The notes beneath the pieces are model-generated. The model searched no databases, was not told where the DNA came from, and was given only the letters and a program-made list of their open reading frames with translations. A DNA stretch of 44,988 nucleotides from Lysobacteraceae bacterium (GTDB lineage Bacteria; Pseudomonadota; Gammaproteobacteria; Xanthomonadales; Xanthomonadaceae): positions 1 through 44,988 of the forward strand of contig JAJTGG010000023.1 in assembly GCA_021299355.1 (NCBI GenBank), given 5' to 3'. Positions 1-44,988 of this stretch are shown piece after piece. The position numbers and the translations under genes are program-made. Numbering within the stretch: position 1 is the first letter of the stretch; each line of letters begins with the position of its first letter.

Positions 1-68
1 GACTCGAACCCGGCCAGTGGCGCATCGTGCCGCGCGAAGAAGCGGAAGCGAAGTTGTTCACGCACTAA
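1..68 (+). CDS. C-terminal fragment, probable RsuA/RluE-type pseudouridine synthase
   Basis: Only the last 21 codons are in the window, entering in the frame that starts at base 3 and stopping at TAA 66-68. The peptide contains LEPGQWRIVPREE. A Leu-x-Pro-Gly-Gln/Glu-Trp-Arg ending is typical of the small-subunit-type (RsuA/RluB/RluE) pseudouridine synthases, which modify uridines in rRNA. The identification rests on this tail only. The 192 bases between this stop and the next gene show no convincing gene, and no clear terminator follows. Confidence 0.4.
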   Translation, partial: LEPGQWRIVPREEAEAKLFTH

Positions 69-260
69 ACCGGTAGCGATTGATTGCTGCCGACAGGCGC
101 TGGAATGGAGGGCCGCCCTGTTTTTCATGGGCGATGTTCACGTTTTGCGCACATTTTCAACACAACACGCTCACGCGAATCTGACGCGCTCTGCACGCAT
201 GCATCGGCATAGTGGCGTTGTGCCAAAGCACACCTCCCATGAACCGCAGAAGGAAATCCC

Positions 261-755
261 ATGAACGTATTCAAGCATGCCCTGTTCGCCCTCGCCTTGG
301 CCGGCGTCAGCTCCGCCGCTCTGGCGCACAACCATGAAAAGAAGGAAACCGGCACCATCGTGGCCGTTGCCGCCGGTAATCCCGACTTCTCCACCCTAGT
401 CGCCGCCGTGAAAGCCGCCGGTCTTGTCGACACGCTCAATTCAGCCGGTCCGTTCACCGTGTTCGCACCGACCAATGCCGCTTTCGCCAAACTGCCGGCC
501 GGCACCGTGGAAAGCCTGCTGAAGCCAGAAAACAAAGCCAAGCTGACCGCCATCCTGACCTACCACGTGGTTGCCGGCAAAGTCACCGCAGCCGATGTGG
601 TCAAACTGAAAAGCGCCGAAACCGTGAATGGCAAAGCGGTCAAAATCACGACCGGTGATCGCGGCGTCATGGTCAACGACGCCACCGTCACCGCCACCGA
701 CATCAAAGCCAGCAATGGCGTGATTCACGTGATTGACAGCGTGCTGATTCCGTAA
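261..755 (+). CDS. Secreted fasciclin (FAS1) domain protein
   Basis: A 164-residue exported protein. Residues 1-22 form a signal peptide ending in ALA, followed by a short His/Lys/Glu-rich linker and one FAS1 domain from about residue 31 to the end. Both conserved FAS1 boxes are visible: [11 protein letters not shown] near residue 60 and the closing [13 protein letters not shown]. Single-domain bacterial FAS1 proteins are small periplasmic or secreted proteins linked to adhesion or surface interactions; the ligand here is unknown. The start is supported by an AGAAGGAA ribosome site 7 bases upstream. It appears monocistronic, with a strong terminator directly after it. Confidence 0.9.
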
Positions 756-773
756 TTTCTTGCTATGCGGAAA

Positions 774-798
774 AGCGGCCTTCGGGCCGCTTTTTTTT
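774..798 (+). terminator. Intrinsic terminator of the fasciclin gene
   Basis: Seven-base-pair stem AGCGGCC/GGCCGCT closed by a TTCG tetraloop and followed by a run of eight T. It lies 18 bases after the stop codon. Confidence 0.85.
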
Positions 799-802
799 GG
801 GC

Positions 803-1117
803 TCAAATCGAGGGTGGCTCGCTTCTGCTGCGGTAGCGGGCCGTGAGATAAACGGTAATCATTACGAACAGCAGCCCGGCGGCGGAAGCGAACACCAGCG
901 GCAGTCCTTTGCCGGTATATCGGTAAAGCGCCACAGCGTAGAACAGCGAAATCGAGGAAGACACGATCCAGATCGACCAGGACCGCAGTGAAAGGTCGCG
1001 GCTGGATTTGGTGTCGATCAGTTTCTTCCACTGCGGCAGATAGGCGATCAGGGAAATCACCGGAACCGCCGACTGCAGCGTACCTGCAACCACCAGCATG
1101 TAATAGACGTCACTCAC
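803..1117 (-). CDS. Small PQ-loop (SemiSWEET-like) membrane protein
   Basis: A 104-residue integral membrane protein with three hydrophobic segments (about residues 5-25, 43-63 and 70-92). The first segment ends in YLPQWKKLIDTKSSRDLS, the proline-glutamine loop typical of the PQ-loop/SWEET superfamily, and is followed by a Ser/Trp-rich second helix (LRSWSIWIVSSS). Bacterial SemiSWEETs have about 90 residues, three helices and work as dimers in sugar transport. The substrate here is unknown and a non-transport role is possible. The listed start is GTG; an in-frame ATG lies six codons later at 1099. It sits 13 bases downstream of yajQ on the same strand, so co-transcription is likely. Confidence 0.7.
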   Translation of the reverse strand: MSDVYYMLVVAGTLQSAVPVISLIAYLPQWKKLIDTKSSRDLSLRSWSIWIVSSSISLFYAVALYRYTGKGLPLVFASAAGLLFVMITVYLTARYRSRSEPPSI

Positions 1118-1130
1118 GGCGCGCCAGCTG

Positions 1131-1613
1131 TCAGTCGCGGAAGTTCTCGAACTGCAAGGGCAGTTCGAAATCCTTGGATTTCAGCAGGGCGATTGCTTCC
1201 TGCAGATCATCGCGTTTCTTTCCCATCACCTTCAGCTTGTCGCCGTTGATCTGGGAATCGACCTTCAGTTTGGCTTCCTTGAGCGCGGCTGCGATTTTCT
1301 TGGCGGTCTTCTGCTCGATGCCGGATTTCAGCGTGACTTTTTGCTTGGCCGTGGCCAAGTTCACCTCCGGCTCGCCGATGTCCATGCAACGGGCGTCGAT
1401 GCCGCGCGCGATCAGGCGCGCTTTCAGGATATCAAGCATCTGCTGGACTTGGAAGTCGCTGGGGGCTTGCAGGGTCACCACGAATTTTTCGAGCGTGAAC
1501 GAAGCCTCCACGTTCTTGAAGTCGAAGCGGTTCTTCAGCTCGCGGTTGGCGATGTCGATGGCATTGGTCAGTTCGTGGCTGTCCACTTCGGAAACGATGT
1601 CGAACGAGGGCAT
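1131..1613 (-). CDS. yajQ: YajQ family nucleotide-binding protein
   Basis: A 160-residue protein matching the YajQ/UPF0234 family over its whole length, starting MPSFDIVSEVDSHELTNAID and ending near LPLQFENFRD. The family has two ferredoxin-like domains and binds nucleic acids or nucleotides. In Xanthomonas campestris a YajQ protein (XC_3703) is a cyclic di-GMP effector; whether this one binds c-di-GMP is inference. The start at 1613 is chosen because the family begins with MPSFD and a GGAGAATCT ribosome site sits just upstream; the open frame extends 19 codons further but that part is not family-like. Confidence 0.93.
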   Translation of the reverse strand: MPSFDIVSEVDSHELTNAIDIANRELKNRFDFKNVEASFTLEKFVVTLQAPSDFQVQQMLDILKARLIARGIDARCMDIGEPEVNLATAKQKVTLKSGIEQKTAKKIAAALKEAKLKVDSQINGDKLKVMGKKRDDLQEAIALLKSKDFELPLQFENFRD

Positions 1614-1660
1614 AGATTCTCCGGAAATAATGACGCTAGTGTGACTCGGCGGGGGAGGAT

Positions 1661-2566
1661 GTGCAATCATGGGGCATGTCCCATGATGCCAAAAACGACA
1701 ACAAACGCCGTGGCATCCTGATGATGCTGCTGGCCTGCCTGTTCTTCAGCCTGATGGATGCGGTGATGAAGGGACTAACCGCCGATTTTCCGCCCATGCA
1801 GGTCACGGCCCTGCGGGCCATGAGCTCGCTGCCGCTGATTCTGCTTTATGTACACTGGCGCGGCGCCTGGGCCTCGCTTTGGCGGGTGCGCTGGCCCCTG
1901 CATCTGCTGCGGGTCGGTCTGGGGGTGTTGATGCTGACCCTATTCATCTATGCCATCAAGCGTCTGCCGCTGACCGAGGCCTATGCAATTTTCTACATCT
2001 CGCCATTCGCCATTGCGGCCCTGTCCATCCCCCTGCTCGGCGAGAAGGTCGCCCGCGCCAGCTGGATTGCCATCGGCGTCGGTCTGCTCGGCGTGCTGGT
2101 GGTGCTCAAGCCGACCGGTACTGGGCTGGTCAGTCTTGCCGGACTGGCCATTCTTGCTGCGGCCCTATGCTATGCGGTTTCGGCCATCAGCGTCCGCCTT
2201 CTGAGCCGGACTGACAGTACCGAAAGCATGGTCTGGTGGGCGATGGCCGGCATCGCCGTGCTGGCCGGACTGTTAGCCGTTCCGGAATGGGTGCCGGTGG
2301 AACGCCGGCATCTGTTGTCCTTGGCGGGATTGGCGGTGACCGGCTTCTTCGGCCAGCTCACCATCACCGAGGCGTTCCGCATTGCGCCAGCCGCGACCGT
2401 CACGCCCTTCGAATATTCGGCCCTGGCCTGGGCGCTGGGCTTGGATGCGCTGATCTGGCAGGTCCTGCCGGAGGCGCGGGTGTTCATCGGCGCCGCCATC
2501 ATTGTTGCCAGCGGGATTTATCTGGCCCGCCATGAAGCCGGTCTGCCGGAATCGGAACGGCCCTGA
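1661..2566 (+). CDS. EamA/DMT-superfamily permease
   Basis: A 301-residue protein with about ten hydrophobic segments arranged as two five-helix EamA halves. The first half begins near residue 18 (GILMMLLACLFFSLMDAV), and glutamates of the DMT fold are present (LTEAYAIFYISPF and LTITEAFRIAP). DMT proteins are inner-membrane exporters of metabolites; the substrate cannot be read from the sequence. The frame opens with GTG at 1661 directly after a GGGGGAGGA ribosome site; an ATG at 1676 is an alternative start giving 296 residues. It is transcribed divergently from yajQ with a 47-base gap. Confidence 0.85.
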   Translation: MQSWGMSHDAKNDNKRRGILMMLLACLFFSLMDAVMKGLTADFPPMQVTALRAMSSLPLILLYVHWRGAWASLWRVRWPLHLLRVGLGVLMLTLFIYAIKRLPLTEAYAIFYISPFAIAALSIPLLGEKVARASWIAIGVGLLGVLVVLKPTGTGLVSLAGLAILAAALCYAVSAISVRLLSRTDSTESMVWWAMAGIAVLAGLLAVPEWVPVERRHLLSLAGLAVTGFFGQLTITEAFRIAPAATVTPFEYSALAWALGLDALIWQVLPEARVFIGAAIIVASGIYLARHEAGLPESERP

Positions 2567-2590
2567 TAGTCGTATTCCAGTCCCGCGGGC

Positions 2591-2618
2591 TTGGCAATTT
2601 CACACGCTATCCGATAAA
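2591..2618 (+). promoter_or_regulatory. Candidate sigma-70 promoter of the DUF4136 lipoprotein gene
   Basis: TTGGCA at 2591-2596 and GATAAA at 2613-2618 with a 16-base spacer, about 70 bases before the lipoprotein start. Pattern match only. Confidence 0.4.
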
Positions 2619-2688
2619 GTAAGGACGCCGGATGAGCCCCGTCCAACCGCATGCATGCGGAAGCTTCCCTGAATCGATCGAGGTGTTT

Positions 2689-3276
2689 ATGAAGTCCCTT
2701 TTGCTCAAAGCCGTCCTGTTCGGATCCGTCCTGAGCCTGGCCGGTTGCGCCAGCCAGCCCAGCATCAGCAGTCAGTCGCGGCCGAATGTGGATTTCACCT
2801 CCTACAAAACCTACGGTTGGGTCAACCCGCTGGCGACCGACAAGGTCGGTTATTCCACCATGATCACCGGGCATTTCAAGAATGCGGTCCAGAATGAAAT
2901 GGCGGCCCGCGGTTACGTCTACGATGCCAATAACCCAGATCTGCAGGTCAATTTCTACTCCAACATCGAAAACCGCAGTGAAACCTACAGCAGCCCGTCC
3001 ATGTCCGTGGGCTATTACGGATACCGCGGCGGTTTCGGCTATGGCTTGGGCATTCCGGTCTATGGTTCCGATGTCGAGACCCGCAATTACAAAGTCGGTA
3101 GCGTCAGCCTCGACATCGTCGACACCAAACGCAAGGAGCTGATCTGGGAAGGCGTGCTGGAAGGCACCCTGAGCAAGAAAGCCATGGAAAATCCGGGAGC
3201 CGCCATTCAGTATGCGGTATCGCAGATCTACACCCGCTATCCGGTAGCTGCGCGCACAGCCGCACCGGCCCAGTAA
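2689..3276 (+). CDS. DUF4136 family lipoprotein
   Basis: A 195-residue protein with a lipoprotein signal peptide (MKSLLLKAVLFGSVLSLAGC, cysteine 20 as the lipidation site) and a DUF4136-type body: a DFTSYKTYGWVNP segment near the start, a central glycine/tyrosine-rich stretch, and a conserved end containing GSVSLDIVDTKRKELIWEG. Members are envelope lipoproteins of unknown role. The start at 2689 is chosen because it gives the lipobox and has a GAGGTG ribosome site; the upstream in-frame ATG at 2632 would hide the signal peptide. It stands alone and ends at a shared terminator with the opposing glycosyltransferase gene. Confidence 0.85.
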   Translation: MKSLLLKAVLFGSVLSLAGCASQPSISSQSRPNVDFTSYKTYGWVNPLATDKVGYSTMITGHFKNAVQNEMAARGYVYDANNPDLQVNFYSNIENRSETYSSPSMSVGYYGYRGGFGYGLGIPVYGSDVETRNYKVGSVSLDIVDTKRKELIWEGVLEGTLSKKAMENPGAAIQYAVSQIYTRYPVAARTAAPAQ

Positions 3277-3298
3277 GGCGTTCCTCTATGCCCATGAA

Positions 3299-3325
3299 AA
3301 TCGGCCCGTTCGGGCCGATTTTTAT
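3299..3325. terminator. Bidirectional intrinsic terminator
   Basis: Nine-base-pair stem AATCGGCCC/GGGCCGATT around a GTTC loop, with A residues before it and T residues after it, so it can stop transcription from both sides. It separates the convergent lipoprotein and glycosyltransferase genes and reaches the latter's stop codon (3322-3324). Confidence 0.8.
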
Positions 3326-4800
3326 TGTGCTTGCGGAAAGTCCCCGGGCAATACATAGAGCATGCGGTCGCGCGGGCCGGGCTTCTTGCCCTCAATCCAT
3401 TCACCGCGCTTTTCAGGTGTGATTCCGGCCTGGACCGCTTCGCCCAGAAAGCGTTCTTCGATTTCGCGCTTGAGGATGAACACGCGGCGGTCCGGGGGAT
3501 GCGCCAACTCTTCGGCCAGACTGGAATCGTAGGAAGAATCGGAAATCGGTTTCACGCGCGCGGTAAACGACACCTTTTTGATATCGGCACCGAAATACAG
3601 GTTCAGGCCGTTGCGCGACATGTCTTCAACGAAGATGATCTGTTCCGGTTTGCCCGGAAGCATCGGCCGGATGTCTTGGGCAAAGGCACGGGAGTCTTTA
3701 TCGTGATCGTCCAGGGCAACCGGTAACAAACCCTTGATAGCCAGAATCGCAGCAAGCCAAACCGCCATGGCGATGGCAGCACCACGACCGAAGGACGTGT
3801 TTTCCAGCCTGCGGCTCAGTAGCAACAAGGCCGGCACGGTCAGGCCCAGCACATACAAGGGCAGCCGCGACTGCGCCAGGCTGAACACCAACAAGGGCAG
3901 CAGGAACCAGAGCCAGAGAAACCGGCTTTGTTCACGATCGGCGACCGGTTCGGTGCTGTGTTTCCGGAAAATCGCGATGGCGAGCAGGGCGGGCAGGGTG
4001 CCGAGAAACAGGGTTGGCAGGAACTGCGTGAACGGGCCGTACCATTGGCTGTTGCGGTTGTGGGTATCCGTGGCGATGCGGGCGACCACCTCATGGCCGA
4101 GGAAATAATCGAGCAGCCCCGGATGGCGTTGAATGACCATGGCGTACCAAGTCAATCCAATGAGTGCGAAGCCGACTATGCCAAGCGGACGCAGCAGCGC
4201 GCGACCGTCGCGGTGCCAGAGCGCGAAGGCCACGATGGCCAGCAGCGGCAGCAGACCTGGCGGTCCCTTGGTCATGAACGCCAGGCCGAAGGCCCACCAC
4301 ATCGCATCCAGCCAGCGGCGGTTGCCGCCGCCGAACCGATACTGGGCATAGCAGGTCATGGCCAGCGTGGTCATGGCCGCCAGCACGGTATCGGTATTCA
4401 CCCAATTGGCGGCCAGCAGCAGCAGCGGCGAAGCCGGAATGAACAAGGCCGGCAGCCAGGGCCGTGACGGCACAAACACACGCCCGAGGCGAAAACCAAG
4501 ATAAACCAGCAGCACGAAGGCCAATGCCATCGGCAGGCGGACCGCCCATTCGTTGTGGCCGAAGGCCGCCACTGAGGCGGCAATCGACCAGTAGGTGAGC
4601 GGTGGCTTGGTGAAGTGCAGGCTGTCCTGGTTGCGGTACAGCGACAGCCAGTCATCATGCTGCAGAATCTGCAGGGCGACATTGGTGTAGCGGCCCTCGT
4701 CCGGCTCCATCAGGCCGCGGCTGCCCTGGAAGGCCAAGGCCCAGATGCCGGCCAGCAGCATCAGGCAGAGCAGGGTGTGGTTCCGGATGAATTCGCGCAT
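3322..4800 (-). CDS. ArnT-like family 39/83 glycosyltransferase
   Basis: A 492-residue inner-membrane protein with about twelve predicted membrane helices and a C-terminal periplasmic domain from about residue 370. After the first helix comes EPDEGRY (residues 32-38), the acidic pair plus Arg that marks the GT-C enzymes of the PMT/ArnT group, and FTKPPLTYW near residue 64, also typical of ArnT. These enzymes transfer a sugar from a polyprenyl-phosphate donor to lipid A or protein in the periplasm. ArnT itself adds aminoarabinose to lipid A, but no other arn gene is nearby, so donor and acceptor are open. Start ATG at 4800 follows an AAGGCGGAA ribosome site. Confidence 0.85.
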   Translation of the reverse strand: MREFIRNHTLLCLMLLAGIWALAFQGSRGLMEPDEGRYTNVALQILQHDDWLSLYRNQDSLHFTKPPLTYWSIAASVAAFGHNEWAVRLPMALAFVLLVYLGFRLGRVFVPSRPWLPALFIPASPLLLLAANWVNTDTVLAAMTTLAMTCYAQYRFGGGNRRWLDAMWWAFGLAFMTKGPPGLLPLLAIVAFALWHRDGRALLRPLGIVGFALIGLTWYAMVIQRHPGLLDYFLGHEVVARIATDTHNRNSQWYGPFTQFLPTLFLGTLPALLAIAIFRKHSTEPVADREQSRFLWLWFLLPLLVFSLAQSRLPLYVLGLTVPALLLLSRRLENTSFGRGAAIAMAVWLAAILAIKGLLPVALDDHDKDSRAFAQDIRPMLPGKPEQIIFVEDMSRNGLNLYFGADIKKVSFTARVKPISDSSYDSSLAEELAHPPDRRVFILKREIEERFLGEAVQAGITPEKRGEWIEGKKPGPRDRMLYVLPGDFPQAQ

Positions 4801-4854
4801 GAGTTCCGCCTTTCGGTAATCGCCTCATTCTAATGCAAAGCCCGCGCCGCTTTC

Positions 4855-4868
4855 ATGACGAAAGTCAT
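4855..4868. repeat. Short inverted repeat upstream of the glycosyltransferase gene
   Basis: ATGAC-GAAA-GTCAT, a perfect five-base inverted repeat with a four-base spacer, 55 bases upstream of the glycosyltransferase start and about 70 bases before the small-gene candidate. Placement fits an operator, but such a short repeat can arise by chance. Confidence 0.3.
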
Positions 4869-4940
4869 ACCAACCATCGGCACATGGCAGATGGCCTGCG
4901 ACCTCTTAGACTGGAATCATATTCCTGAAGGAAAGGACCG

Positions 4941-5071
4941 ATGCGCAAAGCAAGACGCTGGAGCCCTTGGCCGAGGGTATGTGCAAACGTATTCAGTGCA
5001 TGGATGTCCTCGACAACGCCCTGGAAGTCCGATTGCCCAACGACAAGCCAATCGACTTTCTCAGTGTCAAA
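4941..5071 (+). pseudogene. Micro-gene or frameshifted small CDS
   Basis: The gap 4801-5205 is the longest gene-poor stretch in the window. ATG at 4941 has a good ribosome site (AAGGAAAGG, 4928-4936), yet its own frame gives an Arg/Trp/Ser-rich sequence that runs through the terminator at 5112. A different frame from about 4952 to TAG 5069-5071 looks coding: high G+C at third positions and a balanced peptide containing KTLEPLAEGMCKRIQ and ALEVRLPNDKPIDFL. That frame has no ATG before 4979. The simplest reading is a roughly 44-residue protein starting at 4941 with one base lost between 4941 and 4955; otherwise a 30-residue peptide from 4979, or a non-coding transcript. I do not recognise the family. 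Confidence 0.4.
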
Positions 5072-5111
5072 TAGACCTTGGCAAACACCGGATTTCCCGT
5101 ATTTCCTCTCC

Positions 5112-5135
5112 ATCCCGCTTCGGCGGGATTTTTTT
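5112..5135 (+). terminator. Intrinsic terminator between the small gene and aceF
   Basis: Seven-base-pair stem ATCCCGC/GCGGGAT with a TTCG loop followed by seven T. It lies 70 bases before aceF and cannot belong to the minus-strand glycosyltransferase, so it implies a short plus-strand transcript ending here. Confidence 0.8.
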
Positions 5136-5205
5136 GGCCGCCACAGCCATTGGCAAGGGCTCCGGTTCGGGCGACAATAGCCTGGGTATTCCATTTGGGT
5201 GAGTT

Positions 5206-6516
5206 ATGTCTGAAGTGATCGAAGCGTGTGTCCCCGACCTCGGCAGCGATTCCGGCGTGCCGGTCATCGAGCTGTTGGTGAAAGTCGGCGAGACCGTGAA
5301 AAAGGACCAAGGCCTGCTGACCCTCGAGTCGGATAAAGCCACCATGGAAGTGCCGTCGCCGGTTGCCGGTGAAATCGTCGAAATCATCGCCAAGCTCGGC
5401 GATGAGCTTTCGGCCGGCGATCTGGTTGCCCGCATCCGGGTTTCGGTGGCGGCATCTACTTCCGCTCCCGTACCAGCGGTGGCGCCCGCCGCGGCTCCCG
5501 TGCCAGCCAAGGCACCGGAAGCGCCGATGCCTGCACCGGCAGCGGTAGCCGCCGCCGCTCCGGCGCCTGCCGCCAAATCGGCCTTGCATTCGCCCGACAA
5601 CGGCGAACTGGTTCCCGGCAAAGTGCCCTATGCCAGTCCGGCCGTGCGCGTGTTCGCGCGCGAGCTCGGCGTCGATCTGTCACAGGTCAAAGGCAGTGAG
5701 CGCGGCGGTCGCATCAGCAAAGAGGATGTGCAACAGTTCGTGAAAGCGACCTTGGCCGGCGGCATGCCCTCAGCCAGTAGCGGCAACGGTCTTAATCTGG
5801 TTCCCTGGCCGCAGGTCGATTTCAGCAAGTTCGGCCCCATCCACAGTGAGCCGCTGTCACGCATCAAGAAACTATCCGGCGCCAATCTGGCACGGAACTG
5901 GGCGATGATTCCGCATGTCACGCAATTCGATGAGGCCGATATCACCGAGATGGAGTTGTTCCGTAAAAAGCTCGGCGAAGAACATAAAGACGTGAAAGTG
6001 ACTCCGCTGGTGTTCCTGATCAAAGCCGCGGTGGCGGCCTTGAAGAAATTCCCGGCCTTCAATGCCTCGCTCGATGGCGACAATCTGGTGCTCAAGCAGT
6101 ATTTCCATATCGGCATCGCGGTCGATACACCGGACGGCCTGGTGGTTCCGGTCATCCGCGACTGCGACCAGAAGGGACTGATTGAACTCTCGCACGAACT
6201 GGCCGCGATCAGCGTCAAGGCCCGCGAGAAGAAACTGACCGGCGCCGACATGCAGGGGGGCTGCTTCACCATTTCCTCGCTCGGCGGCATCGGCGGCATG
6301 GCTTTCACGCCGATCATCAATGCGCCGGAAGTGGCCATCCTCGGGATTTCCAAGGCGCAGACCAAACCGGTCTGGATCGGCGCGGAATTCGCACCGAAAC
6401 TGATGCTGCCGCTGTCGCTGTCTTACGACCATCGCGTCATCGACGGTGCCGCCGCCGCCCGTTTCACCGTCTACATGGCCCAGGTCCTCGCCGATCTGCG
6501 CCGCCTGCTGGTCTGA
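5206..6516 (+). CDS. aceF: Pyruvate dehydrogenase E2, dihydrolipoyl acetyltransferase
   Basis: A 436-residue E2 subunit of the pyruvate dehydrogenase complex, which moves the acetyl group from lipoate to CoA. Domains in order: one lipoyl domain (residues 1-80, lipoyl lysine in ESDKATMEVPSP), an Ala/Pro-rich linker (about 83-125), a peripheral-subunit binding domain (YASPAVRVFARELGVDL, about 144-180), and the catalytic domain from about 205 with the active site YDHRVIDG near residue 408. E. coli AceF has three lipoyl domains; this has one. lpd follows 4 bases later, while aceE is not in the window. A GGGTGAG ribosome site precedes the ATG. Confidence 0.95.
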   Translation: MSEVIEACVPDLGSDSGVPVIELLVKVGETVKKDQGLLTLESDKATMEVPSPVAGEIVEIIAKLGDELSAGDLVARIRVSVAASTSAPVPAVAPAAAPVPAKAPEAPMPAPAAVAAAAPAPAAKSALHSPDNGELVPGKVPYASPAVRVFARELGVDLSQVKGSERGGRISKEDVQQFVKATLAGGMPSASSGNGLNLVPWPQVDFSKFGPIHSEPLSRIKKLSGANLARNWAMIPHVTQFDEADITEMELFRKKLGEEHKDVKVTPLVFLIKAAVAALKKFPAFNASLDGDNLVLKQYFHIGIAVDTPDGLVVPVIRDCDQKGLIELSHELAAISVKAREKKLTGADMQGGCFTISSLGGIGGMAFTPIINAPEVAILGISKAQTKPVWIGAEFAPKLMLPLSLSYDHRVIDGAAAARFTVYMAQVLADLRRLLV

Positions 6517-6520
6517 CACC

Positions 6521-8254
6521 ATGGCCGCCATTGAACTGAAAGTCCCCGACATCGGCGGCAGTGCTGCCGTCATCGAACTCCTGGTGAAAGAAGGCGACAC
6601 CGTCGCCAGCAATCAGGGCCTGCTCACGCTGGAATCCGACAAAGCCACCATGGAAGTGCCGGCCAGCGCCGGCGGTGTGCTCAAGCAGTGGAAAGTCAAA
6701 CTCGGTGACACCCTCAGCGAGGGGGATGTCATTGCCCTGCTCGAAGCGGCGGGTGAGCCAGTGGCAGCACCCGTCGCACCTGCAGCAGCACCGGCTATCT
6801 CTACGCCCGAACCCAAAGCCGCACCGGCGCCGAAAGGCGATGCCAATCACCACTGCCAGCTGGTGGTCATCGGTTCCGGCCCGGGCGGATACACGGCCGC
6901 CTTCCGTGCCGCCGATCTGGGCATGGACGTGATTCTGGTCGAGCGCTACGCACAGCTCGGCGGCGTCTGCCTTAATGTCGGTTGCATCCCATCGAAAGCG
7001 CTGCTGCATGCCGCCAATGTCATCGAAGAAGTCAAACACGTAGCCGACATCGGTTTGGACTTCGGCGCCGCCAAAATCGATCTGGACAAGCTGCGCGCGC
7101 ACAAGGAAAAAACCGTCGGTACGCTCAGCAAGGGCATCGCCGGCATGGCCAAGCAGCGCAAAGTGCGCACAGTGACTGGAGTTGCCGAGTTCGCTTCCGC
7201 CAACCGCCTGTCGGTAACGACAGCCAATGGTGTGGAAACCATCGACTTCGCCCAAGGCATCATCGCTGCCGGTTCTCAGCCGGTGAAACTGCCGGCCTTT
7301 CCGTGGGACGATCCGCGGGTGATGGACTCCACCGATGCGCTGATGCTGGCTGATGTGCCCAAGCGTCTGCTGGTGGTCGGCGGCGGCATTATCGGATTGG
7401 AAATGGCCTGCGTGTATTCCGCGCTGGGCAGCGCGGTGACCGTGGTTGAATTCATGGAGCAGCTGATGCCGGGCGCCGATCCGGATCTGGTCAAGCCGTT
7501 GCAGAACCTGCTGAAAAAACGCGGCGTGGCGATCCATACCTCCTGCAAAGTGCTGAAAGTGACCGCCGGCAAGAAAGCGCTGACGGCCGAATTCGAAGGA
7601 GCCTCGGTTCCGGAAGGCAAGGATTACGAGCGCGTGCTGGTGTCGGTCGGGCGTAGCCCGAACGGCGGCAAGTTGAAAGCGGAAAATGCCGGCGTGCAGG
7701 TTTCAGAGCGCGGTTTCATCGCGGTTGATAAGCAAATGCGTACCAATGTGCCGCATATTTTCGCCATCGGCGATCTGGTCGGTCAGCCGATGCTGGCGCA
7801 CAAAGCCACGCACGAAGCCAAAGTGGCGGCGGAAGTCGCGGCCGGACACAAGCGTCAATGGGTGGCGCGGGTCATCCCATCGGTGGCCTACACCGATCCG
7901 GAAATCGCCTGGGTGGGATTGACCGAAACCGAGGCCAAAGCCAAGAGCATCGCCTATGAAGTCGGCAAGTTTCCCTGGGCGGCCTCGGGCCGCGCCATCG
8001 GCATTGGCCGTACCGAAGGCTTCACCAAGCTGTTGTTTGATCCGGCCACACACCGCGTCATCGGTGCCGGTATCGTCGGTTCGCATGCCGGTGATCTGAT
8101 TGCCGAAGTCGCGCTGGCCATCGAAATGGGCTGCGAAGCAGCTGACATCGGCCACACCATCCATCCGCATCCGACCTTGAGCGAAACCGTGGCGATGGCG
8201 GCGGAAGTGTTCGATGGCAGCATCACCGATCTGTATATCCCGAAGAAAAAATAA
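6521..8254 (+). CDS. lpd: Dihydrolipoyl dehydrogenase (E3) with N-terminal lipoyl domain
   Basis: A 577-residue E3 that reoxidises the dihydrolipoyl groups of E2 using FAD and NAD. Residues 1-75 are a lipoyl domain (SDKATMEVPAS) followed by an Ala/Pro linker. The flavoprotein part starts near residue 108 with the FAD motif GSGPGGYTAAFRA, then the redox disulfide GGVCLNVGCIPSK, the NAD motif VVGGGIIGLEMA, and the C-terminal catalytic His/Glu in HPHPTLSE. E3 proteins carrying a lipoyl domain are known in Neisseria and Xanthomonadales. The start at 6521 is chosen because the lipoyl domain begins there; upstream codons in this frame overlap aceF out of frame. Confidence 0.95.
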   Translation: MAAIELKVPDIGGSAAVIELLVKEGDTVASNQGLLTLESDKATMEVPASAGGVLKQWKVKLGDTLSEGDVIALLEAAGEPVAAPVAPAAAPAISTPEPKAAPAPKGDANHHCQLVVIGSGPGGYTAAFRAADLGMDVILVERYAQLGGVCLNVGCIPSKALLHAANVIEEVKHVADIGLDFGAAKIDLDKLRAHKEKTVGTLSKGIAGMAKQRKVRTVTGVAEFASANRLSVTTANGVETIDFAQGIIAAGSQPVKLPAFPWDDPRVMDSTDALMLADVPKRLLVVGGGIIGLEMACVYSALGSAVTVVEFMEQLMPGADPDLVKPLQNLLKKRGVAIHTSCKVLKVTAGKKALTAEFEGASVPEGKDYERVLVSVGRSPNGGKLKAENAGVQVSERGFIAVDKQMRTNVPHIFAIGDLVGQPMLAHKATHEAKVAAEVAAGHKRQWVARVIPSVAYTDPEIAWVGLTETEAKAKSIAYEVGKFPWAASGRAIGIGRTEGFTKLLFDPATHRVIGAGIVGSHAGDLIAEVALAIEMGCEAADIGHTIHPHPTLSETVAMAAEVFDGSITDLYIPKKK

Positions 8255-8273
8255 CCCGAATTTCTTTCGCATG

Positions 8274-8298
8274 AAAAAGGCGCTTCGGCGCCTTTTTT
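8274..8298. terminator. Bidirectional terminator after lpd
   Basis: AAAAAGGCGC-TTCG-GCGCCTTTTTT, a hairpin with A and T flanks, placed between the convergent lpd and anion-transporter genes. Confidence 0.85.
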
Positions 8299-8304
8299 CT
8301 ATTC

Positions 8305-9687
8305 TTATATCAGCACTGCCCAGCACACGGCGCATACCACCAGCACGCTGACGATATCCAGCCACAGTCCTTCGCGCAGCATGTCCCGGCTACGTACAAA
8401 GCCGGAACCGTAGGCGATGGCGTTCGGCGCCGTGGCTACCGGCAGCATGAAGCCGATGCTGGCGGCCATGGCGGCCGGTAGCATCAGCAACGCCGGTTCA
8501 ATGTTCAGGCCTTTGGCGGCGGCGGCCAGAATCGGCATCAACAGCACCGCGGTTGCGGTGTTGCTGGCAATTTCGGAAAGCAGCACCACGCAGGCGATGA
8601 TGATCACCATCATCAGCAGCACCGGCAGGTGGCCATAAGAAGTCAGCGATCGGCTGATGGCATCGCTGATGCCGCTTTCCTGGAACGCCGTAGCCAGCGC
8701 GATGCCGCCGGCAAACAGCAGCAAGGCGCCCCAAGGAATGCGCATGGCCGCATCCCAGGTCAGCAAGGGTTCCTTTTGGGCATTGCCCGAGGGCACCACC
8801 GCCATCAGCGCCACCGCCAGCAAGGCGACACTGGCATCGTTGGCGCCGGGCAGATTCAACCAGTCACTCCAGCCACCGAAGGGCGCGGCGCGGGTAATCC
8901 AGGCCAGTGCGGTCAGCCCGAAAATCACCAGAACCCGTTTTTCAGCGGAATTCCATCTGCCCATTTCCGGCAACACTGCCGCTGGGCTGCCTTTCAGATT
9001 GCGCGACAGGCCGAAGGCCAGCACTGGCAGCAGAATCAAGAGGATCGGCACGCCGACCTGCATCCAATCGGCGAAATCATAGGCGGTGCCGGTGGCCTGC
9101 TGGTACTGCTGCATGAATACCAGATTGGGCGGCGAACCGATTGGCGTGCCCAGGCCGCCGATACTGGCGGCATAGGCGATGGCCAACACCAGGGGCGTGG
9201 CCAGACGCGGATCTTTATAGTGCTCGATCACGGCATAAGCCACTGGCAACATGATCAGCGTGGTCGCGGTATTCGAGATCCACATGCTGATCAGACCGGT
9301 CGCCAGTACGAAACCGAAGATCAAACCACGTCCGGAATGCCCGCCGACCGAGCGTACCAATGCGAAGGCCAAGCGCCGATGGGCGCCGGAGCGTTCCAGA
9401 GCCCGCGACAGCATGAAGCCGCCCATCAACAGCAGAATAAGTTCGTTGCCCACGCTCTGGGCCACTTGTTTGGCATCCAGAATGCCAAGCACCGGCAGCA
9501 GACCCAGCGGAAGCAGCGCGGTGAATGCCGGATCGACGGCTTCGCTCATCCACCACACGGCGCAAAGTACCGTCAATGCCAGTGTGGCGGCGAATGCAAA
9601 CGGCATTCCTGAAACGTGCGCCAGCGCATACGCGCAAAGCGCCGCCAGCGGACCGAGCCATCGGAAAAATCGGGTAATGGGTGTCAT
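8305..9687 (-). CDS. SLC13/DASS family anion transporter
   Basis: A 460-residue inner-membrane protein with about twelve hydrophobic segments. The two Ser-Asn-Thr motifs that bind substrate and sodium in the divalent anion:Na+ symporter family are present: ISNTATTLIMLPV near residue 138 and ASNTATAVLLMPI near residue 377. A GTPIGSPPN element occurs near residue 180. Family substrates are dicarboxylates such as succinate and malate, or sulfate; succinate-type substrates seem most likely, by inference. The gene is divergent from nhaA, with only 56 bases between starts. Confidence 0.88.
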   Translation of the reverse strand: MTPITRFFRWLGPLAALCAYALAHVSGMPFAFAATLALTVLCAVWWMSEAVDPAFTALLPLGLLPVLGILDAKQVAQSVGNELILLLMGGFMLSRALERSGAHRRLAFALVRSVGGHSGRGLIFGFVLATGLISMWISNTATTLIMLPVAYAVIEHYKDPRLATPLVLAIAYAASIGGLGTPIGSPPNLVFMQQYQQATGTAYDFADWMQVGVPILLILLPVLAFGLSRNLKGSPAAVLPEMGRWNSAEKRVLVIFGLTALAWITRAAPFGGWSDWLNLPGANDASVALLAVALMAVVPSGNAQKEPLLTWDAAMRIPWGALLLFAGGIALATAFQESGISDAISRSLTSYGHLPVLLMMVIIIACVVLLSEIASNTATAVLLMPILAAAAKGLNIEPALLMLPAAMAASIGFMLPVATAPNAIAYGSGFVRSRDMLREGLWLDIVSVLVVCAVCWAVLI

Positions 9688-9708
9688 CGCGGCATCCGTG
9701 ATTTTTAG

Positions 9709-9720
9709 CGATTATAATCG
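9709..9720. promoter_or_regulatory. Palindromic bidirectional -10 region between the anion transporter and nhaA
   Basis: The 12-base perfect palindrome CGATTATAATCG holds TATAAT on both strands (9713-9718 on plus, 9711-9716 on minus). It sits centrally in the 56-base divergent gap. No strong -35 box was found in either direction. Confidence 0.45.
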
Positions 9721-9743
9721 TCCTGACCTTTGAGGACGTTCCC

Positions 9744-10979
9744 ATGCATGCACCACCCCCCGGCTCGCGGCCTGAATCCACCGAATCGCTCGCCATGCAC
9801 CGGCGCGCGCTGGCCGGACTGAACGCCTTCATGAAAATGGAAGCCGCCGGCGGCATCGTACTGGTGTTGGCCACGGTGGTGGCGATGGTGGTGGCCAATT
9901 CGGCCTTGGCTGGCGACTACCAGGCCTGGCTGAACACCCATTTCCGTATCGGCTTCGGCCATCTGGCCCTGGATAAGTCGGTCTCGCATTGGATCAATGA
10001 TGGCCTGATGGTGGTTTTTTTCCTGGTGGTCGGCATGGAGCTCAAGCGCGAGCTGGTCGAAGGCCAGTTTGCCGACAAGGCCAATATCACTCTGCCGGTC
10101 ATCGGAGCCATTGGCGGCATGGCCGTGCCAATGCTGATCTATGCCGGCATGAATGTCGGTGATCCGGCGGCGCTGCATGGGGTGGCCATTCCGGCCGCGA
10201 CCGATATCGCGTTCGCGCTCGGCATCCTGTCCTTGCTGGGCTCCCGGGTGCCGATGGCCCTGAAAATGCTGCTGTTGGCCATCGCCGTGGCCGATGATCT
10301 GGGCGCCATCATTATCATTGCGCTGTTCTATACCGATCATCTGTCGGTGGTCGGGCTGGTGACCGCCTTGGCCCTGACCGGCGTTCTGGCAACCATGAAC
10401 CGCTTCAAGGTCGCCAATCTGGGCCTTTACCTATTCATCGGCTTCCTGCTTTGGCTGGCCGTGCTCAATTCCGGGGTGCACGCCACCATCGCCGGGGTCA
10501 TTCTCGGGCTCATGATTCCCCTGGGTAAGGGCAGCAAGGACGGCTCCTCCGAGGACCTCATGCATGCCCTGCACCCCTGGGTGGCCTTTGCTATCCTGCC
10601 GATTTTTGCCTTTGCCAATGCCGGGGTGCCCTTGGCCGGTCTGGACCCGAAGGACCTGCTGGCCCCGGTACCCCTGGGGATAGCCGCCGGCCTGTTCCTA
10701 GGCAAGCAAATCGGGGTTTTCGGCTTCATCTGGGCCTGTACCCGCTTGAAAATCGCCAAGCTGGACCGCGCCATCAGCTGGAAGACCCTGTTCGGCATGG
10801 CCACCCTCTGCGGCATCGGCTTTACCATGAGCCTGTTTGTCGGCTCCCTGTCCTTCGGTCCGGAGCATGTGGATTACCAGCTCAGCCATCGTCTAGGCAT
10901 CCTGGGGGGCTCCTTATTATCAGCGGTGGTCGGCTATCTGATCCTGCGCCGGGTCCTGCCCGGACATCCCCGGGCCTGA
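9744..10979 (+). CDS. nhaA: Na+/H+ antiporter NhaA
   Basis: A 411-residue inner-membrane antiporter that exports Na+ in exchange for protons. Family landmarks are visible: ATDIAFALGILSLLG near residue 153, followed by the two ion-binding aspartates in AVADDLGAIIIIALFY near residue 183, and KTLFGMATLCGIGFTMSLF in the last third, the NhaA signature around the functional Lys/Gly-rich helices. Length fits the family (about 390-420). The start is backed by GAGG eight bases upstream. It is monocistronic; about 220 bases without a gene follow. Confidence 0.95.
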   Translation: MHAPPPGSRPESTESLAMHRRALAGLNAFMKMEAAGGIVLVLATVVAMVVANSALAGDYQAWLNTHFRIGFGHLALDKSVSHWINDGLMVVFFLVVGMELKRELVEGQFADKANITLPVIGAIGGMAVPMLIYAGMNVGDPAALHGVAIPAATDIAFALGILSLLGSRVPMALKMLLLAIAVADDLGAIIIIALFYTDHLSVVGLVTALALTGVLATMNRFKVANLGLYLFIGFLLWLAVLNSGVHATIAGVILGLMIPLGKGSKDGSSEDLMHALHPWVAFAILPIFAFANAGVPLAGLDPKDLLAPVPLGIAAGLFLGKQIGVFGFIWACTRLKIAKLDRAISWKTLFGMATLCGIGFTMSLFVGSLSFGPEHVDYQLSHRLGILGGSLLSAVVGYLILRRVLPGHPRA

Positions 10980-11198
10980 CCTCCACCCTGGCCGGACCTC
11001 CATACGAGGGGGTATTGCGCTTTTCTAACGAATATTTAATACTGCATTAGACAAAACACTCTAATTGCCCGAAATGGCCTGCCGAGTGCTTGCCGTCGTG
11101 ATGATTTTTGCAGTGTCCGTTTGTTTCCGAAGTGTCAGGAAATACGGTTGCTGCGGAAGATACGGACTCCACATTCAACAATAACTGGAAATAGACCC

Positions 11199-13226
11199 AT
11201 GAAGAAAATGCAACGTTTCGTGCAACGCTCGCCGCTCGCCGCGGCCGTCGCCCTTGGCCTGTTCGCGGCGCCGATGGCACAGGCTTTTGAGTTCGAGAAT
11301 GGCGAACTGAAGGGTAGCCTGGACACCACCGTTTCTTACGGTATTTCCATCCGCACCGAAGATCCGGCCGAAGGCCTGATCGGTAAAGGCACCATCAATC
11401 CGTTGATTGCCCTGCAAGGACAGACCTTGCCGGGCCCGTTGGCTGGTCTGGGTGCTTTCCCGGGCTCTGCAGCGCAGATCGCCGCCCCGGGCCGTTTCTC
11501 CGGCAACCGTGACGACGGCAACATCAAATACGAAAAAGGCGATGCCTTCTCAAACGCCTTCAAGGTTACCTCCGAGCTGGAACTGACTTACCGCGACTGG
11601 GGCTTCTTCACCCGCGCCAGCTACTTCTACGATTTCGAAAACAGCGATCGTGACGACTTCACCAAGGCCGCCAAGGAAAAGGTCGCCAGCGACTTCCGCC
11701 TCTATGACGCCTTCATCTGGAAGAACTATACGCTCGGCGCCAATGACGAAGTCTCCGGTACCATCCGCTTCGGTAAGCAGGTGGTCAGCTGGGGCGAAAG
11801 CACCTTCATCCAGAACGGCATCAACGTGGTCAACCCGGTCGACGTCTCGCGCCTGCGTGTGGCCGGTGCCGAGCTGAAGGAAGCCTTCCTGCCGACCAAC
11901 ATGCTGTTCGCCTCGACCAAGTTCAGCGAATCGGTGTCGATGGAAGCTTACTATCAGTTTGACTGGAAACCGACCGAAATCGACCCGTCCGGCACCTACT
12001 TCAGCAGCAATGACTTCGCCTCGCCGGGCGGTACCTACATCATGCTCGGTTTCGGTACCGTCACCCAGCCGGTGAACAACCCGGAAAACTTCGCCAGCAC
12101 CTGTATTCTGGGCAAGCCGGCCGCAGGCCAGACCAATGTCGCCAACTCCGACCGCTTCGCTGAGCTGTCCGCGATTTATGGCCCGACAACCGCTGCCGCC
12201 CTGTTGGCATCGTCCTGCGGCGCCGCCGGTGCCCGTCTGGCAGACAACGATGCCCGTGACTCCGGCCAGTTCGGCTTGGCCCTGCGCTGGTATGCCGAAG
12301 CTCTGAACCAGACCGAATTCGGTTTCTACGCCATGAACTACCACAGCCGCCTGCCGTTGTTGTCGGGTCGTGCTGCTAATGTCATCCTGCCGGCTCCGGC
12401 CGCCAACTCGGCTGCGCTGATCGTTGAATACCCCGAAGACATCCACCTGTTCGGCGTCAGCTTCAATACCACCCTGCCGGGTGGCGTGGCTTGGCAGGGC
12501 GAGGTCAGCTATCGTCCGAATATGCCGTTGCAGCTCGATGACGTGGAAGTGCTGTTCGCCGGCCTGAGCCCGATCAACCAGGCTTTGGCTGCCAGTGGCG
12601 CGCCGAAAGCCGCTTTTTTCTGCAGCCAGTTGTTGCCGGGTTGCACCTCGGTTGCCCCGGGCGCTTATGTAAAAGGCTGGCGTGAACATGAAGTGACCCA
12701 GTTGCAGATGACCTTTACCAAAGCATTCAGCTCGGTGCTCGGTGCCGAACAGATTGCCCTGGTCGGTGAACTCGGTGGTAATCTGCCCGAAAAATCGGTC
12801 ATGCGTTATGAAGGCGAAGGTACCGATACCGGTGGCGGTTGTGATGTCGGCGATGTTCTGGCCGGCCTGCCAGGCAGCGCGCTGTCGTCGGGCTGTCTGC
12901 GCAATCCGCTGACCCAAGTGGGCGGCTTCCCGACCAACTTCTCGTGGGGCTATCGTTTGGCCGCGCGTGCCGATTACAACAGCGTGTTCGGCTCGCCGGT
13001 TACCCTGTCGCCGCGCATCGCGTTCAACCACGACGTCAAAGGCATCACCCCCGGACCGGGCGGCAACTTCCTGGAAGGCCGCAAATCCATCACGGTCGGC
13101 GTGGAAGCCAACTACCTGCAACAATGGGTGTTTGATCTGAGCTACACCGGTTTCAACGGTGGTGGCGAGCTGAACCAGATCTATGACCGCGACTTCTACT
13201 CGTTCTCCGTGAAATATTCGTTCTAA
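11199..13226 (+). CDS. DUF1302 family outer-membrane protein
   Basis: A 675-residue protein with a signal peptide ending AQA (about residue 28) and a body rich in alternating aromatic strands, ending YSFSVKYSF; the terminal Phe is the usual outer-membrane barrel insertion signal. The opening FEFENGELKGSLDTTVSYG and the motif RFGKQVVSWGES are typical of DUF1302. Function is unknown; the family is regularly found beside DUF1329 and MMPL genes and is thought to be the outer-membrane part of a transport system. Codon use leans to CGT/GGT, suggesting strong expression. The start at 11199 is chosen because it gives a proper signal peptide; the open frame extends 26 codons upstream. DUF1329 follows after 21 bases. 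Confidence 0.88.
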   Translation: MKKMQRFVQRSPLAAAVALGLFAAPMAQAFEFENGELKGSLDTTVSYGISIRTEDPAEGLIGKGTINPLIALQGQTLPGPLAGLGAFPGSAAQIAAPGRFSGNRDDGNIKYEKGDAFSNAFKVTSELELTYRDWGFFTRASYFYDFENSDRDDFTKAAKEKVASDFRLYDAFIWKNYTLGANDEVSGTIRFGKQVVSWGESTFIQNGINVVNPVDVSRLRVAGAELKEAFLPTNMLFASTKFSESVSMEAYYQFDWKPTEIDPSGTYFSSNDFASPGGTYIMLGFGTVTQPVNNPENFASTCILGKPAAGQTNVANSDRFAELSAIYGPTTAAALLASSCGAAGARLADNDARDSGQFGLALRWYAEALNQTEFGFYAMNYHSRLPLLSGRAANVILPAPAANSAALIVEYPEDIHLFGVSFNTTLPGGVAWQGEVSYRPNMPLQLDDVEVLFAGLSPINQALAASGAPKAAFFCSQLLPGCTSVAPGAYVKGWREHEVTQLQMTFTKAFSSVLGAEQIALVGELGGNLPEKSVMRYEGEGTDTGGGCDVGDVLAGLPGSALSSGCLRNPLTQVGGFPTNFSWGYRLAARADYNSVFGSPVTLSPRIAFNHDVKGITPGPGGNFLEGRKSITVGVEANYLQQWVFDLSYTGFNGGGELNQIYDRDFYSFSVKYSF

Positions 13227-13247
13227 CACTCCTGGGAGGGATTCTGA

Positions 13248-14615
13248 ATGACTGCAACACATAAAAACAAATTGGCGCTGGCCGTAATGATCAGCGCCGG
13301 TCTCGCCCTGGCTTCGGTGGCCCACGCCAAAGTCGGCGCCGATAAGGCGTCGCAGCTCGGTGGTTCGCTGACGCCGATGGGTGGCGAAACAGCCGGCAAC
13401 GGCGGCGCGATTCCGGCATGGACCGGTGGCATCACCAGGCCGCCGTCGGGCTATAAAGCCGGGATGTTCCATCCGGATCCGTTCGCCGGCGACAAGGTCG
13501 AGTTCAGCATTACTCCGGCTAACTACAAGCAGTACGCCGGCAAACTGACTCCGGGCCAGGAAGCCATGTTCGCGAAGTACAAAACCTTCAAGATGAACGT
13601 GTATCCGACCCGTCGTTCGGCTTCCGCGCCCCAACGCACCTACGATTTCACCAATCGTAACGCCACGCAGTGTGAACTCGTCGCCGGCGGTGAAGGCGTC
13701 AAGAACTGCGCCGAGGGCATTCCGTTCCCGATTCCGCAGAACGGCTATGAAGTCATCTGGAATCACAAGCTGAAATACAAAGGCACCTCGTTCTCCCGTT
13801 TTGCCAATCAGGCGGCCCCTTCAGCTTCGGGTGCATTCACCCTGACCCGTCTGCGTGAAGACGGTCTGGGTCTGTATTACATGCCGGGCAACACCACCGA
13901 AAACATCAACAGCATCCTGCTGTACTTCAAACAGGAAGTACTGGGTCCCGCGCGTCTGGCAGGTCAGGTGCTGCTGGTGCATGAAAGCCTGAACTCGGTG
14001 GCTTCACCCCGCAAAGCCTGGGTCTACAACCCCGGTCAGCGCCGTGTCCGTTTGGCTCCGAACGTGGCTTACGACAATCCGGGTACCGCCACCGACGGTC
14101 TGCGCACCAACGACATGACCGACATGTTCAACGGCGCGATGGACCGCTTCAATTGGAAACTGGTCGGCAAGCAGGAAATGTACGTGCCGTACAACTCCTA
14201 CAAGGCCCACAGCGGTAGCACCAAGGTCAAGGATCTGATCCGTCCGAACCATCTGAATCCGGATTACTTGCGCTATGAGCTGCACCGCGTCTGGGTGGTC
14301 GATGCCACGCTGAAAGCTGGCCAACGCCACATCAATTCGCGCCGTACCTTCTATGTGGACGAAGACAGCTGGCAGATCCTTCTGGTCGATCATTACGACG
14401 GTCAGGGCAAACTGTGGCGCTTCTCGCAGGCCGACAGCATCAACTACTACGAAGTGCCGGTGTTCTGGGCCACGGTCGAAACCCATCACGACCTGAAGTC
14501 CGGACGTTACATCGCCGGTCTGCTCGACAACGAAGACAAGCCGTTCAACTTCGGCTTTAAAAGTGGCCCGAGCGATTACACCCCACAGAACCTCCGCAAC
14601 GAAGGCGTGCGTTGA
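13248..14615 (+). CDS. DUF1329 family periplasmic protein
   Basis: A 455-residue exported protein with a signal peptide ending VAHA (about residue 27) and the DUF1329 opening with GADKASQLGGSLTPMGGE and IPAWTGGIT. Other family features are PNVAYDNPGTATDGLRTNDM and RRTFYVDEDSWQILLVDHYD. Database descriptions often liken DUF1329 to outer-membrane lipoprotein-sorting (LolA/LolB-like) proteins, which suggests binding of a lipidic ligand in the periplasm; there is no direct proof here. It has an excellent GGGAGGG ribosome site 7 bases before the ATG and ends in a terminator, although the cluster seems to continue. Confidence 0.88.
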   Translation: MTATHKNKLALAVMISAGLALASVAHAKVGADKASQLGGSLTPMGGETAGNGGAIPAWTGGITRPPSGYKAGMFHPDPFAGDKVEFSITPANYKQYAGKLTPGQEAMFAKYKTFKMNVYPTRRSASAPQRTYDFTNRNATQCELVAGGEGVKNCAEGIPFPIPQNGYEVIWNHKLKYKGTSFSRFANQAAPSASGAFTLTRLREDGLGLYYMPGNTTENINSILLYFKQEVLGPARLAGQVLLVHESLNSVASPRKAWVYNPGQRRVRLAPNVAYDNPGTATDGLRTNDMTDMFNGAMDRFNWKLVGKQEMYVPYNSYKAHSGSTKVKDLIRPNHLNPDYLRYELHRVWVVDATLKAGQRHINSRRTFYVDEDSWQILLVDHYDGQGKLWRFSQADSINYYEVPVFWATVETHHDLKSGRYIAGLLDNEDKPFNFGFKSGPSDYTPQNLRNEGVR

Positions 14616-14623
14616 TTCAACCA

Positions 14624-14651
14624 AGCCGCGCCTTCGGGCGCGGCTTTCTTT
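14624..14651 (+). terminator. Hairpin terminator within the DUF1302-MMPL cluster
   Basis: AGCCGCGCC-TTCG-GGCGCGGCT followed by TTCTTT, nine base pairs. It separates the two abundant envelope components from the YCF48/MMPL pair and may act as an attenuating terminator that sets unequal expression. Confidence 0.75.
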
Positions 14652-14678
14652 GTGCCCAATCCCATTCGGGAGATCTCT

Positions 14679-15758
14679 ATGGCTAATCGGCCGAAAACAT
14701 CCTGGCGCCTTGTGGGCGCCATTGCATTATTGACGGTGCCGTTCATCGCCCTGTCCCTGGACATCGCCAAAGACGATCCGTCGGTCAGCGATTCCGAAAT
14801 CCTTCCCAAAGCGTCCAGCAGCCTGCTGTTGGATATCGCGCGTACCGATACTGGCTTCGTCGCCGTCGGCGAGCGTGGCCATGTGCTGCTTTCTGCCGAT
14901 GGCAAAAATTGGAAACAGGCCAGCGTGCCGACCCGTTCCACGCTCACCACCGTTTCCGCGCAAGGCGCGTCGGTGTGGGCTGCCGGCCATGACGGTGTCA
15001 TTCTTTTCTCTTCCGACTCCGGCCGGACCTGGCAACGCCAGCGTGCCCAGCCGTGGTCGCCGGACAGCCAGGAACTGACCAACGGCTCGCCGGTGCTCGA
15101 CACCCTGTTCACCAGCCCGACCGAGGGCTATGCCGTCGGTGCTTACAGTCTTTTGCTGAAAACCGAGGACGCCGGAACCACCTGGACCGCATTGTCGATC
15201 GGCGGCAATGCGCCCGCAACGGCCGTCGACATGACCGCCAGTGATACCGGCACCTTCGACGACAGCGCACTCGAACTCGGCGCTGAATCCGATCCGCATC
15301 TGAATGCAATCGTGCGCACCGATGGCGGCACCTTGCTGGTCATGGGCGAGCGCGGTGCCGGCTTCCGTTCCGCCGATGGCGGCGCCAGCTGGAGCAAAGT
15401 GCGCCTGCCTTATGCCGGTTCGATGTTCGGTCTGCTGAGTCTTGGCGGTGAGCGCGTATTGGCTTTTGGTCTGCGCGGCAACGTCTATCAAAGCGACAAC
15501 GGCGGCGGCAGCTGGCGTAAGATCGAAAGCAGCACCGACATCAGCTTGATCGGCGGCACGGTCGGTGCCGATGGCACGGTTGTACTGGCCGGCAGCAATG
15601 GCACCCTGCTGGCCCGCCGCGCTGGCGAGGAGGCGTTCACTGCCAAACACATCCAGCTCGGCACCGGCCAGACCCCGGCGCTGTCCGCGGCAGTGGCCAC
15701 CGATGCCGGTTATCTGCTGGCGTCCGATCTGGGCGCCGTCAACAGCAACGTTCAGTGA
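14679..15758 (+). CDS. YCF48-like beta-propeller protein
   Basis: A 359-residue protein with an N-terminal hydrophobic segment (residues 9-28, signal peptide or anchor) and a propeller built from Asp-box repeats. Five S/T-x-D-x-G-x-x-W-type elements are visible: SADGKNW, SSDSGRTW, TEDAGTTW, SADGGASW and SDNGGGSW. YCF48 proteins assist photosystem II assembly in cyanobacteria; in heterotrophs the fold recurs next to MMPL/DUF1302 genes, where it is probably an accessory subunit in the periplasm. The start at 14679 has GGGAGA upstream; nine more codons precede it in frame but overlap the terminator region. The MMPL gene starts 10 bases after its stop. Confidence 0.82.
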   Translation: MANRPKTSWRLVGAIALLTVPFIALSLDIAKDDPSVSDSEILPKASSSLLLDIARTDTGFVAVGERGHVLLSADGKNWKQASVPTRSTLTTVSAQGASVWAAGHDGVILFSSDSGRTWQRQRAQPWSPDSQELTNGSPVLDTLFTSPTEGYAVGAYSLLLKTEDAGTTWTALSIGGNAPATAVDMTASDTGTFDDSALELGAESDPHLNAIVRTDGGTLLVMGERGAGFRSADGGASWSKVRLPYAGSMFGLLSLGGERVLAFGLRGNVYQSDNGGGSWRKIESSTDISLIGGTVGADGTVVLAGSNGTLLARRAGEEAFTAKHIQLGTGQTPALSAAVATDAGYLLASDLGAVNSNVQ

Positions 15759-15768
15759 GGCCGCAGTC

Positions 15769-18252
15769 ATGAGTAAATTCGATCAACTCGCCGAACGCAT
15801 CATTTTCGGAAACCGCGCCCTTGTGCTGGCCGTATTCGCGCTGGTTACCGTGGCCATGGCCTTCTTCGCCAGCCAACTGAAGGTGGATGCCGGCTTCAAC
15901 AAGCAGGTGCCGCTGCAGCATGAATACATGCGCACCTTCACCGACTACCAGGCCGATTTCGGCGGTGCCAACCGCGTTCTGATTGCGGTCATGGCCAAGG
16001 ATGGCAATATGTTCTCGAAAGAGTACATGGCCACTCTGGAAAACATCACCAACGATGTCATCAACCTGGATGCCACCGACGATGCCAAGGCACGTTCGCT
16101 GTTTACCCCGAACGTGCGCTTCATCGAAGTCGTCGAAGACGGGCTGTCCGGCGGCAATGTCATTCCGCAGGACTTCACCCCGAATCTGGAAGGCTTCGAC
16201 GCCACGCCCGAGCAGTTCGAGAAAATCAAGGGCAACATCGTCAAGGCCGGCATCATCGGCCGTCTGGTCGCCAAGGATTACTCTGGCGCCATGGTCTGGG
16301 CCGACCTGATTCCGGAAAGCGACGTCAATAAGCTCGATTACCAGAAAGTCGCCAAACAGCTGGAAGCGATCCGCAACAAGTACGAGAACGACAACACCAG
16401 TGTGCACATCATCGGCTTCGCCAAAATGGTGGGCGACATCTCCGATGGTGCGATGAGCGTCATCAAATTCTTCCTGATCACCATCGCGTTCACCTGGATT
16501 CTGCTGTTCCTGTATTCCAGCTCGGCCAAACTGGCCTCGCTGACCGTGCTGGCCGCGTTGGTTTCGGTGGTCTGGATGCTGGGCGCACTGAAGCTGATGG
16601 GCTTCGGCATCGATCCGATGAATATGCTGACGCCGTTCCTGATTTTCGCCATCGCGGTCAGTCACGGCGAACAGATGATCAACCGATTCCGCGGCGAGAT
16701 TTTCTTTGGCGGTCTGGAAGAGGGCACCGTTGACGAGCTGCGCGCACGCGCGGCGCATGCTGTCGATCCGCTGACCGCGGCGCACCGCAGCTTCAAGGCA
16801 CTGTTGGTTCCGGGCACCGTGGCGCTGTTGGCCGGCTGCATCGGTTTCGGTGCGATCATGGTGATTCCGATCCAGATGATCCGCGAATTGGCCATCACCG
16901 CCACCGTCGGCGTGGCGCTGACCATCCTGACCGATCTGGTGCTGCTGCCGATTCTGCTCAGTTATACCCGCCTGCGCAATCTCGACAAGAAACGGGAATT
17001 CCGCCTGCGCCAGCTGACCCAATTCGACAAGATCTGGGCCGCGCTGTCCAAGCTGTCACGCCCGAAAGCAGCTGCAACCGTGCTGGCCATCGGTGCCGTA
17101 GTCTGGGCTGCCGCGTGGTGGCAGGGCAACAAGGTGATGATCGGCGATGCCCAGCAGGGCGTGGCCGAGCTGCGGCCGGAAGCCCGCTACAACCAGGATG
17201 CGCGTCTGATCAGCTCCCGTTTTGCGCTCGGCGTGGATACCATGAACATCATCGTTGAAGCCGGTCCTTCTGCCTGTACCACCAGCTACAAGGCCATGGA
17301 AACCATCGACCGCTTCGCCTGGCACATGGCCAATGTCGAAGGTGTTGAACAGGTCATCACCCTGCCGATGGCGGCCAAACAGGTCAATGCCGGCTGGAAT
17401 GACGGTTCGCCGCGCTGGAAAGTGCTGCCGCGCGATCCCGATACCCTGCGCCAATCAACGCAGAGCTTCGAAACCGATTCGGGTCTGCTCAACGCCGACT
17501 GTTCCGCGATTCCGGTAACGGTGTTCACCAAAGACCACAAATCGACCACCATCGACCGCGTGGTCGCCGAAACCAAGAAATTCCGTACCGAGAACAAAGC
17601 CTATGAGGAAGGTTTCGCCAAGAAGCGCGATGCCGCCATGGCCAAGGCTCAGGAAAGCGGCGAGGAGTACACCACCGATCAGGTCAATTTCCGTCTGGCC
17701 ACCGGGCCGCTTGGCGTGCAGGCCGCGACCAACGACACCGTGCGCGAGAAAGAGCACCTGATTCTCTGGCTGCTTTACGGCGCGGTGTTCGTGATGTGCT
17801 GGGTCAGTTTCAAAAGCTGGCGTTCTGCCCTGTGCGTGACCTTGCCGCTTATGCTGGTGACCGAACTCGGTCACAGCCTGATGGTCGAGCTCGGCATCGG
17901 CATGAAGGTGAACACCTTGACCGTGGTCGCGCTCGGCGTCGGCATCGGCGTCGACTATGGCATCTACATCTTTGCGCGAATGCGCGAGGCCCTGAATCAG
18001 GGCAAGACGCTCTCGGAAAGTTACTTCATCGCGCTAAAGACTACCGGCATCGCGATTTTCTATACCGCATTGACGCTGGCGGTGGGCGTGGCCATGTGGA
18101 TCTTCTCCGATCTGAAGTTCCAGGCTGATATGGGCGTGATGCTGACATTCATGTTCGTGGTCAACATGATCGCCGCAATCGTGTTCCTACCGGCGCTTTG
18201 CCGCTGGCTGCTGCGTCCCAAAGAGCAGGACAACTGGGTGGCGCATCTGTAA
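15769..18252 (+). CDS. MMPL/RND superfamily permease
   Basis: An 827-residue inner-membrane transporter of the MMPL branch of the RND superfamily. It has the duplicated layout: helix 1 (about 21-41), a large periplasmic loop, five helices (about 235-405), helix 7 near 440, a second loop, and five C-terminal helices (about 660-815). The second half carries GVGIGVDYGIYIFARMRE with Asp729 in the usual proton-relay place. The equivalent first-half site reads AVSHGEQMINRF (Ser298-His299-Gly300-Glu301) instead of G-x-D-Y. MMPL proteins move lipids and hydrophobic compounds. Context with DUF1302, DUF1329 and YCF48 suggests an envelope lipid or hydrophobic-molecule pathway; substrate unknown. The start has GTGAGG upstream. 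Confidence 0.88.
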   Translation: MSKFDQLAERIIFGNRALVLAVFALVTVAMAFFASQLKVDAGFNKQVPLQHEYMRTFTDYQADFGGANRVLIAVMAKDGNMFSKEYMATLENITNDVINLDATDDAKARSLFTPNVRFIEVVEDGLSGGNVIPQDFTPNLEGFDATPEQFEKIKGNIVKAGIIGRLVAKDYSGAMVWADLIPESDVNKLDYQKVAKQLEAIRNKYENDNTSVHIIGFAKMVGDISDGAMSVIKFFLITIAFTWILLFLYSSSAKLASLTVLAALVSVVWMLGALKLMGFGIDPMNMLTPFLIFAIAVSHGEQMINRFRGEIFFGGLEEGTVDELRARAAHAVDPLTAAHRSFKALLVPGTVALLAGCIGFGAIMVIPIQMIRELAITATVGVALTILTDLVLLPILLSYTRLRNLDKKREFRLRQLTQFDKIWAALSKLSRPKAAATVLAIGAVVWAAAWWQGNKVMIGDAQQGVAELRPEARYNQDARLISSRFALGVDTMNIIVEAGPSACTTSYKAMETIDRFAWHMANVEGVEQVITLPMAAKQVNAGWNDGSPRWKVLPRDPDTLRQSTQSFETDSGLLNADCSAIPVTVFTKDHKSTTIDRVVAETKKFRTENKAYEEGFAKKRDAAMAKAQESGEEYTTDQVNFRLATGPLGVQAATNDTVREKEHLILWLLYGAVFVMCWVSFKSWRSALCVTLPLMLVTELGHSLMVELGIGMKVNTLTVVALGVGIGVDYGIYIFARMREALNQGKTLSESYFIALKTTGIAIFYTALTLAVGVAMWIFSDLKFQADMGVMLTFMFVVNMIAAIVFLPALCRWLLRPKEQDNWVAHL

Positions 18253-18256
18253 TCGA

Positions 18257-18282
18257 AAGGGTCCGCAAGGGCCCTTTTCTTT
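18257..18282 (+). terminator. Intrinsic terminator after the MMPL gene
   Basis: AAGGGTCC-GCAA-GGGCCCTT, eight pairs with one T-G wobble, followed by TTCTTT. It ends the four-gene cluster just before the convergent EamA gene. Confidence 0.75.
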
Positions 18283-18288
18283 AAGTGA

Positions 18289-19200
18289 TTAAACCAAGTC
18301 CGCCGCCACCGGCGGTTCCGGTTTTGCTTTCTGCAGATTTCGGAGGGCCACGTCGAACACGCCCGACAGCACCATTGCGCCGCCGATCCAGACCCGGATG
18401 CCGACATGGTCACCCAGCAAGACGACACCGAGGATGGCTGCCAGCAGCGGTGCGGTCAGAAGATAGGGCGTAATCATCGCCACTGGATGACGCTTGATCA
18501 AAACAAAGAACAGACCATGCCCAACCAGTGACGCGATCAGCGCGGCGTAGAACACGCCGATCCAGGCCTGCATGCCGGCGTTTTGGATATGTGCCAACGG
18601 GTTGCCTTCCACCAGTACGCTTATCAGCCAGATCGGAATCAGGCCGATGGCGGCGGTCCAACCCTGCTGCTGGATCAGGTCCATCTGCAGGCCGCGCATG
18701 GCGATGGTGCCAAGCGCGATGAACAGGGCTGATACCAGCATCAGCCCCAGCGGCAGCGGATCGGCCAGCATGGCCGCATCGAAGCCGAGTACCAGAACAC
18801 CCAGAAAGCTGACCGCGATGGCGCTGCCGGTGCGCCAGTGGAATTTTTCTCCGAGCAGCCACCAGGCGAGCAGAGCCACCATCGGCACATAGCTTTGCAT
18901 CACGATCGCCGGTGAGGCGATGTTGTGCGAGAGCTTGAGCGACCAGAAGCTGAACGCGAAATGCAGCACGCCGTTGAACAGCGCCACCGCCAGCAGTCGC
19001 GGCCAGACCGTGCGTGGCGGCAGTTTCAGGAAGGCGCCGATCAGCAAAGTCAGCAACAGCAGGCGAAGCGCAGTGAACAGGAACGGCGGAAAATCCTGCA
19101 AGGCCAGTTTCGAAGTGATGAAGTTGCCGGCCCAGGCCAAACAGATCAGCGCGACCAGGCCGAGTTCACGGCCGCTGAGGCGGCCGCTTTCAGATGGCAA
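18289..19200 (-). CDS. EamA/DMT-superfamily permease (second copy)
   Basis: A 303-residue inner-membrane protein with ten hydrophobic segments in two EamA halves; the first half starts LGLVALICLAWAGNFITSK and contains LRLLLLTLLIGAFLKLP, and the second includes GLFFVLIKRHPVAMITPYLL. It is of the YdcZ/RhtA/EamA-type exporter class, and the substrate is unknown. It is not close in sequence to the other EamA protein at 1661-2566. No ATG precedes the first helix in frame, so the start is TTG at 19200, which overlaps the last codons of the Mpo1-like gene by 11 bases; translation is probably coupled to that gene. Confidence 0.85.
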   Translation of the reverse strand: MPSESGRLSGRELGLVALICLAWAGNFITSKLALQDFPPFLFTALRLLLLTLLIGAFLKLPPRTVWPRLLAVALFNGVLHFAFSFWSLKLSHNIASPAIVMQSYVPMVALLAWWLLGEKFHWRTGSAIAVSFLGVLVLGFDAAMLADPLPLGLMLVSALFIALGTIAMRGLQMDLIQQQGWTAAIGLIPIWLISVLVEGNPLAHIQNAGMQAWIGVFYAALIASLVGHGLFFVLIKRHPVAMITPYLLTAPLLAAILGVVLLGDHVGIRVWIGGAMVLSGVFDVALRNLQKAKPEPPVAADLV

Positions 19201-19654
19201 TGCCGGTCTTCTTGTACAGCTTGCTCAGTGTCCACAGCGGACCGACCAGCAGGTAGACCAGGTCGGTGAAGAAGCTCGGGCGTTTGCCTTCCCATTTGTG
19301 GCCGATGAACTGACCGAACCAGGCCACGATGAATACGCCGATGGTGATTTTGAGCAGACCATCGATGCCGAAGCGGGCGGCCAGCGCATAATTGATGAAA
19401 CCGAAAGCGACGAAACCGAGCAGGCTACCCAGGGCCAGCGATTTGGAAAGTTTCCAGTAGTACATCCAGGTGAAAAACAGTGCGAAGGCGAACCAGAAAC
19501 CCGGCTTGAGCAGGCTCTCCGGAACCGGAATGCACCAGAGCATGGCGGTGACCGTCCACACGATCAACGGTACGCAGATCAGATGCATGCGCTGGTTGGC
19601 GGGGTTCTGGTGGTCGTTCGAATAATTCGTCAGCAGTTCGTCGATGCGGCGCAT
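19190..19654 (-). CDS. Mpo1-like (DUF962/YGL010w) membrane protein
   Basis: A 154-residue protein with about four membrane segments and the two conserved histidine regions of the family: YSNDHQNPANQRMHLICVP near residue 10 and GQFIGHKWEGKRPSFF near residue 115. Yeast Mpo1 is an Fe(II)-dependent dioxygenase for alpha-oxidation of 2-hydroxy fatty acids in the endoplasmic reticulum; bacterial members conserve the histidines, but their substrates are little studied. The start at 19654 is chosen for a GGAGTAA ribosome site and the usual family N-terminus MRRIDELL. It starts 4 bases after purC and overlaps the EamA gene, forming a three-gene unit. Confidence 0.82.
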   Translation of the reverse strand: MRRIDELLTNYSNDHQNPANQRMHLICVPLIVWTVTAMLWCIPVPESLLKPGFWFAFALFFTWMYYWKLSKSLALGSLLGFVAFGFINYALAARFGIDGLLKITIGVFIVAWFGQFIGHKWEGKRPSFFTDLVYLLVGPLWTLSKLYKKTGIAI

Positions 19655-19658
19655 GGGC

Positions 19659-20552
19659 TTACTCCACGGTGATATCGGCAAGGCGAAGCAGGGCTTCGGC
19701 GTATTTGCCGCGGGTGGCGGCGATGATCTCGGCCGGCACGTGCGGGCCGGGCGCGGTCTTGTTCCAGTCCAGGGTTTCCAGGTAGTCGCGCACGTACTGT
19801 TTGTCGTAGCTGGGCGGGCTGACGCCCACTTGGTAGGTATCTGCCGGCCAGAAACGCGAGGAATCCGGGGTCAGCATTTCATCCATCACGTGCAGCACGC
19901 CGTTTTCATCCAGACCGAATTCCAGCTTGGTGTCGGCGATGATGATGCCGCGCTCGCGTGCGTAACGGGCCGCGAAGGCGTAAATTTCGAGGGTTTTGGC
20001 ACGGATCTGCTCGGCCAGCTCGGCGCCGATTTTATCCACCACCACATCGAAGCCGACGTTCTCGTCGTGGTCGCCGACCGCCGCTTTGGTGCTGGGCGTG
20101 AAAATCGGCTCCGGCAGTTGTTCGGCCTGACGCAACCCGGTCGGAAGGCGGATGCCGCAGATGGCGCCATTGGCCTGATAGTCCTTCCAGCCCGATCCGA
20201 TGATGTAGCCGCGGGCGATGGCTTCCACCGGCAGGGCTTTCAATTTCTTGGCGACCACCGAACGCTTGGTGTACAGCGCAGCTTGCACGCCCGCCGGCAA
20301 CACCGAGGCCACCGGTTCGTGTGTCAGGTGGTTGGGGCACAGGTGCGCGGTTTTGCCGAACCAGAAGTTGGAAATCTGGCAGAGCATTTCACCTTTGCCG
20401 GGAATCGGGTCGGGCAGAACCACATCAAAAGCGGATAAACGGTCGGAGGCGACCATCAGCAGGCGGTTGCCGGGCAGGCCATAGACGTCACGGACCTTGC
20501 CGCGGTGCAGCAGGGGCAGGTCGAGATCGGAGGTGTGCAGGGTGGTGGCCAC
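19659..20552 (-). CDS. purC: Phosphoribosylaminoimidazole-succinocarboxamide synthase
   Basis: A 297-residue SAICAR synthase, which joins aspartate to CAIR in purine synthesis using ATP. Typical segments: [12 protein letters not shown] near residue 15, [21 protein letters not shown] near 35, [16 protein letters not shown] near 110, and [13 protein letters not shown] and [12 protein letters not shown] near 207-235. Length and content match the long (about 300-residue) type found in yeast and many proteobacteria rather than the 237-residue E. coli form. The start is GTG with an AAGG ribosome site 7 bases upstream. Divergent from the cytochrome c gene. Confidence 0.95.
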
Positions 20553-20626
20553 GGGGTACCTTGGAATGAACGCGGACTTTCATTATTGTACCGCTAAGCG
20601 GGCGTGCCGACTGCTAGAATACCGGC

Positions 20627-20926
20627 ATGTCCCGCGTCCTTTTCCTACTCCTGCTCGCATTCAGCCCATGGGCGGCCGGCCAAAGCAAGGCCCCGCCGAA
20701 ATCCGGCCAGTGCACCGCCTGTCATGGCGCCGACGGCCAAAGCCGGATTGCGGCCAATCCCATCCTGCGCTGCCAGCATGAAGCCTACCTGGTCACGGCA
20801 CTGAACGCGTACCGCAGCGGCAGCCGCAAACACCCGGTAATGAACAGCATCGCCAATACCCTGCAGCCGAAAGACATTTCCAGTCTGGCCGCCTGGTATG
20901 CCAACCAACCCGGATGCCGCAAATGA
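20627..20926 (+). CDS. Small c-type cytochrome
   Basis: A 99-residue exported protein with a signal peptide (residues 1-18, ending WAAG) and a single haem c site CTACH at residues 29-33. The layout resembles the small class I cytochromes (c553/c4-half type): GQCTACHGADGQS, then YLVTALNAYRSGSRKHPVM with a possible axial Met, and a C-terminal IASSLAAWYANQ-like helix. Two extra cysteines (in LRCQHEAY and near the C-terminus) could form a disulfide. It should carry electrons in the periplasm; the partner is unknown. Its stop overlaps the next gene by four bases. Confidence 0.82.
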   Translation: MSRVLFLLLLAFSPWAAGQSKAPPKSGQCTACHGADGQSRIAANPILRCQHEAYLVTALNAYRSGSRKHPVMNSIANTLQPKDISSLAAWYANQPGCRK

Positions 20927-21288
20927 ATGCATGGTCAAAATGGAAAGGCAAGATCATCGGTGGCCTGATCGGCCTGTTGCTGCGCCGACCGGTGTTCATC
21001 ATCATCGGAATCGTCATCGGTCACTTGTATGACAAGGGCGCATTTTACGGCAAACGCACGTCTGATGTTCCGCCTTCCGGTAACGCCGAGAATCCGTATG
21101 CGGTGCTGGATGTCGATGAAAGCGCCGACATGGAGGCCATCGATGCCGCCTACCGGCGCCGGATGTCCGAATACCACCCCGATAAAGTCGCCAATGCCGC
21201 TCCTGAAATCAAGGAGCTGGCCGAACGCCGCGCACGCGACATCAATGCGGCTTATGAAGAAATCCGCAAACGCCGGCAACAACCCTGA
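20923..21288 (+). CDS. Membrane-anchored J-domain protein (DjlA-like)
   Basis: A 121-residue protein with an N-terminal membrane segment ([24 protein letters not shown], shown by its ends at about residues 8-34) and a C-terminal J domain from about residue 57: [19 protein letters not shown], the HPDK tetrapeptide in [11 protein letters not shown], and a long last helix. J domains stimulate DnaK ATPase. E. coli DjlA has the same membrane-plus-J-domain parts but with a large middle domain that is missing here. The start at 20923 forms an ATGA overlap with the cytochrome gene; an ATG three codons earlier is possible. Confidence 0.78.
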
Positions 21289-21296
21289 GGCCCGCC

Positions 21297-21965
21297 ATGA
21301 AACCGATCATCGCTCCGTCCATCCTGTCCGCCAATTTCGCCAAGCTCGGCGAGGAAGTCGATGCCGTGCTCGCCGCCGGTGCCGATTGGGTGCATTTCGA
21401 CGTGATGGACAACCACTATGTGCCCAATCTCACCATCGGCCCGCTGGTCTGTGAAGCTCTGCGCAAACACGGCGTAACCGCGCCGATCGATGTGCATCTG
21501 ATGGTCAAGCCGGTCGACCGCATCATCCCCGACTTCGCCAAGGCCGGCGCCAGCCTGATCAGTTTTCACCCGGAGGCTTCCGAGCATGTCGATCGCACCA
21601 TCGGCCTGATCCACGACAGCGGTTGCCAGGCCGGTCTGGTGCTGAATCCGGCCACGCCGCTGAACGTCCTCGACCACGTGCTCGACAAGCTCGATCTGGT
21701 GCTGATCATGTCGGTCAATCCCGGCTTCGGCGGTCAGAGCTTCATTCCGCAGGCGCTCGATAAGATCCGCTTGGTGCGCGAACGCATCCGCGAAACCGGC
21801 CGTCTGATCCGCTTGGAAGTGGACGGCGGCATCAAGATCGACAACATCGGTGCCGTGGCTGAAGCCGGCGCCGATGCCTTTGTGGCTGGATCGGCCATTT
21901 TCGGGGCCACCGATTACGCCGAGACCATCCGGCGCATGCGCGACGAGATCGCCAAAGCCCTATGA
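21297..21965 (+). CDS. rpe: Ribulose-phosphate 3-epimerase
   Basis: A 222-residue TIM-barrel enzyme interconverting ribulose 5-phosphate and xylulose 5-phosphate. Conserved segments: [31 protein letters not shown] with metal/catalytic Asp, [18 protein letters not shown] and [10 protein letters not shown]. Full family length. A GAGG ribosome site precedes the ATG. Its stop overlaps the trpE start as ATGA, so trpE translation is probably coupled to rpe, the arrangement common in gammaproteobacteria with rpe-(gph)-trpE. Confidence 0.96.
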
Positions 21966-23437
21966 CCGATCAGGCCGAATTCGACCGGGCGGTATCCGCG
22001 GGCTACAACCGCATTCCGGTCGTGCGCGAGGTGCTGTCCGACCTCGATACCCCGCTGTCGGTCTATCTCAAATTGGCCGACGGCCCGAACACCTATCTGT
22101 TCGAATCGGTTGAGGGCGGTGAAACCTGGGGACGCTATTCCATCATCGGTCTGCCTGCGCGGCGCAGCTTCGTGTTCCGCGGCCACCAGTTCGAAGAACA
22201 GGATTGCGGCGTGACCGTCGCATCCGAAACCTTGGTCGATCCGCTGGCGAAGGTGGATGAATTGCGTGAACGGTATCGTGTTCCGAAACTGCCGCAGCTG
22301 CCGGATTTCAGTGGTGGTTTGGTCGGCTACTTCGGATTCGAAACCATTGCCTGGATCGAGCCCAAGCTGGCGGCCTCGCACAAGCCCGATGCGTTGCCGG
22401 TGCCGGACGCACTCTTGCTGCTCAGCGAGGAAGTGGCGGTGTTCGACAATCTGAAAGGCCGACTGTATCTGATCGTACATGCCGATCCGTCCGAGCCGCA
22501 GGCCTTCGCCAAAGCCCAGCGTCGGCTGGATGAGCTGGTGTACCGTCTTCGCCATTCCGGGCGCAGTTACCCGGATGTGCTGCATCCGTCATTGCTGGAT
22601 GAATCCGATTTCGTCTCCGGATTCTCCGAACCGGAATTCACTGCTGCGGTGGCCAAGGCCAAGGATTATATCCGCGCCGGGGACGCTTTCCAGGTGGTGC
22701 TGAGCCAGCGCATGAGCATTCCGTTCAAAGCGCGGCCTGTCGATGTCTACCGCGCATTGCGGGCATTGAATCCCTCGCCTTACATGTACTTCCTGGATTT
22801 CGGCGGCTATCAGGTGGTCGGATCTTCGCCGGAAATCCTGGTGCGTGCCAAGAATGGCCGGGTCACCGTGCGCCCCATCGCCGGCACCCGTCCGCGCGGC
22901 GCCGATGCCGAGCACGATGCTGCGCTGGAAACCGAACTGCTGAACGATGCCAAGGAATGCGCCGAGCACCTGATGCTGATTGATCTGGGTCGTAATGACG
23001 TCGGCCGCGTGGCCGAACCGAATTCGGTGACCGTGCCGCAGCGTTTCGTGATCGAGCGCTATTCGCATGTGATGCACATCGTTTCGGAAGTGCAGGGCCG
23101 ATTGAAAGACGGGCTCGGCTTTGCCGACATCTTCCGCGCCACCTTCCCGGCCGGCACGGTCAGCGGTGCGCCGAAAATCCGTGCGCTGGAAATCATCCAG
23201 GAACTGGAACCGCACAAGCGCCACATCTACTCCGGCGCAGTGGGTTACATCAACTGGTGGGGTGACACCGACACCGCCATCGCCATCCGAACCGCAGTAA
23301 TTATGGACGGCATGCTGCATGTGCAGGCCGGTGCCGGCATCGTTTACGATTCGCAGCCGGCTATGGAGTGGCAGGAAACCATGAACAAAGGCCGCGCCCT
23401 GTTCCGCGCCGTACAGCAGGCGGCACAGGGGCTGTAA
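21962..23437 (+). CDS. trpE: Anthranilate synthase component I
   Basis: A 491-residue chorismate-using enzyme making anthranilate with TrpG. The N-terminal Trp-binding part contains [17 protein letters not shown] near residue 40, and the catalytic half has [37 protein letters not shown], the [19 protein letters not shown] block, and [11 protein letters not shown] near the end. These are all the usual chorismate-binding landmarks. The reading frame overlaps rpe by 4 bases. No leader peptide or attenuator can fit before it, so tryptophan control must act further upstream or by feedback inhibition. Confidence 0.96.
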
Positions 23438-23453
23438 TCAACCAGGAGTATCT

Positions 23454-24173
23454 ATGAAAATCCGATTGGTCTGTGTGTTGTCCGCTCTGATGTTCGCCGG
23501 CACGCTTGCCGCGCAATCGCTTCCGGCATCGCCCTATGTAGTGGTGCGTGGTCATGCCGAACGCAGTCTGGCGCCGGACCGCTTCGAGGTCGGCATTACC
23601 GTGCAGAAGTCCAGTCTATCGACCTCGGAAGCCAGCGCGGTGGTCGAGCAGAAAACCGGTGAAATCGTCGGCAATCTGAAGGCCGCCGGCCTGAAGCCGG
23701 CGCAGATTACCGCCACCAACATCAGCATCAATCCCGAGTACCGCTATGACAACACCACGCAGCGCAACGTGTTTACCGGCAATCAGGTGACCCGCAACAT
23801 CTCGGCGAAATTCAACGACAAGAAAAGCCTGCAGAAATTTCTGGCGCAGGTGCCGGCCGGCGAAGAAATCCGCGTCAGCGGCATTTCGCCGTCGCTCAGC
23901 AGCCAGAAAGCAGTGGAAGCCGAACTGCTGGATGCCGCCGTGGTGGATGTGAAGAAACAGGCGGAAACCCTGCTCGGCAAATTTGGCCTGAAAATCATCG
24001 GCATCCATTCCATCTCGCAGGACGCGCCGAGCATCGGTTTCGAGGCCAAGGCCATGTACCGCAGCATGGATGCGGCCGCCGCACCGCCGCCGCCTTTGGG
24101 TGACACGTTGGAAGAGGGCCAGATCATGGTCAGCAAAGACGTGTACGTGGTGTATCTGATCGCGGCCAAGTAA
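23454..24173 (+). CDS. SIMPL-domain (DUF541) periplasmic protein
   Basis: A 239-residue exported protein with a signal peptide (residues 1-21, ending LAAQS) and a SIMPL domain beginning PYVVVRGHAERSLAPDRFEV and containing INPEYRYDN and the C-terminal ISPSLSSQKAVEAELL to AKAMYRSMDAAA region. SIMPL proteins (E. coli YggE-like, named for a mouse signalling protein) form oligomers in the periplasm and have been tied to oxidative stress; their biochemistry is not settled. It sits inside the trp run, with AGGAG seven bases before the ATG, 16 bases after trpE. Confidence 0.85.
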   Translation: MKIRLVCVLSALMFAGTLAAQSLPASPYVVVRGHAERSLAPDRFEVGITVQKSSLSTSEASAVVEQKTGEIVGNLKAAGLKPAQITATNISINPEYRYDNTTQRNVFTGNQVTRNISAKFNDKKSLQKFLAQVPAGEEIRVSGISPSLSSQKAVEAELLDAAVVDVKKQAETLLGKFGLKIIGIHSISQDAPSIGFEAKAMYRSMDAAAAPPPPLGDTLEEGQIMVSKDVYVVYLIAAK

Positions 24174-24176
24174 GCC

Positions 24177-24707
24177 ATGACGATCGAATCTCGCATCAAG
24201 GCCGCCATCCGCGATGTGCCCGATTTCCCCAAGGAAGGCATCCTGTTCAAGGATGTGACCACCCTGCTGCTGCATCCGGCGCTGGCCAATCAGGTGCTGG
24301 ATGCCCTGGTCGAGACTTATGCAGCTGCTGCGTTGGATGCCGTCGCCGGCATCGAAAGCCGCGGCTTCCTGTTCGGCAATGCCTTGGCGCTGCGTCTGGG
24401 CAAACCGTTCGTGATGATCCGCAAGGCCGGCAAGCTGCCGGCCGAGAAAATCAGTCACAGTTACGAACTGGAATATGGCCACGCCACCATCGAAATGCAC
24501 CGCGATGCGGTGAGTCCGGGCCAGCGCGTGCTGATCCATGACGATCTGTTGGCCACCGGCGGTTCGGCAGAAGCGGCTGCCCAATTGATCCGCGACGCCG
24601 GCGCCGAAGTGGCTGGGTTCAGTTTTCTGGTCGAACTCGGCTTTCTGGGTGGGCGCAGCAGACTGCAAGCCTTGCATCCGGATGTCCGGAGTCTGGCGGT
24701 GTATTGA
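24177..24707 (+). CDS. apt: Adenine phosphoribosyltransferase
   Basis: A 176-residue purine-salvage enzyme converting adenine and PRPP to AMP. Characteristic: IRDVPDFPKEGILFKDVTTLL at the start, AGIESRGFLFG near residue 58, and the PRPP-binding loop VLIHDDLLATGGSAEAA near residue 118. Length is standard. It begins 3 bases after the SIMPL gene, so the two are co-transcribed in the gap between trpE and trpG. Confidence 0.95.
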   Translation: MTIESRIKAAIRDVPDFPKEGILFKDVTTLLLHPALANQVLDALVETYAAAALDAVAGIESRGFLFGNALALRLGKPFVMIRKAGKLPAEKISHSYELEYGHATIEMHRDAVSPGQRVLIHDDLLATGGSAEAAAQLIRDAGAEVAGFSFLVELGFLGGRSRLQALHPDVRSLAVY

Positions 24708-24765
24708 ATACGGCAACATCACTCCGGCATGCGATAATACGAAGCCGGAATAGGAATGCCCCGCC

Positions 24766-25365
24766 ATGCTTTTGATGATCGACAACTACGACAGCTTCAC
24801 CTACAATCTGGTGCATTACTTCGCCGAGTTGGGTCAGGTCGTGGATGTTATCCGCAACGACGCGCTCACCGTCGAGCAGACCGCGGCTTTGCAACCCGAC
24901 TACATCGTGCTCTCGCCCGGGCCCTGTACGCCGAACGAGGCCGGAATCTGCGTTCCGGTGCTCGAGCAGCTGGCCGGTCGGGTTCCGATTTTCGGCGTTT
25001 GTCTGGGACATCAAAGCATTGGCCAGGCCTTCGGCGGTAGCGTGATTCGTGCCAAAACCATCATGCATGGCAAAACCTCGATGATCCACCATAAGGGCAC
25101 AGGTGTCTTCGCTGGTCTGCCATCGCCGTTCGAAGCCACCCGTTACCACTCGCTGGTGGTCGAACATGCAACCCTGCCGGATTGCCTGGAGGCCACCGCC
25201 TGGACCGAGAACCCGGATGGCAGCCTTGACGAGATCATGGGGCTGCGCCACCGGACCCTGCCGGTCGAGGGTGTGCAGTTCCATCCCGAATCCATCCTGA
25301 CCCAACACGGACACGCCATGCTGCGCAATTTCCTGCAGCAGCATGCCCCGGAGGCGCGCGCATGA
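24766..25365 (+). CDS. trpG: Anthranilate synthase glutamine amidotransferase component
   Basis: A 199-residue class I glutamine amidotransferase that feeds ammonia to TrpE. It has the opening [15 protein letters not shown], the nucleophile Cys79 in VCLGHQS, and the catalytic His173/Glu175 in FHPES. Proteins of this type may also serve para-aminobenzoate synthesis as PabA, since the two are close relatives; no separate pabA is in view. A GATAAT at 24733-24738 in the 58-base gap could be the -10 of an internal promoter. The end overlaps trpD as ATGA. Confidence 0.94.
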
Positions 25366-26390
25366 ATCCGCAAGAAGCCCTGCAACGCATCATCGATCAC
25401 CGCGAGATCTTCCATGACGAGATGGTCGCCTTGATGCGCCTGATCATGCGCGGCGAAGTGTCCGATGTGATGACCGCCGCCATCCTGACCGGTCTGCGGG
25501 TGAAAAAGGAAACCATCGGCGAAATCACCGGTGCGGCCCAGGTCATGCGCGAGTTCGCGGTCAAGGTGCCGACCCCGCCTGGCGTCGGTCTAGTCGACAT
25601 CGTCGGTACCGGCGGCGACGGCGCGCACACTTTCAACATTTCCACGGCCGCGATGTTCGTGGCTGCTGCGGCCGGCGCCCAGATCGCCAAGCACGGCAAC
25701 CGCAGCGTGTCCTCCAAATCCGGCAGTGCCGATGTACTGGAAGCCCTCGGTGCCGACATCGAACTGACCCCGGAGCAGGTGGGCCAGTGCCTGAACCGCA
25801 CCGGCATCGGTTTCATGTTCGCGCCCAACCACCATCCGGCCATGAAGCATGTGGCGGCAGTGCGCCGCGAGATGGGCGTGCGTACCATCTTCAACATCCT
25901 CGGTCCGCTGACCAATCCGGCCAATGCGCCGAATGTGCTGATGGGCGTGTTCCACCCCGATCTGGTCGGCATCCAGATCCGCGTGCTGCAGCGTCTTGGT
26001 GCCGAACGTGCGCTGGTGGTATACGGCCGCGACGGGCTCGATGAAATCTCCCTGGGTGCGGCGACGCTGGTCGGCGAGCTGCGCGGCGGTCAGATACGCG
26101 AGTATGAAATCCATCCCGAAGACTTCGGATTGGCGATGGCCTCCACGCGCAATCTGAGGGTCGAAAATGCGGTCGAATCCAAAACCATGCTGGAAGCCGC
26201 CTTCGCGGCCGAAGCCGGTGTGGCGCATGACATTGTGGCGCTCAACGCCGGCGCCGCCCTGTATGTTTCCGGACAGGCCAAGAACATTCCCGATGGCATC
26301 GAGAAAGCCCGTGCAGTCATGCATTCGGGCGCCGCATCCGCCAAAATGCGCCAGTTCATCGACGCGACCCGGACCTTGGGCGGCCGCTGA
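25362..26390 (+). CDS. trpD: Anthranilate phosphoribosyltransferase
   Basis: A 342-residue enzyme transferring phosphoribose from PRPP to anthranilate. Landmarks: the PRPP motif [15 protein letters not shown] near residue 82, [21 protein letters not shown] near 110, and NILGPLTNP near 180. The start overlaps the trpG stop by 4 bases and its own TGA shares a base with the trpC ATG (TGATG), giving a tightly coupled trpG-D-C block. Confidence 0.96.
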
Positions 26391-27178
26391 TGGCCGATAT
26401 CCTGCAGCGCATCCTGGCCCGCAAACACGAGGAAGTCGCGCTGCGGCGCAGATACGCCACGCAGGCGCAGCTGATTGCGCGCTGCAATGACATGCCGGAG
26501 CCACGCGGGTTCACCGCCGCATTGCAGGCCAAGCGGGATGCCGGTTTGCCGGCGGTCATCGCCGAAATCAAGAAGGCCAGCCCGAGCAAGGGTGTCATCC
26601 GCGCGCAGTTCGATCCGGAGGCAATCGCCCGCAGCTATGCCGACGCCGGTGCCGCCTGTCTTTCAGTGCTGACCGATGTTGATTTCTTCCAGGGCAGCGA
26701 CATCTATCTGCGGCAGGCGCGGGAGGTCTGCATGTTGCCGGTATTGCGTAAGGATTTCATCGTCGATGAATACCAGATCTACGAATCACGCGTCCTCGGC
26801 GCCGACTGCATCCTGCTGATCGCCGCGGCATTGACCGATGCGCAGCTGCAGAGCTATGCCGGCCTGGCCCGCATGCTGCAGATGGATGTGCTGCTGGAAG
26901 TGCATGATGCCGATGAAATGGTGCGTTCCCTGCAGGCCGATTCACCGCTGATCGGCATCAACAACCGCAACCTGCGCACTTTCGAAGTGGATTTGCAGAC
27001 TACGCTGGTACTCAAGAGCGCCGTTCCGCCCGACCGCATGGTAGTCACCGAAAGCGGCATCCTGAGCCGCGATGACGTCGCGCGGATGCGCGGCAATGGC
27101 GTCGATGTCTTTCTGGTCGGCGAGGCGATGATGCGTGCCGGGGATCCGGGCGCGGAGTTGCGGCGTCTGTTCGCCTAG
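26390..27178 (+). CDS. trpC: Indole-3-glycerol-phosphate synthase
   Basis: A 262-residue TIM-barrel enzyme, the single-function TrpC without the fused TrpF domain of E. coli. Conserved: [28 protein letters not shown] with a catalytic Lys, [15 protein letters not shown] and VTESGIL. It ends the trp block; its TAG overlaps by 4 bases the stop of the clp gene on the other strand, with no room for a separate terminator. Confidence 0.95.
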
Positions 27179-27867
27179 CGGCTGCCGAACAGGATGACGG
27201 TTTTGCCGCGCGCGGTCAGCAGGTTCTTCTGCTGCAGCTGCTTGAGGACGCGACCCGCCATTTCACGCGAGCAACCGGTGATGCGAGCCAGTTCCTGACG
27301 GGATACCTTGAGTTGCATGCCGTCAGGGTGCCGGATGGCATCCGGTTCGCGGCTGAGATCATGCAGGGTACGCAGAATGCGGTTGGCGACATCCAAGTGC
27401 GCCAGACGGCTGGCCTTGCGGCTGGTTTCCAGCAGGCGCTTGGAAATCTGCGCGCCGATGGCGAACATGATTTTCGGCCCTTCCTGGAAAAGCTGGTGGC
27501 TGAACAGATAGCGCAGGAGGTCATAGCCGATCTCGGCCAGTTCGCAGGGGCCCTTGGTGCGCAACACGACTTCACGCTGATGGACTTTGAAGAACAGACC
27601 CATTTCGCCGATGAACTCGCCGGGGTTGACGTAGCCCAGCACCAGTTCGCGGCCATCCGGCTCTTAGGTGTTGATGGTCAGGGAGCCGCTGATGACGTAA
27701 AAGAGCGTGCTGGCCGGGTCACCGGGACGGAAAACATCGGTTTTCGCCGGATAGCGGTGTTTATGGGTATGGCTCAGAAAGGCACTCAGTGCGACATCAT
27801 CCATCGCCAGTTCGGTTTTCACCGGTTCGAAAGGAGCTGTTAAGGCGGTTGTGTTGAGGTCGGTCAT
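27175..27867 (-). pseudogene. clp: CRP-family regulator Clp, interrupted by an in-frame stop
   Basis: The frame reads as a complete 230-codon Clp apart from a TAA at codon 68 (bases 27664-27666). Before it: the cyclic-nucleotide fold start with YPAKTDVFRPGDPASTLFYVISG. After it in the same frame: DGRELVLGYVNPGEFIGEMG, a dimerisation helix, and a C-terminal helix-turn-helix with SRQELARITGCSREMAGRVLK. From memory, Xanthomonas Clp is also 230 residues and has Glu at this point, so GAA to TAA would explain it. In Xanthomonas, Clp responds to c-di-GMP and controls virulence genes; REVVLRTK here resembles it. The break could be a real mutation, a sequencing error, or give two fragments. The DNA-binding half could be made only if translation restarts. 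Confidence 0.85.
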
Positions 27868-27897
27868 GGGGCGCCCGAAATGCCGATTGCTGGCACC

Positions 27898-27927
27898 AGA
27901 ATACTCCCAGATGGCTGTTCAGCTCAA
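27898..27927 (-). promoter_or_regulatory. Candidate promoter of clp
   Basis: On the minus strand TTGAGC (27922-27927) and TATTCT (27898-27903), spacer 18, about 30 bases before the clp start. Confidence 0.4.
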
Positions 27928-27957
27928 GACCCATGGGACTTTCCGCGGAAAAAATGC

Positions 27958-27985
27958 TTGCATTTGGGGATAGATGTCCGATAAT
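27958..27985 (+). promoter_or_regulatory. Candidate sigma-70 promoter of speD
   Basis: TTGCAT (27958-27963) and GATAAT (27980-27985) with a 16-base spacer, about 37 bases before the speD start. It lies in the divergent gap between clp and speD. Confidence 0.5.
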
Positions 27986-28022
27986 TGCGCCTCACCGCCA
28001 CTCATATCCAAGGAATACTGCG

Positions 28023-28817
28023 TTGGTCAAGCCACTGCCCCGGTTACGCCTGCAAGGATTCAACAATCTGACGAAATCCTTGAGTTTCAATATCTACGAC
28101 ATCTGCTACGCCGCGTCGGAAGACCAGCGTCAGCGGTACATCGAGTATATCGATGAGGTCTACAACGCCCAGCGCCTGACCCAGATCCTGACCGAAGTGG
28201 CCAACATCATCGGCGCCAACATCCTCAACGTGGCGCGTCAGGATTATGATCCGCAGGGCGCCTCGGTGACCATCCTCATTTCCGAAGAGCCGGTCATCGA
28301 CAAGAAGGCTGCCGGCAAGGAACTAATTTCGGATGCCGTGGTGGCGCATCTGGACAAGTCGCACATCACCGTCCACACCTATCCGGAAACGCATCCGCAC
28401 AACGGCATCGCGACCTTCCGTGCCGACATCGACGTGGCCACCTGCGGCGTGATTTCGCCCCTGAAGGCGCTCAATTACCTGATCGAGAGCTTCGATTCCG
28501 ACATCGTGGTCACCGACTACCGCGTGCGCGGCTTCACCCGCGACATCAAGGGCAAGAAGCACTACATCGACCACAAGATCAATTCCATCCAGGATTTCCT
28601 GACCAAGGACATCAAGGCGCATTACGAGATGATGGACGTCAACGTGTACCAGGAAAACCTGTTCCACACCAAGATGCACGTCAAGGAGTTCGACCTCGAC
28701 ACCTACCTGTTTGAAGGCAAGGCCAAGAGCCTCAGTTTCAAGGACCGCCAGCGCATCGAACTGCAGGTCCGCCGTGAAATCGAAGAGCTCTACCATGGCC
28801 GCAATCTGGCCGACTGA
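28023..28817 (+). CDS. speD: S-adenosylmethionine decarboxylase proenzyme
   Basis: A 264-residue AdoMet decarboxylase of the E. coli type, supplying the aminopropyl donor for spermidine. The proenzyme cuts itself before Ser113 in [13 protein letters not shown], and that serine becomes the pyruvoyl group. Other landmarks: [37 protein letters not shown] and [14 protein letters not shown]. The start is taken as TTG at 28023 because the Xanthomonas protein begins [15 protein letters not shown], the length then equals E. coli SpeD, and AAGGA lies 9 bases upstream; the frame itself opens further upstream. Its partner speE is not in the window. Confidence 0.93.
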
Positions 28818-28838
28818 AACCGGTCTCGCTTTCCTGAG

Positions 28839-28870
28839 AAATCCCCGCGATTACGGGGGTTTCCGTTTTC
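28839..28870. terminator. Hairpin terminator between speD and coq7
   Basis: AAATCCCCG-CGATTA-CGGGGGTTT, nine pairs with one T-G wobble, followed by a T-rich tail (TTTCCGTTTT). Placed between convergent genes. Confidence 0.6.
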
Positions 28871-29531
28871 AGAGCCGGTAGGCAACGGCTTTCATGAGCC
28901 GCGATGATAGGGCCATCAATGCCGGTATGGGCGGCGGCAATTTGCGCGCGCCGTGGTGTTCCGCGTGTTCGGCATGGCGGATTTCATCATCCTTCATCAC
29001 CGCCAGAATGGCGCGGCTACGCAGGTCTTCCGGCGGCAGGGTGTCCAGATGCTCGGCCAGATGGGCTTCCACCTGGCGTTCGGTTTCCGACACGAAGCCC
29101 AGATTCCAGCCATCGCCCTTCAGGCCGGCGCCGAGTCCGATGGCATAGCTGCCCAGATACCAGATTGGATTGAGCAGGCTGGGGCGGCTGTCGAGTTCTT
29201 TCAGGCGGGCATCGCACCAGGCCAGATGATCGGCTTCTTCATCGGCGGCGTGCAGCAGTTGCACGCGCGTCTCCGAACTTTCGGCCACCCGTGCCTGACC
29301 CAGATACAGCGCTTGGGCACAGACTTCGCCGGTATGGTTGATGCGCATCAGTCCGGCACTGTGCCGTATTTGTGCCGGAGACATCTCCAGATCTCGGGTG
29401 TCGGCGGCCGGGTTGGCGCGCGCCGCCGGTCCATCGGTCGAACGGGTGACCACGCCGGCGGTGGTGTTCAGGGCGTGCTGAAATTCACCCAGAATGCGGT
29501 CGAGCGGCGAGGTGTGGCGTTGGAAAGTCAT
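28869..29531 (-). CDS. coq7: Demethoxyubiquinone hydroxylase Coq7
   Basis: A 220-residue di-iron hydroxylase that makes the C6 hydroxylation in ubiquinone synthesis. The two-fold ferritin-like ligand pattern is present: INHTGEVCAQALYLGQ, then ADEEADHLAWC, and in the second half ERQVEAHLAEHL and KDDEIRHAEHAE. Xanthomonadales use Coq7 where E. coli uses UbiF. The start at 29531 is chosen because it forms an ATGA overlap with the upstream Fe-S gene and gives the usual family N-terminus; 23 further codons upstream lie inside that gene. Confidence 0.93.
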   Translation of the reverse strand: MTFQRHTSPLDRILGEFQHALNTTAGVVTRSTDGPAARANPAADTRDLEMSPAQIRHSAGLMRINHTGEVCAQALYLGQARVAESSETRVQLLHAADEEADHLAWCDARLKELDSRPSLLNPIWYLGSYAIGLGAGLKGDGWNLGFVSETERQVEAHLAEHLDTLPPEDLRSRAILAVMKDDEIRHAEHAEHHGARKLPPPIPALMALSSRLMKAVAYRL

Positions 29532-30619
29532 GCCAGATAGTGTGCCATGAATTCGAGCGGGTGCTGAACCGCGCGGCCGCCGGACAGATGCAGACGGCAA
29601 CCGATATTGGCCGATAGCAGCAGTTCCGCGGTTTCCGGAATAGCCGCAAGAACCGGCGCGCGCAGGGCGGCGGCACGTTCCGGGCTACCGAACTGATGTA
29701 GACCGGCGCCGCCACAGCAACCGGCATCCGGCAAAACACTGACTTGCAGATCGGGAATCCGTGACAGCAGCAGGCGTGTCACTTGTGCCGAATCATGGAA
29801 CGCGGCCGTGCACGGAATATGCAACGCCACATGCCGGCCTTGGGCGGAGCGGAACTGCAGCTTTTCCGCGCGTTCGGCCAGAAACGCCATGGCATCCATG
29901 ACCGGAACGCCGACGCTGTCCTGCAAGGCACTGCGGCATCCGCTGGCCAGAACCAGCACCCGTGCGTAGCCGGAGAATGCGCTTTGGTTGGCGGCGGCAA
30001 GGCTTGCCGCGCGGCCGGCTTGACCGGCATGTCGGGCGGCTTGGCCGCAGCAGCCCTGGGCATCCGGGAGGGCCGCATCATCGCCCGCGGTCTGCAACAG
30101 CTGCAGGAATGCCATACGCGCGTTTTGCTCGTAACGGTCCGCGACACAGCCGATGAAGATCGCATTCTGGCTGCCTGCCGCCGCCGCTGGAGTGCACGCT
30201 GGCGCCGGCCGGGGCAGTAGACGCCAGGATGACGGAAGCAAGGGAAAAACCCTGCGGTACAAATCCAAGACGCCGTTCAGCAGCGATTTATGCGCCATCA
30301 GCCACAGCGCCGCCTTTTGCCGCCGCTCAAGCGCCGGGGGGTGTATCGCGCGGGTTTCGACCAGAAGCCGCTCATAGGACACATCGGCAGGGCAGGCGGT
30401 CTCGCAGCGCCGGCAGCCCAAACAGGCGTTCAAGTGCTTGAAATCGCCGGTTTGACCGGGATTTTCAGCCAAATCGGCCATCAGCGCGATACGGCCGCGG
30501 GGCGACTCCGCCTCCATGCCGGCCAAGGCGTAAGTCGGGCAGTGCGGCAGGCACAGACCGCATTTCACGCACTGCCGGGCCAGCTCGGCACGGGACGGGG
30601 ATTTCAGGACGGGAAGCAT
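29528..30619 (-). CDS. CCG-domain Fe-S oxidoreductase (GlcF-like)
   Basis: A 363-residue cytoplasmic protein. The N-terminus holds two [4Fe-4S] ferredoxin motifs, CVKCGLCLPHCPTY (residue 17 onward) and CLGCRRCETACP (near residue 67). Two CCG-type cysteine regions follow (DAQGCCGQAARHAGQ near 188 and DAGCCGGAGLHQFG near 302), each preceded by an isolated cysteine (IGCVADRY and HIPCTAAFHD). This is the architecture of GlcF, LutA and heterodisulfide-reductase-like subunits, which normally pair with an FAD-linked oxidase. No such flavoprotein is in the window. Translation is coupled to coq7 by the ATGA overlap. AGGA lies 8 bases before the start. Confidence 0.85.
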   Translation of the reverse strand: MLPVLKSPSRAELARQCVKCGLCLPHCPTYALAGMEAESPRGRIALMADLAENPGQTGDFKHLNACLGCRRCETACPADVSYERLLVETRAIHPPALERRQKAALWLMAHKSLLNGVLDLYRRVFPLLPSSWRLLPRPAPACTPAAAAGSQNAIFIGCVADRYEQNARMAFLQLLQTAGDDAALPDAQGCCGQAARHAGQAGRAASLAAANQSAFSGYARVLVLASGCRSALQDSVGVPVMDAMAFLAERAEKLQFRSAQGRHVALHIPCTAAFHDSAQVTRLLLSRIPDLQVSVLPDAGCCGGAGLHQFGSPERAAALRAPVLAAIPETAELLLSANIGCRLHLSGGRAVQHPLEFMAHYLA

Positions 30620-30651
30620 GGCTCAAATCCTAACACGGGACGCACAAGGGC

Positions 30652-30680
30652 TTGCGCGGGTCCGGAATTCGGGTTATCAT
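30652..30680 (+). promoter_or_regulatory. Candidate promoter of rplM-rpsI
   Basis: TTGCGC (30652-30657) and TATCAT (30675-30680) with a 17-base spacer, about 38 bases before rplM. Confidence 0.5.
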
Positions 30681-30717
30681 TCCGCTTCTTATTCACTTGA
30701 TTTTGTTGGAGCCCGTC

Positions 30718-31152
30718 ATGAAAGCCATGACCGTCAGCGCCAAACCCGAAACCGTTCAGCAAGACTGGTACATCGTAGATGCCAGCGGCAAGACTCTCGG
30801 TCGTTTGTCCTCGGAACTCGCCCGTCGCCTGCGCGGCAAGCACAAACCTGTGTTCACCCCGCATGTGGACACCGGTGATTACATCGTCGTGATCAACGCC
30901 GAGAAAGTCGCCGTCACGGGCAAGAAGCTTCAGGACAAGATGTACTACCGTTTCACCGGTTACATCGGCAACATGAAGTCGGAAAACCTGTCGCAGGCCC
31001 TGGCCGCCCACCCGGAGCGCGTGATTGAAACCGCGGTCAAGGGCATGCTGCCGAAGAACCCGCTCGGACGCGCCATGTTCAAGAAGCTGAAAGTCTACAA
31101 AGGCTCCGAGCATCCCCACACCGCCCAGCAGCCGCAAGCGCTGGACATCTGA
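30718..31152 (+). CDS. rplM: 50S ribosomal protein L13
   Basis: A 144-residue ribosomal protein, nearly the same length as E. coli L13. Conserved: [60 protein letters not shown] and the closing [11 protein letters not shown]. The start at 30718 ([13 protein letters not shown]) has GGAG 7 bases upstream; a longer frame begins inside the leader and is not family-like. rpsI follows after 21 bases. Confidence 0.97.
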
Positions 31153-31173
31153 AAGAACTACAGGTAAATCATC

Positions 31174-31566
31174 ATGGCTGTTCAGCAAAACTACGGCACC
31201 GGTCGCCGCAAATCCTCCACCGCCCGCGTGTTCCTGCGCAAGGGCTCGGGCAACATCGTGATCAACGGTCGCGCCATTGACGAATTCTTCGGCCGCGAAA
31301 CCTCGCGCATGATCGTCCGTCAACCGCTGGAACTGACCCAGACCACCGCGCAGTTCGACGTCAACGTGACGGTCGAAGGCGGCGGCATCACCGGTCAGGC
31401 CGGCGCTATCCGTCTGGGCATCGCCCGCGCACTGGTGGAATACAACGACACCCTGAAATCCGATCTGCGCAAAGCCGGCCTGATGACCCGCGATGCCCGT
31501 GAAGTGGAACGTAAGAAAGTCGGTCTGCGCAAAGCCCGCCGCGCGACCCAGTTCTCGAAACGTTAA
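31174..31566 (+). CDS. rpsI: 30S ribosomal protein S9
   Basis: A 130-residue ribosomal protein with the S9 hallmarks: [19 protein letters not shown] at the start, [19 protein letters not shown] in the middle, and the tail [17 protein letters not shown], whose Lys-Arg end reaches the ribosomal P site. An AGGTAA ribosome site precedes it. Ends the two-gene operon with a strong terminator. Confidence 0.97.
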
Positions 31567-31587
31567 TCGGTTTCACGCTGCAAACGA

Positions 31588-31613
31588 AAAACCCGCCGGA
31601 AGGCGGGTTTTTT
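31588..31613 (+). terminator. Terminator of rplM-rpsI
   Basis: AAAACCCGCC-GGAA-GGCGGGTTTT with following T residues, ten pairs. Confidence 0.85.
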
Positions 31614-31647
31614 ATTAAATGCCGGACGAATTCATTGGTGCGTCAAT

Positions 31648-32292
31648 TCATCCGCGGACCTCGCCACCGGCGATGACCAGATCGGCCGGTCGCGCCGCGA
31701 ACAGGCCGTTGGTGACTACGCCGACAATGGCGTTCAGATCGCTTTCCAGTTTCACCGGGTCGGTAATCGACCAGCCGTGCACGTCGAGAATCCAGTTGCC
31801 GTTGTCGGTGACCACGCCTTCGCGCCAGATCGGCTGGCCGCCGAGCTTGACGATTTCACGGGCGACATGCGAGCGCGCCATCGGAATCACTTCCACCGGC
31901 ACCGGAAAGCGGCCGAGCAACGGCACCAGTTTCGACGGGTCCACGATGCAGATGAACTGCGAGCTTGCCGCTGCGATGATTTTCTCGCGGGTCAGGGCCG
32001 CACCGCCGCCCTTGATCAGGCGGTTATGTGGATCGCATTCGTCGGCACCGTCGACATACAGACCGAGCGGACCGGAGGCGTTCAGATCGAGTACGGCAAT
32101 GCCGAGTTGCTTCAGCTGTTTCGTGCTCTGTTCCGAGCTCGAGACCGCGCCTTCGATGCGGTGCTTGATGCGGCCGAGGCCCTGGATGAAGTAAGCGACC
32201 GTCGAGCCGGTGCCGACACCGACGATGCTGCCATCCTGCACGAAGTCGAGGGCGCGTTCGGCCGAAGCCTGTTTGCCTTGTTCGGGAGTCAT
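31648..32292 (-). CDS. rpiA: Ribose-5-phosphate isomerase A
   Basis: A 214-residue isomerase of ribose and ribulose 5-phosphates. Motifs: [14 protein letters not shown] (phosphate loop), [39 protein letters not shown] with the catalytic Asp, Glu and Lys residues, and [17 protein letters not shown]. The start at 32292 makes an ATGA overlap with the EVE gene; the longer frame upstream is a shadow of that gene. Confidence 0.96.
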
Positions 32293-32753
32293 TTGGTTTT
32301 TTCCAGTTTGAGGATGGTCTGCCATTGGGCTTTGCTGACCGGCACGATGGACAGGCGGTTGCCGCGGTTGAGCAGGGCGAAATCGCCGAGTGCCAGCGTA
32401 TGCGTTTTCAGTTCGTCCAGGCTCAGTTCGCGTTTGAGCCGGCGTTCGAACGCGACATTGACCAGAAACCAGCGCGGATTGTCCGGTGTGGCTTTCGGAT
32501 CGAAGTAGTCCGAATCCGGATCGAACTGGGTCGGATCCGGATAGGCCGCGCTGGCCACTTTCGCCAGACCGACGATGCCGGGCACCTTGGCGTTGGAGTG
32601 ATAGAAGAACACGCCATCGCCGACGCGCATGTCCTTCCACATGAAATTGCGCGCCTGGTAATTACGCACGCCGCTCCAGGGCTCCTGCCCGACCTTGGCC
32701 AGGTCATCAATGGAAAAAGCATCGGGTTCGGATTTCATCAGCCAATAGCGCAT
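32289..32753 (-). CDS. EVE domain protein
   Basis: A 154-residue protein consisting of one EVE domain: it starts [18 protein letters not shown] and contains [27 protein letters not shown] and VGLAKV. EVE folds resemble YTH/PUA domains and are thought to recognise modified bases in RNA or DNA; in the THYN1 family the ligand is suspected to be modified cytosine. The role here is unknown. Its TAATG junction with fau (one shared base) and the ATGA overlap with rpiA place it in the middle of a coupled three-gene run. GAGGAAAA ribosome site. Confidence 0.88.
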
Positions 32754-33334
32754 TACGAATTTTCCTCGGAAGTACAGTCGATCCAGCCGCGTTCGGTGGC
32801 CACGGCATCCAAGCGGACGTCCCAATTCTGGGCGTCCAGTACGTCAAGTTCCTGGTTGGCATAGGCGGCACCGATCAGCAAGGGCGGGACCGGTGTATGT
32901 TGGCGGAAGGCAAAGCTGCGGTCGTAGTAACCGCCGCCCATGCCCAGACGAAGCCCGTCGGCGGTGAATCCCAGAACCGGCAGAATCACGGCGTGCAGGT
33001 CTTCCGGTTTCAGGCAGGCATCAGCTGAGAACATCGGCTCGGGGATGCCGTAACGGTTGTTGCCGAGCGCATCGCCGCCACGCCAGGGCGCGAAGCCGAG
33101 TTTTTTTTCGGGCAGCACGACCGGCAGACACCAGATCCAGTTCGCCGGCAGGCGCAGCTGCAGCACGTGCAGGGGCAGCTCGCCGCCGGTGGCCCAGTAG
33201 CCGGCCAGATAACCACCGGTGACGGGCAGGTGTTCCAGGATGCTGACGGCCACCGCTTCGGCAGCGGCCATGCGCGCGGTCGGCGCAATGCGCAGGCGTT
33301 CGGCTTTGAGGTGCTGTCGCAGTGCTTGGCGCAT
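32753..33334 (-). CDS. fau: 5-formyltetrahydrofolate cyclo-ligase
   Basis: A 193-residue enzyme (YgfA/MTHFS) converting 5-formyl-THF to methenyl-THF with ATP. Landmarks: GYWATGGELPLHVL near residue 45 and the ATP/folate motif LGMGGGYYDRSFAF near residue 128. It lies directly downstream of 6S RNA, the conserved zapA-ssrS-fau order of gammaproteobacteria, so it is probably also transcribed by read-through from ssrS. The start at 33334 is chosen because the extra upstream codons fall in the 6S gene. Confidence 0.92.
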   Translation of the reverse strand: MRQALRQHLKAERLRIAPTARMAAAEAVAVSILEHLPVTGGYLAGYWATGGELPLHVLQLRLPANWIWCLPVVLPEKKLGFAPWRGGDALGNNRYGIPEPMFSADACLKPEDLHAVILPVLGFTADGLRLGMGGGYYDRSFAFRQHTPVPPLLIGAAYANQELDVLDAQNWDVRLDAVATERGWIDCTSEENS

Positions 33335-33355
33335 GCCCGGTCCCGGAATAAGGAG

Positions 33356-33538
33356 TCCTCCACCATGCCGATGCCTGCCAACGACCTTGATCCCTAGGAT
33401 CAAGTGGGTGTCGCCTTGCCGTCTTCAGGCTTTCCGCAACTCGGGCGGACATGCACACCGACGGTTCGAGCGACTCCCGGGTCGTGTTTATGGGTCAAGG
33501 GCTAATGTTGAGCACGCTGTCGAACACGGCAGAGGACG
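33356..33538 (-). ncRNA. ssrS: 6S RNA
   Basis: About 183 bases between zapA and fau on the minus strand, the place of ssrS in gammaproteobacteria. The ends pair as a long closing stem (TCCTCTGCCGTG with CATGGTGGAGGA, including G-T wobbles). The interior has recognisable 6S stretches in order: GGGAGTCGCTCG, TGTCCGCCCGAG, GGAAAGCCTGAAGACGG, GGCGACACCCACTTGATC and GGGATCAAGG, similar to E. coli CCTTGAACCAAGGGTTCAAGG. 6S RNA mimics an open promoter and inhibits the sigma-70 RNA polymerase holoenzyme in stationary phase. Ends are approximate to a few bases. Confidence 0.88.
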
Positions 33539-33545
33539 CAATGCC

Positions 33546-33551
33546 ATTATA
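33546..33551 (-). promoter_or_regulatory. -10 box of ssrS
   Basis: A consensus TATAAT on the minus strand, about 8 bases before the predicted 5' end of 6S RNA. The -35 region would fall at the end of zapA (33568-33578) and shows no good TTGACA match. Confidence 0.65.
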
Positions 33552-33573
33552 GCGCGAAGGCGTGATGGCGAGG

Positions 33574-33873
33574 TCAGCGCGGAAGACTGTCGAACAGATC
33601 GTCCAGTTTGCGGTTCATGTCGCCGAGATTGCGGCCGATGACGGCATCGGATTTGGCACGACCGTCCTTCAGAATCTGCAGGTCGTGCGCGATGTTCAGC
33701 GCCGCCAGCACTGCAACGCGTTCCAGGCTCACGGTTTTGTTGCCGCCCTGGATCTCCCGCATCTGCGCATCCAGCAGTTTGGCGGCGGCATGCAGGCTGT
33801 CGGCCTGATCCGGCGGGCAACCGACGCTGTAGTCGCGGTCGAGTACCTTGATGGTGACGATATTACCGGTCAT
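33574..33873 (-). CDS. zapA: Cell division protein ZapA
   Basis: A 99-residue FtsZ-ring associated protein. The N-terminal part, VTIKVLDRDYSVGCPPDQADSL, is the ZapA domain start, followed by AAKLLDAQMREI and a C-terminal coiled coil (VLAALNIAHDLQIL onward). ZapA cross-links FtsZ filaments. The start at 33873 overlaps the end of the upstream small gene by 11 bases; the longer frame lies in that gene and is not family-like. Confidence 0.92.
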   Translation of the reverse strand: MTGNIVTIKVLDRDYSVGCPPDQADSLHAAAKLLDAQMREIQGGNKTVSLERVAVLAALNIAHDLQILKDGRAKSDAVIGRNLGDMNRKLDDLFDSLPR

Positions 33874-34093
33874 CGCTACGCTCCATGTCGTTGAGGCGGC
33901 CGAGCATGCTTTCGACCCGGTGGCGGACCAGCTCGCTCTTGCCCTGCAGGGCATTGCGTTCGCCGGTCAGTTGCTCGATCTGCTGTTTCAGGCCAGCGTT
34001 TTCGGCAGCCAAACGGACGGTCGCCTCCAGCAGGCGGTCGAGACGCTGGGCCAAATCTAGGATCTGCCGAGAGTGGTCGGGGAATAAACTCAT
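33863..34093 (-). CDS. Small coiled-coil protein, TIGR02449/ZapB-like
   Basis: A 76-residue, almost entirely helical protein with heptad spacing (RQILDLAQRLDRLLEATVRL, then ENAGLKQQIEQLTGERNALQ), as in the TIGR02449 family found just upstream of zapA in many gammaproteobacteria. Its shape and position suggest a ZapB-like divisome partner; this is inference. The start at 34093 is preferred over 34099 because AGGG then lies 7 bases upstream. Overlaps zapA. Confidence 0.75.
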   Translation of the reverse strand: MSLFPDHSRQILDLAQRLDRLLEATVRLAAENAGLKQQIEQLTGERNALQGKSELVRHRVESMLGRLNDMERSDDR

Positions 34094-34182
34094 GACCATA
34101 CCCTAGATGGCAATGCCGGCTTCGTCAAGCCTGCGCCGTTACCCAGCCGTTTGCTACACTAGGCGCAAAAAGGAGCGGCCGG

Positions 34183-34739
34183 ATGTCCACCACCATGCCC
34201 GATTACGATGCCATCCAGACCGCACTCGGCGATCTGCGTATTCCGATTTCCGCGGCCGAACTGCATGGTGCTTTATCGGGATGCCTGTGTGCCGGCGCTG
34301 AACTGACGCCGCAAAACTGGTTGGCTTATGCCTTGACCGACGCCGAACTGGACGGTCAGGCCGAGCCCGACTCGGTACTTGCCGACTTCTTCGACGCGGT
34401 CAGTGAACAGCTGGCCGGCGACGTCATGGATTTCGAATTCGACCTGCTGCTGCCCGACGACGACAAGCCGGTCTCCGAGCGCGGTCCGGCCATGGTCGAC
34501 TGGTGTCAGGGTTTCCTCGGCGGTTTCGGCGTGGTACCCACGCCGACGCAGCCGCTGTCGGACGAAGCTGATGAAGCCCTGCAAGATCTGGCCAAGATCG
34601 CCGCCTCCGACCTCAACTACGAAGATTCCGACGCCGATGAAGAAGCGCTCATCGAAGTCTGCGAATACATCCGCGTGGCGGCCGTACTGCTCTACAACGA
34701 ACGCGTGGTCAACCGCCGCGCCCGCCAGCGTCTGAACTG

Positions 34740-34740
<1 letters not shown>
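34183..34740 (+). CDS. ygfB: YgfB/UPF0149 family protein
   Basis: A 185-residue protein of the YecA/YgfB family: AELHGALSGCLCAG near residue 25, VDWCQGFLGGFG near residue 105, and an acidic C-terminal half ending in VCEYIRVAAVLLYNE. In Pseudomonas aeruginosa YgfB interferes with the AlpA antitermination activator; elsewhere its role is unknown. AGGAG lies 7 bases upstream of the start. It shares one base with the pepP start (TGATG), the conserved ygfB-pepP pair. Confidence 0.9.
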
Positions 34741-35906
<1,166 letters not shown>

Positions 35907-35907
<1 letters not shown>

Positions 35908-35937
35908 AAAAATCCCCGCTGCGGCGTGGATTTTTTT
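35907..35937. terminator. Terminator between pepP and holC
   Basis: AAAAAATCC...GGATTTTTT arms around a GC-rich CCGC/GCGG inner part, with A and T flanks, serving both convergent genes. Confidence 0.7.
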
Positions 35938-36373
35938 ACATCTCGTTGCGCTTGAGTTCGTGTCCGAGCTTTTTGTACTCCAGCCAACGCTGGCGTGCCG
36001 GTTCGCGCGCCGCTTCATCGGCCGGAACAATTTCCAGTACGCGTTGGTAGCCGGCCGGCGGCAGCACATTACGCAGATTGATGACCAGCGCCCGCATGCC
36101 GGTCTCCACACCCGGCGGCACGATCAACAACGGGGTGTCGTCCATGTCTTCGTCTTCCTCCATGCCCACGATCTGGTGCGGAATAAAGGCGTCCTCATCG
36201 AACTCCCAGAGCAGGTCGTCGAGAAAATCGGCCTGCTCGGCGCTGTCGCAAAAGATCAAGCAGGGTTGCCCGGACTGCACCGCTTTTTCGGCCAGCTTGC
36301 ATACCAGCAGCAGGGGCTGCGCCACGAACGCGGGCTTGCCCGCGATCATGTAGAAGTCAGCCCGGATCGCCAT
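35936..36373 (-). CDS. holC: DNA polymerase III chi subunit
   Basis: A 145-residue HolC protein: it starts ADFYMIAGKPA, then LLLVCKLAEKAVQSGQPCLIFC, FDEDAFIPHQ and LINLRNVLPP-type segments, and the LEIVPADEAAREPARQRW ending. Chi links the clamp loader to single-strand-binding protein. It lies 2 bases after pepA, the usual pepA-holC order; valS, which commonly follows holC, is not present here. Confidence 0.9.
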   Translation of the reverse strand: MAIRADFYMIAGKPAFVAQPLLLVCKLAEKAVQSGQPCLIFCDSAEQADFLDDLLWEFDEDAFIPHQIVGMEEDEDMDDTPLLIVPPGVETGMRALVINLRNVLPPAGYQRVLEIVPADEAAREPARQRWLEYKKLGHELKRNEM

Positions 36374-36375
36374 GC

Positions 36376-37851
36376 TCAGTGTTTGGCCTGATCAAGCAGC
36401 CACTGGGTCAGCAGACCCACCGGTCGGCCGGACGCCATGCCTTTGCGGCCTTCATCGTTGGATACGCCGGCGATGTCCAGATGTGCCCAGCGCTGGCCTT
36501 CGGTGAAGCGCGACAGGAAGCAGCCGGCGGTAATCGCGCCTGCGCCCTTGCCGCCGATGTTGTAGATATCGGCGAATACGGAATCGAGCTGGCTCTGGTA
36601 TTCGTCCCACAGCGGCAGACGCCAGGCGCGGTCGAACACGGTTTCACCGGCGGCAAGCAGTTCTTCGGAAAGATCGTCGTGTTTGCTCATCAGGCCGGCG
36701 GCGTATTTGCCGAGCGCGATGACGCAGGCGCCGGTCAGGGTGGCCACGTCCACGGTTGCCTTCGGTTCGAAACGCTGCACGTAGGTCAGCGCGTCGCACA
36801 GGATCAGACGGCCTTCGGCGTCGGTGTTGCCGACTTCGATGGTCTTGCCGTTCATCGCAGTCAGTACGTCGCTCGGACGGTAGGCGTCGGCGTCCGGCAT
36901 GTTTTCCACGGCCGGCACCACGGTCACCAGATTGATCGGCAGCTGCAGCTTGGCGCAGGCCAGGAAGGTGCCGAGCACCGACGCCGCACCGCACATGTCG
37001 TACTTCATTTCCTCGATGCCGCCCTGGACTTTCAGGTTGATGCCGCCGGTATCGAAGGTGATGCCTTTGCCGACCAGGGCCAGCGGTTTGGCGTCGCCGG
37101 CGCCGGTGTATTTCAGCACGATCAGTTTCGGCGGATTGGCCGAGCCGCGCGCCACGGCCAGCAGCGAGCCCATGCCCAACGCCTGCATTTCATCGCGGCC
37201 GAGCACATCGCAAGTCACATTGTCGTGCTCAGCGGCGATCTGCAGGCTCTGTTCGGCCAGATAGGACGGGTTGCAGATGTTTGGCGGCAGATTGCCCAAT
37301 TCACGGGTGAACTGGATGCCGGCGGCGATGCCTTCGCCCTGGCGGAATGCGTTCATCTGGGCGTCCGCCACATGCACCGAGACCTCGCTCAGGGTCACGC
37401 TGGCTTTCTTGCTGCGGGTCGCGGTGTATTCGTAAGCGGCGTGATCGGCGGCGATCACTGTCTGGCGCACGGCCCATTCAGCATCACGGCCTTTCACCGG
37501 AAGATCGCTGAGAGTCAGGTAAACGCTTTTGACCGGACCGCTGCGCAGGGCGCGCACGGCATCGGCGATGGCTTTCAGATACTGCGGCACGGCGAATTTT
37601 TCCGGATCACCCAAGCCAATCACCAGCACGCGCGCCGAGGCGACGCCCGGCACATCCTGCAGCAGCAGGGTCTGTCCGGTCTTGCCGGAAATATCACCGC
37701 GTTCGGCCAGGGCCTTCAGGCGACCACCGGCGGCGGCGTCCAGTGCCGTACCGGACGGCGAGAAGGTTTTGTCACTGAATGCGCCGACCACCACGCAATC
37801 GCTGGCATCGGTATGAACGGGGCTTTGTGAAGGCAGGAAACGCAGGGCCAT
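36376..37851 (-). CDS. pepA: Leucyl aminopeptidase
   Basis: A 491-residue M17 aminopeptidase. Metal and catalytic landmarks: [18 protein letters not shown] near residue 260, [13 protein letters not shown] near 285, and the signature [14 protein letters not shown] near residue 340. It removes N-terminal residues from peptides; in E. coli PepA also binds DNA and serves Xer recombination at ColE1 cer, and xerD is encoded 2.7 kb away. The start at 37851 has GAGAAG upstream; 12 extra codons precede it in frame. Divergent from lptF with a 90-base gap. Confidence 0.95.
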
Positions 37852-37941
37852 AGGGGCTTCTCTCGGTCGGGCGCCGGCTGGGCGCATGATGGTAAACTGC
37901 TATTGTAATTCATCCCGAACCGAGTTTCCCCGCCCGTGCCG

Positions 37942-39018
37942 ATGCCGCTGATCAACCGTTACCTGTTCAGACAGTTCAGCCAGCTGGTGTTTGCGGTGCT
38001 GACCGTACTGTTCCTGATCAGCGTGGGTGGCTTTCTGACCGATCTGATCGCGGAAATCTCGCGGGGCAAGGTGCCTGCCGGCCTGATGCTGCAGCTGCTG
38101 GTGCTGCGTCTGCCGCGTTTCATCAGTTTCGTACTGCCGCTGGCCCTGTTCATCGGTCTGATGATGGGCATCGCCCGCCTGTATGCCGACAGCGAGATGG
38201 CGGTATTGGCCTCGGTCGGCGTCAGCAGCCAGCAATTACTCAAGCCGGTGCTCTGGGTAGCCGCGCCGCTGGTTCTGCTGATCGCCTTCGCGTCGCTGTG
38301 GCTGGTGCCGTTCACCGCCAACAAAGCCAAGACCATGGTGGAAGAAGCCAACCGCAGCTTCCTGATTTCCGGTTTGGAACCCGGACGCTTCGTGGAACTG
38401 CCCGGCAAGTCCGGCATCCTGTTCGTCACCGAACTCAGCCGCGACGGCCGGCAGTTCAAGAATCTGTTCGTGCAGCGTGAAATCAACGGCCGCCTCGACA
38501 TCATCACCGCCAGCAAAGGCGATCTGCGTCTTGTCGGCGGTGCCCGCATCCTGCGCCTGGAAGACGGCACCCGCATGGAAGGCGAACTCGGCCGCCGTGA
38601 TTTCCGCAAAGTGCAGTTCAAGGTCAACGAAATCAAGGTGCCGGAGCCGAGCGAAAGCAAGCCCTCCAACAAGCTCGATGCCCTGAGTACGCTGGCCTTG
38701 ATCAAGCGCGGCGATGCCGCGGCGCTGGCCGAACTGCACTGGCGCATCGCCTTGCCCTTGTTCGCGGCCATCCTGACCGTGCTGGCCATTCCGCTGGCGC
38801 GCAGCGAACCCCGGCAGCCGCAGTACGGTCTGGTGCTGTTCGCGGTGATGGCGTATCTGCTCGGCATGCTGAGCCTGCTGGCCGGCACCTATCTGCTCGG
38901 CAACGGCAGCATTCCGTCCTTCCTCGGGTTGTGGTGGGCGATCCTGCCGATGGCCGGTTTGTGTTACTGGCTGTTCCGGCGCGACGGCCGGCTGAAACCG
39001 CAGGCGCTGCCGGCATGA
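37942..39018 (+). CDS. lptF: LPS export ABC transporter permease LptF
   Basis: A 358-residue inner-membrane subunit of the LptB2FG transporter that extracts LPS. Layout: helices 1-3 in about residues 15-120 (FLISVGGFLTDLIAEISRG, LPRFISFVLPLALFIGLM and the MAVLASVGVS coupling-helix region), a periplasmic jellyroll part (about 130-265), and three C-terminal helices. The start at 37942 (MPLINRYLFRQF) matches family N-termini; a GTG two codons earlier at 37936 is an alternative. It ends in an ATGA overlap with lptG. Confidence 0.93.
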   Translation: MPLINRYLFRQFSQLVFAVLTVLFLISVGGFLTDLIAEISRGKVPAGLMLQLLVLRLPRFISFVLPLALFIGLMMGIARLYADSEMAVLASVGVSSQQLLKPVLWVAAPLVLLIAFASLWLVPFTANKAKTMVEEANRSFLISGLEPGRFVELPGKSGILFVTELSRDGRQFKNLFVQREINGRLDIITASKGDLRLVGGARILRLEDGTRMEGELGRRDFRKVQFKVNEIKVPEPSESKPSNKLDALSTLALIKRGDAAALAELHWRIALPLFAAILTVLAIPLARSEPRQPQYGLVLFAVMAYLLGMLSLLAGTYLLGNGSIPSFLGLWWAILPMAGLCYWLFRRDGRLKPQALPA

Positions 39019-40109
39019 ACCGCATTGGCCGGGAGATGACCGAATACCTGGCGCTGAGCGTGCTGAAAACCATCGCGCTGGTCTGGCTGGTACTGCTCGG
39101 TTTCGATCTGATCAACGCCTTCTACAACAGTTTTTCCGATGTCGGCAAGAACGGCTTCACCCTGAATTACGCACTGCTGAGCACGCTGTTCACCACGCCG
39201 CGCCGCGCCTACGATCTGCTGCCGGTAGTGTCGGTGATCGGACTGCTGCTGGGTCTGGGGCAGTTGGCTGGAAAATCCGAATTGATCGCCATGGCTTCGG
39301 TCGGCGTTTCGCGCCTGCAGATCGCCATCGGCGCGCTGCTGCCGGCGGTGCTGTTTTCGGGCGTGATGATCATTACCAACGAGACCATTGGCATCGCCAG
39401 TGAAAAACAGGCGATGAGCCTGAACAGCCACAAGGCCAGCAAGTTCACGCTGGCCCGTTATTCCGGGGTCTGGGCCAAAGACGGCGACCTGTATTTCAAT
39501 GCCCGCTCCGGTTCGGCCAAGGGCAGCGGCGGCAATGCCTGGCTCGAACTTGCCGATGTCCGTCTGTATCGAGTCGGCAAGGACGACGCACTGGCCTCGA
39601 TCACCCAAGCCAAATCGGCCAGCAACCAATCCGATCATTGGCAGCTCAACGATGTGCAGCGCACCACTTTCAAGCCGGATTCGGTGCTGGTCGAGCGCAT
39701 GGGCAAGATTCCCTGGAAAACCCAGATCACCAACGAATCCCTGGAAGCCACGTTGTCCAGTCCGGGCAATTTGAGCCTGCGCGAACTGCGCAGCAACATC
39801 GATTACCTCGAGCGCAACAAGCTGGACGCCCGTGTGTTCACCACCGCCTACTGGGGCCGCTGGTTCTATCCGTTCAAAATCGCCCTGCTGTGTCTTTCAG
39901 TGCTGCCATTCGCCTTCGGTTCGCTGCGCTCGGGCGGTCTGGGCAAGAGCCTGTTCCTCGGCATCGTGGTCGGCGTCAGTGCCATGCTGCTGGAGCGCCT
40001 GTTCGTCAGTCTGTCCGATGTGTACCGCTTCGACGTACGTCTGGCGTATTTGCTGGCGCCGTTGAGCGTGTTCGCGCTGTGCTGGGGTTATCTGGCGAAA
40101 CGGGTTTAA
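39015..40109 (+). CDS. lptG: LPS export ABC transporter permease LptG
   Basis: A 364-residue partner of LptF with the same six-helix plus periplasmic-domain plan. Landmarks: LVLLGFDLINAFYN near the start, the coupling helix in ELIAMASVGVSRLQIA near residue 92, and TAYWGRWFYPFKIALLCLSVLPFAFGS near residue 275 entering the C-terminal helices. It starts inside the lptF stop (ATGA). Its own stop overlaps the opposing RDD gene by 4 bases. Confidence 0.93.
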   Translation: MNRIGREMTEYLALSVLKTIALVWLVLLGFDLINAFYNSFSDVGKNGFTLNYALLSTLFTTPRRAYDLLPVVSVIGLLLGLGQLAGKSELIAMASVGVSRLQIAIGALLPAVLFSGVMIITNETIGIASEKQAMSLNSHKASKFTLARYSGVWAKDGDLYFNARSGSAKGSGGNAWLELADVRLYRVGKDDALASITQAKSASNQSDHWQLNDVQRTTFKPDSVLVERMGKIPWKTQITNESLEATLSSPGNLSLRELRSNIDYLERNKLDARVFTTAYWGRWFYPFKIALLCLSVLPFAFGSLRSGGLGKSLFLGIVVGVSAMLLERLFVSLSDVYRFDVRLAYLLAPLSVFALCWGYLAKRV

Positions 40110-40546
40110 GCCTGACGCCGCACCAGCAGCGTGCCGGCGGCCAGATCATGCAGGCCACGGCGCTGGCCATCGACCAGACACCACAATAACGCCGCACCGA
40201 GGCTGAAACTGATCACCATGTAACGGATCAGCAGCGCGCGCCAGGGCGGCCGATCGCCTTCGGCGGTGACCACCTGCAGGCGCCAGGGCCTCATGCCGAT
40301 GGTCTGTCCGCCGCGCCGCCAGGACACCACCGCATAGGCACCGATCGCGGCCCAGAGCGCGATGAACACCACCAATGCGTCGGGCGTGCCGGGTTCGACC
40401 GGACGATGGTCCGGCTTCACCGCCAAGGACAGGGCGCTGACCGCGAACAGGAACGCGATCGAAATCACCAGGTCGTAGACCAGCGCCAACAGGCGCCAGC
40501 CCAACACGGCCGGAACTGCGGAGATACGTGCAGGAGATTCGGACAT
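40106..40546 (-). CDS. RDD family membrane protein
   Basis: A 146-residue protein with three or four membrane segments. RDD features are recognisable: GWRLLALVYDLVISIAFLF (Arg and Asp of the first helix), QTIGMRPWRLQVVTAEGDRP before RALLIRYMVISFS, and the final DGQRRGLHDLAAGTLLV. RDD proteins are of uncertain function, with some linked to ion transport. No clear ribosome site; an earlier ATG at 40558 is possible. Convergent with lptG, divergent from xerD (47-base gap). Confidence 0.85.
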   Translation of the reverse strand: MSESPARISAVPAVLGWRLLALVYDLVISIAFLFAVSALSLAVKPDHRPVEPGTPDALVVFIALWAAIGAYAVVSWRRGGQTIGMRPWRLQVVTAEGDRPPWRALLIRYMVISFSLGAALLWCLVDGQRRGLHDLAAGTLLVRRQA

Positions 40547-40593
40547 GCGCATTAGCATAGCGGTGAAGCGGCATCCGCGCTAAGCTTTTCGAC

Positions 40594-41544
40594 ATGAGTA
40601 CCAAAACCAATGCCATCCGCCAGCGCGCCCGCACCCGCGCCGCCGTCGATGCCGGAACCGTGCAGCAGGTGGAGGCTGCGCTCGAGCGTCTGTGGGCTGA
40701 GCATGGCCTGTCGACCGCCACGTTGGCCGGCTACCGGCGCGATCTGCTGGGTCTGGCCGGCTTTCTGGACACCCGCGGCAAAGGCCTTGATGCCGCCACG
40801 CAGGCCGATCTGTTCGATTACCTGGGTTGGCGGGTGAGCCAGGGCTATGCCGCCAAAAGCAATGCCCGGCTGTTGTCGAGTCTTCGGGGGTTCTACGCGC
40901 TGAAAAAACGCAGTGGGGCCATGAGCGAGGATCCGACCCGCCTGCTGGACATGCCGCGCCTGCCGCGGCCGGTGCCCAAGGCGCTGTCCGAATCCCAGGT
41001 GGAAGCGCTGCTGCGCGCCGATGCCGGCGAAGCCCCCGAGCAGGTCGCCCTGCGTGCCATGCTGGAACTGATGTATGCCTGTGGTCTGCGCGTGACCGAG
41101 CTGGTTGATTTGCCGGCGGCGGCGGTCAATCTGCGCCAGGGCCTGTTGCGGGTGATGGGCAAGGGCAGCAAGGAACGGCTGGTGCCGATGGGTGAAGAAG
41201 CCCAGCATTGGCTGGAGCGCTATCTGCAGCAGGTGCGCCCGGCCCGGGTAGGTAAACGTGCGGTGGCCGTATTGTTCGTTGATGCCGGCGGCCACGCCAT
41301 GACCCGTCAGCAGTTCTGGTCGGCCCTGAAGCGCCGCGCGCAATTGGCCGGGGTCGATCCGGCGCGGGTCAGTCCGCATGTGCTGCGGCACAGTTTCGCC
41401 ACCCATCTGCTCAACCACGGCGCCGATCTGCGGGCTCTGCAGATGCTGCTGGGTCACAGCTCGCTGTCGAGCACCCAGATCTACACCCTGATTGCCAAAG
41501 AAGGCTTGAAGAAAATGCACCGCGCCCACCATCCGCGCGGCTGA
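40594..41544 (+). CDS. xerD: Tyrosine recombinase XerD
   Basis: A 316-residue recombinase that works with XerC at dif to resolve chromosome dimers. The N-terminal SAM-like core-binding domain covers about residues 20-110. All catalytic residues are present at family spacing: Arg166 (GLRVTEL), Lys190 (GKGSKER), His262 and Arg265 (PHVLRHSF), His288 (LGHSSLSS) and nucleophile Tyr297 (TQIYT). The C-terminal KMHRAHHPRG resembles XerD rather than XerC. E. coli XerD is 298 residues; the extra length is at the N-terminus. The xerD-dsbC neighbourhood supports the assignment. Confidence 0.93.
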   Translation: MSTKTNAIRQRARTRAAVDAGTVQQVEAALERLWAEHGLSTATLAGYRRDLLGLAGFLDTRGKGLDAATQADLFDYLGWRVSQGYAAKSNARLLSSLRGFYALKKRSGAMSEDPTRLLDMPRLPRPVPKALSESQVEALLRADAGEAPEQVALRAMLELMYACGLRVTELVDLPAAAVNLRQGLLRVMGKGSKERLVPMGEEAQHWLERYLQQVRPARVGKRAVAVLFVDAGGHAMTRQQFWSALKRRAQLAGVDPARVSPHVLRHSFATHLLNHGADLRALQMLLGHSSLSSTQIYTLIAKEGLKKMHRAHHPRG

Positions 41545-41643
41545 GCCGTCCGTCCCCTCCGTCCGGCCGTTCGTCCCGCGCTGTCGCGGCGTTCACGTTC
41601 AATGTGGCAGAATAAAGCTCTGTTGAAATCGGACCTGTATCCC

Positions 41644-42405
41644 ATGACCTTTTCCCGAATCCTGATGGCGTCCTTGTTGATGTTCAGCCTGCCGGCCTGC
41701 TCCCAAAGCACCGCCCCGGCACCGGCCAAGAAAGCCGCCACTCCGGCCGCTGCCGGGGATGCCGCCATCCGTCAGTCGCTCACCAACGTGGTGCCGAATG
41801 TGAAAATCACCGCCATCCGGCCTTCGCCGCTGGCCGGTGTCAAGGAAGTCGTGGTCGATGGCCAGATTCTGTACGTCAGCAATGACGGCAAGCTGCTGTT
41901 CCAGGGCGCGATCATCGATCTGAACACGCGAACCAACCTGACCGAGGCCAGTGAGGCGGGAGAGCGCCGCATCATTCTCGCCGCCGTTCCGGCCGCGCAA
42001 AAAATCAGCTTCGCCCCGGCCAAGCCGAAATACCGCATTACCGTGTTCACCGACATCGACTGCGGTTACTGCCGCAAGATGCACGAGCACATGGCCGAGT
42101 ACAACAAGCTCGGCATCGCTGTCGATTACCTGTTCTTCCCGCGCGCCGGTCTGGGTTCTGAGTCGTTCCAGAAAGCGGTGAACGTCTGGTGCGCGCCCGA
42201 CCGCAAAGTGGCGATGACCTCGTCCAAAGCCGGCAAGACCCTGCCCAAGAAAAACTGCAGCAATTTCGTGACCGCTGATTACAGTCTGGGCCAGAAAATC
42301 GGCGTGGACGGCACCCCGGCCGTATATGCCACCAATGGCGCGCAGATCGGCGGCTATCTGAATCCAGCCGATATGCTCAAAGCGCTGGAAAAGCAGAATA
42401 AATAA
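41644..42405 (+). CDS. dsbC: Thiol:disulfide interchange protein DsbC, lipoprotein form
   Basis: A 253-residue periplasmic disulfide isomerase. After the signal sequence comes an Ala/Pro linker, the DsbC dimerisation domain (about residues 40-120, with GVKEVVVDGQILYVSNDGK), and a thioredoxin fold with the active site CGYC in FTDIDCGYCRKMHEH near residue 140, the second conserved pair (WCAP and NCSNF) and cis-Pro in VDGTPAVYATNG. The signal ends FSLPAC (cysteine 19), a lipobox, so it should be anchored to a membrane, unlike soluble E. coli DsbC. The start at 41644 gives the lipobox. Follows xerD, as in other gammaproteobacteria. Confidence 0.92.
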   Translation: MTFSRILMASLLMFSLPACSQSTAPAPAKKAATPAAAGDAAIRQSLTNVVPNVKITAIRPSPLAGVKEVVVDGQILYVSNDGKLLFQGAIIDLNTRTNLTEASEAGERRIILAAVPAAQKISFAPAKPKYRITVFTDIDCGYCRKMHEHMAEYNKLGIAVDYLFFPRAGLGSESFQKAVNVWCAPDRKVAMTSSKAGKTLPKKNCSNFVTADYSLGQKIGVDGTPAVYATNGAQIGGYLNPADMLKALEKQNK

Positions 42406-42494
42406 CGGAATGAGAAGGCAATGGCCGCATTAAAGCGGCCGACATCGGGCCGATAAGGTAAAATGAGGGGCTAAAACCCCCTCAGCGTGCAGCC

Positions 42495-44988
42495 ATGATC
42501 GTTCTTGAAGGCCTTCCGGCCTTATCCGCTTTCCGACGCGACCGCCTTCAATCCCGCCTGCAGCAGATCGTCCCCGATGCCAGCATCGCCGGGGCCTGGC
42601 ATCTGTATTTCGTCGATACCCACGCCGAGCTCCACGATACTGCCACCCTCGGCCGCATTCTGGAAGGCTGCATCGGCCGCACGGAAGCGCTGACCGGCGC
42701 GGTCTCGCGCATCGTCACGCCGCGCTTGGGTACCCGTTCGCCGTGGTCGAGCAAGGCCACCGAAATCCTGCAGGGCGCCGGCTTGCCGGTGCGTCGTGCC
42801 GAACGCGGCCTGCGTCTGGATCTTCTGGGCATGCCGCCGGAAGGCGATGTGCTGTGGCGCGACATCGATAAATTACTTTCCGATCCGATGACCCAAAGCG
42901 TGTGCACCAGCTTGGAGCAAGCCGGTGCGCTGTTCGCTACTCCGGTGCGCGGACCGCTGCAGCGCGTGGCCATCGCATACTTGCCGCAGGCCAATGCCGA
43001 ACTCGGCCTGGCGCTGAGCGAAGACGAAGTGGCTTATCTGCAGGAGCGCTATGGTGCGCTCGGCCGGGATCCGTCCGATGCCGAACTGATGATGTTCGCG
43101 CAGGCCAATTCCGAACACTGCCGGCACAAGATCTTCAACGCCTCCTATCGCATCGACGGCCGCGATATGCCGCACAGTCTGTTCGGCATGATCCGCAACA
43201 CGCATAAACTGGCGCCGCAGTACACGCTGAGTGCTTACAAAGACAATGCCGCGGTCATCGAAGGCCACGTGGCCCGTCATCTGCGCGCGGATGATGCCGG
43301 AACTTACCGCTTCGGCGACGCCGCCGCTAGCGCGTTCTGCATCAAGGTCGAAACCCACAACCACCCGACTGCCATCTCGCCGTTTCCCGGCGCGTCCACC
43401 GGTGCCGGCGGCGAAATCCGCGATGAAGGCGCGACCGGTCGTGGCGGAAAACCGAAAGCCGGCCTGACCGGATTCTCGGTCTCGCACCTGCGTATTCCGA
43501 CCCTGCCGCAAGCCTGGGAAGCGCCGCGCGCGCTGAACCCGCGCATGGCTTCGGCCTTCGAAATCATGACCGACGGCCCGCTTGGCGGCGCCGCGTTCAA
43601 CAACGAATTCGGCCGGCCGAATCTGACCGGCTACTTCCGCAGCTTCGAACTGGCCGGCAGCGATGCCACGCACGTGCGTGCCTACGACAAACCGATCATG
43701 CTGGCTGGCGGCCTGGGTACGGTCGATCCGGGCCAGGTGCAGAAACTGCCGATGCGCGACGGCGACATCGTCATCGTGCTCGGTGGTCCGGCCATGCTTA
43801 TTGGTCTCGGGGGCGGCGCGGCCTCTTCGGTGGCGTCCGGGCAAAGTTCGGAAGCGCTCGATTTCGCCTCGGTGCAGCGCGACAACCCGGAAATGGAACG
43901 GCGCTGCCAGGAAGTGATCAACCGCTGCTTCGCGCGCGGCGCGGTCAACCCGATCCGCTTCATGCATGACGTCGGTGCCGGCGGATTGTCGAACGCCATC
44001 CCCGAACTGCTGCACGATTCCGACAAGGGTGGCATCATCGATCTGGGCAAAGTGCCCTGCGATGATCCTTCGCTGTCGCCGATGCAGCTGTGGTGCAACG
44101 AATCGCAGGAACGCTACGTGCTCGGCATCGCGCCGGAGCATCTGGCCGAATTCCGCGCCCTGTGCGAACGCGAACGCTGCCCGTTCGCGGCGGTCGGCAT
44201 CGCCACCGACGAAGAACGTCTGATCGTGGCTTACGGTGCCGAACGCGGCACCGTGGACGCCATCGCCCCGCAGGACCGCGCCATCGACATGCCGATGGAT
44301 CTGCTGTTCGGCAAGCCGCCGAAAATACAGCGCGATGCCGTGGCACCGATCATCGATGCGCACCCGGCTTTCGATGCCGGCGGCATCGGCGTCTACGAAG
44401 CCGGCCTGAAAGTGCTGGCGCACCCGAGCGTGGCCGCCAAACAATTTCTGATCACCATCGGCGACCGCAGCGTGGGCGGCTTGACCGCACGCGACCAGAT
44501 GGTCGGCCCGTGGCAGATGCCGGTGGCCGATTGCGCCATCACCAGTGCCGATTTCACCGGGTTCGCCGGCGAAGCCATGGCCATGGGCGAACGCACGCCG
44601 GTGGCGGTGCTGAATGCCGCCGCTTCGGCGCGTTTGGCCGTGGGCGAAGCAATCACCAACCTTTTGGCCGCGCCGATTGCCGGCTTGGATGAAGTGAAAC
44701 TGTCGGCCAACTGGATGGCCGCGGCCGGCCAGCCCGGCGAAGACGCCGCGCTGTATCGGGCGGTGCAGGCGGTGGGCATGGAACTGTGCCCAGCACTGGA
44801 CATCAGTATTCCGGTCGGCAAGGATTCGCTGTCGATGCAATCGCGTTGGCAGAGCAACGGAGAAACCCAGATCGCGAGCTCGCCGGTATCCCTGATTATT
44901 TCCGCCTTCACGCGCGTGGACGATGTGCGCACGCAATCGACGCCGGTGCTGGATACGTCGGTGGAATCCGACATCTGGCTGATCGGTC
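42495..44988 (+). CDS. purL: Phosphoribosylformylglycinamidine synthase (5' part)
   Basis: The first 831 codons of the large single-chain FGAM synthase (family about 1290 residues) are in the window; the frame is open to the last base. Seen: the N-terminal PurS-like domain (residues 1-about 140), the linker, and the two AIR-synthase-like halves. Landmarks include [42 protein letters not shown], the [16 protein letters not shown]-like region, and [18 protein letters not shown]. The missing C-terminus should hold the glutaminase domain. It catalyses the fourth purine step. Start ATG 42495 has only a weak ribosome site. In the 89-base upstream gap are two hairpins (42423-42440 and 42465-42483). 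Confidence 0.95.

Follow-up and report, generated by a model that had tools for sequence, protein, structure and literature searches.

An in-frame stop codon in the clp gene of an Arenimonas metagenome bin from which most c-di-GMP turnover genes have been lost

The interrupted clp gene and its surroundings

The stretch of DNA that we analysed (44,988 nucleotides, referred to as the window) makes up contig C74 of G000. This genome is a metagenome bin of 1,658,816 bases in 74 contigs, with a completeness of 85.21% and a contamination of 0.71%. The kin of this genome is Arenimonas, not Xanthomonas, and its closest relatives are two genomes of 2.1 Mb (G001) and 2.0 Mb (G014). Where G000 and G001 align, most blocks have a DNA identity of 90-96%. 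The clp gene of the window has 31 base differences to that of G001 and 94 to that of G014, compared to 84 differences between G001 and G014, which makes G000 and G001 sisters.

The gene of interest lies on the minus strand between positions 27867 and 27175, where 67 sense codons are followed by a TAA, 162 further sense codons and a TAG at 27177-27175. A single TAA at positions 27666-27664 thus takes the place of codon 68 and splits a 230-codon gene of the Clp/CRP type into pieces of 67 and 162 codons. The features at this locus are as follows.

27664..27666, minus strand: in-frame TAA at codon 68 of the Clp/CRP gene, from the frame reading and the alignment of relatives
27667..27867, minus strand: upstream piece of clp, ATG and 66 further codons, holding the start of the cyclic-nucleotide-binding domain
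27175..27663, minus strand: downstream piece of clp, 162 codons and the TAG, holding the remaining nucleotide-binding domain with R98 and E99, the dimer helix and the HTH domain
27175..27642, minus strand: possible restart frame from a GTG (codon 76), 155 aa, putative
26390..27178, plus strand: indole-3-glycerol phosphate synthase (trpC), a convergent neighbour that overlaps the end of clp by 4 bases
27933..28817, plus strand: S-adenosylmethionine decarboxylase, a neighbour divergent from clp

A sequence-only reading of this DNA had described the gene as a Clp-type regulator of 230 residues that carries an in-frame TAA at codon 68 and no other lesion. Our reading of the frame, including the peptides flanking the stop, agrees with this, and the gene has the same length of 693 bases in the window, G001 and G014, with no frameshift. 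The two pieces match the profiles PF00027, PF00325 and PF13545, the upstream piece staying under the PF00027 cut-off. The alignment of the downstream piece with PDB 3iwz, a 'catabolite activation-like protein' of 230 residues that we take to be the Clp of Xanthomonas, covers residues 69-230 and has no gaps. These family matches and this alignment also support the assignment as a Clp-type regulator. The CRP/FNR architecture, i.e., a cNMP-binding domain and a Crp-type HTH, is present when the pieces are scored apart, and the whole frame was scored against PF00027. Against NF008732 (cAMP-CRP), which has an equivalog cut-off of 266 bits, the pieces scored apart reach 45 and 226.5 bits. The signature residues R98-E99 are retained in the remainder of the gene in the window and in both close relatives. 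With its coding frame interrupted, the locus is a broken clp gene, and a search for a further PF00027 match in the 85% complete bin found none at E 0.001.

Intact copies of clp are present in the close relatives. We aligned codon 68 in 105 rows, three of which are the window and its copies; the other 102 include duplicate entries for some genomes and, at the distant end, sequences that are just CRP-like. Among these 102, a stop occurs in none and Glu in 77, which agrees with the residue that the sequence-only reading had given for this place. In the family as a whole, a Clp match at E 1e-30 was found in 288 of 297 genomes, and in 267 of the 268 genomes with at least 90% completeness and at most 5% contamination, such that a broken copy is a rare thing. 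Among the matches listed for the 297 family genomes, only the window's own row has a stop inside the gene. For a second reduced member of the genus, G015 (1.5 Mb, 74% complete), the best Clp match was a distant one (E 7.7e-6), and yet it carries 13 GGDEF domains; its incompleteness may be the cause.

The window harbors a second broken gene, which became apparent from the alignment to both relatives.

34740..36050, plus strand: aminopeptidase P gene, frameshifted

Compared to both relatives, it has suffered a 137-base deletion near 35446-35465, as a result of which the reading frame shifts beyond codon 242 and most of the M24 domain is lost. The window was also scanned against Rfam and for tRNAs, and a 6S RNA (33353-33538, minus strand, 103.8 bits) was all that was found.

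Loss of c-di-GMP turnover genes

The domains that make and degrade c-di-GMP are few in G000. In the 27 genomes of the genus that were searched, it has two GGDEF domains, whereas the 26 other members have 9-45 (15 in G001 and 13 in G014). EAL domains over the cut-off number zero in G000, as compared to nine in G001, eight in G014 and 6-14 in seven relatives, and what is left of them is two remnants below the cut-off, both of which sit at deletion junctions.

L110 (contig C3 of G000), 4464-4598: EAL remnant of 45 residues
L155 (contig C32 of G000), about 10533-10655: EAL remnant of 41 residues

The other domains related to this messenger differ less, with one HD-GYP (HD_5) versus 0-3 in relatives and one PilZ versus 1-3. 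As controls, we counted response regulators (21 in G000, 28 and 28 in the two closest relatives, 16-38 across the seven relatives), HATPase domains (12, as against 17 and 18, and 11-27 across the seven) and the ATPases of type II/IV pili and secretion (5, as against 4 and 4). Two-component genes thus still amount to about 67-75% of the numbers in the closest relatives, and a loss of signalling in general was rejected; a loss of pili was likewise ruled out, since the pilus/secretion ATPases are retained. By a binomial calculation at 85.2% completeness, the incompleteness of the bin would leave two or fewer of 15 GGDEF domains with a chance of about 1.3e-9 and none of nine EAL domains with one of about 3.4e-8, whereas for at most 21 of 28 response regulators the same calculation gives a chance of 0.11.

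The missing genes can be traced to their places. At nine sites in G000, GGDEF/EAL genes have been excised, 11 genes in total, and at each the flanks are collinear within one contig, which shows that the losses are deletions and not missing contigs. Together with the binomial test, these flanks rule out bin incompleteness as the cause of the missing GGDEF and EAL domains. One of the sites lies in the window, 6.3 kb from clp.

34118..34131, no strand: clean deletion junction, from the alignment to G001, where the sisters carry a PAS-GGDEF-EAL gene

The gene that is lost here encodes 729 aa in G001 and 725 aa in G014, and when the site is aligned to G001 by BLAST, the two flanks share the 14 bases of the junction. 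The eight further loci are L122, L110, L156, L166, L117, L155, L172 and L199, and in the last of these three neighbouring c-di-GMP genes are lost together. G014 also carries the gene at eight of the nine events, which places the loss on the branch of the window; the direction of the deletions was set by G014 for these eight. In the alignments to G001, five of the nine deletions have flanks with 7-16 shared bases, which fits deletion between short repeats, while the remaining four retain 11-77 bases that do not align. Two further gaps (L189 and L207) also hold GGDEF genes, but they were compared with G014 only and are outside the nine.

The deletions have fallen on c-di-GMP genes far more often than on others. 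G001 has 16 such genes (15 with GGDEF and one with EAL alone), of which three (on C145, C130 and C52) were left unplaced in G000. Among the testable ones, 11 of 13 are deleted and two are intact in G000, whereas 18 of 171 other genes are gone (Fisher's test, 1.5e-8), in a comparison in which 13 of the 23 stretches of G001 were picked for holding c-di-GMP genes, genes were called by a crude codon score, and 146 other genes and one c-di-GMP gene were left out as untestable. The loss of c-di-GMP genes at syntenic sites in this lineage is specific to it and goes beyond what the incompleteness of the bin accounts for.

Other genes, too, are missing from G000 relative to G001. At window positions 24176/24177 and 24707/24720, single genes are absent, namely an ORF of 291 aa for a GNAT acetyltransferase and one of 328 aa that is glycosyltransferase-like; as the contig of G014 stops short of both sites, these may be losses in G000 or gains in G001. 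Elsewhere, at L169, L157, L172 and L174, what is missing comprises a MoxR-type AAA ATPase together with a TgpA-like transglutaminase, a glycosyltransferase, a short-chain dehydrogenase along with OmpW, a gene of 192 aa that has no Pfam match, and a type III pantothenate kinase of which about 63% is gone.

As to the enzymes that are left, the two retained cyclases (on contigs C52 and C24) are single-domain GGDEF proteins with intact GGEEF motifs. The retained HD-GYP is a response regulator (L115, contig C8 of G000, 1018-2205, minus strand) with the motif SHQEKWDGSGYP, while the other two HD-GYPs of G001 have YHHE. We take HHE to be the usual motif of this domain, and G001 thus has two HD-GYPs of the usual kind. 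The counterpart of the retained protein in G001 has the same unusual motif, so that decay of the G000 copy was ruled out as its explanation. For the two HHE-type proteins of G001, no match was found in the 85% complete bin: at the place of one (C86 in G001) G000 carries other, unaligned sequence, and the location of the other (C64) lies beyond the end of a G000 contig. A phosphodiesterase may be encoded in the about 15% of the genome outside the bin.

How the stop may have arisen

The TAA is present in the assembly, and the organism probably carries it as well. Since the gene has one stop and is otherwise intact, either the lesion is young or the base is wrong, and the sequence-only reading, which had named a very recent event or a base-call error, is in keeping with the intact and conserved rest of clp. 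The main rival to a real mutation, which we consider unlikely, is that the clp gene of the organism is intact and that one base of the consensus is wrong. What speaks for such an error is that a single base is concerned in a gene otherwise whole and under constraint, and that the stop is known from the assembly consensus alone, in a binned metagenome of 74 contigs. The assembly, however, is not rich in errors: among 140 genes of G001 (50,235 codons) traced into those parts of G000 that were sampled, the sole clear internal stop, i.e., one with the coding pattern of substitutions on both flanks, is that of clp. An error would furthermore have to hit, as the only stop of this kind, precisely the c-di-GMP effector in a genome stripped of c-di-GMP enzymes, which would be a coincidence.

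This contrast between clp and the remaining genes is seen from several sides. Against G001 there is one ambiguous stop (L201, codon 18), and against G014 (93 genes, 32,662 codons) clp stands out again, the other stops being few, ambiguous and close to gene starts (L189 codon 28, L191 codons 8 and 95, L205 codon 41), where ambiguous means close to the 5′ end or within a poorly aligned start. In the reverse control, 146 genes (51,563 codons) followed into G001 had stops at ends or in non-coding frames only, and the same held for 102 genes (35,233 codons) in G014, save for one ambiguous case (L110 codon 48). A first pass had given 16 stop-bearing genes including clp, but in the others the stops fell upstream of what is probably the true start, or in non-coding frames, and a general decay of the assembly was therefore rejected.

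The youth of the lesion would also fit a polymorphism, in which the stop is one allele and intact clp alleles exist alongside it in the sampled population; strains are merged in metagenome-assembled genomes, which makes such a situation conceivable, and we regard it as improbable. The earlier statement was that the strain, if the stop is real, lacks full-length Clp; the source of the broken frame is a metagenome bin and not a strain. The substitution rates give little further guidance. Relative to G001, clp has a dN/dS of 0.24, which places it 120th among 124 genes, and this value is high mainly because dS is low; dN is larger than that of clp in 47 of the 124 genes, so that relaxed selection on clp could not be decided from this measure. 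Rows with genes misaligned through indels or a wrong ORF were left out of the dN/dS analysis. Six residue changes fall on the branch of the window, three on that of G001 and two are undecided, and with so few changes decay, if there is any, must be young.

Two further possibilities would leave the gene with a function. Translation might restart at the GTG of codon 76, the first in-frame start, from which a frame of 155 aa with intact dimer helix and HTH is open, or at the ATG of codon 134, ten bases downstream of an AGGAAGG, with a predicted product of about 97 residues. The result would be a DNA-binding Clp blind to its ligand; by the domain borders that we assume, the product from codon 134 would consist of the dimer helix and HTH and lack the ligand domain. 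However, a purine-rich site is absent before codon 76, the AGGAAGG is also found in the intact gene of G001 and thus is no adaptation, and half a beta-roll would be unlikely to fold, such that we give this possibility very little credence. Recoding or programmed read-through of the TAA, as might be invoked from the open frame on either side of it, we regard as next to impossible: TAA terminates 27 of 109 intact genes as checked by G001 and 16 of 71 as checked by G014, which shows it to be an ordinary stop that is not recoded, and none of the 102 aligned rows of relatives has a stop at this codon.

We put the probability at roughly 0.6 that the TAA is a real, recent mutation that inactivates Clp and that it is part of the dismantling of the c-di-GMP network. 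The Clp of Xanthomonas binds its target DNA without ligand and is inhibited by c-di-GMP, which takes it off the DNA (PMC3528676; PMC10333796), and a review gives E99 as the signature of the c-di-GMP-binding group of Clp proteins (PMC10333796). The Clp of Arenimonas, judging from its residues, would likewise be a reader of c-di-GMP. After the split from G001, the lineage deleted most of its c-di-GMP enzymes in many separate events; what it retains are two single-domain cyclases and one HD-GYP of unusual motif, and none of its EAL domains is whole. With cyclases found and an ordinary phosphodiesterase not found, the signal is perhaps permanently on, and since the bin lacks most of the writers and every ordinary eraser, Clp would be stuck in one state and a stop in it would be cheap. 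A signal that is no longer modulated would mean that Clp carries no information, such that selection on it would lapse and a stop be tolerated. The collapse of the network would thus probably have come first and the loss of the effector after it.

This order is the opposite of the earlier proposal, in which the loss of Clp was expected to alter c-di-GMP output. Cause and effect are probably reversed there, as G000 would already have been without most of its c-di-GMP enzymes, and the collapse-first order appears to fit the evidence better. The enzyme losses and the stop are correlated within a single genome, which is all that links them, and the two cyclases with intact GGEEF motifs may mean that c-di-GMP is still made and that Clp could still matter. 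We regard as tentative, and on balance doubtful, the further-reaching proposal that a lineage not bound to a host is in the midst of giving up c-di-GMP signalling, with at least 11 turnover genes removed in at least nine deletions after the split from G001, two cyclases retained but no ordinary phosphodiesterase found in the bin to switch the signal off, Clp permanently off the DNA, and the clp gene freed to mutate. In such an abandonment, the enzymes would have gone first, by deletion, and the reader last, by a stop.

Relation to known systems

The Clp proteins of Xanthomonas and Lysobacter have, like the gene described here, 230 codons with R98 and E99, and Clp is near-universal in the family. 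The copy in the window differs from them in being interrupted at codon 68, and the binding of c-di-GMP by the Arenimonas protein is a prediction.

In aquatic bacteria, genome streamlining is associated with small genomes and the loss of regulatory genes, and G000 resembles these organisms in that it is small and has lost regulatory genes. However, G001 and G014 are not much larger and yet have 15 and 13 GGDEF domains, so that size alone is no explanation. Among the literature matches listed, we found no plainly equivalent loss of c-di-GMP genes in streamlined or free-living bacteria or in metagenome-assembled genomes of Arenimonas.

The new element here is a dismantled c-di-GMP network around a broken clp; the observation of the stop is confirmed, and its earlier interpretation is supported in part. 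The contrast between G000 and G001 amounts to a fine-grained natural experiment on how, and in what order, a second-messenger network is dismantled, and on whether its reader and its writers are lost together. If the stop is true, this pair of genomes makes the role of c-di-GMP in such bacteria testable, and it is a warning against attributing a changed c-di-GMP output to a stop of this kind.

The closest parallels come from pathogens. According to one account (PMC10333796), the c-di-GMP network is strongly eroded in Shigella, and Yersinia pestis has lost two phosphodiesterases; both are host-bound, and their losses arose through pseudogenes, promoter mutations and insertion elements. What G000 has in common with them is that many c-di-GMP turnover genes were lost in one particular lineage, which in those pathogens followed a change of lifestyle. 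It differs from them in that it belongs to an environmental genus, in that the genes were mostly removed cleanly and nearly whole, and in that the damage extends to the transcription factor by which the signal is read.
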